From Chryseobacterium taklimakanense (GTDB taxonomy: Bacteria; Bacteroidota; Bacteroidia; Flavobacteriales; Weeksellaceae), in NCBI RefSeq assembly GCF_900187185.1, contig NZ_LT906465.1, positions 2,356,001 to 2,420,000 of the forward strand: a stretch of DNA of 64,000 nt, written 5' to 3'. The translations under genes were made by a program, and so were the position numbers. The notes under the pieces were generated by a model that worked only from the letters and a program-made list of their open reading frames with translations, was not told the origin of the DNA and searched no databases. Shown here one piece after another: positions 1-64,000 of this stretch (the first letter of the stretch is position 1; every line of letters begins with the position of its first letter).

Positions 1-1176
1 CGGGGTGAAGAGAAGAAGTTCCTCGGGCAGTTCGTTCTGCGCGACGCCTCCGATCACGTTCGGGTGTGATTGCGCAATTTTTGTGGCTTCATCGCGGTAA
101 TTTTTATCCGTCAATGTGCCGGCAGATGACATGCCTAAAATAGCGATTACTCCTGAGTTATGAAAGAAATCCAGCGACTGGAAACCGCCGATCACCTGCG
201 AAGTAATGAGGTCTGCCCAATTTGAAATTTTGTAAATGCCGTATGAATATTGCAGTTCCTGTGTGTTTCCGATATCTGCAAATTTGCGGTCTTCCATCAG
301 AAGGAAATTATGTTTTGCAGCAATATCAATAAGTGGAATGATTGTTTTATCGTAATCAAAATCAGTAATGATGTCGATGTGCGTTTTCAGCGCCACGATG
401 TTTGGACCCACTTTTTCTGCAAGGTCGTGAAGTTCTTTCGTCGTAAGGACATCCGCAGAAGCAATCAGGTTTGATTTTTTTTCAAGCGCAACTTCAAGAA
501 GTTTTTTGGCTTTTGAATGCAGGTTGTTAGAATCAATTTTCTGCTGGTAAGATTTGCGTTTCTTTTCTTCGAACTTCACCACATTTCCGGCAAGGAAATC
601 CTTGATTCTTCCAACTTCGTCGTCAGTAAGCTGGCCTTCTTCCTGCAGTAGCTGGCAAACTTCACTGATGGTAAATAATGTATGTACCCGGAAACCTTTA
701 CTCTCCAGAAGTTCTTTACCGCCCTGTTGTCTGTCGAGCACTACAACGATATCGGAAACGGTAATGCCTTCATTTTCAATTTCGGGGATGGTTTCCAAAA
801 GTGATTTTCCGGAAGTAATTACGTCTTCTACCAGAAGGCAGTTCTGTCCTTTTTGGTAAATACCTTCAATAAGTTTTTTGGTGCCGTAATCTTTGGCTTC
901 CTTTCTTTTGATGATTAATGGAAGGTAACTTTCCAGAGACATCGCCGTCGCCATCGGAAGTGCAGCGTAAGGAACCCCGCAGATCAGGTCGAAATTGTCC
1001 AACGGAAGCATATCAAGCATATAATTTGCCAGATTTTTCAGGATTTTCGGGTCTGAGGCCAGTGGCCGCAAATCTACGTAAAACGGACTTTTGATACCCG
1101 ATTTCAGTGTAAATCTTCCGAACTTGATGATGCCGAGTTTGTAGCACTCCAGAAAGAACTCTTTTTTAGTTTCCAT
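1..1176 (-). CDS. pyrEF: Bifunctional UMP synthase (orotate phosphoribosyltransferase + OMP decarboxylase), 3' end beyond window
   Basis: This gene would carry out the last two steps of UMP synthesis in one polypeptide. Translating the minus strand from the ATG at 1176 gives 392 residues without a stop before the window edge. Residues 1-205 are the phosphoribosyltransferase half, with the PRPP loop VEDVITSGKS near residue 114. The second half is the decarboxylase, with LKTHIDI near 263 and the catalytic string EDRKFADIGNT near 297. That string is the form known from eukaryotic UMP synthase and differs from the E. coli PyrF form. The domain order (transferase first) also matches animal UMPS. 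A TAACTTTG -7 box lies at 1196-1203, about 20 nt upstream of the start. The roughly 70-90 C-terminal residues that close the barrel are missing from the window, so integrity of the end cannot be judged. Function is confident; rarity in bacteria is from memory. Confidence 0.93.
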   Translation of the reverse strand, partial: METKKEFFLECYKLGIIKFGRFTLKSGIKSPFYVDLRPLASDPKILKNLANYMLDMLPLDNFDLICGVPYAALPMATAMSLESYLPLIIKRKEAKDYGTKKLIEGIYQKGQNCLLVEDVITSGKSLLETIPEIENEGITVSDIVVVLDRQQGGKELLESKGFRVHTLFTISEVCQLLQEEGQLTDDEVGRIKDFLAGNVVKFEEKKRKSYQQKIDSNNLHSKAKKLLEVALEKKSNLIASADVLTTKELHDLAEKVGPNIVALKTHIDIITDFDYDKTIIPLIDIAAKHNFLLMEDRKFADIGNTQELQYSYGIYKISNWADLITSQVIGGFQSLDFFHNSGVIAILGMSSAGTLTDKNYRDEATKIAQSHPNVIGGVAQNELPEELLLFTP

Positions 1177-1195
1177 TTACTTGTTTTGATTTCTA

Positions 1196-1203
1196 CAAAG
1201 TTA
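1196..1203 (-). promoter_or_regulatory. -7 box of the UMP synthase gene
   Basis: The minus strand reads TAACTTTG, which fits the Bacteroidota -7 consensus TAnnTTTG, 19 nt upstream of the ATG. No clear -33 TTG was seen at 17-23 nt. Confidence 0.45.
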
Positions 1204-1320
1204 GGATTATTTGCGGGAAGATGGAAACCGAAGTGGGAGAGATGCGGGGTTTTTGATGAGTTTTAGATGAATAATGACGGACTTTTTACCCGCGACTTTT
1301 ACAGATCGAACGAAATTTCC

Positions 1321-1418
1321 AGCCCGGATGGCAATGGAAATCCTTTTTTGCTTTGGGAATTCCGTCTGAAGTTATCCCGAGACATCCGGCAAAAAAGATT
1401 GTAATGAACAGCCGGACT
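1321..1418 (+). repeat. Dispersed stem-loop element, family 1 copy A
   Basis: The ends AGCCCGG (1321-1327) and CCGGACT (1412-1418) pair apart from one C-A mismatch, and an inner stem pairs CTTTTTTGC with GCAAAAAAG. Between the stems are conserved single-stranded blocks (GGCAATGGAAATCC on the left, GATTGTAATG on the right). Diverged copies in the same orientation lie at 12565-12654 and 36979-37064. This copy sits just upstream of the promoter of the serine hydrolase. Function unknown. Confidence 0.6.
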
Positions 1419-1444
1419 GCGCAGAAACCGGAGCACTGCTTGTC

Positions 1445-1472
1445 TTGCTCCTCATAAAAATATTTATATTTG
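1445..1472 (+). promoter_or_regulatory. Promoter of the serine hydrolase gene
   Basis: A -33 TTG at 1445-1447, a 17-nt spacer and TATATTTG at 1465-1472 fit the Bacteroidota pattern TTG-N17-23-TAnnTTTG. It implies that translation starts at the ATG at 1488 and not at the upstream TTG (1470), which lies inside the box. Confidence 0.6.
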
Positions 1473-1487
1473 ATGAAAATTTATCTC

Positions 1488-3032
1488 ATGAAAATAAAAT
1501 TTTCTCTACTCTTTGTACTGTTTTCCGTGCTTGCTTTTGCGCAGATTGAAGAACGAAAACTTGATGAACTGGTGCAAAATACGCTGAAAACTTTTGATGT
1601 TCCCGGTATGTCGGTGGGAATCATCAAAGACGGTAAAATCCTGTATGCTAAAGGCCACGGTGTTGCGTCGCTGAAAACAAAACAGGCGATGAACGAAAAT
1701 ACTCTGGTGGGAATTGCTTCGAATTCAAAAGGGTTTACGGCGACCGCTCTGGCAATTCTGGCGGACGAAGGCAAACTGAACTGGGACGATAAAGTGACAA
1801 AATTTATTCCTGAATTCCAGATGTATGACTCATATGTAACGCAGGAAATTACGGTGAAAGATCTGATTACGCACAGAGCAGGGCTTGGGCTGGGACAGGG
1901 CGACCTGATGTTTTTCCCTGAAGGCGGCACATTGACGGTGAAAGATATCGTGCACAACGTACGTTATCTGAAACCGGAACATTCTTTCAGAAACCAGATG
2001 GATTATAATAATGTGATGTACATTGTAGCCGGAGAGGTGATTACGAGAATTACCGGTTTGAGCTGGGCAGAATTCATCGAGCAGCGAATTATGAAACCTG
2101 TCGGCATGATGCAAAGTTTCGGAAGCTATAACCGCGCGAAGAGTGTTGCCAACAAAATTGATGCGCATGCGCCGGTAAACGGCAAAGCCGTACAGGTGCC
2201 GCACGACTGGAACGAAACGGCCAACGCAGCGGGCGGAATTATGAGCAATATTCCGGATATGCTGACCTGGGCGGATTTCCTGATCAATGGCTTTACCACA
2301 AAAGAGGGCAAAAAACTGGTTTCTGACAAGCAGATTGCACAACTTTGGCAAATACAGCAGCCTTCGACGGTAGCTTTGAAAAATCCTTATGATACCCAGA
2401 ATTATGGTTACGGGCTGGGATGGTTCATCAGCGATGTAAAAGGGCATAAACAGGTGCAGCACACCGGCGGGCTGATCGGGACGGTAACGCAGTTTACCCT
2501 GATTCCTGATATGAAGCTGGGTATCGTTGTGCTTACCAATCAGCAAAGCGGCGCTGCGTTCAATACCATTACCAACACGGTAAAGGATTTTTACCTTGGA
2601 ATTGATGACAGAAACTGGCTGAAAACCTACGGCGAAAGAATGGCAAAAATGAATGCAGATTTCGAGAAAGGAAAAAAAGAAATCTTTGCAAAAGCTGAGG
2701 CCTTCCAAAAATCAAAGGCCTGCAAAGTGGTACCAGAACAAATTACCGGAACATACACCGATCCCTGGTTTGGCGATGTAGAAATAACCAGGCATTCCAG
2801 TACTTACAGAATTGCCAGCAAAACGTCACCACGGCTGAAAGGAGAACTGATCCCGTATTCAGCCAGCACATTTATTGCAAAATGGGACGACAGAAGCTAT
2901 GACGCCGACGCCTTCTTAATTTTTAATTATGACGAGAACGGAAAAGCGCAAAGTGCGAAAATGAAACCGATTTCTGATGTTACGGATTTCTCTTTCGACT
3001 TTGAAGATTTGGATTTGAAGAGGACGAAATAG
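1488..3032 (+). CDS. Secreted beta-lactamase-fold serine hydrolase (class C/PBP4*-type) with C-terminal DUF3471-like domain
   Basis: The 514-residue product starts with a clear signal peptide (MKIKFSLLFVLFSVLAFAQ) and carries the three catalytic elements of the serine beta-lactamase/penicillin-binding esterase fold: SNSK (SxxK) near residue 78, YNN near 172 and HTGG near 330. After the catalytic domain, from about residue 405, comes a smaller beta-rich domain that begins PEQITGTYTDPW and resembles DUF3471. Such proteins are D-aminopeptidases, esterases or peptidases of the envelope, and the sequence does not show which substrate is used. I place the start at the ATG at 1488 because it begins the signal peptide and lies just after the promoter. 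An upstream in-frame ATG at 1473 is possible. The gene stands alone and ends in a strong terminator. Confidence 0.9.
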   Translation: MKIKFSLLFVLFSVLAFAQIEERKLDELVQNTLKTFDVPGMSVGIIKDGKILYAKGHGVASLKTKQAMNENTLVGIASNSKGFTATALAILADEGKLNWDDKVTKFIPEFQMYDSYVTQEITVKDLITHRAGLGLGQGDLMFFPEGGTLTVKDIVHNVRYLKPEHSFRNQMDYNNVMYIVAGEVITRITGLSWAEFIEQRIMKPVGMMQSFGSYNRAKSVANKIDAHAPVNGKAVQVPHDWNETANAAGGIMSNIPDMLTWADFLINGFTTKEGKKLVSDKQIAQLWQIQQPSTVALKNPYDTQNYGYGLGWFISDVKGHKQVQHTGGLIGTVTQFTLIPDMKLGIVVLTNQQSGAAFNTITNTVKDFYLGIDDRNWLKTYGERMAKMNADFEKGKKEIFAKAEAFQKSKACKVVPEQITGTYTDPWFGDVEITRHSSTYRIASKTSPRLKGELIPYSASTFIAKWDDRSYDADAFLIFNYDENGKAQSAKMKPISDVTDFSFDFEDLDLKRTK

Positions 3033-3063
3033 TGTCTGTGTAAGGATTGCACAGGTTTACAGG

Positions 3064-3091
3064 AACTTCAGCATGGGCTGAAGTTTTTTTA
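3064..3091 (+). terminator. Rho-independent terminator of the serine hydrolase gene
   Basis: A perfect 9-bp stem AACTTCAGC/GCTGAAGTT (3064-3072 and 3077-3085) with a 4-nt loop is followed by a run of T. It has no T-run on the other strand, so it serves the plus-strand gene. Confidence 0.9.
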
Positions 3092-3140
3092 TTACTGAAA
3101 GATGATTTAGATTCTTAAGGTGTAGCCGTGATGACTGTAA

Positions 3141-3623
3141 TTATAGGATCTCTCTTGGAAGAAAAAAATGAGTGAGGGTTTTATGTGCAACTTCAAATTG
3201 TGACCATTCCTCGCAATCCACTTCAAAAACTGCAACAGCGCAGGTCGGAAATTCCAATACTTCAGAGGTGAGCGAACTGGCAAATTGAGAAATCGTCGGA
3301 TTGTGGGAGAACAGAGCTGCCGAGCTATATTCATCATCAATTCTCACAACCGTATTGGTGAAATCTTCCAGCAAAGGTTCGTAAAGGTCTTCAATTTTTT
3401 TGATGTTTGAATTGCCAAATGTTTCCGCAAAATACCGGCACGTCGTCAGTGCTCTTTTTGCCGGGCTCGAGATGAAACACCCGATATTGAAGCCGTTTTC
3501 GAGCAGATGTTTCGCCATGCCCCGGGCGTTGCTGTGACCGCGTTCATTCAGCGGTCGGTCAAAATCGGGCACATCGTGGGTCCAGTCGCTTTTAGCGTGG
3601 CGTACAAGGTACAGTGTCTTCAC
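3141..3623 (-). CDS. SixA-type histidine phosphatase
   Basis: This 160-residue protein belongs to the small histidine phosphatases (phosphoglycerate-mutase fold, SixA branch). It opens with LVRHAKS, placing the phospho-accepting His at residue 9. A second catalytic His is at 107 in FSHNPT, and the conserved RPLNERG follows at 23-29. Length fits SixA (about 160). SixA in E. coli acts on phosphohistidine of phosphotransfer proteins, but the substrate here is not shown by sequence. It is monocistronic and convergent with the serine hydrolase. Confidence 0.88.
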   Translation of the reverse strand: MKTLYLVRHAKSDWTHDVPDFDRPLNERGHSNARGMAKHLLENGFNIGCFISSPAKRALTTCRYFAETFGNSNIKKIEDLYEPLLEDFTNTVVRIDDEYSSAALFSHNPTISQFASSLTSEVLEFPTCAVAVFEVDCEEWSQFEVAHKTLTHFFLPREIL

Positions 3624-3670
3624 TTATTTTTATTTAAATCTTAAAAACGAAATTAAAAAATAATATGATT

Positions 3671-3702
3671 CAAAAATAAAAATTTACCGAAGATTCCCGC
3701 AA
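3671..3702 (-). promoter_or_regulatory. Promoter of the SixA-type gene
   Basis: On the minus strand TTG (3702-3700), a 21-nt spacer and TATTTTTG (3678-3671) match the Bacteroidota promoter form about 48 nt upstream of the ATG. Confidence 0.4.
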
Positions 3703-3842
3703 GAGAAAATCAGCTGATGTCACCGGGTGCTCAAATTATCTTTTTACGGATTCACTTTCCGCCTTCTGGCTTTGTGTTTGGAGTGGATGCACAATATTTA
3801 AAATACAGGTAATCGTGTGGGTGTATTTCTGAGTAATGTCCA

Positions 3843-4688
3843 TTAAAGGCTGCTTACCGTTGCCGGTACTGAAGTCGCAATTCCTTCTGCATCCAGGCGG
3901 TTTTTCAGTTTCACGATGGCTTCACTTCTTACTGACTGAATATTTTCACCGGGTTTCATCCAAAACCTGACCTGCAGACTGTAAATTCCCAGTTTTTGAC
4001 GCACGAACACCACTTCGGCACTCTCCGGATCCTGCACAAAGCCCAAACTTTGAACTTCATTGAGCAAAACGCTTTTGGCTTTTTCCAGATTCTCCGTATT
4101 TGGAATCTCCAGATCAATGATGATTTTACGGTGCTGTGATGCCGTGATATTAATGAAAGGCGCACTAAAAATCATTTGGTTCGGGATAAAAACCTTCTTT
4201 CCCTCATCATTAATCACTTTGGTCGTAAGGAAGCCAATTTCTTCAACCGTTCCCGAAATATTGTTGATGGTTACATAATCACCCACTTTAAAGGCTTTGT
4301 CCACGCTTACCAGCATCCCGGAAAACATGGATGATACAATATCTTTTAAAGCGACACCCGCAATGATCCCGGCTACACCCAAACTTCCGAGAAATTTGAT
4401 GAAGAAACCGCTCAGCCCCATAATTTCCAGCGTGATAAAAGTGCCGATGAGGATAATCAGAAACCTGAAAAATCCTATCAAAGTGATCACGGTATCCTGA
4501 TTTCTGCTTTTTGGAAAAAGTTTCTGAAAAAGGTCTACACTTATTTTACTCAGAAATTTACTGGTGTAAAGAAAAAACAAAAAGACTAGAATTCCCACGA
4601 TGAGGTTGGGTGTAAACTCCGCGAATTTCACCCACCAGTTTTCCAAAACCCCAATAACCAAATCGATGTATTTTTTACTTTCGTCCAT
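3843..4688 (-). CDS. MscS-family mechanosensitive ion channel
   Basis: The 281-residue product has the small-conductance channel layout. Three hydrophobic helices lie at about 24-45, 64-88 and 92-115, the third with the Gly/Ala-rich pore pattern (LGSLGVAGIIAGVAL) followed by DIVSSMFSGM. After these comes the cytoplasmic beta domain with the typical VGDYVTINNISGTVEEIG and the phrase VFIPNQMIFS. Length matches E. coli MscS (286). Such channels open under membrane tension during osmotic downshock. A TAAATTTG box at 4706-4713 lies 17 nt before the start. The gene is monocistronic. Confidence 0.93.
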   Translation of the reverse strand: MDESKKYIDLVIGVLENWWVKFAEFTPNLIVGILVFLFFLYTSKFLSKISVDLFQKLFPKSRNQDTVITLIGFFRFLIILIGTFITLEIMGLSGFFIKFLGSLGVAGIIAGVALKDIVSSMFSGMLVSVDKAFKVGDYVTINNISGTVEEIGFLTTKVINDEGKKVFIPNQMIFSAPFINITASQHRKIIIDLEIPNTENLEKAKSVLLNEVQSLGFVQDPESAEVVFVRQKLGIYSLQVRFWMKPGENIQSVRSEAIVKLKNRLDAEGIATSVPATVSSL

Positions 4689-4990
4689 TAATGCTCATTT
4701 TTTTTCAAATTTATGAAAATTTTAACCGAGGAAAATTCACTCCTGCCAATTGGGAGGAGGGTTCATATGTCGTGTTCAGCCAATTCCTGCAGAAGGAGCG
4801 CGCGAAATTTTTTCCCAAAGGGGCGACAGAAAATTAAACCTTAGCTGCGCTGCACACCACAACCGAATAAGTAAGAAAGGCGTAAAAAAAACCTGAAGCA
4901 GATAAAACCCTGCTAAAATTTCGGCAGGGCTTTATACGTTAAATGAAGAATTAATTTGATATTGCTTCGTCTGTCTCTGTATGAGATACG
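4689..4990. other. Intergenic region without a gene
   Basis: This 302-bp stretch holds the -7 box of the MscS gene (TAAATTTG on the minus strand, 4713-4706) and the terminator of the PepSY-type gene. No coding potential or other structure was recognised between about 4735 and 4900. Confidence 0.6.
4901..4932 (-). terminator. Terminator of the siderophore receptor/PepSY unit
   Basis: GCAGGG/CCCTGC arms (4924-4929 and 4908-4913) enclose a 10-nt loop, and on the minus strand the stem is followed by TTTTATC. Confidence 0.75.
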
Positions 4991-5515
4991 CTATTGAAAA
5001 AACACCATAATCAGAGCGATGATGAAGCCTATTCCGGCATAGATCATTCCTCTCCTGAACGCTTTTGATTTGAAGTTGAACATCCAGAACGATGAAACCA
5101 CAAAGAAGAAAAGCACCAGTCCGAACAGCGTATTCAGGGAGGCATAACGGTGTTTCGATGTCGATTTGTGCAGTTCGTTGAACTTTGCCAGGACATACGG
5201 CAGTTCCATTTTAGTGTACTTCGCTTCACCGGTTCTGATGTTGTAAGTTCCGTTTTCAAACTCGCGGATGTCGCCTTTCGAGCCGGTAAATTCCAGATTT
5301 CTTGATTTGATTTCTTTAGCAAGTTCCTTCTCCTCCAAATTCGGTTGAAGCACAACTTCGTATTTCTTTTCGGATTTCAGGAAATTCGTGTCACGGTAAA
5401 TCAGCAAAACCCCGCTGATTGCGTACACCGCCATAATTCCCGCCGTAAAATATCCCAGATAACGGTGCAAAATCCGCATCGTCGACGTTACGTTTGTTTT
5501 CTTATTTGTTTTCAT
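4991..5515 (-). CDS. PepSY-associated membrane protein, probable partner of the siderophore receptor
   Basis: The product has 174 residues and about three membrane helices. The first, near 17-37, contains HRYLGYFTAGIMAVYAISG, which is typical of PepSY_TM proteins with the leading His of the RxxHR motif. A short periplasmic segment separates it from two C-terminal helices (about 128-150 and 155-173). PepSY_TM proteins in iron loci are often linked to ferric-siderophore reduction in the inner membrane. The gene lies 17 nt after the TonB receptor, in the same transcript, and before a terminator, which supports an iron-related role. It is a short version of the family: full-length members have some 350-500 residues and four helices. 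The exact biochemical role is inferred. Confidence 0.75.
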   Translation of the reverse strand: MKTNKKTNVTSTMRILHRYLGYFTAGIMAVYAISGVLLIYRDTNFLKSEKKYEVVLQPNLEEKELAKEIKSRNLEFTGSKGDIREFENGTYNIRTGEAKYTKMELPYVLAKFNELHKSTSKHRYASLNTLFGLVLFFFVVSSFWMFNFKSKAFRRGMIYAGIGFIIALIMVFFQ

Positions 5516-5532
5516 TTTTGTTTTTTTTAATC

Positions 5533-7755
5533 TTAAAGTTTATAACTCAGCGTGAAGTAAAAGTTTCTCGGTGTAATCGGGTTTACCGAGTAATTTTCGT
5601 GAACGTTGTAGTTTTCTGCCTCGAAAATATTGCCCAGTTTCCCCTGTATCAGGAAGTTTTTATATTCATATCCAACAGATAAATCTACCGTGGTATAACC
5701 TTTCAAATATACCATTCTTGTGGTTTCTTTTTGGGTTTTGGTATCGTTCCATCCGGCTTTCCTGTCGCCGGTGTAGAAGCCTGATGCTCCTAAAATGAGG
5801 CCTTTCAGGGTGTTGTCAAATTTGTAGAAAACGGAAGCATTTGCTGTAGTTGCCGGCGTTCTCACCAGTCTTTGATTTTCTACATAACCTGTAATCTCTG
5901 GCGTTTCCGTATAAACGGAGTGGTTGTAAGAAACCCCGCCGATTAATGACAATTGTGGCGTCGGATTTCCGGTGATGTCCAGTTCAACACCGCGGCTCCT
6001 CACTTTTCCTGCAAATTCCTTGATGCTTGAATCGGAATTGAGGTTGCCGTTTTTATCGTAAATCGCGGTAGTATAAGTGTTCCGGTTGTCGATTTGGTAA
6101 GCATTGATGTTGAAAGCCACCGTATTGTTGAACACATTTTTCTTGATTCCGATTTCGTACTGGTCCACTACAGATGCCTTCAGTGGCGCATTGTCAACCG
6201 TAAATCCTGAATTTGGTACAAAAGAATTGGTATAGGTTCCGTAAACCGTGAAATTTTCATTTGGTGTGAAAACCAGTCCGGCCTTTGGTGAGAAAGCATA
6301 CTCGCTGGTGCCGGTATTATCCTTGGTTTTTTCAGTATTTGTCCTGAAATTTCTTTCTACTGTATCATCATTCTGAAGGTTAGAATATCTTACACCTCCC
6401 AAAACTTTAAAATAGTTTGAAAGTTCCACAAAATCCTGAATATAAACGCCGTAACGGGTCGTGTTGATGCGGTTTCTGGTGTTCTTTTCAGAATTCGGCT
6501 CTGCGATATGTGTCCAGGTTGTAGGTGTATTGAGCTTCCAGTTGCCGACGATGTACGAGGTTCCGAAATTCTTATTGTTAGTCGGATTGTAGAACGTGTA
6601 CGCATCTGCAGTACCGTAATCGCCGTCGGCACCGAAGAGCACTTTATGTTTCACATTTCCGGTGTTGAATTCACCGTTCAAATTAATCTGTAACGAAGTA
6701 TAATTCTGTTCGTTGTAAGTTTTGTTCAGTGTGCGGTCCCAGGTCGGTTCAGACTGGCTTGGGTTCCCGGTGTATTTCCATTGGATTCTTTCAACAGAGA
6801 AATAATCCTTGGTATAATTTTGATATGAAGCCACTGAATTCAGGTACCAGCGGTCGTTGAATTTATGGTTTAAAGTAATTCCGCCGGTCGCCTGCTGGCT
6901 GGTCTGGTAATTCCAGTCTTCGCCCAGGAACTGCTTTTTATCCAAACCGGTTTCAAATGAAGAAATTCCGGTGGTTTTTTCCACTAAGGCACCCAAACCG
7001 AAATCTGGCGTGAAATGTTGTTTCAAATAATCGCCTTCTACAAAAATTTGGGTGTTTTCGCCAATATTAAATGCAAAAGAAGGATTGAAATATTGTTTTT
7101 GAGAATTCACCACATCGCGGAAGCTGTCGGCATATTCATAGGTCCCGTTGATTCTGAAAGCAATTTTTTGAGAAAGCGGCCCGTAAATATCCACCGTGGG
7201 CTTATATGAGTTCCAACTGCCAACATTCATCCCGACGCTTCCTCCAAAACTGAAACGCGGTTTCTTGGTCACCATATTGATGATCCCGCCCGGGCCCACA
7301 TTGCCGTAAAGCATTGCGTTGGCGCCTTTCAGCACTTCCACACGTTCCAAACCGCTTACTTCAGGGAAGATACCGCTGTTAACCTTTGCTCCGTTTTTAA
7401 AAATATTTTCATTTCCAAAAGTAAAGCCACGCCCGCCGAAACTGTCCTGCGAGCCGCCTCTTGCGGAGGTGATGTAGATTCCGTTCACGTTTTTCACCAC
7501 ATCGCTCAGTTGTTTTGCCTGTTGCTGCTCGATGATCTCGTGCGTCACCATCTGTATCGGTTGTGGATTTTCGATAAGGGGAATCAGCGATTTTGTGGTG
7601 AAAGAGCGGCCCTTGTTTGGGTTTCCGGTTTTATGAAGTATAATGTCTTCAATTTCCTGAATTTTTAATGTGTCCGTATCAATGTGTCGTGGTCCTTGAG
7701 CGTACACGCTTACTGAAATCGCAAGAACTGCTGCTGTTAGAATTTCCCTTCTCAT
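5533..7755 (-). CDS. TonB-dependent siderophore receptor
   Basis: This 740-residue outer membrane protein imports ferric siderophores using TonB energy. A signal peptide covers residues 1-20 (ends SVYAQ). The plug domain (about 50-165) contains the family phrases LSDVVKNVNGIY, VEVLKGANAMLYG and GPGGIINMVTKKP, and the rest is a beta-barrel with repeated aromatic-ending strands. Length and motifs fit the FhuA/FoxA/FhuE siderophore group and not the larger SusC-type receptors. No N-terminal signaling (STN) or CarboxypepD-like extension is present, and the segment with IQEIEDIILHK before the plug is short. An iron-responsive control is suggested by the palindrome upstream. The siderophore cannot be named from sequence. 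Confidence 0.93.
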   Translation of the reverse strand: MRREILTAAVLAISVSVYAQGPRHIDTDTLKIQEIEDIILHKTGNPNKGRSFTTKSLIPLIENPQPIQMVTHEIIEQQQAKQLSDVVKNVNGIYITSARGGSQDSFGGRGFTFGNENIFKNGAKVNSGIFPEVSGLERVEVLKGANAMLYGNVGPGGIINMVTKKPRFSFGGSVGMNVGSWNSYKPTVDIYGPLSQKIAFRINGTYEYADSFRDVVNSQKQYFNPSFAFNIGENTQIFVEGDYLKQHFTPDFGLGALVEKTTGISSFETGLDKKQFLGEDWNYQTSQQATGGITLNHKFNDRWYLNSVASYQNYTKDYFSVERIQWKYTGNPSQSEPTWDRTLNKTYNEQNYTSLQINLNGEFNTGNVKHKVLFGADGDYGTADAYTFYNPTNNKNFGTSYIVGNWKLNTPTTWTHIAEPNSEKNTRNRINTTRYGVYIQDFVELSNYFKVLGGVRYSNLQNDDTVERNFRTNTEKTKDNTGTSEYAFSPKAGLVFTPNENFTVYGTYTNSFVPNSGFTVDNAPLKASVVDQYEIGIKKNVFNNTVAFNINAYQIDNRNTYTTAIYDKNGNLNSDSSIKEFAGKVRSRGVELDITGNPTPQLSLIGGVSYNHSVYTETPEITGYVENQRLVRTPATTANASVFYKFDNTLKGLILGASGFYTGDRKAGWNDTKTQKETTRMVYLKGYTTVDLSVGYEYKNFLIQGKLGNIFEAENYNVHENYSVNPITPRNFYFTLSYKL

Positions 7756-7789
7756 TTACCTTTATTTAGAATGAATTAAAATAACGGTG

Positions 7790-7820
7790 CAAAAGTAAAA
7801 ATTGAGTCGCTATTCGCAAA
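7790..7820 (-). promoter_or_regulatory. Promoter of the siderophore receptor
   Basis: Read on the minus strand: TTTG (7820-7817), a 19-nt spacer and TACTTTTG (7797-7790), then 34 nt to the ATG. Both boxes match the Bacteroidota consensus. Confidence 0.65.
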
Positions 7821-7825
7821 ATTTA

Positions 7826-7842
7826 TTTGGAATAATTCTAAA
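7826..7842 (-). promoter_or_regulatory. Fur-like palindromic operator
   Basis: A 17-bp palindrome reads TTTAGAATTATTCCAAA on the minus strand, with one mismatched pair of eight. It abuts the -33 element of the siderophore receptor promoter. Position and AT-rich symmetry suggest a Fur-type site; binding has not been shown. Confidence 0.45.
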
Positions 7843-7889
7843 CAATATTATACAATAGAACCTAACTTGTTGATGATCAGAGGATCAAC

Positions 7890-9314
7890 CTAAAGCTGAT
7901 TTTTGTCAGTTTTCACTTTGATGAAGAAAAATCCTGCGATAATGTATAAGATGCTAATTAAAATATAGGAAATACCGTTCGGTGCAGTTGCTGTTCCTAT
8001 TAAAACGACTGCCACGCCAAGGAACGCGATGATGGCCATCAAGTATTTAACGAATGAATTTCCCCCGAAGGTTTTATTTTTAATCAGTTTTAAAAGTCCG
8101 ATGAATAAAGCGCCGTTTACAATATAGATAAACGCCACCGGAATCGCTGATATATCGTAACCTTTGGTGGTGAAGTAACTTGCGGTGTTTGTGATGTAAT
8201 AAATGATCAGGTAAATAAAAATGAGGGTGAAAGCCAGCAACGCGCTGTTTACGGGCGTATCGGTTTTTGGGTTTACCTTCCCGAGATTGAGAAATTTCCT
8301 GGAATATTCCTGATTATAGAATTGATAGGGCACCCTTGTGCTCGCCAGCAGAAGCCCGTTCGCAGTGCCCAGAACTGAAATAATCACAAAGATTTGTATG
8401 AGGATTGCTCCGGTTTTGGAGGCTATTTTTCTGGAAAATTCTGTGATATAAGTGTCCTTTAAAGCCATGATTTCGGTGCCGCTCATCTTTAGAACTATTC
8501 CCGAATAATAGAGAACGTAAACCGCCAAAACCACGGAAGTGCCGATTACCAAAGCCTTCGGAAGATTTTTGGATGAATTTTTGATTTCTCCTGAAAGTTG
8601 TGTGGCGATATACCAGCCGTCAAACGCAAACGCAATCGGAACAAAACTTGCCGCCACCAGCAGCCAAAGATTTTGGCCTTCAGAAATATTTTTTGCAGCG
8701 TATGAAAATGTGTTGGTTCCTTCTACATCTCCTTTTACAAGGCTGATGATGCCGAAAGACGCAATTAAAATCAACGGAATCAATTTCAAAACGGTCGTCA
8801 TTTGCTGAAATATCCCTGAAGTTTTCGGTCGGAAAATATTTAAACCTAAAAATAAAACCAGATTGAAAATACCAATCAGCGTATAATGCAGAAAAGTGGG
8901 TTTGAAGCCCGCAAATTCAGCCACGAAGTGGGAAATGTAAATGCCTGAAACCGTAAACAGCACCGCAGTGAGCAGAGGATAAAACAGACTCAGGTACATC
9001 CACCCAACAAAGGCTGCGGTTTTCTTGCCGAAACGGTATTCCACATAGTTCAGGATTCCGCCGTCTTTAGGCAATAGTTCAGCATAATTCGCCAGGGAAA
9101 CCGCCGCAAAAACCACACTGATACCCACAATTACAAAGCCCAGAAGCCCCGCAAAACTGTTGCCCTGTGTTGCGGACAGTACATCATCAACCTTAAAGAA
9201 AATCCCCGAACCGATGACCTGGCCGATAACCAGCGAAATGGCGGTAAATAACCCGTATTTTGCCTCTAATTTCTGTTTTTGTTCCAATGGTTTCGTTTTT
9301 TTTTTGAGCCACAA
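7890..9314 (-). CDS. APC-superfamily amino acid permease
   Basis: The 474-residue product has about 12 membrane helices. Its first helix has the substrate-site sequence VIGSGIFF near residue 33, diagnostic of APC-family amino acid transporters. A later helix carries FVPIAFAFDGWY, typical of the LAT/SLC7-like branch. The direction and substrate are not readable, but this branch usually takes neutral or large amino acids. No ATG exists near the N-terminus: the reading frame begins with TTG at 9314, directly beside a run of ten T on the plus strand, and another TTG is at codon 10. Start assignment is therefore uncertain. It lies alone between the siderophore unit and the ABC-F gene. Confidence 0.88.
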   Translation of the reverse strand: MWLKKKTKPLEQKQKLEAKYGLFTAISLVIGQVIGSGIFFKVDDVLSATQGNSFAGLLGFVIVGISVVFAAVSLANYAELLPKDGGILNYVEYRFGKKTAAFVGWMYLSLFYPLLTAVLFTVSGIYISHFVAEFAGFKPTFLHYTLIGIFNLVLFLGLNIFRPKTSGIFQQMTTVLKLIPLILIASFGIISLVKGDVEGTNTFSYAAKNISEGQNLWLLVAASFVPIAFAFDGWYIATQLSGEIKNSSKNLPKALVIGTSVVLAVYVLYYSGIVLKMSGTEIMALKDTYITEFSRKIASKTGAILIQIFVIISVLGTANGLLLASTRVPYQFYNQEYSRKFLNLGKVNPKTDTPVNSALLAFTLIFIYLIIYYITNTASYFTTKGYDISAIPVAFIYIVNGALFIGLLKLIKNKTFGGNSFVKYLMAIIAFLGVAVVLIGTATAPNGISYILISILYIIAGFFFIKVKTDKNQL

Positions 9315-9433
9315 AAGGTATGAAAAATTTAAAAATCTTAAATTAAATAATTAAGTTTTAAAAATTTTACAAGTTCTTTAAGCAGTAACAAATCGTTTAT
9401 TCTTTTTGTTCCTTTTTGTGGTTTAACAATTTA

Positions 9434-11335
9434 TCAGCTCTGCATTTCCTGCAGTTCCAGCCAGCGCATTTCCTTTTCTCCCAGTTCATCTGAAACCGTT
9501 TGCAGTTCCTCCGAAAGTTTTGAGATTTTCTCATAATCACTTTCGTTATTAAGCTTTTCTAAAATATCAGCGCGTCTTTCTTCCAGTTTTGGCATTTCTT
9601 TTTCGATGCTTTCGAGCTCTCGCTGCTCTTTGAAGGACAGTTTTTTGGTGGCCGGTTTTTGGTTGCTGGTCGCAGGATTTTCGCTTTTGGTTTGTGGTTC
9701 GTCAGTTTTAGCTTGAGCCTGACGCTCCTGGTTCTCGATTCTGGTCTCTCGAATCTTCTCTCTGTATTCCGAAAAATTCCCCACAAAATCCCTGATTTTT
9801 CCTTCGTCTTCAAACGCCAGAACGTGGTCCACAATCCGGTCCATAAAATAGCGGTCGTGCGAAACGATGATCACACAGCCCTGAAAATTCAGCAGAAAAT
9901 TTTCCAGAACCGTCAGCGTAGGCAAATCCAGGTCGTTTGTAGGTTCGTCGAAAATCAGGAAATTGGGATTTTCGTAAAGCACTTTCATCAGATGCAGCCT
10001 CCGTTTTTCACCACCCGAAAGTTTGGAAATCGGCGAATATTGGGTTTGGTCATCAAATAGGAACAGCCTCAAAAACTGAGATGCGGAAATCGTCCGTCCG
10101 TTTGCCATGGGAAAGTTCTCGGAAATTTCCCTGATGAAATCAATCACCCGTTCTTCTTCATTATAATTCAGGCCTTTCTGCGAAAAGTAGCCGAATTTTA
10201 TGGTTTCACCGGTTTCTATTTCCCCGGAATCTTTTGGTTCAAAACCCTGAATGATATTGAGAAGTGTCGATTTTCCGGCACCATTTTTCCCGACAATTCC
10301 TACCTTTTCGCCGCGCTGAAATGAATAGGAGAAATCTTTCAGTAAAATCTTTTCACCAAAACTTTTGTTGATATTTTTAAGTTCCAGAATCTTTTTTCCC
10401 AAACGTTTCATCTCGAAATCGAGTTCCAGAGCCTGTTTTCTGGTGTCAGTTTTCGCAACTTTTTCAGTTTCGTAGAAGGCATCAATCCGCGATTTCGATT
10501 TTGTGGTCCGCGCTTTGGGCTGGCGGCGCATCCATTCCAACTCCTTACGGTAGAGGTTGTTGGCTTTGTCGATGGTGGCATTCAGATGATCCTCCCGAAT
10601 CATTTTGTTTTCGAGATAAGTGGCGTAACTGCCGTTGTGAACGTAGAGATTCTGGTCCTCCATTTCCCAAATCGTGTCGCAAACCGAATCCAGAAAATAG
10701 CGGTCGTGCGTTACCAAAAGAAGCGTGATTTTCGCTTTCGAGAGGTAATTTTCAAGCCATTCCACCATTTCCACATCCAGGTGGTTGGTGGGTTCGTCCA
10801 TAATCAGCAGGACGTGGCGGTGTTCAGCGCGGGTTTCGGTGAGCAGTTTTGCCAGAGCAACGCGTTTGATTTGACCGCCCGAGAGTGTTCCCATTTTCGC
10901 TTCCAGATCGGTGATTTTCAGTTGGGAAAGAATCTGTTTCATCTCGTTTTCCAAATCCCAGGCTTTCTGGGCTTCCATTTCGGCGATGGCCAGTTCCATG
11001 TCTTCCGCATCTTGGGAAATCAGGGATTTATGGTAGTTTTTCAAAGCCTGAATGGGTGCAGAATCCAGCGTCATCATAAATTCTTCCACCGTAAGTTGGG
11101 AATCAAACTCAATTTCCTGGTCAAACAGTACTACCTGAACGTCTTTATTAATGGATACTTCGCCGCTGTCGGCAATTTCTTTGCCCAAAATAATTTTGAG
11201 TAAAGTTGATTTGCCGCTGCCGTTTTTGGCTACTATCGCGATTTTGTCGCCTTCGTTGATATTGAAAGAAATATTTTTGAAAAGGCTTTTAACACCGTAA
11301 GATTTGCTGAGATTTTCGGCGGAGACGTAGTTCAT
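9434..11335 (-). CDS. ABC-F family ATPase, Uup-like
   Basis: This 633-residue soluble protein contains two ABC nucleotide-binding domains without membrane segments. Walker A sequences are KNGSGKST (near 38) and KNGAGKST (near 355), and signature sequences are LSGGQIKR (near 173) and LSGGEKRR (near 440). Each is followed by a Walker B ending in DEPTNHLD or DEPTNDLD. The linker between the domains (about 240-310) is rich in Arg/Lys and carries ARTTKSKSRID. The C-terminal 90 residues form a Lys/Glu coiled coil, the mark of the Uup branch and unlike EttA. ABC-F proteins act on the ribosome, and Uup has also been linked to DNA-related phenotypes. The gene is monocistronic. Confidence 0.9.
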   Translation of the reverse strand: MNYVSAENLSKSYGVKSLFKNISFNINEGDKIAIVAKNGSGKSTLLKIILGKEIADSGEVSINKDVQVVLFDQEIEFDSQLTVEEFMMTLDSAPIQALKNYHKSLISQDAEDMELAIAEMEAQKAWDLENEMKQILSQLKITDLEAKMGTLSGGQIKRVALAKLLTETRAEHRHVLLIMDEPTNHLDVEMVEWLENYLSKAKITLLLVTHDRYFLDSVCDTIWEMEDQNLYVHNGSYATYLENKMIREDHLNATIDKANNLYRKELEWMRRQPKARTTKSKSRIDAFYETEKVAKTDTRKQALELDFEMKRLGKKILELKNINKSFGEKILLKDFSYSFQRGEKVGIVGKNGAGKSTLLNIIQGFEPKDSGEIETGETIKFGYFSQKGLNYNEEERVIDFIREISENFPMANGRTISASQFLRLFLFDDQTQYSPISKLSGGEKRRLHLMKVLYENPNFLIFDEPTNDLDLPTLTVLENFLLNFQGCVIIVSHDRYFMDRIVDHVLAFEDEGKIRDFVGNFSEYREKIRETRIENQERQAQAKTDEPQTKSENPATSNQKPATKKLSFKEQRELESIEKEMPKLEERRADILEKLNNESDYEKISKLSEELQTVSDELGEKEMRWLELQEMQS

Positions 11336-11590
11336 TTTCAGTTTTGGATAATGGTTGAGATTGAGATTGCGAAAATACGGTTATTTGGTGAGTTGCCGGG
11401 TGGAAAGTTGTGAAGTCTTAAGAGGAAATATTATACCGAACATTGCCTTGCGTTTGGAAAAAGTTTTTGGCGGCGCAAAAAATTTTGGCTACGCATGCAG
11501 CGTTTTTTTTTGACATGGATTTCAAAAATTTTCTTAAAAATCCTCCCGAACTGGAGAAATTTGTATATCATTGATTTTTTTCAAGTCTGA
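11336..11590. other. Intergenic region, 255 bp, no gene found
   Basis: I see no convincing open frame, promoter or terminator here. A T-rich run follows an imperfect GCTACGCATGCAGC symmetry at about 11492, but it has no proper stem for either neighbour. Confidence 0.5.
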
Positions 11591-12457
11591 TCACTCCACT
11601 GTCAGCCGTTTCAGCGACCAGGTGTTGCCGTTGAAAACATTCAGATCAACTTTGGTATTGATGCCGTAAACGATTCCGTTTTCGGTGAACTGCCAGATTT
11701 TCCAGTCGTCATCGGGTGAAGGCTGTGGCACGTCGTTGTAATTGGCCAGCCATAAAGGATAATCATCGAATTCGCCGCGCAGGTTGTCTTTGTAATAATG
11801 ATAAAAGGTATAGATAATCGGTTTTTCGCCGTATTTTTCTTCCACGATTTTCAGCCATATTTTCAAATCTTCGATAAGTTGTTCATTGGATTTTTTACGC
11901 GGAATCCTTTCAATATCCAAAACGGGGACTAAATCGCCTTCTTCCAGTTTCACGCTTTCCAGGAAGTTGTTGGCCTGCGTCACCGGGTCTTCATCGGCAC
12001 GGTAAAAATGATACGCACCGCGGATGAGGTTATGTTTTTTGGCCTTTTCCCAAAAGGTATCAAAATTTTTATCCTTGCTTCGGTTGCCCATCGTGGCGCG
12101 CAGTATGACAAATTTTAAAGGAATGGTGCGGTTACCGATAGAAAGCGAATCCCATTTGATGTCTTTCGCTTCCTGATAGTGTGAAATATCGAAACCGAAG
12201 GTTTTATCGGCATAATCCCCGACAATCCGGTCGATTCTGGCGGCTTCACGCTCGGAATTTTTCAGTTTTTTGTGCTCGAATTTATTGAAATACATCGCGT
12301 AGTAGAAAGCGATTTTCTCTTTCAGGTAGAAACCGGTCCCGATCAAAGCAACGGCGAGAACCAACAGAAGGATTTTGCGGCGAAGAATGAAATTTTTTCG
12401 CCTTTTCTTATGAATTTTCCGGGTGGTTTTATTTTTTGTGGGTTTTTTCTTCGCCAT
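11591..12457 (-). CDS. Membrane-anchored GH25 lysozyme-like muramidase
   Basis: The protein hydrolyses peptidoglycan glycan strands (GH25, beta-1,4-N-acetylmuramidase). With the start at 12457 it has 288 residues. A very basic N-terminus precedes one membrane helix (about 28-46, LLLVLAVALIGTGFYL), so the enzyme is held at the inner membrane facing the periplasm. The GH25 barrel begins at FGFDISHYQ near 88, with the first catalytic Asp there. VPVLDIERIP near 180 supplies the second acidic pair, and PLWLANYND near 245 is the usual late strand. An upstream in-frame start at 12493 is rejected because a TATTTTTG box (12472-12465) lies between the two, only 7 nt from the chosen ATG. Confidence 0.88.
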   Translation of the reverse strand: MAKKKPTKNKTTRKIHKKRRKNFILRRKILLLVLAVALIGTGFYLKEKIAFYYAMYFNKFEHKKLKNSEREAARIDRIVGDYADKTFGFDISHYQEAKDIKWDSLSIGNRTIPLKFVILRATMGNRSKDKNFDTFWEKAKKHNLIRGAYHFYRADEDPVTQANNFLESVKLEEGDLVPVLDIERIPRKKSNEQLIEDLKIWLKIVEEKYGEKPIIYTFYHYYKDNLRGEFDDYPLWLANYNDVPQPSPDDDWKIWQFTENGIVYGINTKVDLNVFNGNTWSLKRLTVE

Positions 12458-12464
12458 CGGTGTG

Positions 12465-12472
12465 CAAAAATA
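12465..12472 (-). promoter_or_regulatory. -7 box of the GH25 gene
   Basis: TATTTTTG on the minus strand, 7 nt upstream of the ATG at 12457. If used, the transcript has almost no leader. Confidence 0.45.
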
Positions 12473-12530
12473 TTTTATTTGAATGGATTGCACGAATTTT
12501 TTTGAATTTTAAAAGAAATCAGTTGGCGGA

Positions 12531-12543
12531 GCGCCGCAGGTGC
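12531..12543 (+). repeat. Mini-hairpin with CCGCAGG apex
   Basis: GCGCC-gca-GGTGC forms a 5-bp stem (one G-T pair). Its apex matches those of mini-hairpins at 25871 and 36903, whose stems have other sequences. Confidence 0.4.
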
Positions 12544-12564
12544 GACAGGTTTATAGCTTTCAGT

Positions 12565-12654
12565 AGTCCTGATTGCAGCGGAAATCCCACAGCAGGCCTG
12601 GACAGGCTCTGCCTGGCAGCAAGGGCGCGAGGAATTCCAACGGAAAGCAGGGCT
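12565..12654 (+). repeat. Dispersed stem-loop element, family 1 copy C
   Basis: The outer arms AGTCCTG (12565-12571) and CAGGGCT (12648-12654) pair fully, with one G-T. The left conserved block GATTGCAGCGGAAATCC and the right block CCAACGGAAAGC match copies A and B. The centre has diverged and contains its own small GC hairpins. It ends 17 nt before the -7 box of ndh. Confidence 0.6.
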
Positions 12655-12671
12655 CCTAAAAATAATTTCAG

Positions 12672-12679
12672 TAATTTTG
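12672..12679 (+). promoter_or_regulatory. -7 box of ndh-trmD
   Basis: TAATTTTG, 6 nt upstream of the ATG at 12686. No -33 TTG at normal distance; the end of the family 1 element occupies that position. Confidence 0.45.
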
Positions 12680-12685
12680 CGCATT

Positions 12686-13948
12686 ATGGAAACACGGGAA
12701 AAAATAGTGATTATCGGTGGTGGTTTTGCAGGTCTGCAACTGGCAAAAACCTTGAATAACAGGAATAAAAAGGTGATTCTGATTGATAAGGTAAACCACC
12801 ATATGTTTCAGCCGCTTTTTTATCAGGTGGCTTGCGGACGGATCGAGCCTTCTAATATTTCTTTTCCGTTCCGTAAGATTTTTCAAAGATCGAGAAACAC
12901 GCAGTACCGGATGACGGATGTGCAGAAAATTGTGCCGGAACAGAATAAAATCGTTACTTCAGACGCTGAATTCCATTATGATAAACTCGTGATTGCGACC
13001 GGGTGTAAAACTAATTTTTTCGGTAACGAGATCATGGAAAGTGTGGCATTCGGGATGAAGAATACACAGGAAGCGATTTCTATACGAAACCATGTGCTCC
13101 TCACTTTCGAGAAACTGATTATTGAAAGAAGCCGCAGCGACGACGGTAACTGGAATATCGTCATCGTGGGCAGCGGGCCAACTGGTGTGGAGCTTGCCGG
13201 AGCTTTCGCTGAAATGAAAAAAGACATCCTGCCGCGCGATTATCCGAATATGAATTTCGATAATCTGAACATCATATTAATCAGCGCGACCGATAAACCG
13301 CTGGATACGATGAGCAGGGAGGCCCAGGACAAATCTGAGCTCTACCTTAAACAGCTGGGTGTGAATTTCATGAGCGGCGAGAGGGTAACTGATTATGACG
13401 GTGAGATTGTTCATACAGCCAGTGGAAAAGAAATTCCTGCCAATAACGTGATTTGGGCAGCAGGCGTCACCGGAAACGTGATTGAAGGGCTGAATCCTGA
13501 AATTTTGGTGAGAAACCGTTACAAAACCGACCGCTACAACCGCGTGGTGGGTTACGAAAATATTTTTGCCATCGGCGATATTGCCTATATGGAAACACCG
13601 AAGTATCCGCACGGCCATCCGCAGGTGGCGAATGTGGCGATCAACCAGGGGAAAAATTTAGGCAAAAATATCCTGAAAAAATCTGAAAAAGACTGGAAAG
13701 AATACGAATACGAAGACCGCGGAAGCATGGCAACCATCGGGAAACACCGTGCTGTTGTGGATTTGCCGAAATTTAAATTCCAGGGGATTTTTGCCTGGTA
13801 CTTCTGGATGTTCCTGCACCTGATGCTGATTCTTTCCGTAAGAAACAAAATTGCCATTTTCTTCAACTGGATGTGGAGCTATATCAATAAAGATTCTTCG
13901 CTACGGCTCATCATTCTTCCCAACAAAAAAAACAGTACGGAACAATGA
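12686..13948 (+). CDS. ndh: Type II NADH dehydrogenase (non-proton-pumping)
   Basis: This 420-residue flavoprotein oxidises NADH and passes electrons to the menaquinone pool without pumping protons, in parallel to the complex I encoded later in the window. Two Rossmann motifs are present: GGGFAGL near residue 11 for FAD and [12 protein letters not shown] near 165 for NADH. The phrase FAIGDIAYM near 296 binds FAD in this family, and a hydrophobic C-terminal segment ([13 protein letters not shown]) near 380 attaches it to the membrane. I chose the ATG at 12686 over the upstream TTG because that codon is part of the -7 box. The stop overlaps the trmD start (ATGA), so the two genes are translated together. 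Confidence 0.92.
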
Positions 13949-14622
13949 GAATTGACATTATAAGTGTGTTGCCGGAGCTGATGGTGAGTCCTTTTCAGAC
14001 CTCTATTCTTAAAAGGGCAATGCAGAAAGGTTTGGCAGAGGTTCATTTTCACCAGTTGAGGAACTGGTCTGTGGGAAAACACCGCCAGGTGGACGACGAA
14101 CCCTACGGCGGCGGAGCAGGAATGGTGATGATGGTTGAGCCTTTGGATAAATGTATTTCTGAACTTAAATCCCAGCGCAATTACGACGAAATTATCTACC
14201 TCACTCCCGATGGTGAAACTTTAACTCAAAAAATTGCGAACACTTTATCGATAAAAAACAACCTGATTTTCCTTTGCGGGCATTACAAGGGCATTGACCA
14301 GCGTGTTCGCGATTTACATATCACCAAAGAAATCTCCATTGGGGATTATGTTTTGACCGGCGGCGAACTGGCGGCCTGCGTATTGGCAGATTCTGTAATC
14401 CGTTTGCTTCCAGGTGTTCTGAATGACGAACAAAGTGCGTTGACTGACAGTTTTCAGGATGATTTATTGTCGCCACCCATTTATACAAGACCGGAGGAAT
14501 ACAAAGGTTTAAAGGTACCGGAAGTTTTGCTCAGCGGCCACAGCGGAAAGATCGAAGAATGGCGGCACGATGAAGCGGTGAGGATTACCAGAGAAAGAAG
14601 ACCAGATTTATTGGATGAATAA
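13945..14622 (+). CDS. trmD: tRNA (guanine-37-N1)-methyltransferase TrmD
   Basis: TrmD methylates G37 next to the anticodon of tRNAs reading CNN codons and so prevents frameshifting. The 225-residue product has the SPOUT knot sequence [14 protein letters not shown] near 132-145 and the C-terminal [12 protein letters not shown] and [11 protein letters not shown]. Length equals the family norm (about 225-250). It overlaps ndh by 4 nt. In many bacteria trmD sits beside rplS and rimM; the pairing with ndh here shows a different arrangement. Confidence 0.96.
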
Positions 14623-14626
14623 AAAA

Positions 14627-14652
14627 ACCACCCTGAACGAGGTGGTTTTTTT
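14627..14652. terminator. Bidirectional terminator between trmD and the alpha-amylase gene
   Basis: ACCACC/GGTGGT stem (14627-14632, 14641-14646) with A-run on the left and T-run on the right, so it can act for both convergent genes. Confidence 0.9.
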
Positions 14653-14669
14653 ATCTAAACTGTGGGGAG

Positions 14670-16889
14670 TTATTTCACAATTACTTTTGCTGCTGCCGTT
14701 CCCGAATCAGATTTTAGCTGAACGACATAAATGCCGGCTTTTACACCGTTTAATCTGAATGTTTCTTCTGCAGAATTGCTGCTTAATTTATAGCTTCCAA
14801 CAGCTTTTCCGCTCATATCAAACATATGGATTACGCCTCGGTTTGCATTGGTGTATTTCACTTTCATTTCTCCGTTCGTTACGGGGTTTTGGGTAATCTG
14901 AAGCGTAGTTTTGTTGTCTTTTGCATCGGTTTCACCTGTAGCAAGGTTAAGTGCTGAGCAATCGGTGGTTCTTACAAAATTTGACGAAGTTGCGTCCCAA
15001 ACATAGCAGTTGTTCTGTGTTACATTGTTGATGTCCCGGGTTTGTGTTGAACCAGGCGTTCCTGTAGAGCTGCCATTCCTGAATAAGAAATTGACAGAGG
15101 TTGCACCAGCGAAAGTGTAAGTAAACCATCCCGGATTGTAAGGATCTGGAGTCATGGCAACCGGAGAGTTCCAGTTGGCATCTGCGATCGTTCCAGCAGG
15201 TTGAACGTTCCAATAGTGGATGTAAGGCTGGGTCCAGCCGCTGCCGCTCGGATTGAACCTGATCACAATACCTTGAGTGGAAGGTGTAGCAAATGTGTAG
15301 TTTCTTTCCACCACGCCTGAGCTGGCATTGGCATTGTCAAAAGCGATGGCTTTTACTGTGCTGGTTGCGTTGATGGTAAATGGGCCGCTGTAAACTGCTG
15401 ATGCGGAAGTGGGTTCAGAACCATCTGTGGTATAACGGATTACTGGCGTTGTACCGCTGTCATCTGTTGCTTTAATACTGATTGATTTTGACGCTCCTGC
15501 ACTGTAGGTTCCACTAGGTTCATTTATCTGAATTACCGGCGGAACGTTCACTGCGGTCTTGGTCCACACTGCATATTCATTATCCGGGCTCGAAATAACT
15601 TGAGTCCATCCGCCTCCCGCCGGCGTCCAGTCGTAAGGTCCGATTTTCATTGCAATCGCTGGTCCCGCATCTCCTGATCTTTTAAGGATATATGCTGCAT
15701 ATATGCCATTCTCTGATTTGTCTATATTGATATGGCTGTAGGCATCGATTCCTGCACTTTTTCTTATGGCCATCAATTTTTCAATGATCGGCTTGTTCGC
15801 TGTGGAGTACGTTCGGGTAACACCATCTTTAGTATATGTTCCACCAAAATAATGAGGAGCAAAAACAGAAGGAATGCCCGGATGTGTTAAGATATAGGTG
15901 TATGCCTTAGGAATGTTGGCGCCTAAAAATGCAGAGTTCTGAACAAATGTGTCATGATTGTCTACGAATGTCACCGCTTTTTCTGCAAACCCAAACTGCC
16001 CGGCAAGTCCGGCCATAGCACCAGACCAGTTTAAATTATTATAATTATTTGATGCGTTGGCGGTTGCAAAAGTATTCGACATATTATAATAAAGCGCAAA
16101 ATCAAATGCACCTGAAACAGTAGCTCCGCCAGCATAAGTCCCGTTAATCCAGCTTTTAAGCACCTCTACATTGCCGTCCCAGTTTTCGCCAACAGAATAG
16201 TATGGCTGGCTTTCATTAATATACATTCCAAAATAAGAAGGAGAGAAGCCTTTTGCAACATCCCATCTCCAGCCTTTGAAGCCCAGCTCCTTTAATTTGG
16301 TCAGAAACTCTTTATAGCCACTCTGCACCACAGGATTTGTGTGATCCATATCTCTGGATCCGTCAAATCCTTCCCCGGTATCTGCTGCACCACTCGGTCT
16401 GCACGTTACTCCCGCTGTGCCGCTATTGTAAGCTGCTGTCGCTTCGTCGTTGCTCACAATAGCATCACAACCCCAGGTTGGGTTTGTGAAGTCGGTCCAG
16501 CCGGTTGTGCCGCTTCGGTGGTTCGCTACGACGTCAGCAATCGGGTTGATCCCTCTCGCGTTCATGTTCAAAAGCATTTTCCGGAGCTGAGCTTCGGTGC
16601 CCCAGGATGTGTTGGAAAAATTGTAAAGTTCTGTCGGGAAATAGCCTACACCTCCGGTAGACTTGCTTGGCGGCGGCATCCAGATCATATCAAAACCCAA
16701 AGCTTTCAAGTTTCCGGCGCGTGAGTAGTAAAACTCATACAGCCCGCCTTCATTTGTGTTTCGGGGCTGGTTGTACTCGTCCCAACCGAAAGACTGCAGC
16801 AGTATATCATCAAGATAGGCAGGTTCGCTTTGCGCTTTAATTCCTGTGATTGCAACCGTAGCCACAATAGTCAGTAATATTTTTTTCAT
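14670..16889 (-). CDS. Secreted GH13 alpha-amylase with T9SS C-terminal signal
   Basis: The 739-residue enzyme cleaves alpha-1,4 links of starch outside the cell. A signal peptide covers 1-20. The GH13 barrel shows DVVANH (119-124), the nucleophile Asp210 in GWRWD, the acid/base Glu235 in SVGENWD and Asp313 in VDNHD, so all three catalytic acids are present. From about 455 a segment with VIRYTTDGSEPTS resembles the chitobiase-type C-terminal beta domain. A module at about 540-640 (IRFNPSGSGWTQPYIHYW) resembles starch-binding CBM26-like domains. The last 75 residues, with ITQNPVTNGEMKV and GIYVVQL, form a type A T9SS sorting domain, so export uses the type IX system. The gene is monocistronic and no susCD pair accompanies it. 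Confidence 0.93.
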   Translation of the reverse strand: MKKILLTIVATVAITGIKAQSEPAYLDDILLQSFGWDEYNQPRNTNEGGLYEFYYSRAGNLKALGFDMIWMPPPSKSTGGVGYFPTELYNFSNTSWGTEAQLRKMLLNMNARGINPIADVVANHRSGTTGWTDFTNPTWGCDAIVSNDEATAAYNSGTAGVTCRPSGAADTGEGFDGSRDMDHTNPVVQSGYKEFLTKLKELGFKGWRWDVAKGFSPSYFGMYINESQPYYSVGENWDGNVEVLKSWINGTYAGGATVSGAFDFALYYNMSNTFATANASNNYNNLNWSGAMAGLAGQFGFAEKAVTFVDNHDTFVQNSAFLGANIPKAYTYILTHPGIPSVFAPHYFGGTYTKDGVTRTYSTANKPIIEKLMAIRKSAGIDAYSHINIDKSENGIYAAYILKRSGDAGPAIAMKIGPYDWTPAGGGWTQVISSPDNEYAVWTKTAVNVPPVIQINEPSGTYSAGASKSISIKATDDSGTTPVIRYTTDGSEPTSASAVYSGPFTINATSTVKAIAFDNANASSGVVERNYTFATPSTQGIVIRFNPSGSGWTQPYIHYWNVQPAGTIADANWNSPVAMTPDPYNPGWFTYTFAGATSVNFLFRNGSSTGTPGSTQTRDINNVTQNNCYVWDATSSNFVRTTDCSALNLATGETDAKDNKTTLQITQNPVTNGEMKVKYTNANRGVIHMFDMSGKAVGSYKLSSNSAEETFRLNGVKAGIYVVQLKSDSGTAAAKVIVK

Positions 16890-17125
16890 AAGAATTAATT
16901 TTTATGTTCATTAAATTAGCCTTTAAATTTACAATTAATTTGAGACTTTTGAGCTATTATTATGTCTGAATTGTAAATATACAAATCAAAGCCGGTTAAC
17001 AGATGAAAAATTATCAATTCACTAATTTTTTTAAATGACTAACTAAGAAGGGAATCAGATTAAATTTTAGCTTAAAAATACTTTAATCATAAACAAATAA
17101 TTTTATTAAATTTACAACTTCGATA

Positions 17126-18064
17126 ATGCTTGGGGAAATTACATCAGAAAACAGCGAAACCGTTTCTTTTTATAATGTTGAAAACCTGCTTTTGCCGGTT
17201 ACCGGAAAAGAGCGAATTAGGGGTGGACTAAAAAACTGGAATCTTAGCCGATACAGCAACAAACTTCATAAAATAGCCCACGTTTTTGATATTATAAAGG
17301 AGAACAAAGGCAACCTGCCGTTCATCATCGGGCTCGGTGAAATAGAGGGTGCTAAGCCGTTGAATGAACTGCTCGCTTTACCGCCATTCAACGGGGACTA
17401 CGGTGTAGTGCATTATGAAAGCATGGACGAAAGAGGCGTTGATGTCGCAATGCTGTATGATAAAAGAAGAGTGGAAGTACTGGTTTCTGAACCGATCAGT
17501 TTTTTCTTTGAAATTGCTGATAATGATCCAGAGAACTATGATACAACGCGCGACGTACTGTTTTGCAAGGTGAAGTTTAAAAGCAAAATTATCAATGTCT
17601 TTGTGCTGCATTTGCCCTCAAAGAGGGATATGGATGTCAATAAACCGAAGCGCAGCTATATTTTAAAAGAAATTAAGGAAAGGATAGATATATTGCTGAA
17701 AAGTGAAGAATCTGTAATCGTGATGGGAGATTTCAATGAAAACCCTGATGATGAAAACCTTGCGGCTTTAGTTAGCAGTGATTTTGGCAGAAAACTTTTT
17801 AATCCTTTCCTGGAATTATTCAGAAATAAAAACTATTCGACGTATCACCAACGGTTTGGGCTGCTTTTCGACCAGATCATTATGTCGGATGATTTTATAA
17901 CTGGAAAATCTGGCCTTCAGTTTCGGTCTGCAGAAGTTTTCAACGATCTGAAAATTTCGAACTGGGACCGGAAGTTCAGGGGCCGGCCTTTCCGAACGTA
18001 CGCAGGAACGCGGTATCTCGGCGGATACAGTGATCATTTTCCTGTTTTGGTTCAATTTAAATAA
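17126..18064 (+). CDS. Endonuclease/exonuclease/phosphatase (EEP) family protein
   Basis: This 312-residue protein has the EEP fold used by DNase I-like nucleases and phosphodiesterases. Recognisable pieces are FYNVENLL near 16, the acidic GLGEIEGA near 72, VFVLHLPSKRD near 164, MGDFNENPDD near 200 and the final YSDHFPV near 305, which supplies the catalytic Asp-His pair. There is no signal peptide, so it should act in the cytoplasm. Substrate unknown; flavobacterial relatives are usually annotated simply as endonuclease. It precedes an Lrp-type gene by 29 nt, which could be a shared transcript. Confidence 0.85.
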   Translation: MLGEITSENSETVSFYNVENLLLPVTGKERIRGGLKNWNLSRYSNKLHKIAHVFDIIKENKGNLPFIIGLGEIEGAKPLNELLALPPFNGDYGVVHYESMDERGVDVAMLYDKRRVEVLVSEPISFFFEIADNDPENYDTTRDVLFCKVKFKSKIINVFVLHLPSKRDMDVNKPKRSYILKEIKERIDILLKSEESVIVMGDFNENPDDENLAALVSSDFGRKLFNPFLELFRNKNYSTYHQRFGLLFDQIIMSDDFITGKSGLQFRSAEVFNDLKISNWDRKFRGRPFRTYAGTRYLGGYSDHFPVLVQFK

Positions 18065-18093
18065 TATTAATTAAAAAAAAACTTGACATTTAA

Positions 18094-18564
18094 ATGAAAA
18101 GTGCAAGCAACGTAGACTATCAGTTGGATGCGATTGATAAAGAAATCATCTATATGCTGATGGATAATGCGAAGACCTCTTTGGCGCACATCTCAAAAAA
18201 TGTGGGGATCTCGACAACCGCAGTTCACCAGAGGATAAAAAAACTGGAGCAGGCGGGGGTTATAGAAAACTCCATTTCCTTCCTGAATCCCAGAAAAATA
18301 GGCTATAAAGTGGTTTCGTACATCGGTGTTTTCCTCGATCAGCCGAGCCATTACCAGGAAGCCGTAAAAGCGTTGAAGGACGTAAATGAGGTGGTAGAAG
18401 CGCATTATACCACAGGAAATTATACGATTTTCCTGAAGGTGCTCTGCCGTGATAACGACCACCTGATGCAGATCCTCAACAAACTCCAGAAGCTGAAAGG
18501 GGTAACGAGAACCGAAACTTTCATATCTTTGGAGCAGAGTATCAACCGACAGCTGAAGGTGTAA
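18094..18564 (+). CDS. Lrp/AsnC family transcriptional regulator
   Basis: The 156-residue protein has an N-terminal winged helix-turn-helix (about 14-60, with DKEIIYMLMDNAKTSLAHIS and STTAVHQRIKKLEQAGVI). A C-terminal ligand-binding RAM domain follows (about 75-150, with VVEAHYTTGNYTIFLKV). Length is standard for Lrp/AsnC regulators, which bind amino acids and form octamers around DNA. Its targets cannot be told; deoC and the amino acid and drug/metabolite exporters nearby are candidates by position only. Confidence 0.92.
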   Translation: MKSASNVDYQLDAIDKEIIYMLMDNAKTSLAHISKNVGISTTAVHQRIKKLEQAGVIENSISFLNPRKIGYKVVSYIGVFLDQPSHYQEAVKALKDVNEVVEAHYTTGNYTIFLKVLCRDNDHLMQILNKLQKLKGVTRTETFISLEQSINRQLKV

Positions 18565-18637
18565 GATTTTTACACAAAAATATCAAGATCATTGGCTGCG
18601 GCTGATGATTTTTTTTTATTTAATAAAGATTGTAATT

Positions 18638-19378
18638 ATGAAAATCAACACTTATTTAGATTCCACTTATCTGAAGACTCCTGCGCAATCCGGCCTTACA
18701 GAAGAACAGACTTTAAAAACAGTAATGGCGCTGGCTGATGAAGCCGATGCTCAAAATATTTTTGCGGTAATGATTCGTCCGGATTATGTAAAAGAGGTTA
18801 AAAATCATCTGCAACAATTAAAATCCGGAGTTAAAGTGGGAACAGTAATTGGTTTTCACGAAGGAAATTATTCTCCTGATGAAAAACTTTCAGAGGCAGA
18901 ACAGGCCATTAATGACGGAGCGGATGAACTTGATTTTGTGATCAATTACGAAGCTTACAAAAAAGGCGATTACCAGGTTGTTGAAAAAGAAGTTTTTGAA
19001 TGCACAAAGTTGTGTCTCGATCATGGAAAAACTGCAAAATGGATCATCGAGATCGCAGCTTTGACGGATATGCAAATCGCAGACCTTACGAAACGTATTT
19101 CAACCTGGGTCGAGGAAAAATTTCCCGGACAGGAAGATAAAGTTTTCGTGAAATCATCCACAGGATTTTATAAAACTGAAAACGGGAAACCTAACGGGGC
19201 CACGCCAGAAGGCATTAAAATCATGAAAGCCAACTCCGGAAAACTCCCTGTGAAAGCAGCCGGCGGAGTACGAAGCCACGATGAAGCGGTACAGATGATC
19301 AATCTGGGGGTGACCAGAATCGGGACTTCTTCGGCGTCGGCACTTTTGAAAGGCGACGAGGCCAGTTCCGGTTATTAG
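18638..19378 (+). CDS. deoC: Deoxyribose-phosphate aldolase
   Basis: DeoC splits 2-deoxyribose-5-phosphate into glyceraldehyde-3-phosphate and acetaldehyde during deoxynucleoside breakdown. The 246-residue product has the class I aldolase Schiff-base lysine at 172 in VKSSTGF. The Asp of DELDFVIN lies near 97, and AAGGVRSHDEA lies near 208. I start at the ATG at 18638, which matches the usual N-terminus; the open frame runs 11 codons further upstream without support. A terminator follows. Confidence 0.95.
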   Translation: MKINTYLDSTYLKTPAQSGLTEEQTLKTVMALADEADAQNIFAVMIRPDYVKEVKNHLQQLKSGVKVGTVIGFHEGNYSPDEKLSEAEQAINDGADELDFVINYEAYKKGDYQVVEKEVFECTKLCLDHGKTAKWIIEIAALTDMQIADLTKRISTWVEEKFPGQEDKVFVKSSTGFYKTENGKPNGATPEGIKIMKANSGKLPVKAAGGVRSHDEAVQMINLGVTRIGTSSASALLKGDEASSGY

Positions 19379-19402
19379 GATAAAATTTTAAATATGTACA
19401 AA

Positions 19403-19430
19403 AAAACCACGGCACCGGCTGTGGTTTTTC
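19403..19430 (+). terminator. Terminator of deoC
   Basis: AAAACCAC/GTGGTTTT arms (19403-19410, 19421-19428) flanked by A and T runs, with a short GC-rich centre. Confidence 0.8.
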
Positions 19431-19462
19431 CATTTTTATGTAAAACTTTGGAGTAAAAATTT

Positions 19463-19470
19463 TAGTTTTG
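19463..19470 (+). promoter_or_regulatory. -7 box of the EamA/PorV-like unit
   Basis: TAGTTTTG, 8 nt upstream of the ATG at 19479; no convincing -33 partner. Confidence 0.4.
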
Positions 19471-19478
19471 TTCAGATT

Positions 19479-20369
19479 ATGAAAAACTCTGCACTCTTCC
19501 GCCTTCATTTTATCGTTTTTCTTTGGGGATTCACAGCAATCTTGGGAAAACTTATCCATGCGAATGCACAAAATTTGGTTTTTTACCGTATGCTGTTTGC
19601 GGCAGTTTTTCTTTTTGTTTTCATCAGAATTTTCAAAAAACAAAGCATTAGAGTTTCGAAAAAACTGTTTTGGCAGCTGGCGGCAATCGGCGCTTTTATG
19701 GCATTGCACTGGCTTTGTTTCTTTCATTCCATCAAAGTTTCAAATGTTTCTATTGCACTAAGTTGCCTGTCCCTATCCACGTTATTTGCGGCGATTCTGG
19801 AACCTGTAATCTTTAAACGGAAAATCGATGTTTCCGAAATCGCGATGGGAATCGTCATTCTGTTTTGTATGTATTTGATCTTCCAGACAGAATTCAGGTA
19901 TAAGGAAGGAATTTTCTATGGCGTGCTCACCGCGCTTTTCGGAACTGTCTTTTCTGTTTTTAACGGCAGACTTTACGGCAAAACTTCTTCAGGAAATATC
20001 ATTTTTTACGAGATCTTCTGTGGTTGGGCAATTCTCAGTGTTTTCTATATTTTAACTGGACAGGTTGGGCAGCTTAATGAAATAAGTTACAGGGATTTAG
20101 CGTTAGTTACATTGTTGGCGGCTGTTTTCACGGCATATCCGATGTTTGAATCGATTAACCTTATGAAGCATATCACCCCGTTTACGCTGATTTTAACGGT
20201 AAACCTGGAACCGATTTACGGGATTATCCTGGCGTATTTTATTTTTGGCGATTCAGAGCATATGAGCCCGGTATTTTATGTGGCATCGCTGGTGATGATC
20301 CTCTCTATTGTCGCCAACGGAATTATAAAAGCCAGGAAGAAAGCCAGACAAATTGAAACACAGTTATGA
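19479..20369 (+). CDS. EamA/DMT-family transporter
   Basis: The 296-residue product has about ten membrane helices in two halves of five, the layout of drug/metabolite (EamA) exporters. Conserved points are FLWGFTAILGKL near 13 and the second-half PFTLILTVNLEPIYGIILAYFIFGD near 232. Such proteins export amino acids or other small metabolites; the substrate cannot be predicted. Its stop overlaps the start of the PorV-like gene (ATGA), so the two are translationally coupled, though a functional link is not obvious. Confidence 0.88.
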   Translation: MKNSALFRLHFIVFLWGFTAILGKLIHANAQNLVFYRMLFAAVFLFVFIRIFKKQSIRVSKKLFWQLAAIGAFMALHWLCFFHSIKVSNVSIALSCLSLSTLFAAILEPVIFKRKIDVSEIAMGIVILFCMYLIFQTEFRYKEGIFYGVLTALFGTVFSVFNGRLYGKTSSGNIIFYEIFCGWAILSVFYILTGQVGQLNEISYRDLALVTLLAAVFTAYPMFESINLMKHITPFTLILTVNLEPIYGIILAYFIFGDSEHMSPVFYVASLVMILSIVANGIIKARKKARQIETQL

Positions 20370-21448
20370 AAAGATATCTATTTTTTGTTTTAATAATTTG
20401 CTTCAGCATTTCCCACGCGCAGATTGTAAGGAAGTATTCCAATGAATTTCTGAATATCGGTGCCGGTGCAAGAGGCCTTGGAATGGGCGGTGCGGTGATT
20501 TCAAATCAGGATGATGTTTACTCGCCAATGTGGAATCCCGCAGGTTTGCTCGGTATAGAAAGGGATTGGCAAGGCGCAGCAATGCACGCTGAATATTTTG
20601 AAAATATTGCTAAATACGATTATATAGCCTTCGCAAAACCCTTGGATAATAAAGGTGGTGTTTTTGCGGTTTCTTTGGTGAGACTCGGAGTTGATGATAT
20701 CCTGGATACTACCCAAATGATTGATTCTGAAGGAAATATTGATTACGATAAAATTCAGAAGTTTTCTCAGGCGGATTATGCGGGAATCCTTTCTTATGCT
20801 TTCAATCTTGGCGGAAACCATAAGCTGAACCTGGGCGTAAATGCCAAAATCGTGTACAGAAACGTGGGGCAGTTCGCCAACGGTTTCGGTTTTGGGTTCG
20901 ATGTCGGTGCGATGTATAAGGCTGATAACGGCTTGCGCTACGGTGCGATGCTGAGAGATGCCACTACGACCGTAAATTTCTGGACAGTTAATCAGGAAAA
21001 ACTTTCTGCAGCCGTAAATGGAGAAGAGTTCAATCCGGCACCGAAAGATAAAATAGAAATAACCATGCCTAAGCTGAATGCAGGGATTTCCAGAAATTTT
21101 GAACTCAACAGAGATCTGGAACTTCTCCCCGAAGCAGGAATTAATGTCGATTTTGCAAAAACTGCGGCCCTGATTTCGACGGATTTTGCAAGCATCACGC
21201 CTTACGCCGGCGCTGAACTGAAATTTCAGGATATGATTTTCGTGCGGGTGGGTGTCAACCGTTTCCAGACTGTAACCGATATTGAAGATTTAAAAAGAGA
21301 AGTTTCCTTTCAGCCGAGTGCAGGCCTGGGAATAAAGTATAAAGGCCTTACGCTGGATTATGCGATCTCAAATTCCGGTATCAACGGTTCCAATTTCTTC
21401 TCCAATTTCTTTTCTCTGAAACTGGATATGGGCGGTTTCCGAAATTAG
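20366..21448 (+). CDS. PorV/PorQ-like outer membrane barrel protein (type IX secretion family)
   Basis: This 360-residue protein has a signal peptide (1-18, ends SHAQ) and a beta-barrel pattern throughout. The N-terminal stretch NIGAGARGLGMGGA followed by YSPMWNPAGL is characteristic of the PorV/PorQ/FadL-like family. PorV carries T9SS cargo between the translocon and the attachment complex. The second common member, called PorV2 in some annotations, is less understood, and this protein could be that one because it is not beside other por or gld genes. The presence of two T9SS cargo genes in the window is consistent. It ends in a clean barrel strand (FFSLKLDMGGF). Confidence 0.75.
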   Translation: MKRYLFFVLIICFSISHAQIVRKYSNEFLNIGAGARGLGMGGAVISNQDDVYSPMWNPAGLLGIERDWQGAAMHAEYFENIAKYDYIAFAKPLDNKGGVFAVSLVRLGVDDILDTTQMIDSEGNIDYDKIQKFSQADYAGILSYAFNLGGNHKLNLGVNAKIVYRNVGQFANGFGFGFDVGAMYKADNGLRYGAMLRDATTTVNFWTVNQEKLSAAVNGEEFNPAPKDKIEITMPKLNAGISRNFELNRDLELLPEAGINVDFAKTAALISTDFASITPYAGAELKFQDMIFVRVGVNRFQTVTDIEDLKREVSFQPSAGLGIKYKGLTLDYAISNSGINGSNFFSNFFSLKLDMGGFRN

Positions 21449-21471
21449 AAGCCGGGCATTGTTTTTTTATT

Positions 21472-21479
21472 TAAATTTG
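21472..21479 (+). promoter_or_regulatory. -7 box of the secreted unknown gene
   Basis: TAAATTTG, a full consensus box, 19 nt upstream of the ATG at 21499. Confidence 0.5.
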
Positions 21480-21498
21480 AACGTATAACAATCACAAT

Positions 21499-22293
21499 AT
21501 GAAATCAATTTTTAAAATAATGTTCGTGCTGTCCTTTGCCGGGCTTTCAGCGCAGTCGGTTTCAGACTATACATACGTCTACGTACCGAAAAAATTTAAG
21601 GATTTTAAAACCAATAACGCGTACAACCTCAATAAAATTCTTTCCCTGAAATTGGGAGATAAAAATTACAGGGTTGTAAATGACCTGCCGGAAGAATGGC
21701 CGGAGGAATTGCAGCAGGATAAATGCTCTGTTCTGATGTCGGAAGTTCTGAATGATAGCAATATGCTGAAAAACCGTGTGAAGCTTGATTTTACTGACTG
21801 CAATGGTAAGGTGGTTTTAAGCATTCCTGCAACCGGTGATTATAAGGAATTTGACAAAGGTTTTCAGGATGCTTTGGTAAAAGCAATTGCCAGAGTTCCG
21901 GTTTCTGCTGCTACTCTCGTAACAGTGCCTGTTGCGAAAACTGAACCGGCTGCAAAAGTGGAAAACGTTACGCAAGAGCAGGCTGTTCCTGTAAACACCG
22001 TTCAAAAGGTTACCTCTGTAAATTCCCCAGGCACTGAAAACAGAGCGGAAATCTTCAAGAACGGAAATGTTGCTTTCAATAAAGTGAAATTATCTCCTAC
22101 ACAGTTTATTTTTACCAACAGTAACAGTTCTGTACCGTTTGCAACTTTTCGGGAATCAACTAAATCCGGAGTATACCGGGTTCAGCTGGAAAATGGAATT
22201 CAAACATTAGGTTATGATGAGGGAAATAAGCTGGTGGTCGAAATTCCCCAAAACGACGGTTCTTACAGAAAGGAAGAATTCATAAGACAATAA
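21499..22293 (+). CDS. Secreted protein of unknown function
   Basis: I do not recognise this 264-residue protein. A signal peptide covers about 1-19 (ends LSAQS). Residues 20-130 form a compact domain that starts YTYVYVPKKFKDFKTN, with two Cys (in DKCSVL and DFTDCNG). A Val/Thr/Pro/Ala-rich linker (about 132-175) joins it to a C-terminal domain. There is no T9SS tail and no lipobox Cys. It follows the PorV-like gene by 50 nt but has its own -7 box. Confidence 0.7.
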   Translation: MKSIFKIMFVLSFAGLSAQSVSDYTYVYVPKKFKDFKTNNAYNLNKILSLKLGDKNYRVVNDLPEEWPEELQQDKCSVLMSEVLNDSNMLKNRVKLDFTDCNGKVVLSIPATGDYKEFDKGFQDALVKAIARVPVSAATLVTVPVAKTEPAAKVENVTQEQAVPVNTVQKVTSVNSPGTENRAEIFKNGNVAFNKVKLSPTQFIFTNSNSSVPFATFRESTKSGVYRVQLENGIQTLGYDEGNKLVVEIPQNDGSYRKEEFIRQ

Positions 22294-22298
22294 AAAAA

Positions 22299-22320
22299 GC
22301 CTCAGTTGTTGAGGTTTTTT
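22299..22320. terminator. Bidirectional terminator between the secreted unknown and uvrC
   Basis: CCTCA/TGAGG stem (22300-22304, 22310-22314), A-run before and T-run after, usable in both directions. Confidence 0.8.
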
Positions 22321-22395
22321 TGTGTTTAACCAAAACGCGGTGAAGATATTTGGTTATCATTACAGAAAGCTGCGCAGGCTAAAAACTGTCAGACC

Positions 22396-24189
22396 TTAAT
22401 TCGAATTAAAATATTCCCAAACAATTTTGCCTTTAGATTTCCCGAGGATTTCTTCCAAAATCTCAATCGGCGCTTCCTTAATTCTTTTAACGGATTTTAA
22501 TTTGCTGAAGAGCAGTTCGATGGATTTTTCACCGACGCCAGGAATTTCCTCCAGCTCTGTTTTTATGGTTGAATTTTTCCTTCTCGTGCGGTGGTGTTTT
22601 ACGCCGAAACGGTGGGCTTCGTCACGCACGCGCTGCAGGATTTTCAGGGTTTCAGATTTTTTGTCCAGGTACAAAGGAATTGAATCTTCCGGGAAGAAAA
22701 TTTCCTCCAAACGTTTTGCAATGCCGATAATGGTAATTTTTCCGTAAAGCCCGAGCAGTTTTAAACTTTTCACGGCAGAAGAGAGCTGGCCTTTTCCGCC
22801 GTCGATTAATATTAATTGCGGCAGCGGCTCACCTTCATCCAGGAGCCTTTTGTAGCGGCGGTAAATCACTTCTTCCATCGTGGCGAAATCGTTCGGCCCG
22901 TCTACAGTTTTCGGGTGGAAGATCCTGTAATCCGCTTTGGAAGGTTTGCCGTCTTTGAAAACCACGCACGCCGAAACCGGATTTGTCCCTTGGATATTGG
23001 AATTGTCGAAACCTTCGATATGGCGCGGCTCGGCCGGCATTCGCAGCAGTTTCTGCATTTCTGCCATGATGCGGTTGGTGTGGCGTTCCGGATCTACAAT
23101 CTGCACCTGTTTCAGCTTTTCGAGGCGGTATTCTTTGGCATTTTTTTCTGAAAGTTCCACGATGCGTTTTTTGTCGCCCACTTTTGGGACAATCAGTTTA
23201 ACGCCCGGAATTTCAAAATTCAAATGAAACGGAAGCAAAATTTCCCTGGAGTCAGAATCAAATTTCCGGCGTATCTCGATCAGCGCTTCTTCCAGGATTT
23301 CTTCGTCGGTTTCCTCAATTATTTTCTTTATTTCCGTGGTGTAACTTTGGATGATATTTCCGTTCTGGATCTTGAAATAATTCACATAGGCCGCCGTCTC
23401 ATCGCTGGTCATCCCGAAAACATCCACATCATTGATGCTGGGATTTACAACCGTGTGTTTCGCCTGATAATCTTCCAGTAAATCGAGGCGTTCCTTCACC
23501 ATTTGTGCATTTTCGTACTCAAGATTTGATGCATAAGAGGTCATTTCATCCACCAGATAATTCTTTGCAAGCCGGAAATCCCCTTTGATGATCCCGCGGA
23601 TGGCTTCTATTTTTTTATCGTAATCTTCCTTGCTTTCAAGCTGCTCGCACGGGCCTTTGCAGTTTTTGATGTGATATTCCAGGCAGACTTTATATTTTCC
23701 TTCGGCAATTTTTTCAGGAGCCAGGTTCAGGTTGCACGTTCTTAGTTTGTAAATATGTTTAATGGTATCGAGCAGGATTTTTGCCGGGCGCACTTTGGCG
23801 TAAGGGCCATAATATTCCGAACCGTCTTTTATAATCGTTCTGGTGAGGAAAATGCGCGGAAAATCTTCGTTTTTGATGCAGATCCACGGATAGGTTTTGT
23901 CGTCCTTCATCATCACGTTATAAAACGGCTGATGTTCCTTGATCAGATTGTTTTCCAGCAACAGCGCATCGTATTCACTGGGAACAATCGTGGTTTCCAG
24001 CCGTTGTATTTTGCCCACCATAATCCTCGTGCGGTAACCTGAGAGATTCTTGTTGAAATAAGAAAGGACGCGTTTTTTTATATTTTTTGCCTTACCGACA
24101 TACAGCAGCTGCCCGTTTCTGTCGTAATAACGGTACACGCCGGGATCGGAAGGCAGGGTTTTCAGTTGAAGTTCGAGATCGGAGTTCAC
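22396..24189 (-). CDS. uvrC: UvrABC system protein C
   Basis: UvrC makes both incisions around bulky DNA lesions in nucleotide excision repair. The 597-residue protein has the GIY-YIG nuclease domain (about 15-90, PGVYRYYDRNGQLLYVG). The UvrB-binding segment (about 205-240) and the RNase H-like C-terminal nuclease (IEGFDNSNIQG near 375, DGGKGQL near 455) follow. A helix-hairpin-helix pair at the end contains LEEIPGVGEKSIELL. Length is normal. The start is GTG at 24189, because no ATG is near and the -7 box lies only 4 nt upstream. Confidence 0.96.
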   Translation of the reverse strand: MNSDLELQLKTLPSDPGVYRYYDRNGQLLYVGKAKNIKKRVLSYFNKNLSGYRTRIMVGKIQRLETTIVPSEYDALLLENNLIKEHQPFYNVMMKDDKTYPWICIKNEDFPRIFLTRTIIKDGSEYYGPYAKVRPAKILLDTIKHIYKLRTCNLNLAPEKIAEGKYKVCLEYHIKNCKGPCEQLESKEDYDKKIEAIRGIIKGDFRLAKNYLVDEMTSYASNLEYENAQMVKERLDLLEDYQAKHTVVNPSINDVDVFGMTSDETAAYVNYFKIQNGNIIQSYTTEIKKIIEETDEEILEEALIEIRRKFDSDSREILLPFHLNFEIPGVKLIVPKVGDKKRIVELSEKNAKEYRLEKLKQVQIVDPERHTNRIMAEMQKLLRMPAEPRHIEGFDNSNIQGTNPVSACVVFKDGKPSKADYRIFHPKTVDGPNDFATMEEVIYRRYKRLLDEGEPLPQLILIDGGKGQLSSAVKSLKLLGLYGKITIIGIAKRLEEIFFPEDSIPLYLDKKSETLKILQRVRDEAHRFGVKHHRTRRKNSTIKTELEEIPGVGEKSIELLFSKLKSVKRIKEAPIEILEEILGKSKGKIVWEYFNSN

Positions 24190-24193
24190 CTAA

Positions 24194-24201
24194 CAAAAAT
24201 A
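24194..24201 (-). promoter_or_regulatory. -7 box of uvrC
   Basis: TATTTTTG on the minus strand, 4 nt from the GTG start, implying a leaderless or nearly leaderless message. Confidence 0.45.
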
Positions 24202-24216
24202 GTGAATGATTTTTTA

Positions 24217-24323
24217 ATCGGGGCGCACAATTCCGGCTTTCACTACTCGCTTTTTTGCGCCTGGCTTCGGCCCCTTCCTGCAAAAAGAGCTCAAACATGC
24301 CGTTCAATCCGGGGCGCAGATTT
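24217..24323 (-). repeat. Dispersed intergenic element, family 2
   Basis: Between the divergent uvrC and hutH genes is a structured, GC-richer block. CTCGCTTTTTTGC pairs with GCAAAAAGAG, CCGGC pairs with GCCG, and the 9-mer CGGGGCGCA occurs as a direct repeat at 24219 and 24310. On the minus strand the blocks GGATTGAACGGC and AGTGAAAGCCGG resemble the cores of family 1. Confidence 0.5.
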
Positions 24324-24369
24324 CGTCTTTTTATGAAAATTCAGTAATTTTAAAACCAAATTTTAAACC

Positions 24370-25857
24370 ATGATTTACGGTATAGATACTTTCACTTTTC
24401 ACGATGTTTTGGAGATCGCCAAAAACCCTTCAAAAGCCAAACTCAACTCGCAGGCAAAAGACCAGATTCTGAATTCCAAGAAAAATGTTCAGAAAATTGT
24501 AGAGTCGGACCGCACGGTTTATGGCATCAACACCGGTTTCGGGCCGTTGTGCGATGTGAAAATTTCTGAGGAGGAAACGGCACAGCTTCAGCATAATCTT
24601 GTTATTTCTCACGCAGTAGGTGTCGGAAAACCGATTGATAAGGAACTTTCGAAAATTATGATGATAGCAAAGGTTCACGCTTTGTCCAAAGGATTTTCCG
24701 GCGTTTCTCTGGAAGTGATTGAGCGTCTGATTTTGATGCTTGAAAAAGATATCATCCCCGTAATTCCGGAACAGGGAAGTGTGGGCGCTTCGGGCGATTT
24801 GGCACCGTTGGCGCACATGGTTTTGCCGCTGCTCGGGCTGGGACAGGTTTGGGAAAACGGGGTTCCGGCAGAAACTGCTGTAATTTTCGAAAAAAATAAT
24901 CTTGAACCTTTAAAATTAGGGCCGAAAGAGGGTTTGGGCCTCATCAACGGGACGCAATTCATTCTCGCACACGCCATCAAAGGTTTGGAAAAAATGGAAT
25001 ATTTGCTGGATCTGGCGGATCTCACCGCAGCGATGTCGCTCGAGGCGTATCGCGGTTCTGCAAGTCCGTTTAAAAAAGAACTGCACGAAATCCGTCCGTT
25101 TGAGGGAAGCAAAAAAGTGGCCGCCAGAATGGTGAAATTCCTTGAAAATTCCGAAAATTTGAAATCTCACGAGTTTTGCGACCGTGTTCAAGATCCGTAT
25201 TCTTTCCGTTGTGTGCCGCAGGTGCACGGCGCAAGCAGAAATGCTTTTGAACATCTTCGTCAAATGGCAGAAACTGAACTGAATTCCGTAACCGATAACC
25301 CAATCGTTTTAAGCGCGGAAGAATCCATTTCCGGAGGGAATTTCCACGGGCAACTGATGGCGCTGCCTTTGGATTATGCGACGTTGGCGACGGCAGAACT
25401 GGGAAATATTTCGGACAGAAGAAGTTATCTGTTGCTTGAAGGAAAATTCGGTCTGCCAAGATTATTGACGGAAAGTTCAGGTTTGAATTCCGGTTTTATG
25501 ATTCCGCAATATACTTCTGCGGCGTTGGTTACGGAGAATAAAACGCTTTGTTTTCCGGCTTCGGCAGATTCTGTTCCGACGAGCCTTGGGCAGGAAGACC
25601 ACGTTTCTATGGGCAGCATTTCTGGCCGGAAATTCAACCAGGTTTTGGATAATTTGGTGAATATCTTAGCGGTTGAGCTCATGTTCGCAGCACAAGGTTT
25701 GGAATTCCGACGCCCGGCAAAATGCTCAAAAATTGTGGAAGAAAATTACGCGATCCTTCGTTCCAAAGTTGCCAAACTGGAAGATGACCGTTTGATCGGA
25801 AACGATATGCTCGCGATTGCGGAGTTGATCAGGAACAGGAAGTTCGTGGTGAATTAA
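24370..25857 (+). CDS. hutH: Histidine ammonia-lyase
   Basis: HutH removes ammonia from L-histidine to give urocanate, the first step of histidine use. The 495-residue protein has the MIO cofactor triplet Ala140-Ser141-Gly142 inside GSVGASGDLAPL and the aromatic lyase signature around it. Further conserved blocks are YGINTGFGPL (51-60) and QDPYSFRCVPQVHG near 276. A later FHGQLMALPLDY is also typical. No other hut genes are adjacent, which is usual for these genomes but leaves open whether urocanate is further degraded. Confidence 0.94.
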   Translation: MIYGIDTFTFHDVLEIAKNPSKAKLNSQAKDQILNSKKNVQKIVESDRTVYGINTGFGPLCDVKISEEETAQLQHNLVISHAVGVGKPIDKELSKIMMIAKVHALSKGFSGVSLEVIERLILMLEKDIIPVIPEQGSVGASGDLAPLAHMVLPLLGLGQVWENGVPAETAVIFEKNNLEPLKLGPKEGLGLINGTQFILAHAIKGLEKMEYLLDLADLTAAMSLEAYRGSASPFKKELHEIRPFEGSKKVAARMVKFLENSENLKSHEFCDRVQDPYSFRCVPQVHGASRNAFEHLRQMAETELNSVTDNPIVLSAEESISGGNFHGQLMALPLDYATLATAELGNISDRRSYLLLEGKFGLPRLLTESSGLNSGFMIPQYTSAALVTENKTLCFPASADSVPTSLGQEDHVSMGSISGRKFNQVLDNLVNILAVELMFAAQGLEFRRPAKCSKIVEENYAILRSKVAKLEDDRLIGNDMLAIAELIRNRKFVVN

Positions 25858-25870
25858 TTTTAAATTTTTC

Positions 25871-25926
25871 ATTCCGTAGGAATCTCAGCAAAATATTTGT
25901 TTATTTTTTATTTAGATTCCTGCGGA
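25871..25926. repeat. Inverted repeat with mini-hairpin ends
   Basis: TCCGTAGGAATCT (25873-25885) is repeated inverted with one change at 25914-25926, separated by 28 A/T-rich nt. The left arm itself folds as ATTCC-gta-GGAAT. The structure lies between convergent hutH and the dioxygenase gene and may also end transcription. Confidence 0.5.
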
Positions 25927-26015
25927 TTGACAGTACTTACGCAAAAATTTCAGATTTATCAAGAAGCAATGATCCAATATGCACGTTGCAACTAATACAT
26001 CTGTTCTCACTTAAA

Positions 26016-26843
26016 TCACCCAATCCTCACACTCGTCATACTCAAACTTCCGCCAATCAGTTCATCATTAAATAAAGACAGTTCATCAGATTTTTCTTTT
26101 AACCCTAAAGTATAAATCAGCGGCAGATAGTGGTCCGGCGTTGGAACAGCGTATTGCAAAGCAGTTCCCTGTTTTTGATAATCAATTAAATTCTGGAAAT
26201 TGCCCTCCAGAAGCCAGTTGTTGGTTTTCTCGCGGGCTTCAATTGCCCAGTCCCAACCGGAACCGACCGTGTTGATGTGGCGCCAATCAATCATCCGCAA
26301 GTTATGGACGATGTTTCCGCTGCCGAGGATAAGGATGCCTTTTTCACGCAGTTTGTTGAGTTTTTTAGCCAAATCGAAATGATATTGCGGCGGTTTCGTG
26401 TAATCGATACTCAACTGAATTACGGGAATATCGGCCTCAGGATACAGATGTCTGATGACGCTCCACGCACCGTGGTCCAGTCCCCAACTGTGGTCTTCTT
26501 CCACCAAAACCGGCGCAAAAAGTTCGGCAGTTTCTTTTGCCAAAGCCGGATTTCCGGGAGCGGGATACTGCACTTCAAACAGTTCCTTAGGGAAACCATA
26601 AAAATCGTGAATGGTTTTCGGCATTTCCATCGCAGTAACGAAAGTTCCCTCTGTAAACCAGTGCGCAGAAACACAGAGAATGGCATTAGGTTTCGGAATT
26701 TTTTTAGAAACTTCCCGAAATCCAGCCACAAACTGGTTCTCCTCAATCGCATTCATCGGTGAACCGTGTCCCAGAAAGAGAACAGGCATTTTTTCGGTGG
26801 TTTTGAAACCTTCGGAAATATTGCTTAAATCGTTTAAATTCAT
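26016..26843 (-). CDS. Extradiol ring-cleavage dioxygenase, DODA/YgiD type
   Basis: The 275-residue protein belongs to the class III extradiol dioxygenase family that includes 4,5-DOPA dioxygenase and E. coli YgiD. Metal-ligand and catalytic histidines are visible in LFLGHGSPM (His26), CVSAHWFT (His61) and HSWGLDHGAW near 120. The later ILGSGNIVHNLR near 177 is a family hallmark. I chose the ATG at 26843 because MNLNDLS begins the usual N-terminus; the frame extends 13 codons upstream into the terminator of the YceI gene. The natural substrate is not known. Confidence 0.88.
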   Translation of the reverse strand: MNLNDLSNISEGFKTTEKMPVLFLGHGSPMNAIEENQFVAGFREVSKKIPKPNAILCVSAHWFTEGTFVTAMEMPKTIHDFYGFPKELFEVQYPAPGNPALAKETAELFAPVLVEEDHSWGLDHGAWSVIRHLYPEADIPVIQLSIDYTKPPQYHFDLAKKLNKLREKGILILGSGNIVHNLRMIDWRHINTVGSGWDWAIEAREKTNNWLLEGNFQNLIDYQKQGTALQYAVPTPDHYLPLIYTLGLKEKSDELSLFNDELIGGSLSMTSVRIG

Positions 26844-26857
26844 TTTCAAAATTTTTA

Positions 26858-26896
26858 GAAAAAAAAGATGGAAGCCTCCCAAGAAACTCCCATCTT
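26858..26896 (-). terminator. Terminator of the YceI gene
   Basis: AAGATGG/CCATCTT arms (26865-26871, 26890-26896) followed on the minus strand by eight T. Confidence 0.8.
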
Positions 26897-26918
26897 CGAT
26901 CTTCAGGTTTCCTGTTGT

Positions 26919-27428
26919 TTATGCTTTCACAAACTGCAGTTCGCCAAATACTTTAACATCGTCGCTCACCAAAACACCGCCGGTTTCCAGGGCTGCATTC
27001 CAGTTCAGTCCGAAATCACTTCTTTTAATTTTTCCTTCGAATGAGAAACCAGCCTTGGTGTTGCCCCAGGGATCTTTATTGATTCCACCGAAATCAACAT
27101 CCAGATCAATCGGTTTTGTAACACCGTTGATGGTAATTTCGCCGGTAACATCTCCGTTCAGCGAATTTGCGGAGAAGGTAATAGCAGGATGCTGTTCTGC
27201 ATTGAAAAATTCAGCACTTTTTAGGTGCGCATCTCTGTCAGTGTTGTTGGTATCCACTGAATCGGTTTCTACGGTCGCTGTTACTTTAGCGTTTTTGAAG
27301 GTATCATCTTCGCTTTCAAGTTCTGCGCTGAACGTGTTGAACTGCCCTTTTACCTTGGAAATCATCATGTGTTTTACACTGAACATAATTTCACTGTGAG
27401 TTGGGTCCAGGTTCCATTTCGTTGCCAT
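26919..27428 (-). CDS. YceI-family lipid-binding-like protein
   Basis: The 169-residue protein has the YceI lipocalin-like barrel: it opens WNLDPTHSEIMFSVKHMMISKVKGQF, and AEFFNAEQHPAITF, ITINGVTKPIDLDV and RSDFGLNWNAALETGGVLV follow in the usual order. Related proteins bind isoprenoid chains. No signal peptide is present, so this one is cytoplasmic, unlike E. coli YceI. The family in flavobacteria is linked by inference to stress or quinone handling only. A TACCTTTG box at 27468-27475 lies 39 nt upstream. Confidence 0.92.
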   Translation of the reverse strand: MATKWNLDPTHSEIMFSVKHMMISKVKGQFNTFSAELESEDDTFKNAKVTATVETDSVDTNNTDRDAHLKSAEFFNAEQHPAITFSANSLNGDVTGEITINGVTKPIDLDVDFGGINKDPWGNTKAGFSFEGKIKRSDFGLNWNAALETGGVLVSDDVKVFGELQFVKA

Positions 27429-27575
27429 AATATTTTGATTTTTAGTTAATATTTAAATTTGATAAAGCAAAGGTACAGCTGTAACAAATTGCAGACATTG
27501 ATGTATGATAAGAAAGTAAAATTACAGTTTCCGGCGGCGGTTTTGTAAGAAGGTAAAATTAATTAAAAAAACAAA

Positions 27576-28343
27576 TCAACGCTGCTTTTCTGTCAAATAT
27601 TTCCAATACCGCTTCGGAACGTGCTGAATATGAAGTTTCATGTTTTTTCTTGACGGGATACCGGTTTTCACAAAATAATTCTGCCACATTTTTTGGAAGT
27701 GCTTTTCTTCTTCGTGATGAAACTGTTCGGGATTTTTTAAGTTTTGAATTTGGGCAGATTCAGGATAGAAGAAATCCACGTTCTCCAAATCATAGATAAT
27801 GCCGTAATGTCTCTTCAAATCGAAAATCATCCATTTTTGATCGGCATAACGTTTTTCAAAATGATTTCCGATTAAAGGCAGGACATCGAAATCAGGTTCT
27901 ATTTTTGCAAAATAAAGATTATCTTTTAGCCTTTCAAACCGTACAAAAGCATGCATCCGGTGGATTTCGCGACGCATACTTTTGAGGATTTTTGAGATTT
28001 CCAGCATATCCCGATCCGCCAGATTTTGAAAAACATCCACCCCCGGATTTTGTAAAATGTCTTCAATACTTTTCAAAATCAGTCTTTCTTTATGAGGATG
28101 TTCTGACAGAAAAATTCTGAGTAAAATGCTGATGGTTTCTTTGCCGGATATTTGTTCGATTTTTGCCAAAACTCTCGCGCTTTTTTCAGCATTTTTAAAA
28201 ACCTGATGCTGTTCTGCAAAGAGATTTTCAGTAGAAAAATTTTGCTCTGCTACAATTTCTGCGTTTTCAAATTTATATTCAAAAACTTCAAAAATCGAAG
28301 TCAGTAAGCCTTCAAAACTACCATCGTAAAGTAGAATTTTCAT
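27576..28343 (-). CDS. DUF4130-type putative DNA repair/metabolism protein, partner of the radical SAM protein
   Basis: The 255-residue protein matches the family known as probable DNA metabolism protein (TIGR03915, DUF4130): it opens with LLYDGSFEGLLTSIFEVFE and carries FVRFERLKDNLYFAKIEPDFDVLPLIGNHF in two pieces and RYADQKWMIFD near 155-185. The C-terminal HVPKRYWKYLTE is also typical. In some bacteria the same domain is fused to a uracil-DNA-glycosylase-like domain, absent here. It begins one nucleotide after the stop of the radical SAM gene, so both are made from one message. No catalytic residue is known for this family, and its biochemical activity is unproven. Confidence 0.85.
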   Translation of the reverse strand: MKILLYDGSFEGLLTSIFEVFEYKFENAEIVAEQNFSTENLFAEQHQVFKNAEKSARVLAKIEQISGKETISILLRIFLSEHPHKERLILKSIEDILQNPGVDVFQNLADRDMLEISKILKSMRREIHRMHAFVRFERLKDNLYFAKIEPDFDVLPLIGNHFEKRYADQKWMIFDLKRHYGIIYDLENVDFFYPESAQIQNLKNPEQFHHEEEKHFQKMWQNYFVKTGIPSRKNMKLHIQHVPKRYWKYLTEKQR

Positions 28344-28344
28344 T

Positions 28345-29601
28345 TTAAAACAGTGAAAGTTGCTGGGAAAACGGGTTTTGCCATTTCGATTTTATGCTGT
28401 TCACAATAATCTGCCGCAGCTGCTTTTGGTCAATCATATTCGAAAAAACATTCTGCGTTTCAAATTCAACAAAATATTTTGCCCGATTCATGGCAACTCC
28501 CAATTTCTGTAAATGTTCCATTTCTAGCTTTCGGAATTTCCGCGCCATCAGAATTTTATTGACAGAGCGAACACCAACTCCCGGAATTCGCAACAGCATT
28601 TCTTTGCTTGCCGTATTGATGTTTACGGGAAATTTTTCACGGTTACGCAAAGCCCAGGCCAATTTTGGATCAATTTCCAGATCGAGAAAAGGATTTTGCA
28701 AATCCACAATTTCATCCGCCTGAAACCCATAAAAACGCATCAGCCAATCTGCCTGATACAACCGGTTTTCGCGCTGCATCGGAACTTGTGAAAAAACCGA
28801 GGGCAATCTCGGATCTTCCAGCATCGGAACGTAACCGGAATAATAAACGCGGCGCATTTCGTAATTTTTATAGAAATGATCGGCCACTTTAATGATTTTT
28901 AAATCGGTTTCATTGGTTGCACCCACAATCATTTGTGTAGATTGTCCTGCAGCCGCAAATTTTGGGACTTTTCTGAAAATTTTCTTTTCTTCCTTGTAAA
29001 GTGTGAGCTCATTTTTAATAAAAGTCATCGGTTTTACCATATCTGCGTGACTTTTTTCGGGAGCGAGAAGTTTTAAACCTTTTTCTGTGGGAATTTCAAG
29101 GTTAATGGAAAGTCGGTCTGCGTAAAGCCCAGCTTCTTTTAAAATTTCATCACTTGCGCCGGGAATGGTTTTCAGATGAATATAGCCGAAAAATTTGTGC
29201 TCCTGCCGAAGTTTTTTTGCCACACGAACCAGCCGTTCCATGGTTGTATCGGCATCTTTAAAAATTCCGGAACTCAGGAACAAGCCTTCAATATAATTTC
29301 TGCGGTAAAAACTCATGGTAAGTTCCACCACTTCATCCACGGTGAAAGCAGCTCTTTTAACGTCGTTTGATTTCCGGGAAACACAATACGCACAATCGAA
29401 AATGCAGTGGTTTGTCAACAGAATTTTAAGCAGGGAAATACATCGTCCGTCTTCGGTGTAGCTATGGCAAATTCCCGAACCATGGCTGTTTCCAAGCCCG
29501 CCTTTGTTGGATCTTTTTCCTCCGCTGGATGCACAGGAAACATCATACTTTGCAGCATCTGCAAGGATTTCCAGTTTTTCGTTAAGGCGGTCGAAATTCA
29601 T
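28345..29601 (-). CDS. Putative DNA modification/repair radical SAM protein with C-terminal clamp-binding motif
   Basis: The 418-residue protein matches the radical SAM family (TIGR03916) always found paired with DUF4130 proteins. The iron-sulfur ligands are Cys66, Cys70 and Cys73 in CIFDCAYC. Extra Cys at 23, 45 and 54 may serve another cluster or metal. A helix-hairpin-helix DNA-binding unit lies at about 328-362 (INTASKEMLLRIPGVGVRSV). The last six residues are QQLSLF, the consensus for binding the DNA polymerase sliding clamp. Together these suggest a radical chemistry enzyme acting on DNA at replication or repair sites. A TATTTTTG box at 29625-29632 lies 23 nt upstream. The reaction itself is unknown. 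Confidence 0.88.
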   Translation of the reverse strand: MNFDRLNEKLEILADAAKYDVSCASSGGKRSNKGGLGNSHGSGICHSYTEDGRCISLLKILLTNHCIFDCAYCVSRKSNDVKRAAFTVDEVVELTMSFYRRNYIEGLFLSSGIFKDADTTMERLVRVAKKLRQEHKFFGYIHLKTIPGASDEILKEAGLYADRLSINLEIPTEKGLKLLAPEKSHADMVKPMTFIKNELTLYKEEKKIFRKVPKFAAAGQSTQMIVGATNETDLKIIKVADHFYKNYEMRRVYYSGYVPMLEDPRLPSVFSQVPMQRENRLYQADWLMRFYGFQADEIVDLQNPFLDLEIDPKLAWALRNREKFPVNINTASKEMLLRIPGVGVRSVNKILMARKFRKLEMEHLQKLGVAMNRAKYFVEFETQNVFSNMIDQKQLRQIIVNSIKSKWQNPFSQQLSLF

Positions 29602-29624
29602 TTTATTATGTTAAATTGATAATT

Positions 29625-29632
29625 CAAAAATA
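29625..29632 (-). promoter_or_regulatory. -7 box of the radical SAM/DUF4130 operon
   Basis: TATTTTTG on the minus strand, 23 nt upstream of the ATG at 29601. Confidence 0.4.
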
Positions 29633-29726
29633 AAAATTAAAAACAGATTTTCAGAACGATTTCTGCTATAAATTCTAACAAAATTCATCCTTAAATCCCT
29701 ATATTTACCAATCAAAATTTTGAACT

Positions 29727-31055
29727 ATGAACCATCAACCGGTTGAAGGTTTTTCTAAACTTACAAAGCAGGGAAAAATCGATTGGATTGTAAATGAATA
29801 TCTTGAAGGAAACGAAGAATATCAGCAGATTTTGAAACAATACTGGAACGAAGATCCGGACCTGCAAAAACTTCACGAAGAATTCTCCGAAAATACCATT
29901 TCCAATTTTTATATGCCGTACGGAATTGCTCCCAACTTCCTGATTGACGGGAAACTGTTGGCTTTACCGATGGCGGTGGAAGAGAGTTCCGTAGTGGCAG
30001 CTGCCTCAAAATCTGCCAAATTCTGGTTGGATAAAGGCGGTTTCAAAACTACAATCATCAATACCAAAAAATTGGGTCACACGCATTTTATTTTCAAGGT
30101 TGAATCGCACAAACTGCAGCATTTTTTCAACTTTAAATTAAAGCAAAAACTCTTTGAAGCCACTGAAGACATCACCAAAAATATGCGCAGCCGCGGTGGC
30201 GGAATTTTAAATATCCGCTTAGTGGATAAAACAGCAGAAATGGATCATTATTTCCAACTGAAAGCCAGTTTCGATACGGTGGATTCTATGGGTGCGAATT
30301 TCATTAACTCGTGTCTGGAGCAGTTTGGTAAAACTTTGAAGGAAGAAGTTGCTAATGCCGATGATTTCACTCAGGAAGAAAAAGATTCTCTTCAGGTGGT
30401 GATGAATATTCTTTCCAATTACACGCCGGACTGTATCGTGCGCGCTGAAGTTTCCTGTAAAATTGATGATCTGAAAGATGACAGCGGGATTTCCAACGAA
30501 GAATTTGCCTGGAAATTCAAACAGGCGGTTACCATTGCCGAGATTGAACCGTTCCGTGCCACCACGCATAACAAAGGCATTATGAACGGTGTAGATGCAG
30601 TCGTAATTGCCACCGGAAACGATTTCCGTGCTACCGAAGCCTGTGCACACGCTTATGCTGCGAGAAACGGAAAATATTCTTCTTTAACGCATTGCACCAC
30701 CGATAACGGTGTTTTCAGGTTTTGGATCGATTTGCCGATCTCTGTGGGGGTTGTGGGCGGTTTGACGAACCTGCATCCGTTGGTGAAATTTTCTTTAGCT
30801 TTGCTTGGTAAGCCTTCAGCACAGGAATTGATGAGTATCTTAGCAGTTTCGGGACTGGCGCAGAATTTTGCGGCACTACGTTCACTGGTTACCACCGGAA
30901 TTCAGAAAGGGCATATGAAAATGCATTTGTTCAATATTCTGAACCAAATGGGTGCGACCGAAGAAGAGAAGCAGTATTTTGTGAATTATTTCAAAGATAA
31001 AACCGTAAGCCACCACGAGGTGATTGCGGAATTGGAGAGGATTAGAAATAAATAA
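29727..31055 (+). CDS. Hydroxymethylglutaryl-CoA reductase, class II-like
   Basis: The 442-residue enzyme interconverts HMG-CoA and mevalonate. The catalytic residues are visible: Glu in MAVEESSVVAA near 85, Lys in HNKGIMNG near 275, Asp in GNDFRA near 291 and His in KGHMKMHL near 395. Length and lack of a membrane domain place it in class II, often called degradative. In flavobacteria such genes serve isoprenoid synthesis by the mevalonate pathway. Other pathway genes are not in the window, and the cofactor (NADH or NADPH) cannot be read with certainty. Confidence 0.92.
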   Translation: MNHQPVEGFSKLTKQGKIDWIVNEYLEGNEEYQQILKQYWNEDPDLQKLHEEFSENTISNFYMPYGIAPNFLIDGKLLALPMAVEESSVVAAASKSAKFWLDKGGFKTTIINTKKLGHTHFIFKVESHKLQHFFNFKLKQKLFEATEDITKNMRSRGGGILNIRLVDKTAEMDHYFQLKASFDTVDSMGANFINSCLEQFGKTLKEEVANADDFTQEEKDSLQVVMNILSNYTPDCIVRAEVSCKIDDLKDDSGISNEEFAWKFKQAVTIAEIEPFRATTHNKGIMNGVDAVVIATGNDFRATEACAHAYAARNGKYSSLTHCTTDNGVFRFWIDLPISVGVVGGLTNLHPLVKFSLALLGKPSAQELMSILAVSGLAQNFAALRSLVTTGIQKGHMKMHLFNILNQMGATEEEKQYFVNYFKDKTVSHHEVIAELERIRNK

Positions 31056-31065
31056 TACGTTGTCA

Positions 31066-31100
31066 TGGCATTGCCGTCATTCTTCCTCCTCGCAATGGCA
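31066..31100. repeat. Imperfect inverted repeat downstream of HMG-CoA reductase
   Basis: TGGCATTGC (31066-31074) and GCAATGGCA (31092-31100) pair except at one base. The minus strand between them reads CGAGGAGGAAGAATGACGG, the kind of phrase seen in dispersed intergenic repeats. There is no T-run on the plus strand, so it is not a classic terminator. Confidence 0.35.
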
Positions 31101-31121
31101 AAAAAAATATAAAAATAGATT

Positions 31122-31292
31122 ATGATTCAGTATCTTCAATACGGTTTACCCCTAATTTTTATTGCGTTCGGCCTGGTGATTAAATTCAGTAAAAATCCAC
31201 GCTGGGATTCTTCGAGAAAAATGGCAAATATTCTCATTATTCTTGGAATTCTCACTTTGCTTGGACGGATTTTTTTGGATTACAGCAAATAA
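31122..31292 (+). CDS. Small membrane protein, 56 residues, unknown
   Basis: An ATG at 31122 opens a 56-codon frame (MIQYLQYGLPLIFIAFGLV at the start, GRIFLDYSK at the end) with two hydrophobic helices, about 6-22 and 34-51, joined by a short basic loop (KFSKNPRWDSSRK). The pattern of two helices with a positive loop and tidy ends suggests a real small inner-membrane protein. It lies between HMG-CoA reductase and the DUF423 gene on the same strand. I do not recognise a family. Confidence 0.6.
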   Translation: MIQYLQYGLPLIFIAFGLVIKFSKNPRWDSSRKMANILIILGILTLLGRIFLDYSK

Positions 31293-31406
31293 AAAAACCA
31301 ATTTGCCCAAACAGAAATCCGTCGGAAATTATTTCGTTTGGGTCGAATAATTTTTGATGAAAGCAAAGCAAATCGGTAATTTTTACCCAATTTTTAAAAG
31401 TAAAAT

Positions 31407-31793
31407 ATGAAAACACTTACATTGGTCATCGGTGCTGTTTACGGCGTTCTGTCGGTAATTTTAGGCGCATTTGGAGCGCACGCATTCAAAAAAATTTTAT
31501 CACCGGAAAAACTGGAAAGTTTTGAAACTGGAGTACGTTATCAGATGTACGCTGCATTTTTCCTGCTTTTTGTTGGCTATATTTTAAAATTTGAAACCAA
31601 ATCTGAAAACTGGATTTCCTGGCTGATGATTTTAGGGGCGTTGCTGTTCTCGTTCAGTATTTACCTTTTGGCGTTTCAGGATTACTGGGGAACAAACCTG
31701 AAATTTCTCGGCCCCATCACTCCGATCGGCGGAATGTTGATGATCGTGTCATGGGTAATGCTGATTTTTTATTTTGTAAAAGCAAAGCTTTAA
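31407..31793 (+). CDS. DUF423-family membrane protein
   Basis: The 128-residue protein has four membrane helices. The N-terminal helix runs into LGAFGAHAFKKIL, the hallmark of DUF423 (YgdD-like) proteins, and GVRYQMYAAFFLLFVG near 44 and GPITPIGGMLMI near 100 are further conserved blocks. Function is unknown in all members. It is followed after 61 nt by a small unknown gene. Confidence 0.9.
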   Translation: MKTLTLVIGAVYGVLSVILGAFGAHAFKKILSPEKLESFETGVRYQMYAAFFLLFVGYILKFETKSENWISWLMILGALLFSFSIYLLAFQDYWGTNLKFLGPITPIGGMLMIVSWVMLIFYFVKAKL

Positions 31794-31854
31794 GACACTG
31801 GGTATGAGATTTTTGGTCTGATATCTGATATCTCACACCTTAAAGCTATATATT

Positions 31855-32112
31855 ATGTTTTTCATATTTGGATTTAATAAGAAGCCGGTTGAAAAAATAA
31901 ACCGGCAGATTCGCAGAAACGGTTTTGATGTAAACGCCGTGATTACAGTTTATAAAAAATATTTTGAATTATTTTTTATTCCGCTGATACCACTTGGAAA
32001 AGCTTATTCCATCTACATTCCTCATACCGACGAATATTTTGAGCAGGGTGCTTTTTCCAAAATGCCTCCGGAACTGTTGGAAGTTTGCAGAGAAGCAGGA
32101 AGGACGGTTTAA
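31855..32112 (+). CDS. Small protein resembling zinc-ribbon family without cysteines
   Basis: This 85-residue protein is not clearly assigned. Its centre, ITVYKKYFELFFIPLIPLG near 38-56, closely resembles the hydrophobic core of short zinc-ribbon proteins in which two CxxC pairs flank that core. Here the Cys pairs are absent, and the only Cys is near the C-terminus. It might be a structural relative that lost metal binding, or the likeness may be chance. It is directly followed (1 nt) by the EamA gene and may share its message. Confidence 0.6.
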   Translation: MFFIFGFNKKPVEKINRQIRRNGFDVNAVITVYKKYFELFFIPLIPLGKAYSIYIPHTDEYFEQGAFSKMPPELLEVCREAGRTV

Positions 32113-32113
32113 G

Positions 32114-32986
32114 ATGAACAAAGCAAGAGCCGCTCTTTTCCTGGGAATTTTATGTATTTCGGTTTTTCCTGTGATTGTCAGGATGGGCCTGACTTCCGGA
32201 CTGATTTCCGCATTTTACAGGATGGCCATTGCAACAGCCTTATTATTTCCCGTTGCCGCCGTGTTGGGGAAACTGAAAATCGAAAGTAAAAAACAGTTTT
32301 TCGGACTGCTCCTTTGCGGCGTTCTTTTCGCTGCGGACATTGCAGTGTGGAATGTCTCTATACAAGGTTCTTCGGCAACACAGGCGACCTTGCTCACCAA
32401 TCTTTCACCCATTTGGGTAGGCGTGCTTTCATTCCTCTTTCTTAATTTTCGTCCCAAAAAAAGTTTTTGGCTCGGAACAGCTGTTGCTTTAACGGGGATG
32501 GTGGTTTTTGTGGGCTTTGACACGGTGCTCAATTTCAATTTCGATACGGCTTTTTTTCTCGGTATTCTTTCCGGAATTTTTTATGCCCTCTACATCCTCG
32601 TCAGTAAAAATGTGCTTCAAAAAATGGATGTCGTCACATTTATGGCGTTCAGTATGCTCTTCAGCAGCATTTTCTTATTTTTTGTAAATCTCTTTTTTGG
32701 GGAATCGTTTTGGGGATTTTCAACGGAAGCTTGGGTTTCCCTTTTGGTTCAGGGAATTGTCTGTCAGCTCATTGCGTGGCTGCTCATCATTTTTGCGACC
32801 AAAAGAATGCGCGCGACGCGGGTTTCATTAAGCTTGCTGAGTCAGGCGGTTTTCGCAGCGCTTTTGGCCACTGTCTTTCTGGATGAAAAACTTACCCTCA
32901 CTCATATGATAGGTGGTTTTCTCATTCTTTCCGGAATTGCAGTAACTTTTTATGAAAAAAAACATAAACATCCGGCTGATTTCTAA
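32114..32986 (+). CDS. EamA/DMT-family transporter
   Basis: With the ATG at 32114 the protein has 290 residues and about ten helices. The first half shows LCISVFPVIVRMGLTSGLISAFYRM and the second ends in FLDEKLTLTHMIGGFLILSGI, both normal for EamA exporters. The longer open frame from 31994 is rejected because it overlaps the upstream gene in another frame and lacks hydrophobic character there. It differs clearly from the EamA protein at 19479 and is not a tandem copy. Substrate unknown. Confidence 0.88.
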   Translation: MNKARAALFLGILCISVFPVIVRMGLTSGLISAFYRMAIATALLFPVAAVLGKLKIESKKQFFGLLLCGVLFAADIAVWNVSIQGSSATQATLLTNLSPIWVGVLSFLFLNFRPKKSFWLGTAVALTGMVVFVGFDTVLNFNFDTAFFLGILSGIFYALYILVSKNVLQKMDVVTFMAFSMLFSSIFLFFVNLFFGESFWGFSTEAWVSLLVQGIVCQLIAWLLIIFATKRMRATRVSLSLLSQAVFAALLATVFLDEKLTLTHMIGGFLILSGIAVTFYEKKHKHPADF

Positions 32987-33027
32987 AATCTTGCTGTATC
33001 TAATATTTTTCTTCCGCCAATTTTCAC

Positions 33028-33035
33028 TAAATTTG
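33028..33035 (+). promoter_or_regulatory. -7 box of sucC
   Basis: TAAATTTG, 41 nt upstream of the ATG at 33077; no clear -33 partner. Confidence 0.45.
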
Positions 33036-33076
33036 TAAATCTAAAAATTCAGAAAAAAATCTAACAAAAAAATATT

Positions 33077-34270
<1,194 letters not shown>

Positions 34271-34294
34271 GATTTTTCGAAAATATTTAGAATG

Positions 34295-34318
34295 AAGCGC
34301 CTTTTTGGCGCTTTCTTT
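34295..34318 (+). terminator. Terminator of sucC
   Basis: AAGCGCC/GGCGCTT stem (34295-34301, 34307-34313) with a 5-T loop and a T-rich tail. Confidence 0.85.
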
Positions 34319-34330
34319 ATGATGTGTGAA

Positions 34331-34362
34331 TTGATGAAATTCCTTCAAAATCCTTAAATTTG
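34331..34362 (+). promoter_or_regulatory. Promoter of ruvX-def
   Basis: TTG at 34331-34333, a 21-nt spacer and TAAATTTG at 34355-34362. The ATG follows after only 6 nt. Confidence 0.6.
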
Positions 34363-34368
34363 CACACT

Positions 34369-34800
34369 ATGGGACAGATTATGGCAATAGATTATGGAAA
34401 GAAGCGCACAGGTATTGCCGTAACCGATGACATGCAGATCATCGCCAGCGGTTTGGATACCGTGGAAACTGCGAGGATTTTTGAATTTCTGAAGAAATAT
34501 TTTTCAGAAAACCAGATTGAAAGCATCGTCATTGGACTGCCCATAGATTTGAGGGGTAATATGTCGGAAGTGGAAGCCGATATTCAGAGGTTTATCGAAA
34601 ATTTCCGCAAGGAATATCCACAGATTCCGGTTTCCAGATTGGATGAAAGATTTACCTCCAAAATAGCGTCATTATATATCAGCCAAAGCGCTAAAAGCCG
34701 TAAGGAACGCCAAAGCAAAGCGCTGATTGATAAAGTGAGTGCCACCCTTATTTTACAGAATTTTCTGGAACAGAAGCAAAGAGGCAATTCTTTGTTTTAA
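34369..34800 (+). CDS. ruvX: RuvX/YqgF-family Holliday junction resolvase-like nuclease
   Basis: The 143-residue protein has the RNase H-like fold of YqgF. MAIDYGKKRTGIAVTD near the N-terminus supplies the first acidic residue, VIGLPIDLRG near 57 is conserved, and RLDERFTS near 93 and the late Asp region (KALIDKVSATLIL) complete the site. The family takes part in 16S rRNA end processing and possibly recombination. I start at 34369 and not at the TTG at 34360, which lies in the -7 box. It is followed closely by def. Confidence 0.93.
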   Translation: MGQIMAIDYGKKRTGIAVTDDMQIIASGLDTVETARIFEFLKKYFSENQIESIVIGLPIDLRGNMSEVEADIQRFIENFRKEYPQIPVSRLDERFTSKIASLYISQSAKSRKERQSKALIDKVSATLILQNFLEQKQRGNSLF

Positions 34801-34817
34801 ACAAATTCAAATTTAGA

Positions 34818-35390
34818 ATGATTTTACCAATTCGCGCCTTTGGCGATCCGGTTTTAAGGAAAGTAGGAAAGAATATTGATAAAGATTACCCTGAACTTCA
34901 GGAGCTGATCGACAATATGTTTGAGACGATGTACAGTGCCAATGGGATTGGTCTTGCAGCGCCGCAAATTGGGCTTGATATCCGTCTATTCGTGGTTGAT
35001 GTATCGCCTTTGGCAGAAGATGAAGATTATATAGATATAGCCGGGGAGCTGAAAGATTTCAGAAAAGTTTTCATCAATGCAAAAATCCTGGAAGAAACCG
35101 GTGAAGAGTGGAAATTCAATGAAGGATGCCTCTCGATACCTGATGTGCGCGAAGATGTGAAACGTAAGGAAACGATCATCATAGAGTATTTAGACGAAAA
35201 TTTTGAGAAACATACCGAAACTTTTTCCGATATTCGTGCCCGCGTAATTCAGCATGAGTACGATCATATCGAGGGAATTCTGTTTACAGACCATCTTTCG
35301 TCCCTCAAAAAGAAGCTTGTGAAAGGCAAGCTGCAGAAGATTATGAAAGGCGAAACAGATGTGAATTATAAAATGAGGTTCCCGAAGTAA
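34818..35390 (+). CDS. def: Peptide deformylase
   Basis: Def removes the N-formyl group from new proteins. The 190-residue enzyme contains all three motifs: GIGLAAPQIG (43-52), EGCLSIP (102-108, metal-binding Cys104) and QHEYDH (145-150, His146, Glu147, His150). Length and spacing are normal. It follows ruvX by 17 nt and probably shares its promoter; a DUF5606 gene follows. Confidence 0.97.
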   Translation: MILPIRAFGDPVLRKVGKNIDKDYPELQELIDNMFETMYSANGIGLAAPQIGLDIRLFVVDVSPLAEDEDYIDIAGELKDFRKVFINAKILEETGEEWKFNEGCLSIPDVREDVKRKETIIIEYLDENFEKHTETFSDIRARVIQHEYDHIEGILFTDHLSSLKKKLVKGKLQKIMKGETDVNYKMRFPK

Positions 35391-35493
35391 AATTAGAAAT
35401 GGTTTGAGGTTTTGAAATGGTTCGAGAGTTCAAAAGAACATCATAGATTTGAAAAACAATCAAACTGTCAAACAAGATTTAAAAATTAAAATT

Positions 35494-36057
35494 ATGTTGT
35501 TAGAAAAAATTATTTCAATTTCAGGTAAGCCGGGCTTGTTTAAGCTGGTTTCACAGTTGAGAAACGGTTTTATTATTGAAGACGTTACCACAAAAAAGAA
35601 AGTAAGCATCGGGAATTCTTCACAGGTGAGTTTGCTCGATAATATTGCGATGTTTACTTTTGATAAAGAAGTTCCGTTATTCGATGTTTTTGAAAATATT
35701 GCAAAACAGCACGATTACAAAGAGACCATTTCCCATAAATCTAATGACGCAGAACTTAAAGCGTTTATGGAAAAAGCGTTGCCAAATTACGATACAGAGC
35801 GCGTTTACCTATCTGATATCAAAAAACTTTCACAGTGGTACAACATCCTTCACAAGGCCGGTTATATCACACCTGACAGCTTCGTAAAAGCTGAAGGAGA
35901 AGTAGCTTCAGAAGAAGCTGCAACTGAAGAAAAAGCAGAAAAAAAACCAGCTGCCAAGAAAGCTGCTCCAAAAACTGAAAAGCCCGCAGCTCCAAAAGCC
36001 AAAGCATCTTCCGGTGCAAAATCAACGGTAAAAACTACACAGAGAAAACAGGGATAA
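35494..36057 (+). CDS. DUF5606 domain protein with Ala/Lys-rich tail
   Basis: The 187-residue protein opens MLLEKIISISGKPGLFKLVSQ, matching the Bacteroidota-specific DUF5606 family of unknown role. Residues 1-130 form the conserved part (with YLSDIKKLSQWYNILHKAGY near 108). The last 50 residues are low-complexity Ala, Lys, Glu and Pro, ending in KSTVKTTQRKQG, and look like a flexible, positively charged tail that could contact nucleic acid. The start at 35494 is preferred over the earlier in-frame codon because the family begins with this sequence. A strong terminator follows. Confidence 0.88.
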   Translation: MLLEKIISISGKPGLFKLVSQLRNGFIIEDVTTKKKVSIGNSSQVSLLDNIAMFTFDKEVPLFDVFENIAKQHDYKETISHKSNDAELKAFMEKALPNYDTERVYLSDIKKLSQWYNILHKAGYITPDSFVKAEGEVASEEAATEEKAEKKPAAKKAAPKTEKPAAPKAKASSGAKSTVKTTQRKQG

Positions 36058-36081
36058 ACAGATTTTATCCTTAAATTTATA

Positions 36082-36118
36082 TCCCACAGAATGCTGTTAT
36101 TCTGTGGGAATTTTATTT
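36082..36118 (+). terminator. Terminator of the DUF5606 gene
   Basis: Perfect 11-bp stem TCCCACAGAAT/ATTCTGTGGGA (36082-36092, 36099-36109), 6-nt loop, then ATTTTATTT. It lies only 8 nt before the mazG start. Confidence 0.85.
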
Positions 36119-36125
36119 ACAGTTT

Positions 36126-36890
36126 ATGAATTCAAAACAGGAAAAACTGGAAGCCTTCGGCCGGCTTCTAGACATTATTGACGACCTGCGCGAAAAATGC
36201 CCGTGGGACAAAAAGCAGGATCTGCAAAGTTTAAGGCACCTCACGCTCGAGGAAGTGTACGAACTTTCCGATGCTTTGCTGGAGGAAAATCTGGACGAGA
36301 TAAAAAAGGAACTCGGCGATGTGTTGCTGCATCTGGTTTTTTATGCTAAAATCGGTTCTGAAAAAGAGAGTTTTGATATTGCCGATGTCATAAATTCTTT
36401 GAATGAAAAACTGATCTTTCGCCATCCGCATATTTATGGGGATGTTGAGGTGAAAGATGAGGAAGAAGTGAAGCAAAACTGGGAGAAACTAAAACTGAAA
36501 GAAGGTAATAAATCAGTCCTTTCCGGAGTTTCCAAAGGTACACCGAGTGTGGTGAAAGCCTTCCGCATTCAGGAAAAAGTGAAAGGAATCGGGTTTGAAT
36601 TCCACAACGCGGAAGATGCATGGAAAAAAGTTGATGAGGAACTCGCAGAATTTCACACTGAAACTGATTTGGTAAAGAAAGAACAGGAGCTGGGCGACGT
36701 GTTTTTTTCGCTGATTAATTACGCGAGAATTTCCGGAATAAACCCTGATTCTGCTTTGGAAAGAACCAATCTTAAATTTATTTCACGCTTCCAAAAAATG
36801 GAAAACCTTGCCAGCGAACGCAACCTGAATCTTTCAGAAATGCCTTTGGAAGAAATGGATTTGCTCTGGGAAGAGGCGAAGAAAGTTTGA
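36126..36890 (+). CDS. mazG: Nucleoside triphosphate pyrophosphohydrolase MazG
   Basis: MazG hydrolyses (d)NTPs to monophosphates and pyrophosphate, cleaning abnormal nucleotides. The 254-residue protein is the two-domain form: LREKCPWDKKQDLQSLRHLTLEE near 20-42 and ELGDVLLHLVFYA near 61 form the first active-site helices, and EQELGDVFFSLINYAR near 180 forms the second. Length matches E. coli MazG (263). It starts 8 nt behind a terminator with no evident -7 box between, so its promoter must lie upstream or the terminator leaks. Confidence 0.95.
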   Translation: MNSKQEKLEAFGRLLDIIDDLREKCPWDKKQDLQSLRHLTLEEVYELSDALLEENLDEIKKELGDVLLHLVFYAKIGSEKESFDIADVINSLNEKLIFRHPHIYGDVEVKDEEEVKQNWEKLKLKEGNKSVLSGVSKGTPSVVKAFRIQEKVKGIGFEFHNAEDAWKKVDEELAEFHTETDLVKKEQELGDVFFSLINYARISGINPDSALERTNLKFISRFQKMENLASERNLNLSEMPLEEMDLLWEEAKKV

Positions 36891-36902
36891 TGGAGGTTGG
36901 GA

Positions 36903-36917
36903 CGCTCTGTAGGAGCG
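36903..36917 (+). repeat. Mini-hairpin with CTGTAGG apex
   Basis: CGCTCT-gta-GGAGCG forms a 6-bp stem with one T-G pair. Its apex matches those at 12531 and 25871, while the stem has another sequence. Confidence 0.4.
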
Positions 36918-36978
36918 CAACGTGGTTTTCTTGCCGGCTACTTTTTATTCGGGGAAAGAATGACCGCAACGTCTTCCT

Positions 36979-37064
36979 AGCCCCGATTGCAATGAAAATC
37001 CTTTTTGGTTTTTCCGGGTTTTCGCAGCTGCCAAACCAAAAAGATTGTAATGGAAAGCGGGACC
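36979..37064 (+). repeat. Dispersed stem-loop element, family 1 copy B
   Basis: The outer arms are AGCCCCG (36979-36985) and CGGGACC (37058-37064). The inner stem pairs CTTTTTGGTTT with AAACCAAAAAG. The conserved blocks GATTGCAATGAAAATCC and GATTGTAATGGAAAGC match copies A and C. Confidence 0.6.
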
Positions 37065-37289
37065 GTGCGTGTGGGTAAACCCAAGACAATCTGCTTCCTA
37101 TAAATAAACTCGTTTTTCTGTACCGCAAAATCTATCATAAGCCTTACCACATCAACAATATAAGCAGCTGCATTCCTTTTTTGGGCCTCGAGTTTTCGAC
37201 TGCGTTCAAAAACCTTAAGCTACCAAAAAAGACAGGGGAACACGGTGAACCTGTCGTAGACTGCAGAAACTTATTGCTCCGGTGAAATA

Positions 37290-37316
37290 AAAAACCCTTC
37301 CAATTCTGAAAGGGTT
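37290..37316 (-). terminator. Terminator of the nuo operon
   Basis: AACCCTT/AAGGGTT arms (37310-37316 read first on the minus strand), then TTTTTTATT. Confidence 0.85.
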
Positions 37317-37337
37317 CTGTATTGTTTTTAAAATTTC

Positions 37338-38717
37338 TTAAGACGCAAACTGCATTGCAAACAAATCCGGGAATACGCCCAACGCCACAATGGCCAGAAT
37401 GATGAAAACCGCCAGAATATTGTAGGTTAAAGTCACTGATTCTGAAGTTTTGAAACTGCTTTCCTTGAAGAAGAACATCGCAATAATCAATCTTAAATAG
37501 TATGCAATTGAAATTGCAGAACCTAAGATCGCGATCAGCACCAGAAATGCTGCACCGTGCATAGCCTGAGCAAAAAGTGCGAATTTCGCCATGAAACCGG
37601 CAGTTAACGGAATCCCCGCCATTGAAAGCATGGAGATCGCGCCAACGACAGCGAGTAACGGTTCTGATTTTGCCAAACCTTTAAAGGCGTTGAATGAGGT
37701 TTCTCTCTTCAGTTTTTCAACCCAGATTAGTGTCATCATAACACCGATGGTTGCTAAAGAATAAGCAAAAAGGTAAAACGCCAGATTATAAGTTGAAAGA
37801 TTATTGATTCCAAAGAAAATCAGTCCCAAATATCCTGCGTGCGAAACGGAAGAGTAGGCGAGCATACGCTTGGCATTGCTCTGCGCCAGTCCCATCGTAT
37901 TGGCAAGGAATAAAGTAATGATTACCAAAACTCCCATGATATTGAACCATTCGTCATAAACGCCGATGAAGGCAATCGTAAGAAGTCTGAAAAATGCGTA
38001 GAATCCTGAGATTTTCACCACGCTCATCATAAAAGTTGTAATCAGCGACGGTGAACCCTGGTAAACGTCCGGACTCCACATGTGGAACGGAGCGAGTGCT
38101 ACTTTAAATGCCAGTGCGGCAATCATTAAAATCATACCTAAAATCAGCATCAAATCACCAGGAAATTCTTTGGCGTATGCGTGAACCTGGTATAAATCGA
38201 ATGTTCCAGAAGTTCCGTAAATTAAAGTAATCCCAAAAAGTAAAAATCCGGTTGCGAATGCTCCAATCAGGAAATATTTTAACGATGCTTCGTTGGAGCG
38301 CAGATCGGTTTTATTGGCACCAGCCATTACATAAAGCGGAATGGAAAGGATTTCAATGCCGATGAAAAGCGTTACCAAGTTCTGATATCCGAAAAGTACA
38401 ATGCTGCCGCAAAGTGAAAACAGCATCAGCGCATACAGTTCAGACTGATGGCTTCTGTGATTGCTGAAGGCAAAACCACCCATAAAGAAAATCAGAAGCG
38501 TTACGACGATCGATATTTTGGTGAACAGGGCGGTGTTCGGGCCAAATTCGAACATGTGGTTATATTGGGCAAAGAATTGCGCTTCCGGCAGGTAACTTAC
38601 ATAAAGCGCCACCAGCAAACCTGCAATTCCGATATACCTTGCGAGTTTCCCCTGCTGAAAAACCCCGGTAAACAGCGCAATAACGGCGGTAAGGAAAACA
38701 ATAATTAAAACACTCAT
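37338..38717 (-). CDS. nuoN: NADH-quinone oxidoreductase subunit N
   Basis: NuoN is one of the three antiporter-like proton-channel subunits of the complex I membrane arm. The 459-residue protein has about 14 helices, with the conserved Glu in FIGIEILSIPLYVMAG near 118, Lys in MIAALAFKVALAPFHMWSPD near 217 and YSSVSHAGYLGL near 289. It is the last gene of the operon, 56 nt after nuoM; that spacer holds a REP-like 19-mer. It is rather short for the family (E. coli 485). Confidence 0.95.
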   Translation of the reverse strand: MSVLIIVFLTAVIALFTGVFQQGKLARYIGIAGLLVALYVSYLPEAQFFAQYNHMFEFGPNTALFTKISIVVTLLIFFMGGFAFSNHRSHQSELYALMLFSLCGSIVLFGYQNLVTLFIGIEILSIPLYVMAGANKTDLRSNEASLKYFLIGAFATGFLLFGITLIYGTSGTFDLYQVHAYAKEFPGDLMLILGMILMIAALAFKVALAPFHMWSPDVYQGSPSLITTFMMSVVKISGFYAFFRLLTIAFIGVYDEWFNIMGVLVIITLFLANTMGLAQSNAKRMLAYSSVSHAGYLGLIFFGINNLSTYNLAFYLFAYSLATIGVMMTLIWVEKLKRETSFNAFKGLAKSEPLLAVVGAISMLSMAGIPLTAGFMAKFALFAQAMHGAAFLVLIAILGSAISIAYYLRLIIAMFFFKESSFKTSESVTLTYNILAVFIILAIVALGVFPDLFAMQFAS

Positions 38718-38737
38718 ATTATTGATTTGAAATTCGA

Positions 38738-38756
38738 CCCTTCGTCAGGCTCAGGG
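38738..38756. repeat. REP-like 19-mer in the nuoM-nuoN spacer
   Basis: CCCTTCGTCAGGCTCAGGG has CCCT/AGGG ends and strongly resembles short palindromic intergenic words seen in many bacterial genomes. Only one copy occurs in the window. Confidence 0.45.
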
Positions 38757-38773
38757 TACAATTTTTTTATTTT

Positions 38774-40267
38774 TTAATTCAACATCGATTGGTAGATAAA
38801 CTTCAGCGAACTGCTCACCAGTTCAATCACCGGCTGTGGGAAAACTCCGAAAAGGATCACCATTCCTGCGATACTTGCCATCACGGCAAATTCCGCATCT
38901 GTAAGGTCTTTCGCAGTAGAAAGAACCCTTTCGTCGCCTTCCGTAAACATTGTTTTACCATAACTTCTGAAAAGGTAAGCCGCTGCAAGAATAATCGTGA
39001 TTCCCGCAATAATCGCAGCCAGCACATTATAATCGAAAATTGACTTTATCAGAATGAACTCCCCGATGAAACCGTTGGTTAAGGGCAATCCCACAGAACC
39101 GAGAAGTACGATCATAAACAGGACCGCAAATTTTGGGGCAACTCTCGCCAAACCGCCCATTTGACGGATATCTCTGGTCTTGAATCTTTTGTAAAGAATA
39201 TCAGCACAGTAAAACAGACCTACGACATTGAAACCGTGCGCAAAAGCCTGCACTAAAGCTCCCTCGCCACCTTCAATCGTGAATTTTCCCTTCATCACCA
39301 AAAGTGCCGTGGCGAAAATCCCGGCTACCATCAGTCCAACGTGTGAGAATGATGAGTAGGTGAATATTCTTTTAATATCATTTTGAATTAAAGCAATCAA
39401 AGCACCGTGAAGGACGCCGATGATCGCAAGCATCAACACGATAGAACCTGAAATTCCCGCAATAGCATCCGGAGTAATTGGGAGCAGGTATCTAAAAATT
39501 CCGTAAACTGCCATCTTAAGCATAATCCCTGAAAGAAGCATCGTTCCCTGTGTCGGAGAGTACGTGTAAGTATCGGGCTGCCAGGTGTGGAACGGAAATA
39601 CCGGTAGTTTCACTGCAAAGGCAAAGAAAATAAACCAGAAAACCACCGTCTGCTGGGTGATGTTCAAGCCTGCATTATACATATCGGTTACCGCAAATGA
39701 CGGTGCATAATTATAGATGTAAACGAAGGCACCCAACATAAACAGTGAACCCACAAACGTATAAACGAAGAATTTAGTCGTAAACTGGAATCTTTTGTTT
39801 TCCTGGCCCCAAAGTCCGGCGATCAGCCAAATTGGTATTAAAGTTACTTCCCAGAAAATGTAGAATAAAAGCCCGTCCAGCGCGGTGAAAACGCCAACCA
39901 GACCAAACTGCATCAGCAAAATAAGCGCGTAGAAAGAATTTCTGTAACTTACATTTTCATTGAATGATGAATAAATGATTAAAGGCACCAAAATATTGGT
40001 CAGAAGCAAAAGCAGCATGCTCATCCCGTCAATCCCGAAATGCAGCGAACTTTTTAGAAACTGTGACCACGGATAATTGATTTCGTGCTGCAGTACACTG
40101 TCTACAGTTGGTCTCGCATCAAATCCATAAAGGACAAAGAACGTAACCAACATCTGTATTAAAGCAATTCCAAACGCCATGTACTTGCCGGTTTTACCTT
40201 TTAAGGCAAACAGCAATCCCGAACCTACAAGAGGTATAAGTAATAATGCTAATAAATGATACGACAT
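38774..40267 (-). CDS. nuoM: NADH-quinone oxidoreductase subunit M
   Basis: This is the middle antiporter-like proton-channel subunit. The 497-residue protein has about 14 helices; FYIFWEVTLIPIWLIAG near 130 has the essential Glu, FAVKLPVFPFHTWQPD near 217 the conserved Lys, and YSSFSHVGLMVAGI near 307 the following His region. It starts 2 nt after the nuoL stop, so the two are tightly coupled. Confidence 0.96.
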   Translation of the reverse strand: MSYHLLALLLIPLVGSGLLFALKGKTGKYMAFGIALIQMLVTFFVLYGFDARPTVDSVLQHEINYPWSQFLKSSLHFGIDGMSMLLLLLTNILVPLIIYSSFNENVSYRNSFYALILLMQFGLVGVFTALDGLLFYIFWEVTLIPIWLIAGLWGQENKRFQFTTKFFVYTFVGSLFMLGAFVYIYNYAPSFAVTDMYNAGLNITQQTVVFWFIFFAFAVKLPVFPFHTWQPDTYTYSPTQGTMLLSGIMLKMAVYGIFRYLLPITPDAIAGISGSIVLMLAIIGVLHGALIALIQNDIKRIFTYSSFSHVGLMVAGIFATALLVMKGKFTIEGGEGALVQAFAHGFNVVGLFYCADILYKRFKTRDIRQMGGLARVAPKFAVLFMIVLLGSVGLPLTNGFIGEFILIKSIFDYNVLAAIIAGITIILAAAYLFRSYGKTMFTEGDERVLSTAKDLTDAEFAVMASIAGMVILFGVFPQPVIELVSSSLKFIYQSMLN

Positions 40268-40269
40268 TA

Positions 40270-42183
40270 TTATTGTAATAAAAAGTTAACAATCAATATA
40301 ATTCCGATAGCCAGAGACATCACCAGAACATAATTCTCCACATTTCCGTTCTGCAGTTTCTTCATCGATTTTCCACTTTCTTCAGCACCATCGCCCACGA
40401 AATCGACTACTTTATTCAAAACATTATTATCGAACATTTTTCCACCGCGGCCCAAACCTTCAACCGTTCTCACAAACAAAGCGTTGTACAGTTCATCCAC
40501 ATATAATTTTTTGGCAGAAAGTCTTTCCCAGCCTGTGTACTCTTCTTCCGCAACAGGAAGTTTGCCTTTGTTGACATAAATATTTCTGATGATAAACCAA
40601 ACCGCGAAGAACATTGCAACAGTCGCTGCAATCAGGATGTATTCTGTAGAAACTGAAACTCCTTTTAGATTCGCCTCCAGCTGGCTTTTAGCATTCTCAA
40701 CCAAAACCGGGCTTAGCCACTCCTGAAGTTTGGAGTAATGCCCGTGTCCGATGATATGAGGCAGGTTGATAAAACCTCCCACAACAGAAAGTACCGCAAG
40801 AACCATCAAAGGTACAGTCATATTCAGTGGGCTTTCGTGAAGATGGTGTTTCTGCTCTTCAGTCCCTCTGAACTGTCCGTGGAATGTCAGATAATAAAGT
40901 CTGAACATATACGCCGCCGTCATGGCTGCAATTAGGAAAAGGATTACCCAGAAAACCGGATTTTTTGCCCACGCTGCAACCATAATTTCATCTTTGGAAA
41001 TCATCCCGGAGAATAATGGCATCCCCGCAATCGCAAATGTTCCGATAAGGAATGTGATGTGGGTAATTTTAATCTTATCTTTCAGCCCGCCCATAAAACG
41101 CATATCCTGTTCGCCGCCCATCGCGTGAATTACCGAACCGGAACCAAGGAATAATAATGCTTTGAAGAATGCGTGAGTCATAAGGTGGAACATCGCAGCC
41201 GTGTAAGCACCTACACCCAGAGCCACAACCATGAAACCGAGTTGTGAAATCGTGGAATAAGCCAAAACTTTTTTAATGTCATTCTGCCTCATTGCGTAGA
41301 ATGCGGCAACAGCCGCAGTGAGCAAGCCGATGAACAGAATGCCGTCCATCACCGTTGGAGCCAGAACATACAGGAAGTTTGAACGAACAACCAGGTAAAC
41401 CCCCGCAGTAACCATCGTTGCTGCGTGGATGAGTGCTGAAACCGGAGTGGGGCCGGCCATCGCATCAGGTAACCATGTATAAAGCGGAACCTGTGCCGAT
41501 TTACCTGTAGCACCAATGAAAAGCGCAGCACAGATAAAGATAATTACCGAACCGTCCAGTTCAAATTTTGAAGCATTTTGTGCTACCGAAAGATAGTCGA
41601 ATGCGTTGGTGTGGAAGGCAATCATAAAGATACCCATCAAAAGCCCAAGGTCACCGATACGGTTCATAATGAAGGCCTTTCTCGCTGCTTTTCCGTATTC
41701 TTTATTCTTGAACCAGAAACCGATCAGTAGGTAAGAGCAAAGACCTACGCCTTCCCATCCGATGAAGAGGATAATGTAGTTACTGCCCATTACCAAAAGG
41801 AGCATCATAAAAACGAAAAGGTTCAGGTACGCAAAGAACCTGTGGAAACCTTTATCGTGGCTCATATAACCGATAGAATAGAGGTGGATCAGTGAACCGA
41901 TTCCCGTGATGATCATGATCATCATTAAAGACAACTGATCAATCTGGAAACTGAAATTCACCTGAATACCGTTTACCCGGAACCATTCAAAAGCCCTTAC
42001 GATAACCGGCTGTGAAGTTTTGTCAAAATTAAAAAACAAATAAGATGCGATACAGAAAGCCGCAAAAACCACTAAGGTTGCAATTCCGCCCACTACATTT
42101 TTTGGAAGCATTTTCCCGAAAAGCCCGTTGATTAAAAATCCGGCAAGTGGAAGAAGTACAATAGCAAAAATCAAATTTTCCAT
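40270..42183 (-). CDS. nuoL: NADH-quinone oxidoreductase subunit L
   Basis: NuoL is the distal proton-channel subunit with the long lateral helix. The 637-residue protein has FIGWEGVGLCSYLLIGFW near 138, AQVPLYTWLPDAMAGPTPVSALIHAATMV near 228 and a C-terminal helical extension up to LVMSLAIGIILIVNFLL, as expected. Length is normal. It follows nuoK by 6 nt. Confidence 0.96.
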   Translation of the reverse strand: MENLIFAIVLLPLAGFLINGLFGKMLPKNVVGGIATLVVFAAFCIASYLFFNFDKTSQPVIVRAFEWFRVNGIQVNFSFQIDQLSLMMIMIITGIGSLIHLYSIGYMSHDKGFHRFFAYLNLFVFMMLLLVMGSNYIILFIGWEGVGLCSYLLIGFWFKNKEYGKAARKAFIMNRIGDLGLLMGIFMIAFHTNAFDYLSVAQNASKFELDGSVIIFICAALFIGATGKSAQVPLYTWLPDAMAGPTPVSALIHAATMVTAGVYLVVRSNFLYVLAPTVMDGILFIGLLTAAVAAFYAMRQNDIKKVLAYSTISQLGFMVVALGVGAYTAAMFHLMTHAFFKALLFLGSGSVIHAMGGEQDMRFMGGLKDKIKITHITFLIGTFAIAGMPLFSGMISKDEIMVAAWAKNPVFWVILFLIAAMTAAYMFRLYYLTFHGQFRGTEEQKHHLHESPLNMTVPLMVLAVLSVVGGFINLPHIIGHGHYSKLQEWLSPVLVENAKSQLEANLKGVSVSTEYILIAATVAMFFAVWFIIRNIYVNKGKLPVAEEEYTGWERLSAKKLYVDELYNALFVRTVEGLGRGGKMFDNNVLNKVVDFVGDGAEESGKSMKKLQNGNVENYVLVMSLAIGIILIVNFLLQ

Positions 42184-42189
42184 TCTTTC

Positions 42190-42519
42190 TTATCCTCTTA
42201 ATTTGTTAAATATACTTACGTCAACAGATTTGGTATTTCTGTACATCATCGCGATAATTGCCAAACCTACAGCAACTTCCGCAGCGGCAACCACCATGAT
42301 GAAGAACACCAGAATCTGCCCGTGTCCGTCACCCATATAACTAGAAAACGCTGCCAGAAGCAGATTTACAGAATTCAGCATCAGTTCCACACAACCCAGG
42401 ATAATGATGGCATTTTTCCTCAACAAAACACCAAGAACCCCAAGGCAGAACAATACCGTGGACAGAATTACGAAATAATTCAGCGGAACGCTGTGTATAA
42501 ATGTATTTACTTCACCCAT
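42190..42519 (-). CDS. nuoK: NADH-quinone oxidoreductase subunit K
   Basis: The 109-residue protein has three helices and the conserved Glu in GCVELMLNSVNLLL near 43 and another in AAAEVAVGLAI near 79, both part of the proton path. I place the start at 42519 (MGEVNTFIH), which avoids overlap with nuoJ and gives the normal length; an in-frame start at 42543 would overlap nuoJ by 20 nt. Confidence 0.95.
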   Translation of the reverse strand: MGEVNTFIHSVPLNYFVILSTVLFCLGVLGVLLRKNAIIILGCVELMLNSVNLLLAAFSSYMGDGHGQILVFFIMVVAAAEVAVGLAIIAMMYRNTKSVDVSIFNKLRG

Positions 42520-42523
42520 AATT

Positions 42524-43021
42524 TTATAAATCTCTCTTACCAATCAATACCGCACCTACGATTCCCGCAAGAATGAGGATAGAAGCCAGTTCGAAAGGCA
42601 GCACATATTCGTTAAACAAAAGTCTTCCTAAATTTTTGGTCAAGCCTACGCTGTAGTCTATTCCATCACCGGCAACAATATTCTGTTTCACCCCTCTGAA
42701 AGCGCCCAGCATTCCCACAAGCAAAATACCGCCGGCAAAAACTCCTATAAATTTCAGAGCATTCTGTTTTTTGCCTTCGTCTGTTTTGTTCAGGTTCAGC
42801 ATCATCAGGATGTAAAGGAATAAAACCATGATCGCTCCCGCATACACAATCACCTGAACTATGCCCAGGAACTGCGCATTCAGCAGTACGTACATTCCCG
42901 CAATCGAGAACATCGTCACAATAAGTGAAAGGATTGAGTATATCGGGTTACGGTTGAATACAAAACTTGCAGCACTTATAACCGCAACAGCAGCCACAAA
43001 GAAAAATAAAACCTGTTCCAT
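42524..43021 (-). CDS. nuoJ: NADH-quinone oxidoreductase subunit J
   Basis: The 165-residue protein has five helices. NPIYSILSLIVTMFSIAGMYVLLNAQFLGIVQVIVYAGAIMVLF lies in two helices near 25-68 and carries the pi-bulge region of TM3 that moves during turnover. Its ATG overlaps the nuoI stop (TAATG), giving translational coupling. Confidence 0.95.
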   Translation of the reverse strand: MEQVLFFFVAAVAVISAASFVFNRNPIYSILSLIVTMFSIAGMYVLLNAQFLGIVQVIVYAGAIMVLFLYILMMLNLNKTDEGKKQNALKFIGVFAGGILLVGMLGAFRGVKQNIVAGDGIDYSVGLTKNLGRLLFNEYVLPFELASILILAGIVGAVLIGKRDL

Positions 43022-43569
43022 TATTTCACTGCCTTTTTTTGTAGTTCGCTTTGGCGGTCGGTGATGTCGATTCGGTTATTCACATCTTCCACCAGTTTAT
43101 CTTTACCGTAAACGAAAGAACCTCTGTTGCTTTCCACATCTACCAGTCTGTCCGTCAGGTAGATGGCAGATTTAGGACACGCTTCCTCGCACATGCCGCA
43201 GAAGATGCATCTCAGCATATTGATTTCGTACACCGAAGCATATTTTTCTTCTCTGTAAAGGTGTTTCTCGTCCTTAGTACGCTCGGCAGAAGTCATGGTA
43301 ATAGCTTCCGCAGGACACGCCACAGCGCAAAGTCCGCACGCGGTACATCTTTCCCTGCCTTCTTCATCACGCTTCAGCACGTGGAGTCCCCGCCACACTT
43401 TGGCTCTCGGTTTCTGAACTTCCGGATACGCGAAAACTTTCCCTTTAGAACCTTCGAGGGCGTGCCTCAGGGTAATCCCCATACCTTTCACAATGGCGGG
43501 AAGGTACAGTTTTTCCATAAAGGTCATTTCCTTATTCGAAACAACTTTTGACCTGTTTGTTAGTTTCAT
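43021..43569 (-). CDS. nuoI: NADH-quinone oxidoreductase subunit I
   Basis: NuoI holds the iron-sulfur clusters N6a and N6b that lead electrons to N2. The 182-residue protein has two four-Cys motifs, CTACGLCAVACP and CIFCGMCEEACP. The start at 43569 (MKLTNRSKVV) is preferred to 43593, since the 8 extra residues have no family support. A long (about 280 nt) structured spacer separates it from nuoH. Confidence 0.94.
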   Translation of the reverse strand: MKLTNRSKVVSNKEMTFMEKLYLPAIVKGMGITLRHALEGSKGKVFAYPEVQKPRAKVWRGLHVLKRDEEGRERCTACGLCAVACPAEAITMTSAERTKDEKHLYREEKYASVYEINMLRCIFCGMCEEACPKSAIYLTDRLVDVESNRGSFVYGKDKLVEDVNNRIDITDRQSELQKKAVK

Positions 43570-43698
43570 TATGATATATTTTGTTTTCGGCATCCGGCAA
43601 TCTGCTTTCAGCCTGCAAAATTTTTATTTTTTAGAAGTATGATGTCTAAAGTTTAGAACTATACCACACAACACTCCACTGCTTTTTCACTTTTATTT

Positions 43699-43850
43699 GG
43701 GCGTGTCCCTCACTCGCTCACTCCTGCGCCTTTCGGCGCATCCGTTCGCTCATTCGGGTCGCTACGTCCGCTTCAAGTCCTCGTTCAACGGCGCTCGCTG
43801 CGCTCGCGCCCACGCTACTGCGGGCTTTCCGCTACCATCGCTCACGCAGT
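43699..43850 (-). repeat. GC-rich dispersed element (family 3) in the nuoH-nuoI spacer
   Basis: This block is much richer in GC than its surroundings and contains several small hairpins, such as TGCGCC-tttc-GGCGCA (43725-43740) and GGCGC/GCGCC (43790-43810). On the minus strand, which is the nuo message, it contains GATGGTAGCGGAAAGCCC, close to the family 1 core. It reaches the nuoH stop codon. Confidence 0.55.
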
Positions 43851-44911
43851 TACGCTCCGGCGAACAAAATCACCGCACCGGTAATCACAAGGTTTATCAA
43901 TGCCAATGGAATTAAAGTTTTCCATCCCAGATGCATCAGTTGGTCATATCTGAATCTCGGAATCGTCCATCTGATCCACATAAAGATTAAGATACCGATG
44001 ATGGCTTTAGCCATAATTGCCAGGATACTCAGGATTCCGGCTACATTTTCGCCCCAGTTTTCAGTGACCCAGTTAATTCCCGGATAATTGAAGCCGCCGA
44101 AAAATAAAGTCGCGATTAATGCATTAGAGATGAACATATTCACATATTCCCCGAACATATACATCCCGAAATTCATGGATGAATATTCAGTCATATAACC
44201 GTTTACAAGTTCAGATTCACACTCCGGCAAATCGAAAGGGTGGCGGTTGGTTTCAGCCATTGCCGCTACAAAAAAGATGATGAATGCCAACGGTTGGTAA
44301 AGGATGTTCCAGTTGAACCCGTCTGCTTCAAAAAGCCCCCAAAGTTTTCCGGTTCCCTGATCTGCAACGATTTTATTCAAATCCAGACTTCCGCTCATCA
44401 TAATGATTGAAAGAAGGGAAAGTCCCATGGCCAGCTCATAAGAGATCATCTGGGAAGATGCACGGATGGCTCCGATCAGTGAGTATTTATTGTTGGAAGC
44501 CCAGCCCCCGATCATCATTCCGTAAACACCGATGGATACCATTCCCACAAGGAAAAGCACTCCAACATCGATATTCGCAACCTGCAATGCAAAAGATTCG
44601 CCGCCTATGTTTAAAGATTTTCCCCACGGAATCACTGCACCGGTAACCAACGCAATAAACATGGTGATGGAAGGTCCTAAAATAAAGAGGAATTTCTCAG
44701 CACCTGACGGAATAAACCCTTCCTTAAAAAACAGTTTACCACCGTCTGCCAAAGGTTGCAATAATCCGAATGGTCCGGCTCTGTTCGGCCCAATTCTGTC
44801 CTGCAGTGCGGCTGCAACTTTTCTTTCGCCCCATGTAGAGTAGGCGGCAATACCCAATGATACTGCAAAAAGAGATACAACCAGTATGATTTTAAAAGTG
44901 ATTAAATCCAT
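43850..44911 (-). CDS. nuoH: NADH-quinone oxidoreductase subunit H
   Basis: NuoH forms the heel of complex I and part of the quinone chamber. The 353-residue protein has eight to nine helices, with AALQDRIGPNRAGPFG near 34, ETNRHPFDLPE near 219 with the conserved acidic residues facing the quinone tunnel, and YSSMNFGMYMFGEY near 241. The 3' end runs into the GC-rich element yet the C-terminus (VITGAVILFAGA) looks normal. Confidence 0.96.
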   Translation of the reverse strand: MDLITFKIILVVSLFAVSLGIAAYSTWGERKVAAALQDRIGPNRAGPFGLLQPLADGGKLFFKEGFIPSGAEKFLFILGPSITMFIALVTGAVIPWGKSLNIGGESFALQVANIDVGVLFLVGMVSIGVYGMMIGGWASNNKYSLIGAIRASSQMISYELAMGLSLLSIIMMSGSLDLNKIVADQGTGKLWGLFEADGFNWNILYQPLAFIIFFVAAMAETNRHPFDLPECESELVNGYMTEYSSMNFGMYMFGEYVNMFISNALIATLFFGGFNYPGINWVTENWGENVAGILSILAIMAKAIIGILIFMWIRWTIPRFRYDQLMHLGWKTLIPLALINLVITGAVILFAGA

Positions 44912-44920
44912 AATTTTTTT

Positions 44921-44955
44921 GATTCGAGATTTGAGATTCGAGATTCGAGATTTAA
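44921..44955 (-). repeat. Heptanucleotide tandem repeat, nuoG-nuoH spacer
   Basis: Five consecutive 7-nt units: three GATTCGA, one GATTTGA and one GATTTAA, in unbroken register on the plus strand. Confidence 0.8.
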
Positions 44956-44997
44956 AAATTATCTCATTAACCCATTCTCAAATTATCTGATTATAAA

Positions 44998-46014
44998 TTA
45001 TTTTTGTTCTTCGGCCTGTGCTTCGTCTTTTGTGCTGATCTGTTTCGCCATCGGATTGTCGAGCAAAACAGGTTCGTCAGCTGCTTTCTGATAGTGGTTC
45101 AGAGAAATCACCGAATGCCTGTCGATATGTCTCGGGCCTTCGATATTCCAGTATTTCACATCTTTCTTATCCCAACGGCATGAGTTGCAGATCCATTCTT
45201 CAGATTCTCCGTACTGGTCCTGTCTTGCTGTTACACGGATTACTTCGTCGCCTTTCATCCAAAGCACTGCTTTTCCGGAACATTTATCGCAGGAACAGCT
45301 TGCATTCATCGGTTTGGTGAACCAAACACGGCTTGCAAACCTGGAAGTTCTGTCGGTCAGTGCCCCTACCGGACAAACATCAATCACGTTTCCGTAGAAA
45401 TCATTATCGAGCGCTTTATTCAGATAGGTTGAAATTTCAGCATGGTCGCCTCTGAACAGGATTCCGTGCTCGCGTTTTTCCGTCAGTTGATTTGCTGCCA
45501 GTACGCATCTTGCACAAAGTATACATCTGTTCATATGAAGTTTGATGTACGGCCCGATATCTTCCGGCTCGAAAGTCCTTCTTTCAAATTCAGTTCTGGT
45601 TTGTTCCACACCGTGCTCATAACCCAAATCCTGAAGGTGGCATTCACCGGCCTGGTCACAGATTGGGCAATCCAAAGGGTGGTTTACCAAAAGAAATTCG
45701 GTTACGGCTTTTCTGGCTTCCTGTGTTTTTTCGGAGGTCAGGTTTTTTACTTCCATACCGTCCATCACTCCGGTTCTGCAGCTTGCCACGAGTTTCGGCA
45801 TAGGCCGTGGATCTGCTTCCGAACCTTTGGAGACTTCTACAAGGCAGGTTCTGCACCGTCCGCCACTGGTTTCCAGCGGTTTGTAGTAGCACATTGCAGG
45901 CGGTACAGATTTTCCGCCGATTTGTCTTGCCGCTTCCAAGATGGTAGTTCCCGGCGCAACTTCGGTTTCCTGTCCGTCGATGGTGATTTTAAATTTTTTA
46001 ACTTCTTCGCTCAT
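44998..46014 (-). CDS. nuoG: NADH-quinone oxidoreductase subunit G, short form
   Basis: NuoG links NuoF to the peripheral-arm cluster chain. This protein has only 338 residues. It contains the 2Fe-2S ferredoxin part (MCYYKPLETSGGRCRTC near 41-57), the His/Cys motif HPLDCPICDQAGEC near 110 and the 4Fe-4S domain CILCARCVLA near 164. One more small cluster-like segment (SCSCDKCSGKAV near 240) follows. The large molybdopterin-oxidoreductase-like domain of E. coli NuoG (about 900 residues) is missing. The frame ends cleanly before a normal spacer and nuoH, so it is a natural short form, as I recall for other flavobacteria, and not a truncation. Confidence 0.9.
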   Translation of the reverse strand: MSEEVKKFKITIDGQETEVAPGTTILEAARQIGGKSVPPAMCYYKPLETSGGRCRTCLVEVSKGSEADPRPMPKLVASCRTGVMDGMEVKNLTSEKTQEARKAVTEFLLVNHPLDCPICDQAGECHLQDLGYEHGVEQTRTEFERRTFEPEDIGPYIKLHMNRCILCARCVLAANQLTEKREHGILFRGDHAEISTYLNKALDNDFYGNVIDVCPVGALTDRTSRFASRVWFTKPMNASCSCDKCSGKAVLWMKGDEVIRVTARQDQYGESEEWICNSCRWDKKDVKYWNIEGPRHIDRHSVISLNHYQKAADEPVLLDNPMAKQISTKDEAQAEEQK

Positions 46015-46023
46015 AATTATGCT

Positions 46024-46058
46024 GTCGGCGTCCTGCTGTTGGCAGTCAGCGTCCTGAT
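46024..46058 (-). repeat. Heptanucleotide-period repeat, nuoF-nuoG spacer
   Basis: Five 7-nt units in register on the plus strand: GTCGGCG, then TCCTGCT, GTTGGCA, GTCAGCG and TCCTGAT. Units 1, 3 and 4 are variants of one word, as are 2 and 5. Confidence 0.6.
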
Positions 46059-46065
46059 TTATTAA

Positions 46066-47421
46066 TTAATTGGCTGCCGGAGCAGGAATTGGATCGGCGT
46101 AATTGGCTAATCCGTAATTCTGTGTTTTAGCAAGTTCAGGGTTTTTCACGTGCCATTCAAATTCATCTCTGAAGTGGCGAATTGCCGCTGCTACAGGCCA
46201 AGCTGCAGCGTCACCCAAAGGGCAGATCGTGTTGCCTTCGATTTTTCTCTGGATATCCCAAAGCAAATCGATATCTGCCATTGTACCTTCTCCGTTTTCT
46301 ATTTTTTTCAGAATTTTATACATCCACGGGGTTCCTTCGCGGCACGGTGTGCACTGTCCGCAACTTTCGTGGGCATAAAATCTTGCTAACGTCATTGTGT
46401 GTTCCACCACGCACTGGTCTTCATCCAAAACAATGAAACCTCCCGAACCCATCATCGTTCCGGTCGCGAAACCGCCGTCCGCAAGGGATTCGTAGTTCAT
46501 ATATCTCGGTTCGCCGTTGATGGTTCTCAAAAGTAAATTCGCCGGGACGATGGGAACGGAAGAACCTCCGGGAATACAGGCTTTAAGCCGTTTTCCGTCT
46601 TTAATTCCACCGCAGTATTCATCAGAATAAATGAATTCTTCAACCGTAATGGTCATATCAATCTCATAAACGCCTGGTTTATTGATATTTCCGCAGGCAG
46701 AAATCAGTTTGGTCCCGGTAGATTTACCTACTCCGATTTTGGCATATTCAGCACCGGTAATATTAATGATAGGAACTACCGCAGCGATAGATTCCACGTT
46801 GTTGACGACGGTTGGCCTTTCCCAAAGCCCTTTCACGGCAGGGAACGGCGGTTTCAGCCTTGGATTTCCTCTTTTTCCTTCAAGGGATTCCAATAGCGCG
46901 GTTTCTTCGCCGCAAATGTAGGCTCCGGCACCTCTCTGAACATAAATTTCACAGTCGAAACCGGTTCCTAAAATATTTTTACCAAGGAAACCTGCATTAC
47001 GGGCTTCCTCAATAGCTTCTTCCAAAATATCCGGAATCCATGAATATTCACCGCGGATGTAGATATAAGACGTATTGGAACCCAAACAGTATGATGAAAT
47101 CAGCATCCCTTCAATCAAAAGGTGGGGAAGGAATTCCATTAAATATCTGTCCTTAAAAGTTCCCGGTTCCGATTCATCGGCATTTACCACCAGGTGTCTC
47201 GGTACGCCTTCAGGTTTTGCAAGGAAACTCCATTTCAAACCGGTAGGGAAACCGGCACCACCACGGCCGCGAAGCCCGGAAGTTTTTACTTCTTCCAGAA
47301 TTTCCTCGGGAGTCATTTTCAACGCTTTTTCCAAGGCCTCATAACCGCCCTGTTTTCTGTAAACATCGAAATAGCGGATTCCCTCAACGTGAGCGTCTTT
47401 AAGTAAAAGTTTTTTACTCAT
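46066..47421 (-). CDS. nuoF: NADH-quinone oxidoreductase subunit F
   Basis: NuoF binds NADH and FMN and starts electron flow in complex I. The 451-residue protein shows GLRGRGGAGFPTGLKW near 50-65 (FMN/NADH site), EETALLESLEGKRGNPRLKPP near 177, and the N3 cluster motif ESCGQCTPCREG near 352. It starts 32 nt after the stop of the hepT remnant; the toxin-antitoxin genes therefore interrupt the usual nuoE-nuoF junction. Confidence 0.96.
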   Translation of the reverse strand: MSKKLLLKDAHVEGIRYFDVYRKQGGYEALEKALKMTPEEILEEVKTSGLRGRGGAGFPTGLKWSFLAKPEGVPRHLVVNADESEPGTFKDRYLMEFLPHLLIEGMLISSYCLGSNTSYIYIRGEYSWIPDILEEAIEEARNAGFLGKNILGTGFDCEIYVQRGAGAYICGEETALLESLEGKRGNPRLKPPFPAVKGLWERPTVVNNVESIAAVVPIINITGAEYAKIGVGKSTGTKLISACGNINKPGVYEIDMTITVEEFIYSDEYCGGIKDGKRLKACIPGGSSVPIVPANLLLRTINGEPRYMNYESLADGGFATGTMMGSGGFIVLDEDQCVVEHTMTLARFYAHESCGQCTPCREGTPWMYKILKKIENGEGTMADIDLLWDIQRKIEGNTICPLGDAAAWPVAAAIRHFRDEFEWHVKNPELAKTQNYGLANYADPIPAPAAN

Positions 47422-47453
47422 TTTCGTATTGTTTTGGTTTTCAGCAAATTGCC

Positions 47454-47812
47454 TTAACCATTATTTTCAAGTTTATTTTTAATTCTTAAAATTTCTCTCT
47501 TCATCGCTTCAATATCTTTTGTGGCGAGTTGGAAAATAGTTTTATTATCAACTCTAAAATATTCGTGCGAAAGTAAATTTCTTAACCCAACAATTAATTT
47601 CCATGGTGTTGAATTTTCTTCATCATACAGTGTCTCTTCAGAAATATGATTTGTCGCTTCCCCAATGATTAACAACAATCTTTCAACAGCAAGGCTTTTT
47701 TCATAATTTGTGACAAAATCCTCATTGAAACACCTTCCAAGATCTTTTCAATTTTTTCAATGGAATCAACGATGTGATTAATTCTGTCAATATCTCCCAA
47801 TTTATGCTTCAT
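47454..47812 (-). pseudogene. hepT: HepT-type HEPN toxin (DUF86), frameshifted
   Basis: The ATG at 47812 overlaps the end of the antitoxin gene by 11 nt and opens MKHKLGDIDRINHIVDSIEK, the normal HepT N-terminus. After 29 codons the reading frame changes: following the codon TCA at 47728-47726 the family sequence (EDFVTNYEKSLAVERLLLI) continues in the -1 frame from 47723. So one base is missing near 47724 relative to an intact gene of about 119 codons. The C-terminal part keeps the RNase motif RNLLSHEY (Rx4HxY) and runs to the stop at 47454. No homopolymer or slippery site marks the point, so true mutation is more likely than programmed shifting. HepT toxins cleave RNA and are silenced by AMPylation of the Tyr of this motif. 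A shorter protein from an internal TTG (47678) would retain the motif. Confidence 0.85.
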
Positions 47813-48095
47813 AAATCAAAACTTTATCATTTTGAATGTACTTTTCAATTAATGGTGAGATAAATTCCCAGGAAACAAAATCTACTTCTTTCCCTAAAAT
47901 TTCCTTTACATCAAACAACCATTTAATGTAATTTAATCCGATGTGATGATTATAATCCCAATCGATTAAAAGATCAACATCGCTGTTTTCATCGGCTTCA
48001 CCACGGGCAAAAGAACCAAACAGATAAACTTTTTTTACCGGTTTATCCCGGAAAAATGTCTGGATTTTCTGTATTTCCTGTGGTGTAAGTTTCAT
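47802..48095 (-). CDS. mntA: MntA-type minimal nucleotidyltransferase antitoxin
   Basis: The 97-residue protein is a minimal nucleotidyltransferase with a perfect GSx10DxD signature: Gly27-Ser28 in FGSFARG and Asp39-Val-Asp41 in SDVDLLI. A third acidic residue follows in VDFVSWE near 72. MntA proteins transfer AMP onto their HepT partner and thereby neutralise it. It lies 6 nt after nuoE and overlaps hepT, in the same direction as nuo, so it is probably transcribed with complex I. The antitoxin is intact while the toxin is frameshifted, which would be harmless to the cell. Confidence 0.88.
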   Translation of the reverse strand: MKLTPQEIQKIQTFFRDKPVKKVYLFGSFARGEADENSDVDLLIDWDYNHHIGLNYIKWLFDVKEILGKEVDFVSWEFISPLIEKYIQNDKVLIYEA

Positions 48096-48101
48096 AAATA
48101 T

Positions 48102-48611
48102 TTAATCCAAAGCAACGGCGCCCTGTCTGCAAAGTTCCAGGATCTCGTCCACTTTTTCTATAGTTAAATTTTCGTGATAAAATTTGCCCAACTGCATCAT
48201 CGGGGCATAGCCGCACGCGCCAAGACATTCCGCAGGTTTCAGCGTAAACAGTCCGTCCGCAGTGGTTTCACCATCTTTAATGTTGAGTTTGGTGCGGATG
48301 TGATTCAGTATTTTTTCGCTTCCTGAAACCATACAGGGCCCGGTTCTGCAAACTTCCAAAACGTATTTTCCTACCGGTTTCATATTGAACATGGTGTAGA
48401 AAGTGGCCACCTCGTACACTTCGATAGGTTTGATGTTCAGGATTTGGGCTACATAATCCATCACCGGAACATCGAGCCAGCCGCCAAATTCTTTCTGTGC
48501 CACATGAAGAATCGGTATAAGGGCAGATTTTTGTCTTCCCTCGGGATATCTTGAGATAATTTTATGTACCTGTTCTAAAGTTTCAGGTTTGAAAGCAATC
48601 GTTTCGCTCAT
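48102..48611 (-). CDS. nuoE: NADH-quinone oxidoreductase subunit E
   Basis: NuoE carries the 2Fe-2S cluster N1a next to NuoF. The 169-residue thioredoxin-fold protein has the four ligands in CRTGPC near 88 and CLGACGYAP near 129. VYEVATFYTMFNMKPVG near 66 is typical. The toxin-antitoxin pair follows 6 nt downstream. Confidence 0.95.
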   Translation of the reverse strand: MSETIAFKPETLEQVHKIISRYPEGRQKSALIPILHVAQKEFGGWLDVPVMDYVAQILNIKPIEVYEVATFYTMFNMKPVGKYVLEVCRTGPCMVSGSEKILNHIRTKLNIKDGETTADGLFTLKPAECLGACGYAPMMQLGKFYHENLTIEKVDEILELCRQGAVALD

Positions 48612-48622
48612 TTTTTAATTTT

Positions 48623-48698
48623 GTAAAATGTAAAATGTACAAAGTACAAAGATTTTTATTTTTACAGTACATTGTACATTGTACATTGTACATTGTAC
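48623..48698 (-). repeat. Heptanucleotide tandem repeats, nuoD-nuoE spacer
   Basis: Two blocks: GTAAAAT twice and GTACAAA twice (48623-48650), then four perfect GTACATT units and a final GTAC (48667-48698). The TGTACA words are self-complementary and can form cruciform or hairpin structures. Confidence 0.9.
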
Positions 48699-48708
48699 GT
48701 TTTTAAAT

Positions 48709-49932
48709 TTATGCATCTAATTCCCCCGCAATGACGTTCATCGAACACATGGTAACGATGGCATCAGAAATCATTCCGCCTTTAATCATTTCAGGGTAAG
48801 CCTGGTAATAAATGAAGCAAGGCCTTCTGAAATGCAGTCGGTACGGGCTTCTTCCGCCGTCGCTCACCAGATAGAATCCTAATTCTCCGTTTCCGCCCTC
48901 TACGCAGTGGTAAACTTCACCTTTTGGAACATCCGTTTCACCCATTACAATTTTGAAATGGTAAATCAGAGCTTCCATTTTTGAGTAAACATCTGCTTTT
49001 TCAGGAAGGTAAAATTCCGGCACATCGGCGTGGAACGGCCCGTCAGGCAGGTTATTATATGCCTGCTCAATGATTTTCAATGATTCCCAAACTTCATGCT
49101 GGCGCACCATAAAACGGTCATAAGTGTCCCCTGAAGTTCCCACTGGAATGATGAAATCAAAATCGTTGTATGAAGAATACGGACTGGCGACCCGAACATC
49201 ATAGTCAACCCCGGTAGCCCGAAGGTTTGGACCTGTAAAACCGTAACTTAAAGCACGTTCTGCGGAGATGGTGCCTGCGGCAATGGTTCTGTCCATGAAA
49301 ATTCTGTTTCGCTCATTCAACGTACAAAATTCACCCCAGATTTTTGGGAATTTTTTCAGCCAGTTTTGTAACAGTTCGTGGAATTTGGGTGAGAAATCTC
49401 TTTCAAAGCCTCCGATTCTTCCCATATTCGTGGTCATCCTCGCACCGCAAATCTGTTCATAAAGCTCATAAATAGCTTCTCTTTCGCGGAAAAGGTAAGT
49501 CAGTCCGGTAATAGCACCCGCATCCATCGCGATTACACCGTTACAGATCATATGGTCGGCAATTCGGGCAAGTTCCATCATAATCACACGCATATAATCC
49601 ACGCGCTTCGGAACTTCGCAACCGATGAGTTTTTCTACCGTCATGTGCCATCCCATGTTGTTGATGGGCGATGAACAGTAGTTCATACGGTCAGTAAGGG
49701 TGGTGATCTGTGCAAAATTTCTTCTCTCAGAAATTTTCTCGAAAGCCCTGTGAATGTAACCCACGGTTTGCTCGTCATGAACTATTTTTTCGCCGTCCAT
49801 CGTCAGCACGTTTTCAAAAATACCGTGTGTCGCCGGGTGCGTAGGGCCGAGGTTCAGGGTGTACAGCTGCCCGTCGATGTGTTCGCTGGAGTCGTACTGG
49901 TTTATTATATTGGATAGTGCGTTGTCTTTCAT
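48709..49932 (-). CDS. nuoD: NADH-quinone oxidoreductase subunit D
   Basis: NuoD forms most of the quinone-reducing site with NuoB and NuoH. The 407-residue protein has LNLGPTHPATHGIF near 28, with the His next to the quinone head group, and GWHMTVEKLIGCEVP near 102. The end is CSMNVIAGELDA. The start at 49932 (MKDNALSNI) is chosen; the 17 upstream codons to 49983 are the repeat-rich spacer read as protein. It is separate from nuoC, unlike in E. coli. Confidence 0.96.
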   Translation of the reverse strand: MKDNALSNIINQYDSSEHIDGQLYTLNLGPTHPATHGIFENVLTMDGEKIVHDEQTVGYIHRAFEKISERRNFAQITTLTDRMNYCSSPINNMGWHMTVEKLIGCEVPKRVDYMRVIMMELARIADHMICNGVIAMDAGAITGLTYLFREREAIYELYEQICGARMTTNMGRIGGFERDFSPKFHELLQNWLKKFPKIWGEFCTLNERNRIFMDRTIAAGTISAERALSYGFTGPNLRATGVDYDVRVASPYSSYNDFDFIIPVGTSGDTYDRFMVRQHEVWESLKIIEQAYNNLPDGPFHADVPEFYLPEKADVYSKMEALIYHFKIVMGETDVPKGEVYHCVEGGNGELGFYLVSDGGRSPYRLHFRRPCFIYYQAYPEMIKGGMISDAIVTMCSMNVIAGELDA

Positions 49933-49939
49933 AATATTT

Positions 49940-49967
49940 GATTTTAGTTTTGAGATCTGAGGTTTGA
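49940..49967 (-). repeat. Heptanucleotide-period repeat, nuoC-nuoD spacer
   Basis: Four 7-nt units of form GNNNNNA on the plus strand: GATTTTA, GTTTTGA, GATCTGA and GGTTTGA. The register may extend weakly to about 50010. Confidence 0.55.
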
Positions 49968-50010
49968 AATTGCTGAATCTCAAATATCAAATTTTGAATT
50001 TCAAATGATT

Positions 50011-50505
50011 TTAGCGTCCGAACATCTTGTCGTCCTTGTCTGTTCTGGTGCCGTCTTCCAGACGGTACTCCTTCAGCATTGGGTGGTAGCCAAGGTCAGG
50101 TGAATTCAGTATGACCCTCAGATCCGGATGCCCTTTGAATTTGATTCCGAAAAAATCGAAGGTTTCTCTTTCCATCCAGTTGGCTCCTGCGTAGAGGTCG
50201 GTAAGCGTTTCAAATTCGGCGCCTTCACGTTGTGTAAAAGATTTCAGACGAATTCTGAAATTATCTTTCATATTGTGAAGATGGTAAATGACGCCGAGCT
50301 CCTTTTCTTTATTTTCTGGATAATGAATACCCGTAATATCGGTAAGAAAATTGATCTCAAGGGAAGAATCCCGCAGATGGTGTACTACTTTTTTCAGGTC
50401 ATCTTTTTTGATTTCCAGCGTCAGCATTCCGTAAGGTTCTGAACTTGAAAGAACGCTTCCTGGAAACTCTCTGTTTATCGCTTCTAAAACAAATTCGTTT
50501 GTCAT
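50011..50505 (-). CDS. nuoC: NADH-quinone oxidoreductase subunit C
   Basis: The 164-residue protein is the 30-kDa-type subunit of the peripheral arm. It has the family blocks LTDLYAGANWMERETFDFFGI near 106-126 and FKGHPDLRVIL near 128. It ends RLEDGTRTDKDDKMFGR. It is a separate gene, 124 nt after nuoB; that spacer is AT-rich with TTCAAAT words about 8 nt apart. Confidence 0.93.
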   Translation of the reverse strand: MTNEFVLEAINREFPGSVLSSSEPYGMLTLEIKKDDLKKVVHHLRDSSLEINFLTDITGIHYPENKEKELGVIYHLHNMKDNFRIRLKSFTQREGAEFETLTDLYAGANWMERETFDFFGIKFKGHPDLRVILNSPDLGYHPMLKEYRLEDGTRTDKDDKMFGR

Positions 50506-50629
50506 TTTGATTAATTTGAAAATTTGAAAATGAGTTAATTAAAAAATTATATCACTCAAATTTTATTCAATTCTATTCAAATGTTAAGAATTTGAAATTT
50601 TCAAATCTTCAAATTCCCACACTTTCAAA

Positions 50630-51187
50630 TCATTTTATTCCGTAAGATTCCAGCAATGCCTGGTATTCCGGTGTGTCTCTTCTTCTGAGGCTTTCGCTTT
50701 GTGCCAGTGCCTGAACCTGCATCACACCTTCGATGATTTGCTCTGGCCTTGGCGGGCATCCCGGCACGTAAACATCCACTGGAATAATCCTGTCAATTCC
50801 CTGGAGAACTGAATAAGTATCAAAAATACCACCGCTGCTCGCACATGCTCCTACTGCAACCACCCAGCGCGGTTCAGCCATCTGCGTGTATACCTGCTGT
50901 AAGACAGGGGCTAATTTTTTTGAAATAGTTCCGCAAACCATCAGCATGTCCGCGTGTCTTGGCGAGAAAGAGTTTCTCTCCATTCCAAATCTTGATCCGT
51001 CGTATGTAGGATTCAGGAACGCCATATATTCAATGCCGCAGCAGGAAGTTGCAAATGGTAAAGGCCAAAGCGAGTAACTTCTCGCCAAACCGATTACGCT
51101 GCTCAATTTGGTAGCAAAGAAGCCTTCACCTTCATAACCTTCAGGTGCCTGCGCATCCATTCTTACTACCGGTTTATTATCTGACAT
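50630..51187 (-). CDS. nuoB: NADH-quinone oxidoreductase subunit B
   Basis: NuoB holds the terminal cluster N2. The 185-residue protein has SLWPLPFATSCCGIEYM near 40-55 with the tandem Cys pair, VVAVGACASSGG near 110 and VPGCPPRPEQIIEGVM near 140, which completes the four ligands. Confidence 0.96.
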   Translation of the reverse strand: MSDNKPVVRMDAQAPEGYEGEGFFATKLSSVIGLARSYSLWPLPFATSCCGIEYMAFLNPTYDGSRFGMERNSFSPRHADMLMVCGTISKKLAPVLQQVYTQMAEPRWVVAVGACASSGGIFDTYSVLQGIDRIIPVDVYVPGCPPRPEQIIEGVMQVQALAQSESLRRRDTPEYQALLESYGIK

Positions 51188-51196
51188 AAGTCTTGT

Positions 51197-51238
51197 GTTT
51201 AAAGTTAAAAGTTTAAGGTTTCAGGTTTAAAGTTCAAA
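51197..51238 (-). repeat. Heptanucleotide tandem repeat, nuoA-nuoB spacer
   Basis: Six consecutive 7-nt units on the plus strand, variants of GTTTAAA (others include GTTAAAA, GTTTCAG and GTTCAAA), in unbroken register. Confidence 0.8.
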
Positions 51239-51272
51239 TTTTATTCGTAACTCATGTTCCTGCTTCCTTTTG

Positions 51273-51644
51273 TTATTTATCCCAGTCCAGTGCGCCTCTT
51301 TTCCAAACATAAATAAATGCAAGGAAGAAAACAGCTACGAAAGTAAGGACCGCGAGAAAACCGGCCACACCGAATTCCCTGAAATTTACAGCATAAGGAT
51401 AAAAGAATACAATCTCGATATCAAAAAGCACAAAAAGTACGGCAGTAAGGAAATATTTAACCGAAAACGGCGTTCTCGCATTTCCTTCAACTTCGATTCC
51501 GCACTCGAAACTTTCGTTTTTACGGTTCTGGGCTTTGCTTTGCTTTGGTCCCAGGAAATGGGTTCCGATTAGAGACAGCAGAACGAAACTCAAACCTACA
51601 GCTGCCTGTATGAGTATCGGGATATAATTTTCAGGTAAGTTCAT
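51273..51644 (-). CDS. nuoA: NADH-quinone oxidoreductase subunit A
   Basis: First gene of the operon. The 123-residue protein has three helices; ESFECGIEVEGNARTPFSVKYFL near 45-67 carries the conserved Cys-containing loop by the quinone site, and LFVLFDIEIVFFYPYAV near 70 the acidic TM2. Length is normal. Confidence 0.95.
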   Translation of the reverse strand: MNLPENYIPILIQAAVGLSFVLLSLIGTHFLGPKQSKAQNRKNESFECGIEVEGNARTPFSVKYFLTAVLFVLFDIEIVFFYPYAVNFREFGVAGFLAVLTFVAVFFLAFIYVWKRGALDWDK

Positions 51645-51667
51645 TACTGGGTTGTTTTCTCAATCTG

Positions 51668-51675
51668 CAAATTTA
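51668..51675 (-). promoter_or_regulatory. -7 box of the nuo operon
   Basis: TAAATTTG on the minus strand, 23 nt upstream of the nuoA start. A TTTG at 51703-51700 lies 24 nt further up, slightly beyond the usual spacing. Confidence 0.5.
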
Positions 51676-51765
51676 GCAAATAAAGATTAAAACGAAATCC
51701 AAAGACTCAAAAAAAAACGAAAAGAATGATACCTTAGTGTCGGTATTTAGAATTGTTATAAATAA

Positions 51766-51954
51766 TTATTTTTTGCTTGAATTTTTCATTTTTCTAATTG
51801 CGATAAAGGCCATAAACGCGATGTAAAGAAATAGGAAGCTGGCAAAGAGAATATTCACAATGGTATTGATACGATCATCCTGTATCTGAAAAAACTGATT
51901 GTAGACGATAAACAAAAGGATCATCGATCCATAGATGTAGAGGTGTTTTTTCAT
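51766..51954 (-). CDS. Small membrane protein, 62 residues, unknown
   Basis: The protein has two hydrophobic helices (about 5-21 and 32-52) separated by a short polar segment with QDDRINT, and a basic C-terminus (RKMKNSSKK). It starts 11 nt after the stop of the GNAT gene on the same strand and probably shares its message. No family is recognised. Confidence 0.65.
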   Translation of the reverse strand: MKKHLYIYGSMILLFIVYNQFFQIQDDRINTIVNILFASFLFLYIAFMAFIAIRKMKNSSKK

Positions 51955-51965
51955 CTCTTTTTAAC

Positions 51966-53090
51966 TTAAAATTCCATAGAATAGGTTCTCCTCCGTTTAT
52001 GATTTACAGGATTATAGTCCTGCCACAGCAGTTGGATTGCTTTGTTTTCTTCGAGTTCAGGATTGGTTTCCAGGTGTTTTACGCCTTTTTTTCTGAACCT
52101 GTCGAAGATTTCTTTGAATATAATTGAAGTCACGCCGCGACGCTGGTATTCCGGATGTATCCCGATCAGATAAAAATTTGCGCGGTCGTTTTTCTTTCCG
52201 GCCTGCAGGAAATACCACCACCCAAAAGGGAAAAGTTTGCCGTTGGATTTTTGCAGTGCCCGGGAGTAAGAGGGCATGGTAATCGCAAAGGAAATTAAAT
52301 TGTTCTGCTCATCTGCAATACAAATGATATAATCCTTATTGATGAACGGGAAATATTTTTCCTTGTAAGTCTTAATCTGCTCTTCGGTAATTGGGGTGTA
52401 GGTAGAGAGATTTTTATAAGTTTCATCCAAGAGCCTGAACATGGGGTCTATGTAGGGTATGATTTCATTTTTAGTTCTGAAATTCAATACTTTGAGCTTG
52501 TATTTTTCTTTTACAAGTTCATTAAATTTTATAACCTTTTCAGGAAGAACTTCAGGAAATTTGATTTCATATTCCACCCACTCCTTTTCTTTGGTAAGAC
52601 CCAGATTTTCAAGATGTTTCGGATAATATTCAAAGTTGTAAATGCCGATCATCGTAGCAATTTCATCAAAACCGTGCACCAGCATTCCTGCTTTATCCAG
52701 GTTGGTAAATCCCATTGGGCCTTCGATCTTGCTGATGTTGTTTTCTTTAGCGAAATTTACCGCCGTCTCAATCAGTGCTTTGGACACTTCAACATCATCA
52801 ATGAAATCGATCCACCCAAACCGTACTTTTCTGATCCCAAGTTCAGCCTCTTCCTTTTTATTGATGATCACCGCAATTCTGCCGGCAATTTTTTCATTTT
52901 TATAGGCCAGAAACTGCCGGGCTTCGGAATACTGGAGTGCGGGATTTTCTTTTTTGTTCCAGATCTGCTTTTCATCGGTAATTAAAGAGGGTACAAAGTT
53001 TTTGTTATTTTTGTATAAATCCATAGGGAACCGGATGAATTCCATCAGCTCATTATCGGATTTTACCTCTTTAATAAAGATCGCAGACAT
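51966..53090 (-). CDS. GNAT-superfamily N-acyltransferase-like protein
   Basis: The 374-residue protein has an N-terminal part (about 1-190, with KKVRFGWIDF-like strands and KIEGPMGFTNLDKAGMLV) and a C-terminal GNAT fold. In the latter, FYLIGIHPEYQRRGVTSIIF near 308-327 is the acetyl-CoA-binding motif A. Acceptor unknown. The start at 53090 (MSAIFIKEV) is preferred to 53114 because the -7 box TATCTTTG (53119-53112) overlaps the latter. A small membrane protein gene follows. Confidence 0.8.
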   Translation of the reverse strand: MSAIFIKEVKSDNELMEFIRFPMDLYKNNKNFVPSLITDEKQIWNKKENPALQYSEARQFLAYKNEKIAGRIAVIINKKEEAELGIRKVRFGWIDFIDDVEVSKALIETAVNFAKENNISKIEGPMGFTNLDKAGMLVHGFDEIATMIGIYNFEYYPKHLENLGLTKEKEWVEYEIKFPEVLPEKVIKFNELVKEKYKLKVLNFRTKNEIIPYIDPMFRLLDETYKNLSTYTPITEEQIKTYKEKYFPFINKDYIICIADEQNNLISFAITMPSYSRALQKSNGKLFPFGWWYFLQAGKKNDRANFYLIGIHPEYQRRGVTSIIFKEIFDRFRKKGVKHLETNPELEENKAIQLLWQDYNPVNHKRRRTYSMEF

Positions 53091-53111
53091 GTTTGTAAAA
53101 TTAAGGAAAGA

Positions 53112-53119
53112 CAAAGATA
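53112..53119 (-). promoter_or_regulatory. -7 box of the GNAT gene
   Basis: TATCTTTG on the minus strand, 21 nt from the chosen ATG; it rules out the longer start. Confidence 0.45.
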
Positions 53120-53210
53120 CTTATTAATTAAAAATGAGTAGTAATTTGGCATAGTTTTTCCATAAAAAAAGAGAATTTTAAACTGAAAAAACAATCAAAA
53201 AATAATAGAA

Positions 53211-53900
53211 ATGAGTGGTTATTATCTTATCATTGGAGCGATTTTCATTATCAGTATGATCGTGCAGAACAGGCTCCGTTCAAAATTTGCATACTATTCC
53301 AATGTTCATCTGCAGAATGGGATGTCCGGGAAAGAAATTGCTGAAAAAATGCTTCGGGACAACGGAATTCAGGATGTTCAGGTGATATCGGTACCTGGCC
53401 AGCTTACGGACCATTACAATCCTGAAAATAAGACCATCAACCTGTCTGAAGGGGTTTATATGCAGAGAAATGCGGCGGCGGCAGCGGTTGCGGCGCACGA
53501 AACCGGCCACGCCGTTCAGCACGCTGTGGGTTATTCTATGTTGCAGCTGCGTTCCAAAATGGTTCCGGCGGTTAACTTTTCATCAAAACTTTTACAGTTT
53601 GTTCTTATGGCGGGTATTGTAGTAATGGCATCCAGCGGGAATAAAACGCTTTTGCTTATTGGTGTGATTCTTTTCGCTGTAACAACAGCTTTTGCGTTTG
53701 TAACGCTTCCTGTAGAGTATGATGCGAGTAAAAGGGCACTAGCCTGGTTGAAAAGCTCAGGCACACTGGCCAACAAAGCTGAGTATGAAGGTGCGGATGA
53801 TTCGCTTAAATGGGCCGCGAGAACCTATGTTGTAGCAGCTTTGGGATCGTTAGCTCAGCTTATTTATTTCGCGTCGATGCTTACGGGAAGGAGAGATTAA
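53211..53900 (+). CDS. Zinc metallopeptidase, YugP type
   Basis: The 229-residue membrane peptidase has an N-terminal helix (3-19) and the zinc motif HETGH (His96, Glu97, His100) in AAHETGHAVQHAVGY. Two further helices follow (about 126-168), and DASKRALAWL near 188 provides the usual late acidic residue. Length and layout match B. subtilis YugP. Substrates are not known. It converges with the YigZ gene with only 1 nt between stops and no terminator visible between them, so the messages likely overlap. Confidence 0.9.
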   Translation: MSGYYLIIGAIFIISMIVQNRLRSKFAYYSNVHLQNGMSGKEIAEKMLRDNGIQDVQVISVPGQLTDHYNPENKTINLSEGVYMQRNAAAAAVAAHETGHAVQHAVGYSMLQLRSKMVPAVNFSSKLLQFVLMAGIVVMASSGNKTLLLIGVILFAVTTAFAFVTLPVEYDASKRALAWLKSSGTLANKAEYEGADDSLKWAARTYVVAALGSLAQLIYFASMLTGRRD

Positions 53901-53901
53901 A

Positions 53902-54504
53902 TTAAATAAATTTAAAAGAAATATGCTGCATCTCGGAAAGAACTTCCGAGATGTTTTCTTTTTGTGAAGTTTTAACCATTGCTGTAATGGTGCAGTTTTG
54001 CTCCGTCGTGAAGTCAAGAATTTTTCCGTCGAATTTATTAAGCAGGGTAAAAATAACATTTTGCTGATTAAACCCGAAATGAATTTCGAGCACGGACTCC
54101 AGTTCGCGGGTGATGATTTCTGCTTCTTCCAGAACCATTTTTGCCGATTCCTTATAGGCCTTTACCAACCCCGAAACCCCGAGTTTTGTACCGCCGTAAT
54201 ACCGAACCACGACGAGAAGAATATTTGTAAGATCGTTCGCAAGAAGTTGGTTATAGATGGGTAATCCGGCACTTCCGGAAGGTTCGCCGTCGTCATTGGC
54301 GCGGTAATTTTCGCCATTTAAACCCAGGCGAAATGCGTAGCAGTGGTGTGTGGCTTTCGGATGTTCAGCTTTCAGGGCGTCGAGGAACTTTTTTAACTCT
54401 TTTTCATCGTTTACAGGATAGGCAAAACCAAGGAATTTGCTTCCTTTCTCCTTTAAAAGGATGTCTTCTACGGGCGATTTAATGGTTCTGAATTCAAACT
54501 GCAT
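53902..54504 (-). CDS. YigZ/IMPACT-family protein
   Basis: The 200-residue protein has the IMPACT N-terminal domain (about 14-125) with the family pattern HHCYAFRLG near 54, NDDGEPSGSAGLPI near 69 and VVRYYGGTKLG near 98. A C-terminal ferredoxin-like domain follows. The bacterial family is poorly understood, with a suspected link to translation or nucleotide handling. Its start overlaps the ribD stop by 11 nt, so it is the second gene of a ribD-yigZ unit. Confidence 0.92.
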   Translation of the reverse strand: MQFEFRTIKSPVEDILLKEKGSKFLGFAYPVNDEKELKKFLDALKAEHPKATHHCYAFRLGLNGENYRANDDGEPSGSAGLPIYNQLLANDLTNILLVVVRYYGGTKLGVSGLVKAYKESAKMVLEEAEIITRELESVLEIHFGFNQQNVIFTLLNKFDGKILDFTTEQNCTITAMVKTSQKENISEVLSEMQHISFKFI

Positions 54505-55522
54505 GGTTCAAGTAGTGTTTCACGACATTACTCCGGAAATGTTCTGTGCTGAAAGGTAGTGCCGAAATTTCAGGTGCTGTGGTGCCGCTTTTCAGAAAAA
54601 GGTTTTCGTTGGTAATCACAAAGGCCTCATCCCAAAGATTTTGACTGATGAACTGTTGAATCGTAAAACCTCCGCCTTCTACAATAACCGACTGGATCTG
54701 CATCCCGTAAAGCCGGTGCATTAAATCCTGCAGGAAATTTTCTTTTGATATTCTGATGAATTTTATGTTTTCCTCAGCAACTTCTTTTTTCGAATTGAAA
54801 ATAAATGTTTCTGCTTCACTGTTATAAATATTGAAATCCGAAGGAACTTTCAAATCAAAATCAATAAGAATCCGGATTGGATTTTTACCGGAAACATTCC
54901 GTACAGATAAGCTCGGATTGTCTCTTAAAGCCGTTTGCGTCCCAACTAAAATGGCATGTTCGTCAGCACGGAGCTGATGTGTATACTGATTTACAATGAC
55001 ATTTGAAATCGGGTAGGGCTGAAAATTTTTATCCATAAAACCATCTTCCGACTGCGCCCATTTTAGAATAATATATGGCCTTTTTTTCTGGTGGAAAGTG
55101 AAAAATCTTTTGTTTAAATCCCTACACTCTTTTTCCAACACACCACTTACAACTTTGATTCCTGCGTCTTCGAGGATCTGTTTTCCTTTGCCGTTAACTT
55201 TTTCGTGGGAATCCAAAGTTCCAATAACGACGGTTTTAAAACCAATTTCCTTTAGTTTTAATGCGCAGGGCGGTGTTTTTCCGAAATGGGAGCAGGGTTC
55301 CAGTGATACATAAATGGTGGATTCGGGTAGCAATGATGAATCTTTTACAGAGTTTATCGCGTTGATTTCCGCATGCGGCTCACCGGCTTTTTCATGATAA
55401 CCTTCCCCGATAATTTTACCGTTATGAACGATCACGCTGCCTACCAGGGGATTCGGATAAGTGTTTCCGGCAGCTTTTTTCGCCAGTTCAATGCAGCGTC
55501 TTAAATAAAATTCGTCCGTCAT
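54494..55522 (-). CDS. ribD: Bifunctional riboflavin biosynthesis protein RibD
   Basis: RibD deaminates and then reduces the pyrimidine intermediate of riboflavin synthesis. The 342-residue protein has the deaminase half with PHAEINAI near 46 and EPCSHFGKTPPC near 74 (zinc ligands). The reductase half follows, with KWAQSEDGFM near 155, ILVGTQTALRDNPSLSVR near 192 and VEGGG near 282. I start at the ATG at 55522; the earlier in-frame codon is a TTG inside the terminator hairpin of the preceding gene. Confidence 0.95.
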   Translation of the reverse strand: MTDEFYLRRCIELAKKAAGNTYPNPLVGSVIVHNGKIIGEGYHEKAGEPHAEINAINSVKDSSLLPESTIYVSLEPCSHFGKTPPCALKLKEIGFKTVVIGTLDSHEKVNGKGKQILEDAGIKVVSGVLEKECRDLNKRFFTFHQKKRPYIILKWAQSEDGFMDKNFQPYPISNVIVNQYTHQLRADEHAILVGTQTALRDNPSLSVRNVSGKNPIRILIDFDLKVPSDFNIYNSEAETFIFNSKKEVAEENIKFIRISKENFLQDLMHRLYGMQIQSVIVEGGGFTIQQFISQNLWDEAFVITNENLFLKSGTTAPEISALPFSTEHFRSNVVKHYLNHAV

Positions 55523-55525
55523 TGT

Positions 55526-55558
55526 ATAAAAAAGCGAAGACAAATTTCTTTGCTTCGC
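55526..55558 (-). terminator. Terminator of the DUF349 gene
   Basis: GCGAAG/CTTCGC arms (read 55558-55553 then 55539-55534 on the minus strand) followed by six T. It sits immediately upstream of ribD. Confidence 0.7.
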
Positions 55559-55580
55559 CTTTCAGTTTTCTAAATTATTT

Positions 55581-57596
55581 TTACTCTCCGCTGATAATTT
55601 TGTGGAGGTTTTGTTTCAGGGTTTCAAGCTGTGCCTTTTTGTCGTAAATGTTTGCATAAGTGTCCTTCAATAAAGGATTTTCTCTGCTCGGATTGCTAAA
55701 GAAACCGAGGTTGTTTTCCAGCGTTGCGATTTCTGCCTCTAGATCTGCAACCTGATTTTTAATCTTCCGGGCTTTGTCAGTCAGTTGATTTTCAGAAAGG
55801 TTTTCATCTTTTATTTCGAATTCGCTTACTTTGTTGAGCTTCAATTTTTCTCTTAAAGTTTTATTGAATTCGGAATTTATAGAAAGTTTCTCGCGCGGCA
55901 CTTTACCTATTGCATTCCACTTTCCTTTGATTTCTTCAATTTTTTCAACGCTGGTTTCGTCGCTGCCCACTTCCTTTAGTTCATCGAGCAGGGCGCGTTT
56001 GAGCTTATAGTTTTCCTTCCAGTTGTCGCCGCTGCCGGTAGTATTTTTAGACCTGTAGTTTCCAAAAAAAGTATTGCAGGCCCCGCGGAAATCATCCCAA
56101 ATCTTATTAGCCTGGCTTCTGGGAACGTGACCGATTTTTTTCCAGTCTTCCTGAAGTTTTTTGAAGAGGGGTACCATGGTGTCCCAGTCTTCGGAATTCA
56201 TATTGTCTTTGGCAATCTGAATTAGTTTCAGTTTTTCTTCAAGGTTGGTGACCTGGCTCCCCTTCAGGTTTTTGTAAAAATTGTTTTTAACGGTATTGAA
56301 GTCCCTTAGGGTTTGCTTAAAATCGTTCCAGTTCTGGTTTGAAATCTTTCTTGGGACGCTGCCAATCTTCAGGAACTCTGTCCTTAAATCTTCCACTTTT
56401 TTTATGGCATTTTGCCAGAAGCTGTGGTTAGGCGCATTTTCTGGTGAAGAGAGTTTTTTTATTTCGGCTATGATCTGGTTTTTCTTTTCCAGATTGGCCT
56501 TCTGTTCCTCTTCAATTGCTGCAGAAAGTTCAGATTTTCTTTCGTGGATTTGGTTAGAGATCTCCCTGAACTCGTCCCAGGTTTTCTCACGGAATTCTTC
56601 TGCAACCGGTTCTGCCTCTTCCTTCCATAATTTATGAAGGTATTGCAGCTCATTCAGGGCTTTCTGTACCGGTTCTTTTACCAGCTCTTTTGCCCGCTCA
56701 ATGATTTGCTGCCTTTTTTCAAGGTTGTGGGTGTATTCCTGATGCAGATAATCCTTATTCAGATCCAGCATGGCATAAAACTGGTTCAAATGATGGAAAT
56801 AATTGTTATTCAGAAGCTTAAACTCCGATTTTGCCACCTGTCCGGCGCTGCTCCAAGCCTGTTTGATCTCACGGATTTCCTTGAAAAGGTTGGTTCCCGG
56901 CTCACTGTTGGTGTAGAGGTTTTTCAGCCGTTCTATAATTTCCTGTCTGGCGGCAAGGTTTTCAGCGTGCTGCTCTTCCTGTTTGGCAAGGTAACTGTCG
57001 TGTTTCTCTTTGAATATCGTGATTAACCCGGAAAGTTTTGATAATGACGGATGTTCCCAGCTGAAGTTTTCTTCGCTGTTTCCCGCGGAGATAAACTCGT
57101 GTTTCTTGTCTTCGGTTTCCTCCTGCATTTTTTGGGTTGCCAACTCTCTCAGCTGTTGGAACTGACGGTTTTTTTCACCGGCATTTTGCTCATTTACGAG
57201 TTTTTCCATTTCACCAATTACCTGTTCAGCATTCCGGGAGTCGGTTGTATGATCCGGTGTTTCTTCCTGATCCTCTTCAGCCTCTTCGGGGTCAATCTCG
57301 GAAAGAACTTTTTCCTCCGGGATGTGGAAAGGCTTTTGAGTATGCATGCTTTGCTGGTGTTCCGGAGTGGCCTCCATGATTTCTGTCGCTGAACTTTGCG
57401 GAACTTCTTCGCTTATTTCATCAGTAAGCATTTCTTCCTTATTTGGATCTACTTCAGATAAAACCTTTTCTTCCGGCGGCATCTGCACCGATTTCTGAGT
57501 GTCCACATCAGACTGGTTTTCAGAATTTTCCCCAATTTGTCCTTCGGTTCCAGGTTTTAGATCTTCGTTTTCAGGATTTTGATTTTCCGTGTTCAT
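55581..57596 (-). CDS. DUF349 domain coiled-coil protein
   Basis: The 671-residue cytoplasmic protein is strongly charged. The first 190 residues are Glu/Gln-rich and disordered, and contain the near-duplicate phrases PPEEKVLSEVDP and IPEEKVLSEIDP. From about 200 to 600 come several DUF349 repeats, seen as W-containing helices such as IKQAWSSAGQV, WNDFKQTLRDF, LQEDWKKIGHVPR and IKGKWNAIGKVPR. The C-terminus is a coiled coil. DUF349 proteins are widespread in Bacteroidota and their role is not known. A TAAATTTG box at 57622-57629 lies 25 nt upstream. Confidence 0.9.
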   Translation of the reverse strand: MNTENQNPENEDLKPGTEGQIGENSENQSDVDTQKSVQMPPEEKVLSEVDPNKEEMLTDEISEEVPQSSATEIMEATPEHQQSMHTQKPFHIPEEKVLSEIDPEEAEEDQEETPDHTTDSRNAEQVIGEMEKLVNEQNAGEKNRQFQQLRELATQKMQEETEDKKHEFISAGNSEENFSWEHPSLSKLSGLITIFKEKHDSYLAKQEEQHAENLAARQEIIERLKNLYTNSEPGTNLFKEIREIKQAWSSAGQVAKSEFKLLNNNYFHHLNQFYAMLDLNKDYLHQEYTHNLEKRQQIIERAKELVKEPVQKALNELQYLHKLWKEEAEPVAEEFREKTWDEFREISNQIHERKSELSAAIEEEQKANLEKKNQIIAEIKKLSSPENAPNHSFWQNAIKKVEDLRTEFLKIGSVPRKISNQNWNDFKQTLRDFNTVKNNFYKNLKGSQVTNLEEKLKLIQIAKDNMNSEDWDTMVPLFKKLQEDWKKIGHVPRSQANKIWDDFRGACNTFFGNYRSKNTTGSGDNWKENYKLKRALLDELKEVGSDETSVEKIEEIKGKWNAIGKVPREKLSINSEFNKTLREKLKLNKVSEFEIKDENLSENQLTDKARKIKNQVADLEAEIATLENNLGFFSNPSRENPLLKDTYANIYDKKAQLETLKQNLHKIISGE

Positions 57597-57621
57597 AGCA
57601 ACTTATTTTTAAGTACTTTTT

Positions 57622-57629
57622 CAAATTTA
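57622..57629 (-). promoter_or_regulatory. -7 box of the DUF349 gene
   Basis: TAAATTTG on the minus strand, 25 nt before the ATG at 57596. Confidence 0.5.
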
Positions 57630-57731
57630 AATGCTAGGCTAAGCCATCTCTGCCTTATAAAAACTGCAATAAATATACTTATTTTTTCTATTTGGTTGGT
57701 ATTTTAAAAAAAATGTTTAAAAATTCCCGGA

Positions 57732-58460
57732 TCACGAATTCCAGATTTCCCAGGCTTTTTCGGCCTGCTGCTCCAGCATGAAATAACCGTTGACGCATTT
57801 CGCTCCCTGCTCTGCAGCTTTCTTGATGAATTCCGTGTAGGTTGGATTGTAAATGAGGTCGATGATCAGATGTTCGTTTGTGAGTGCTTCAAAAGGAAAT
57901 GCTAAACAATCGTTTACATCTGGATAAGTGCCCACAGGAGTGCACTGCACAATAATTTTATGCGATGACACCAAATCACGGCTAAGGTTTTCAAAGTTAA
58001 TATCCGATTTTCGGGAAACGGTTTCGAAGGGAATATTTTTTTGTTTTAAGACGTACCGTACTGCTTTCGCGGCACCACCGTCACCCAAAACAAGTGCACT
58101 TTGCTGATGGCCTTTTTTATGAAGGTTTAAAGTTTTTTCAAAACCGTAGGTATCTGTGTTAAAGCCTTTTGTTTTGCCGGTTCTTATGGATACGGTGTTT
58201 ACAGCCCCAATTTCTTTTGCTTCATCGCTCAGTTCGTCAAGGAAAGGTAAGATTTGCTCTTTGTACGGAATCGTGACATTAAATCCGTGAAGGTTTTCAG
58301 TTTGGAGGACGTCTGAAATTTCGCTGATGTCTTTTATATCAAAAACTTCATACGAATGATCTTTCAAAAAGAGTTTTTTAAACTTTTCAGTAAAATATTT
58401 CTTTGAGAAAGAATAGGCGATGTTTCTGCCTACCAAACCAAATTTTTTAACATTTTCCAT
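57732..58460 (-). CDS. aroE: Shikimate dehydrogenase
   Basis: AroE reduces 3-dehydroshikimate to shikimate in aromatic amino acid synthesis. The 242-residue protein has the substrate site NIAYSFSKKYF near 13, GFNVTIPYKE near 59 with the catalytic Lys, and the Asp of NTDTYGFEK near 101. The NADP part has VLGDGGAAKAV near 119. It is slightly shorter than E. coli AroE (272), as typical for this phylum. The last helix ends MLEQQAEKAWEIW. Confidence 0.95.
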   Translation of the reverse strand: MENVKKFGLVGRNIAYSFSKKYFTEKFKKLFLKDHSYEVFDIKDISEISDVLQTENLHGFNVTIPYKEQILPFLDELSDEAKEIGAVNTVSIRTGKTKGFNTDTYGFEKTLNLHKKGHQQSALVLGDGGAAKAVRYVLKQKNIPFETVSRKSDINFENLSRDLVSSHKIIVQCTPVGTYPDVNDCLAFPFEALTNEHLIIDLIYNPTYTEFIKKAAEQGAKCVNGYFMLEQQAEKAWEIWNS

Positions 58461-58465
58461 AAAAT

Positions 58466-58473
58466 CAAAGTTA
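58466..58473 (-). promoter_or_regulatory. -7 box of aroE
   Basis: TAACTTTG on the minus strand, 5 nt from the ATG. The -33 position would fall inside the terminator hairpin of the upstream endonuclease gene. Confidence 0.45.
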
Positions 58474-58474
58474 C

Positions 58475-58501
58475 AAAAAAAGGCCGGAGAAATTTCCGGC
58501 C
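58475..58501 (-). terminator. Terminator of the endonuclease I gene
   Basis: GGCCGGA/TCCGGCC stem (58495-58501 with 58482-58488), 6-nt loop, then seven T on the minus strand. Confidence 0.9.
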
Positions 58502-58525
58502 ATTGAACGATATCAGTTGTGCGAT

Positions 58526-60304
58526 TTACTCTATGATAAATTTCGCAGCCTGGTTTCCAGCCTTAAGTATATAAATGCCTTTTGGAAGGTTCTTTAACTG
58601 TATCCTGTCTGATGTTTTTGAAACTTTATCCACAGTCTGTACAAGCTGCCCCGTCATGTTATAGATTTCTGCTCTAACATTACTTTCTTCCAATCCGGAG
58701 ATCTGAATCGTTCCGTTTTTTACTGGGTTTGGCGAAACCGTAAGTTTTTTTGCCCCCACATTCGTTTCACCTAATCCTAATGTTGACGAGTAGCAGGTCC
58801 AGGAAAGATCATCTAAAGCAACCCGGTTTGATGTAGACGTATTTACCAATTTTACAGTAACGTTTCCTTCAATATTGATGTCCGAGATTGTTGTAGTTAA
58901 TTTTCCAGATGCATAAGGAACCGCACCTTTTTTCACTCCATTTACAAATAAATCGAATGTTCCTTCAGTGCCACTGAATTTTAGCTGAGTAGTAACTGTC
59001 AGTGATCCAATACCGTTTGGTACGGCAGAACCTGTAAGTGATCCGTTTCTGATTACGATGGCTCTGTTGTTAAGCTTTTCATCCGTTCTTGCATCGGTTG
59101 CAGTCCAGTTAATTCCCTTGTTGGTCCAGGTTCTTGTAGAGTAACTGTTATTGTTAGCCGGTATATTTTCAAAATCTTCGTTCGCGCAAGAAGTATCGGT
59201 GTTTGCCATCAAAGTAGTTCCCTGCACCGTGTTGCTCGCAGGCGAAGCATTGCCTGCAGCATCTTTTGCGATGATATAGAAGCTGTAAGTAGTATTGGCT
59301 ACAAGTCCTGTAACAGTGGCTGATGTTACGGAACCGGAAACAGTTGTTTTTAAAATTCCATCCACATAGATTTCATAAGATGCAATACCTATATTGTCAG
59401 TAGCAGCGGCCCAAGAAAGCGTTGCTGTGAAAGCTGTTGTTGAGTTTACTGCAAGATTAGCAGGCGCCGTTGGTGCCTGCGTGTCTGAAGACGTTGTGCC
59501 CCAAACTGCCTGGACCCATTCCGGATGGTCGATGTATGGGTTTCTGTTACCCTGAAAATTGTACGACGCGTTGTTTCTCGCGATTTCCTCCGGTGAAACC
59601 GGATCCTGTGCAGCCCAAGTTAAAAGCACCTGAAGCTCCCAGTCCTGCAAACTTGGATATGTATTATTCGCAAGCATATTACCAGTACTGAAATCAGCCA
59701 TTCTAGACTCATACCGAGTCACGAAATAGAAAACCATTCTGGCAATGTCACCTTTAAAAGTATCGATAGGTTCAAAGACAGTTGCCGAATATCCGGATGT
59801 TGTGTTATTACCTACCTTACTTCCATTTCTCGATGTGAAAGTAGGCTTTGAGACCATCCCGAATGGATAATTGCTTCTCATACCATTTACCTTTCCGTCA
59901 GTAGGGCGGATAAAGTTGATGTCAGAAACCATCGGCGCATTTGAACCGAAAAAACTTTGTGGGACAACGTGTTCTCTGTTATAGCAGTCGCCTTCCTGGG
60001 AATAGTTTCCACATTGTTTTTGTCCCGGGGTGTAATTGTATGGATCCGGTCCGTTTGGATTTTCCGAATACATATCGAGCACGGTGCCATCTTTTTCAAA
60101 AAAATTGTCGCGGTCTGTTGTTTCGTAGCCGGTATAAAGACCTCCATAGCCTTTATCTATGTGGCCATTGGAAATTATTTGGCTCAATTTTGTCTTGAGT
60201 GCTGCTCCGGTCAGTCCTGCAGTGCCGTCATAATAATTTGCTGGAGCCTGAGCAAGAATGATCTGTGATAAAAATATCAGGATCAGAAAGGAAAGTTTTT
60301 TCAT
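58526..60304 (-). CDS. Secreted endonuclease I-family nuclease with fibronectin III domain and T9SS signal
   Basis: The 592-residue enzyme degrades DNA or RNA outside the cell. A signal peptide covers 1-19. The EndA/NucM-type nuclease domain (about 20-265) has the beta-beta-alpha-metal motif with His112 in CYNREHVVPQSFF. Related late sequences include MVFYFVTRYE near 197. A fibronectin III domain follows (about 275-365), then a jelly-roll-like domain with ENIPANNNSYSTRTW, and a T9SS type A sorting domain (about 520-592, VSPNPVKNGTIQISG and GIYILKAGNQAAKFIIE). It would supply phosphate and nucleosides, in line with deoC and other salvage genes, though that link is inference. Confidence 0.93.
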   Translation of the reverse strand: MKKLSFLILIFLSQIILAQAPANYYDGTAGLTGAALKTKLSQIISNGHIDKGYGGLYTGYETTDRDNFFEKDGTVLDMYSENPNGPDPYNYTPGQKQCGNYSQEGDCYNREHVVPQSFFGSNAPMVSDINFIRPTDGKVNGMRSNYPFGMVSKPTFTSRNGSKVGNNTTSGYSATVFEPIDTFKGDIARMVFYFVTRYESRMADFSTGNMLANNTYPSLQDWELQVLLTWAAQDPVSPEEIARNNASYNFQGNRNPYIDHPEWVQAVWGTTSSDTQAPTAPANLAVNSTTAFTATLSWAAATDNIGIASYEIYVDGILKTTVSGSVTSATVTGLVANTTYSFYIIAKDAAGNASPASNTVQGTTLMANTDTSCANEDFENIPANNNSYSTRTWTNKGINWTATDARTDEKLNNRAIVIRNGSLTGSAVPNGIGSLTVTTQLKFSGTEGTFDLFVNGVKKGAVPYASGKLTTTISDINIEGNVTVKLVNTSTSNRVALDDLSWTCYSSTLGLGETNVGAKKLTVSPNPVKNGTIQISGLEESNVRAEIYNMTGQLVQTVDKVSKTSDRIQLKNLPKGIYILKAGNQAAKFIIE

Positions 60305-60366
60305 TATGTATTTAAAATTTTTTTTGAGTGGGTAAAATTACAAGTAATAAGTAATTATCTCATATT

Positions 60367-61572
60367 TTATTTTGTTAATATATACTCCCTGTTGATCTTT
60401 GAAAAAAACCATGAGACAGAGAGCCCAAATAATAACGCAACGGCTGTAACGATTAAATAGTTTAAAGCTTTGATTCGGACCGGAAACGGCAGTTCGATTC
60501 CGGCTTTAAAGAAGTCCGTCGACATCTGGAAATAGCATATTGCGGTACCGATCATCAGTCCGGAAATAATTCCGAAAACCACGATAAGTACACCGGTATA
60601 GAAGTAGGTATTTCTCAATTTGCGCAAAGAAAGCCCTAAAGAAATCAGCGATTTTGCCTGTTCTTTCTTATCAAGCTGGAGAATGATGATGGCGCCCGCC
60701 AGATTAAAAGTGGTAATGAAAATCACCAGAGCAAAAATGAGGTAGATCATCAGTTTTTCGGTGTTGATCATCTTCCAGAAGGCGGCATTTTCCTCGGCCT
60801 TGGTTTTGACTGTATAATCTTTTCCAAGCTTTGTCTTTAATTTTTCCTTTAAATCATCGGCATCATCCGGATTTTTAAGTTTGATGACGATTTTGTAGGC
60901 TGCATCTTTCGGTAAGTTCAACAATTCCTGTCCCAGTTCCAGGGGACTGATTACATAATTGTTGAGTTGGTCATTGCCCGGGAAAACGCCGGTAACATAA
61001 ATTTCTTTTTTGGTGAAAATATCATCCTCAGTCGTGATGATTCCCGTGCCGGGTTTAGGCATATAAAGCAGTGCCGGTGAAGAGTTTTCGCCCACGGGGA
61101 TCTGCAAACGGTTGTCAAGGCCATTTTCGAGGATTACCTCGTTGCTGTACTGAAAATCAGGATATTTCCCGAAAAAAATATTTTTATCGATTGGGTTTAC
61201 AAAAGTGTAAGCCGAGTCCACTGCACGCAGATAGGCAATTTCACCAATTCCGCCATTGTTTACATAAACTTTTTCTTCAATAACCTTAGATGAATGCTGT
61301 ATTTCGGGTTGCTGTTTCAGGATTTTGGCTACCGCTTCCGGGTCCTTCAGTTTTTTTTCTACCTGGCCGGAAATGGTGAGGTCAGCGTGCAGATTAGCGA
61401 TCATTTCCCTGTTAAGGTCCTCAAGTCCGGCAAACACAGAAATGATGATAAACATCGATGCTACAGCCGTCATCATCGCAAAAGCCGATAGCCAGGTAAT
61501 GAAAGTCACAGCTGTGCTGCCTTTCTTGGCTATCAGATATCTTTTTGCAATGTAAAACGCCGTATTTGCCAC
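60367..61572 (-). CDS. FtsX/LolE-like ABC transporter permease
   Basis: The 401-residue inner membrane protein has the lipoprotein-release permease layout. One helix lies near 25-48 (FITWLSAFAMMTAVASMFIIISVF), a large periplasmic domain of about 220 residues follows, and three C-terminal helices (about 272-295, 318-340, 365-388) complete it. The N-terminal FYIAKRYLIAKK is typical of LolC/LolE in Bacteroidota. No ATPase gene is adjacent, so it would pair with a LolD-like protein encoded elsewhere. The gene follows rbfA by 6 nt. Confidence 0.87.
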   Translation of the reverse strand: MANTAFYIAKRYLIAKKGSTAVTFITWLSAFAMMTAVASMFIIISVFAGLEDLNREMIANLHADLTISGQVEKKLKDPEAVAKILKQQPEIQHSSKVIEEKVYVNNGGIGEIAYLRAVDSAYTFVNPIDKNIFFGKYPDFQYSNEVILENGLDNRLQIPVGENSSPALLYMPKPGTGIITTEDDIFTKKEIYVTGVFPGNDQLNNYVISPLELGQELLNLPKDAAYKIVIKLKNPDDADDLKEKLKTKLGKDYTVKTKAEENAAFWKMINTEKLMIYLIFALVIFITTFNLAGAIIILQLDKKEQAKSLISLGLSLRKLRNTYFYTGVLIVVFGIISGLMIGTAICYFQMSTDFFKAGIELPFPVRIKALNYLIVTAVALLFGLSVSWFFSKINREYILTK

Positions 61573-61578
61573 GCTTGG

Positions 61579-61941
61579 TTACAGAATAGGATTATCGCCC
61601 TGGCCTTTCAGTTCGCGTTCCAGTTTTTCTACATCATCCAGGGAAGTATCGAGGTAGAAGTTCAGTTCCGGTATTATCCGTACCTGTTTTCCCATTTTCT
61701 GGCCAATGAAATTGCGGTACTGGGATTTGTTTTCCTCAATTTCCTTCATAACCGGCTTGCGGAATTCCTGTGGGAAGATGCTTAGATATATTTTGGCAAT
61801 TCCCAAATCTGCCGTCACCTTCACATCCGAAACACTAACCATAAAGCTTTGCCTGCTTTCGGCGGACTGTTTGCGGAAAAGCTCCGCAAAATCTTCCTGT
61901 ATGATCTGTGCGACCTTTCTTTGTCTGTTGCTTTCGTTCAT
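61579..61941 (-). CDS. rbfA: Ribosome-binding factor A
   Basis: RbfA helps maturation of the 30S subunit by binding near the 5' helix of 16S rRNA. The 120-residue KH-like protein has RQRKVAQIIQEDFAELF near 6, SVSDVKVTADLGIAKIYLSIF near 36 and RIIPELNFYLDTSLDD near 88. Length is normal. It starts the rbfA-permease unit, and its -7 box lies only 4 nt upstream. Confidence 0.95.
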   Translation of the reverse strand: MNESNRQRKVAQIIQEDFAELFRKQSAESRQSFMVSVSDVKVTADLGIAKIYLSIFPQEFRKPVMKEIEENKSQYRNFIGQKMGKQVRIIPELNFYLDTSLDDVEKLERELKGQGDNPIL

Positions 61942-61945
61942 ACGG

Positions 61946-61953
61946 CAAATTTA
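61946..61953 (-). promoter_or_regulatory. -7 box of rbfA
   Basis: TAAATTTG on the minus strand, 4 nt upstream of the ATG. A plus-strand TATTTTTG (61955-61962) stands back to back and may serve the epimerase gene. Confidence 0.45.
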
Positions 61954-62035
61954 GTATTTTTGTATGAGAATGAGGGATAGTGGCGGAGGAAGCTGTAAGT
62001 AGGGGGATTTCCTTTTAAACAATTATAATGTCATT

Positions 62036-62434
62036 ATGAAAATAGAGCATCTTGGGATCGCCGTAAAATCGCTTGAAAGTTCAGATAATCTTTTTGCGAG
62101 ATTACTGGGAAAGCCCAATTACAAACAGGAAGCTGTAGAAACGGAAGGTGTGACGACATCTTTTTACCAAGTTGGTGAAAGCAAAATCGAACTTCTGGAA
62201 GCGACAAATCCCGACAGCCCGATCGCAAAATTTATTGCTAAAAAAGGCGAAGGCATCCATCATATTGCGTTTGGTGTAGAAGATATCAAAGCTGAGGTAG
62301 AACGTTTAAAAAATGAAGGCTTTGTTTTTATCACTGAAGAACCGAAAGAAGGCGCTGATAATAAGCTGGTTGTGTTTCTGCACCCTAAATCCACAAACGG
62401 CGTTTTGGTAGAGCTTTGCCAGGAAAAGCCATAA
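62036..62434 (+). CDS. mce: Methylmalonyl-CoA epimerase
   Basis: The enzyme swaps the (R) and (S) forms of methylmalonyl-CoA between propionyl-CoA carboxylase and the mutase. The 132-residue vicinal-oxygen-chelate protein has the metal ligands His5 (IEHLGIAV), Glu near 52 (SKIELLE), His near 76 (GIHHIAFGVED) and Glu near 127 (GVLVELCQ). Length fits. It is a single gene upstream of a tRNA. Confidence 0.93.
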   Translation: MKIEHLGIAVKSLESSDNLFARLLGKPNYKQEAVETEGVTTSFYQVGESKIELLEATNPDSPIAKFIAKKGEGIHHIAFGVEDIKAEVERLKNEGFVFITEEPKEGADNKLVVFLHPKSTNGVLVELCQEKP

Positions 62435-62556
62435 TAAATTTTGATATTCTTCAAAAAAGATTATTTTTGCAAACCAATTTAGGACTTCAAAAGTTTTAAA
62501 TTTCTATAGCGCATGCTGACAGCCATCGGCAGGTAACAGCAAACAGTTATAACTGA

Positions 62557-62630
62557 GGCCCTATAACTCAGTTGGTTAGAGTAGCTGACTCATAATCAGC
62601 AAGTCCTTGGTTCGAGCCCAAGTGGGGCCA
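62557..62630 (+). tRNA. tRNA with anticodon CAT (elongator Met or lysidine-type Ile)
   Basis: A 74-nt cloverleaf is readable. The acceptor is GGCCCTA/TGGGGCC, the D arm contains CTCAGTTGGTTAGAG, the anticodon stem GCTGA/TCAGC encloses the loop CTCATAA (anticodon CAT), and the T arm contains GGTTCGAGCC. CCA is not encoded. The acceptor stem looks somewhat like E. coli tRNA-Ile2, so Met and Ile(k2C) cannot be told apart by eye. An upstream degenerate 7-nt-period stretch lies at about 62518-62552. Confidence 0.93.
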
Positions 62631-62642
62631 CTTTTTTAAATC

Positions 62643-62675
62643 AACCATTTACAAATTGTAAGTGGTTTTTTTATT
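62643..62675 (+). terminator. Terminator of the tRNA gene
   Basis: AACCATTTAC/GTAAGTGGTT stem (62643-62652, 62658-62667), 5-nt loop, then seven T. Confidence 0.9.
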
Positions 62676-63038
62676 TTACCAATTATGGATTATAAGGAAT
62701 ATAAAACCAAAATCGACTGGGACGGCATTACGTAAGAAATATAAACACTCGGATTTTGACCTTTTTTATTATGTGGAAACACCCAAATTTAATGAGATGA
62801 GAAAATAAAATTCTTATAATTTACAATATATTGCCTTTCAAAACCTCCAACTTTTCAAAGCAGAAAAACTGGATTAAGGCATGGTACACTGAAATAGTTT
62901 TAATATCGGCGAGCTCGTAGAGATTTAAAGTGGTTTTTCATAAATAATCTCATTAAATTCATAAAAATAAGTTAATATGGGAAAAGCCCTCATTCTTGGC
63001 ACAAAAATTATTTGTTAAAAAAGGAAATAAATTTTGAA
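62676..63038. other. Non-coding stretch with possible decayed coding remnants
   Basis: No intact gene lies here. Short frames such as one from 62685 (MDYKEYKTKIDWDGIT then stop) and a following open piece reading YKHSDFDLFYYVETPKF look protein-like and may be parts of a degraded gene. The rest is AT-rich. No promoter for the downstream secreted protein was recognised with confidence. Confidence 0.3.
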
Positions 63039-63464
63039 ATGAGGAAAACAATACTTGCATTTTTAATTGCATTTTCAGGATTGGTTTGGGCACAAAAGAC
63101 CCCGCTAAGAGAAATGTACCAATACTCTGGAAAAAACGATAAAGCGCTCGTAAAGGCTAAAACCGACCTTTTTTTACTGAATATTTTGGCGTCGGATAAG
63201 TTTGAAGTGAAGACCAACAGTTCCGGGAACGATCATTTGGATGTGAATCTTTTAATGCCTTTTTCCAACGGTAAAATATCATCCCGGGTGCGTTATGATT
63301 TTCTGAACGAAGGTTTTGTTGTTTCACTTTCCAATACAAAACTTGTGAGCAGGGACGGAAAAGTAACTTTGCTTAATAATCCTTCAGATCTCAATCATAA
63401 CAAAGTTCTTGAAAGCTTAAAGGGCCTGGTTTTCACCACTTATCAAAAGGAAATAAACAAATAG
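63039..63464 (+). CDS. Secreted protein of unknown function, 141 residues
   Basis: A signal peptide covers 1-18 (MRKTILAFLIAFSGLVWAQ). The mature part is a small alpha/beta protein with no Cys, no T9SS tail and no lipobox. Recognisable phrases are LVKAKTDLFLLNIL near 36 and KVLESLKGLVFTTYQKEIN at the end. The ATG at 63039 is preferred to the upstream TTG (63012) because it begins the signal peptide. I do not know the family. Confidence 0.7.
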   Translation: MRKTILAFLIAFSGLVWAQKTPLREMYQYSGKNDKALVKAKTDLFLLNILASDKFEVKTNSSGNDHLDVNLLMPFSNGKISSRVRYDFLNEGFVVSLSNTKLVSRDGKVTLLNNPSDLNHNKVLESLKGLVFTTYQKEINK

Positions 63465-63466
63465 GA

Positions 63467-63495
63467 AAAGCCTCCGGATTTTGGAGGCTTTATCT
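63467..63495. terminator. Bidirectional terminator between the secreted unknown and the M23 peptidase
   Basis: AAAGCCTCC/GGAGGCTTT perfect 9-bp stem (63467-63475, 63483-63491), 7-nt loop, T-rich tails both ways. Confidence 0.85.
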
Positions 63496-63498
63496 TTT

Positions 63499-64000
63499 TT
63501 AGAAATTCAAAAACAGTTTTGGGTTTACCGGAGTGTTGTTTTTGTGCACTTCGTAGTGAAGGTGCGGGCCTGTCGAACGGCCGCTGTTTCCTGATTTTGC
63601 GATGACCTGATTTACTTTCACCTGATCATTGGTCTGAACCAGAATTTGTGAAAGATGCCCGTAAAGCGTCGCCAAACCGTTGCCGTGTGAGATAATCACG
63701 CAGTTTCCGTAACCGCCTTTCTGCCCTGCAAAAATTACGGTTCCGATTGCTGCACTGCGCACATCAGTGCCGTAAGGCACCGCGAAATCCATGCCTTTGT
63801 GAAACTGGATCTGGTCAGCTTCTGCGGGAGGATTATTTTTTTCTGTGGGAACTGCTTTGGATTTGTTTGCAGCCGCGGTTGCAGATTCTGGAATCACCGT
63901 TCTTTTAACCACATTTCCCAAGCTGTCTTTTTCCTCGATGATTTGCGGTTCGGGTTTTGCCGCTTCCATTGCCGGAGCTTTCACTGCAGCCATCATCACT
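63499..64000 (-). CDS. M23-family peptidoglycan endopeptidase (LytM domain), start beyond window
   Basis: The visible part is the C-terminal 167 residues, and the true start lies past the right edge. After a low-complexity Ala/Pro/Lys linker comes the LytM zinc peptidase domain. HKGMDFAVPYGTDV has the first His and Asp ligands, and GPHLHYEVHKN has the HxH pair, so all metal ligands are present. Such enzymes cut peptide cross-links of peptidoglycan at the cell envelope. The internal Met codons at the edge are unlikely starts. Confidence 0.92.
   Translation of the reverse strand, partial: VMMAAVKAPAMEAAKPEPQIIEEKDSLGNVVKRTVIPESATAAANKSKAVPTEKNNPPAEADQIQFHKGMDFAVPYGTDVRSAAIGTVIFAGQKGGYGNCVIISHGNGLATLYGHLSQILVQTNDQVKVNQVIAKSGNSGRSTGPHLHYEVHKNNTPVNPKLFLNF

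Follow-up and report, generated by a model that had tools for sequence, protein, structure and literature searches.

Among the closest described counterparts of the locus analyzed here is a COG1573-COG4277 operon, which joins a gene of the uracil-DNA glycosylase (UDG) superfamily to a second gene and is listed as SOS regulated in the available portion of PMC8565304 (2021), where SplB (COG1533) is also treated as SOS regulated. Radical SAM proteins linked to DUF4130 are called SplB-like photolyases in the accessible text of PMC3765255, and excerpts of three further papers report a radical SAM protein of unspecified type as part of the LexA response of Streptomyces venezuelae (PMC9380542) and upregulation of a “repair radical SAM protein” in Acinetobacter on desiccation (PMC13130816) and in Fusobacterium grown in co-culture (PMC9848294). 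For UdgX, a cross-linking uracil-DNA glycosylase, an excerpt of PMC10359453 gives three hallmarks: GEQPG, an R-loop of the form KRRxH, and HPS. The common bacterial motif for binding the DnaN sliding clamp is QL[S/D]LF, with the broader form QxxLF (PMC12309361, in excerpt), and the same source describes a C-terminal QLSLF in PolC, the peptide that also ends the radical SAM protein described below; clamp binding has been measured for PolC, whereas for the radical SAM protein it is predicted from sequence only.

In the literature searched, we found neither the names TIGR03916 and TIGR03915 nor any description of a clamp tail in TIGR03916, nor UdgX together with a radical SAM protein. No radical SAM client of the clamp was found in the titles and abstract openings searched, and nothing on the TIGR03916/DUF4130 pair was found in PMC10776899 or in the accessible part of PMC1839093.

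The radical SAM gene and its relatives

The pair lies on the reverse strand of the window, the whole stretch of 64,000 nucleotides of Chryseobacterium taklimakanense that was analyzed (Table 1). The sequence-only reading had described a radical SAM protein with CxxxCxxC, a helix-hairpin-helix (HhH) unit, and a terminal QQLSLF, followed 1 nt later by its partner, and all of this is borne out by the sequence and by profile matches. The protein, which ends in ...SQQLSLF, scores 673 bits against TIGR03916 (cut-off, 343.5), with its residues 6 to 418 covering positions 1 to 415 of the 415-position profile; PF04055 matches at 44.2 bits (cut-off, 29.5), which together with CxxxCxxC places the protein in the radical SAM superfamily. 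PF12836 matches the HhH stretch with an E value of 2.2e-5 and 24.9 bits, slightly below its 27-bit cut-off, and a single base, 28344, separates the two genes. We take COG4277 to be the same family as TIGR03916.

Table 1. Features of the radical SAM/DUF4130 locus in window coordinates
Feature	Position	Strand	Basis
Radical SAM gene, 418 aa, TIGR03916	28345..29601	(-)	ORF; TIGR03916 and PF04055 matches
Extra-Cys stretch, possible second Fe-S cluster	29440..29535	(-)	Cys conservation; putative cluster
C23, extra cysteine	29533-29535	(-)	
C45, extra cysteine	29467-29469	(-)	
C54, extra cysteine	29440-29442	(-)	
CxxxCxxC radical SAM cluster motif, Cys 66/70/73	29383..29406	(-)	residues 66-73
HhH stretch, residues 325-357	28531..28629	(-)	PF12836 match below Pfam cut-off
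Clamp-type peptide QLSLF, second Q before	28348..28362	(-)	sequence; own-genome pattern match; conservation
Radical SAM stop codon	28345-28347	(-)	
DUF4130/TIGR03915 partner, 255 aa	27576..28343	(-)	start one base past radical SAM stop codon
DGSFEG, partner residues 7-12, possible DHH motif I remnant	28308..28325	(-)	strand-DG-helix in model

The three cysteines of CxxxCxxC are kept in all 257 aligned rows, as is G341 of the HhH stretch, and G343 is kept in 256. Three extra cysteines, C23, C45, and C54, are each present in 256 of the 257 rows, and their near-invariance suggests that the family carries a second Fe-S cluster; site-differentiated Fe-S clusters with three Cys ligands occur in LipA, MiaB, and MoaA. 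The structure model has low confidence across this stretch. The extra cysteines, of which no description was found in the literature searched, are reported here as new. Among the fold matches of the model, in lists from which a missing family is not thereby excluded, lipoyl synthase (Z, 15.2; rmsd, 3.5; 228 residues) and HydE (Z, 14.3; rmsd, 2.7; 209 residues) rank best. The TIGR03916 protein differs from both by its additional HhH domain and clamp-type tail, and its N-terminal Cys set presumably also departs from the lipoyl synthase motif in Cys spacing.

Among the genomes drawn, 80 of 247 from Bacteroidota and 84 of 398 from Pseudomonadota had a match above the TIGR03916 family cut-off. In 14 control genomes searched at E ≤ 0.001, matches occurred only in Caulobacter (C. 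vibrioides, which also matches the PA0069 family), a Bacteroides, and Thermotoga, and none in four archaea; the Thermotoga match lies under the cut-off and is lost at E ≤ 1e-30. The 257 rows contain duplicates (window/L001, L119/L142, L058/L141, L077/L143, and L137/L144) that are merged in the 247 distinct tails, and the tail counts leave out a 119-aa fragment (L140) and a sequence cut by a contig end (L269). Outside the sample are four Bacteroidota members over the cut-off (G036, G193, and the partial G075 and G024) and three sub-cut-off pieces (G052, G060, and G201:C13). Start codons of relatives are computed guesses near the start expected from BLAST.

Ten records of a phage collection also matched. 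We rejected a phage origin for L056, the one annotated record inspected, reading it as bacterial DNA because glyS, glyQ, and a gene for acyl-CoA dehydrogenase are found on it as well; the L058 record is without annotation. Viral scans yielded no match with single sequences and two loci with profiles.

The C-terminal tail and other tailed proteins

The sequence-only reading took QQLSLF for the clamp-docking consensus and held that poor conservation of the family's C-termini would count against it. Alignment of these C-termini across five phyla does not bear out the objection: of 257 intact rows, 255 have a clamp-type peptide after the HhH domain, as do 246 of 247 distinct tails, and the two rows that lack it are a single broken gene fetched twice. 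What is conserved is a QLxLF-type motif, in keeping with the known QL[S/D]LF and QxxLF forms, but not the exact QQLSLF, whose third motif position is free. QxxLF, the literature consensus, occurs in 145 of the 247 distinct tails against 2.0% of shuffles, and our strict motif class in 176 against 2.1%; any motif class is reached by 20.3% of shuffled tails, and those classes that go beyond the literature consensus were defined after the tails had been seen. Positional agreement, computed on 19,891 pairs with less than 60% core identity, is 3 to 15% for the 15 residues preceding the motif, 73% at motif position 2, 79% at position 4, 13% at the free third position, and only 30% at the fifth. Two unanchored alignments, of 17 and of 45 rows, show Q414 to be invariant. 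Variants, among them QLVLPGLF, QLSLGF, and QMALW, are found in many lineages, and 39 of 75 Bacteroidota rows end in QLxLP-type rather than QLxLF tails. In the structure model, residues 410 to 418 have low confidence, as expected of a flexible peptide, and the tail is probably flexible. TIGR03916 thus combines what a DnaN client should have in its sequence, a conserved motif in an accessible place, from which we infer that the tail would dock the protein on DnaN.

An exact DNA search of the same genome for QLxLF-stop, with Leu as the sole residue allowed at the second and fourth motif positions, returned 29 raw matches, compared with 19 for a reversed control pattern. Seven of the 29 encode Q-L-x-L-F-stop when translated by eye, the radical SAM gene (C1:2384345-2384362 on the reverse strand; window 28345-28362) among them; two of the remaining six terminate a long ORF, and the other four end no ORF of at least 30 aa. 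Among the 58 window ORFs of at least 150 aa with a Met, the radical SAM ORF is the sole one in which the strict motif lies no more than 5 residues from the end.

A clamp-type tail is also found in PA0069-family (SplB-like, COG1533) radical SAM proteins, in 32 of 32 read (for Pseudomonadota, the best 30 of 51 matches), and in 7 of 7 DUF763 proteins. As far as sequence can tell, these families share the tail with TIGR03916, a link that is new here. Upstream of the PA0069-family genes (best 30 of 51), 19 of 30 have the alphaproteobacterial SOS box and 1 of 30 has CTGTN8ACAG, so that the two families are alike in their radical SAM domain, their C-terminal tail, and an SOS box. They differ in the family models that they match: TIGR04070, the model for spore photoproduct lyase, is matched only by the PA0069-family protein of this genome (E value, 4.8e-6).

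SOS boxes and the DUF4130 partner

Known SOS boxes lie upstream of 70 of 83 Pseudomonadota genes, the other 13 having neither box, against 0 of 78 control ORFs. Exact copies of two Bacteroidetes SOS motifs are present in 35 of 148 Bacteroidota upstream regions, against about 1.3 expected from shuffles, and CTAAN5TTAG with one mismatch is present in 37 of 148, against 15.7. Judged by these boxes, the family would belong to the SOS regulon in Pseudomonadota and, for a minority of members only, in Bacteroidota. Weeksellaceae use diverged SOS sites, of which TTACN5GTAA is one example given in the excerpt of PMC8565304; this motif occurs in 0 of the 148 upstream regions and, with one mismatch, in 8, against 15.2 in shuffles. 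At the window gene, 90 nt of upstream sequence inspected by eye contain no exact known SOS box, the sites of Weeksellaceae being diverged according to that excerpt. The SOS-regulated operon listed in PMC8565304, as far as its accessible text goes, appears to be that of the TIGR03916 pair and agrees with the SOS boxes found here, but the window locus differs from it in having a partner without a UDG domain and no known SOS box seen at the gene. A role in DNA repair, offered as a prediction by the sequence-only reading, gains support from the SOS boxes and from this source.

The partner scores 260.6 bits against TIGR03915 (cut-off, 112.25) and 169.6 bits against DUF4130, the sole domain found in it. 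The association of the two families, given as known in the sequence-only reading, holds at 162 of 173 loci, where a DUF4130 partner lies on the same strand in the fetched DNA, at a distance of 60 bases or less in 126 of these. Not every locus has the partner: 11 of the 173 show no BLAST match to it, among them L078, L132, and L137, where the DNA available downstream exceeds 5.9 kb. Most partners in Pseudomonadota are fusions with a UdgX-type glycosylase domain; 50 closed fused partners contain GEQPG in 47 cases, the R-loop [KR]RRxH in 35, HPS in 45, and all three in 34. Most of these fused partners thus bear the motifs of UdgX and differ from it in the fusion of the glycosylase domain to DUF4130. 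The presence of this domain indicates that the damage concerned may be to pyrimidines or abasic sites. The genome of the window has two UDG-superfamily genes elsewhere.

The structure model of the partner (pLDDT, 94.1) has modest fold matches, led by PAP phosphatase (Foldseek E value, 6.5e-5; Z, 9.3; rmsd, 5.3; 199 residues) and including RecJ (Z, 8.2), best Z scores of 7 to 8 being frequent in models that match nothing clearly. In its predicted fold, the partner is similar to RecJ/Cdc45 (DHH) proteins, a likeness that finds no support at the sequence level. Profile comparison did not support a DHH relationship, hhalign giving a probability of 0.1% each against RecJ and nanoRNase (positive control, nanoRNase with RecJ, 99.5%) in a comparison that scored the known DHHA1 relative AlaRS at just 2.9% against nanoRNase. 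DG[STAD]xxG occurs close to the N terminus in 130 of 176 short partners and in 3 of 61 fused ones, and the invariant residues of the partner are mostly Arg, aromatic residues, Glu, Lys, and Asn, with one Asp. Compared with RecJ, Cdc45, and nanoRNase, the partner has no recognizable metal-binding motifs.

Explanations and significance

On balance, we consider it probable that the pair is an SOS-linked, clamp-tethered radical SAM DNA-repair enzyme, with binding and reaction predicted. This reading builds on features taken directly from the sequences: conservation of the tail and cysteines, pairing, SOS boxes in most Pseudomonadota and some Bacteroidota, and UdgX motifs in the fusions. The pair would act as a DNA-damage-response repair module, in which the TIGR03916 protein would be a radical SAM enzyme that binds DNA through its HhH unit and probably has a second Fe-S cluster on C23, C45, and C54. 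The QLxLF peptide at its flexible C terminus would dock it on DnaN, in which case it would work on DNA at clamps that are present during, or remain after, replication or repair synthesis. The DUF4130 partner would probably be a catalytically worn RecJ/Cdc45-like subunit that holds DNA. In the likeliest chemistry, the enzyme would abstract a hydrogen from the damaged base or sugar and thereby either reverse the lesion or ready it for repair. We regard as doubtful the bolder proposal that a clamp-tethered TIGR03916 with a second, site-differentiated cluster rewrites or sulfur-modifies bases in new DNA while a Cdc45-like dead-nuclease partner holds the enzyme in place.

The conserved tail could instead dock elsewhere, on the DUF4130 partner or another repair protein, its likeness to clamp motifs being superficial, and the QLxLP and QMALW tails do deviate from QxxLF. 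We think this quite unlikely: the tail pattern of Q, L, a free position, L, and a hydrophobic residue is that of the clamp motif, the PA0069-family and DUF763 proteins share the tail and are unrelated to the partner, and a Gemmatirosa relative keeps QLSLW although BLAST detects no DUF4130 in the 3.9 kb that follow it. A substrate other than DNA (RNA, a nucleotide, or a protein), with the tail just timing the work to DNA synthesis, would suit the best fold matches, since lipoyl synthase and HydE are not known to act on DNA; the HhH unit, the existence of partners fused to a DNA glycosylase, and the SOS boxes all argue against it, and we consider it extremely improbable.

That TIGR03916 is an SplB-like direct-reversal photolyase for pyrimidine dimers, as the name used in the accessible text of PMC3765255 implies, is unlikely. 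The SOS link fits this view, SplB itself being treated as SOS regulated in the excerpt of PMC8565304, but TIGR04070 is absent from the 10 families that the protein matches at E ≤ 0.01, so that membership in the spore photoproduct lyase family has no sequence support there, and the best folds are others, although an unlisted family is not thereby excluded. It is likewise very doubtful that the partner has DHH-type nuclease or phosphoesterase activity with which it trims DNA ends, the radical SAM protein serving as its targeting subunit. PAP phosphatase and RecJ lead its fold matches, but at Z scores near those common without a clear match and with no profile support; its invariant residues are not a metal-binding set, and the DG[STAD]xxG motif is nearly confined to short partners.

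Beyond the sequence-only reading, the analysis adds the link to the SOS response, the fusion of partners with UdgX, the three further cysteines, and additional proteins of this genome that bear such a tail. Under the repair reading that we favor, docking on the clamp would give the orphan TIGR03916/DUF4130 pair a place of action, and DNA repair would gain a new mode in which the replication clamp delivers oxygen-sensitive radical chemistry. If the bolder proposal is true, TIGR03916 and the PA0069/SplB-like family would form a wider class of clamp-riding radical SAM enzymes in the SOS response, and the PA0069 and DUF763 tails suggest that screening for conserved C-terminal QLxLF peptides may reveal unrecognized clamp clients.

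The gene pair and its C-terminal tail

The sequence-only reading described a radical SAM protein with CxxxCxxC, an HhH unit and the C-terminus QQLSLF, encoded 1 base from a DUF4130 gene, and both the sequence and the profile matches confirm this arrangement. The HhH stretch scores slightly under the Pfam cut-off, yet its glycines are near-invariant across the 257 aligned rows. About 3.4 kb from the pair lies a UvrC-like 597-aa ORF (22396-24189, minus strand), presumably UvrC.

Positions of the pair and of related genes (window positions unless a fetched locus, L, is named; C1, contig of the same genome)
Feature	Position	Strand	Remark
TIGR03916 radical SAM gene	28345-29601	-	family profile match
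DUF4130/TIGR03915 partner gene	27576-28343	-	family profile matches
Own PA0069-family (SplB-like) gene	L199:1266-2345, C1 ~1.61 Mb	-	tail EQQLRLF
DUF763 genes, Bacteroidota	L201:1264-2481; L377-L383	- (L201)	tail QLxLF
Gemmatirosa plasmid relative	L055:3995-5260	+	34% identity

Conservation of the tail, which that reading had named as a check on docking to the DnaN clamp, was assessed in 258 loci with a relative, comprising draws from Bacteroidota (247 genomes, 80 above the family cut-off) and Pseudomonadota (398 genomes, 84 above it) together with named (n = 80), viral-collection, plasmid-collection and phage-collection loci. One phage-collection record, CAKLQH020000003.1, is labelled Acinetobacter phage but looks like bacterial chromosome, because glyS, glyQ and an acyl-CoA dehydrogenase gene adjoin the pair.

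We aligned 257 intact rows, the window gene included, and read the residues past F377 as the tail. The tail proved conserved, with a clamp-type motif in 255 of 257 rows; the two exceptions, L137 and L144, are a single Fibrimonadaceae gene with stop codons within the match. Among distinct tails, 246 of 247 carry the motif (176 strict, 39 QLxLP-type, 22 six-residue, 9 general), compared with 20.3% of shuffled tails for any class and 2.1% for the strict class, noting that classes wider than the literature consensus were defined after the tails had been viewed. The consensus QxxLF occurs in 145 of the 247 (2.0% when shuffled) and Q[LM][SD]LF in 64 (0.05%). Every row of both draws falls into some class: 75/75 in Bacteroidota (35 strict, 39 QLxLP-type such as QLVLPGLF, 1 six-residue; QxxLF in 31) and 83/83 in Pseudomonadota (66 strict, 10 six-residue, 7 general; QxxLF in 46). 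The motif is also retained in relatives from Bacillota, Fusobacteriota and Gemmatimonadota, in some of which as many as 34 residues follow it.

Judged from these alignments, the tail is not a mere carry-over from relatedness. In 19,891 row pairs with core identity below 60%, the 15 residues preceding the motif agree in 3 to 15% of pairs, compared with 73% at motif position 2, 79% at position 4 and 13% at the free position 3. Position 5 agrees in only 30% of pairs, since F, L, W and P replace one another at this site. Position 1 is fixed by the use of Q as the anchor, and the class definitions favour positions 2 and 4, but Q414 is also invariant in 17/17 and 45/45 rows of alignments made without anchoring.

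PMC12309361 gives QL[S/D]LF or QxxLF as the common bacterial clamp-binding motif, with QLSLF at the end of PolC and QLSLPL as an E. coli peptide that binds tightly. Through this match and the conservation of the tail, the proposed docking is supported as far as sequence reaches, and in our judgement the TIGR03916 protein very likely docks on the clamp.

Searching the same genome for QLxLF followed by a stop returned two further long reading frames, a PA0069-family protein (447 bits to the family) and a DUF763 protein ending in IQLSLF. All 32 PA0069-family rows read have clamp-type tails, 25 of them strict (shuffled, 1.5% strict and 15.8% any class). In one drawn Pseudomonadota genome (L163), a single short stretch carries both the TIGR03916 gene and a PA0069-family gene with the C-terminus GAQLRLL. 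Across 118 Bacteroidota genomes, this one included, QLxLF is terminal or one residue short of the end in 7/7 DUF763 proteins (a single extra residue in one), which makes it possible that these are unrecognised clamp clients.

The DUF4130 partner

In 162 of 173 loci the fetched DNA includes a DUF4130 gene on the same strand (E<=1e-4), at most 60 bases away in 126 of these; the other 11 have no match there at that threshold, among them L078, L132 and L137, although their downstream DNA extends beyond 5.9 kb. The Pseudomonadota draw has a partner in 75/83 at E<=1e-6. Of its 68 closed partners, 50 are at least 400 aa long, and these carry the UdgX marks GEQPG (47/50), R-loop [KR]RRxH (35/50) and HPS (45/50), with all three in 34/50 (marks as in the excerpt of PMC10359453). 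The window partner and the 18 short ones lack a UDG domain, judged from their length or from a scan, so UdgX within the same protein should not be required for the core reaction.

The window partner is modelled well (pLDDT 94.1). Only two PDB chains match at E<=0.001, both of a PAP phosphatase of the DHH family (best 6.5e-5), and the top 31 rows of a second fold comparison are all DHH-superfamily proteins, by title or reading of the chain (PAP phosphatase, Z 9.3, rmsd 5.3 over 199 residues; RecJ, Z 8.2; Cdc45 chains, Z ~7). Because these fold matches score modestly (TM 0.42) and profile comparison with hhalign offers no support for the relation, we only lean toward a DHH-superfamily-like fold. 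Residues invariant in 43 rows include R57, E126, R135, R165, W171, D175, R178, W220, R232, N234, P243, W247, E252 and K253, and look more like nucleic-acid or partner binding than a metal site.

SOS boxes upstream of the pair

In the Pseudomonadota draw (83 genes), the 200 nt preceding the radical SAM gene contain GTTCN7GTTC, read on either strand, in 54 cases and CTGTN8ACAG in 16 (together 70, leaving 13 with neither), compared with 0/78 other ORFs of the same loci. With four named plasmid loci added (n = 87), 58 and 17 were observed, versus 0.48 and 0.14 in shuffled upstreams. Upstream of the best-scoring 30 of 51 Pseudomonadota PA0069-family matches, 20 known boxes were counted (GTTCN7GTTC at 19 of 30 genes, CTGTN8ACAG at 1 of 30). 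In 131 Bacteroidota upstreams, spaced-dyad counting, performed before the published Bacteroidetes motifs were known to us, ranked CTAA-N5-TTAG 1 and TGGA-N5-TCCA 9. Exact SOS sites occur in 35/148 Bacteroidota upstreams; by eye, the window gene has no known box in its 90 nt upstream. Chryseobacterium-like loci L004, L062, L063, L065, L067 and L068 share, by eye, a TTGAN6TCAA-type palindrome before the radical SAM gene, possibly a diverged operator.

We take COG4277 to be the TIGR03916 family. PMC8565304 gives CTAA-N5-TTAG and GGA-N5-TCC as Bacteroidetes SOS motifs, GTTC-N7-GTTC as that of Alphaproteobacteria (likewise Caulobacter in the excerpt of PMC12700426) and CTGT-N8-ACAG as that of E. 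coli. Among the SOS-regulated genes that it names are SplB and a UDG operon of two genes, COG1573-COG4277, with earlier reports in Verrucomicrobia and Alphaproteobacteria; SOS control of what seems the same operon therefore appears to be already published.

Cysteines, precedent and proposed substrate

The radical SAM triad is present in all 257 rows, and each of C23, C45 and C54 in 256 of them; with six cysteines conserved, two clusters seem likely. The single row lacking C23, C45 and C54 is the Gemmatirosa relative (302.9 bits, under the family cut-off), which retains QLSLW although the 3.9 kb downstream of it gave no DUF4130 match; it perhaps represents a sister family that has no second cluster. 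The structural model of the radical SAM protein is of moderate confidence (pLDDT 79.3), poor near the cysteines, and its fold best resembles lipoyl synthase and HydE.

The family pair itself is already in print: PMC3765255 groups DUF4130 with UDG and radical SAM proteins and guesses a mutagenesis-related role. The open-licence literature searched gave no description of the clamp tail, of its presence in the other families, of the additional cysteines or of the partner fold. On our reading the substrate is DNA, and the likeliest act of the radical SAM enzyme, to which we give about an even chance, would be reversal or preparation of a lesion.
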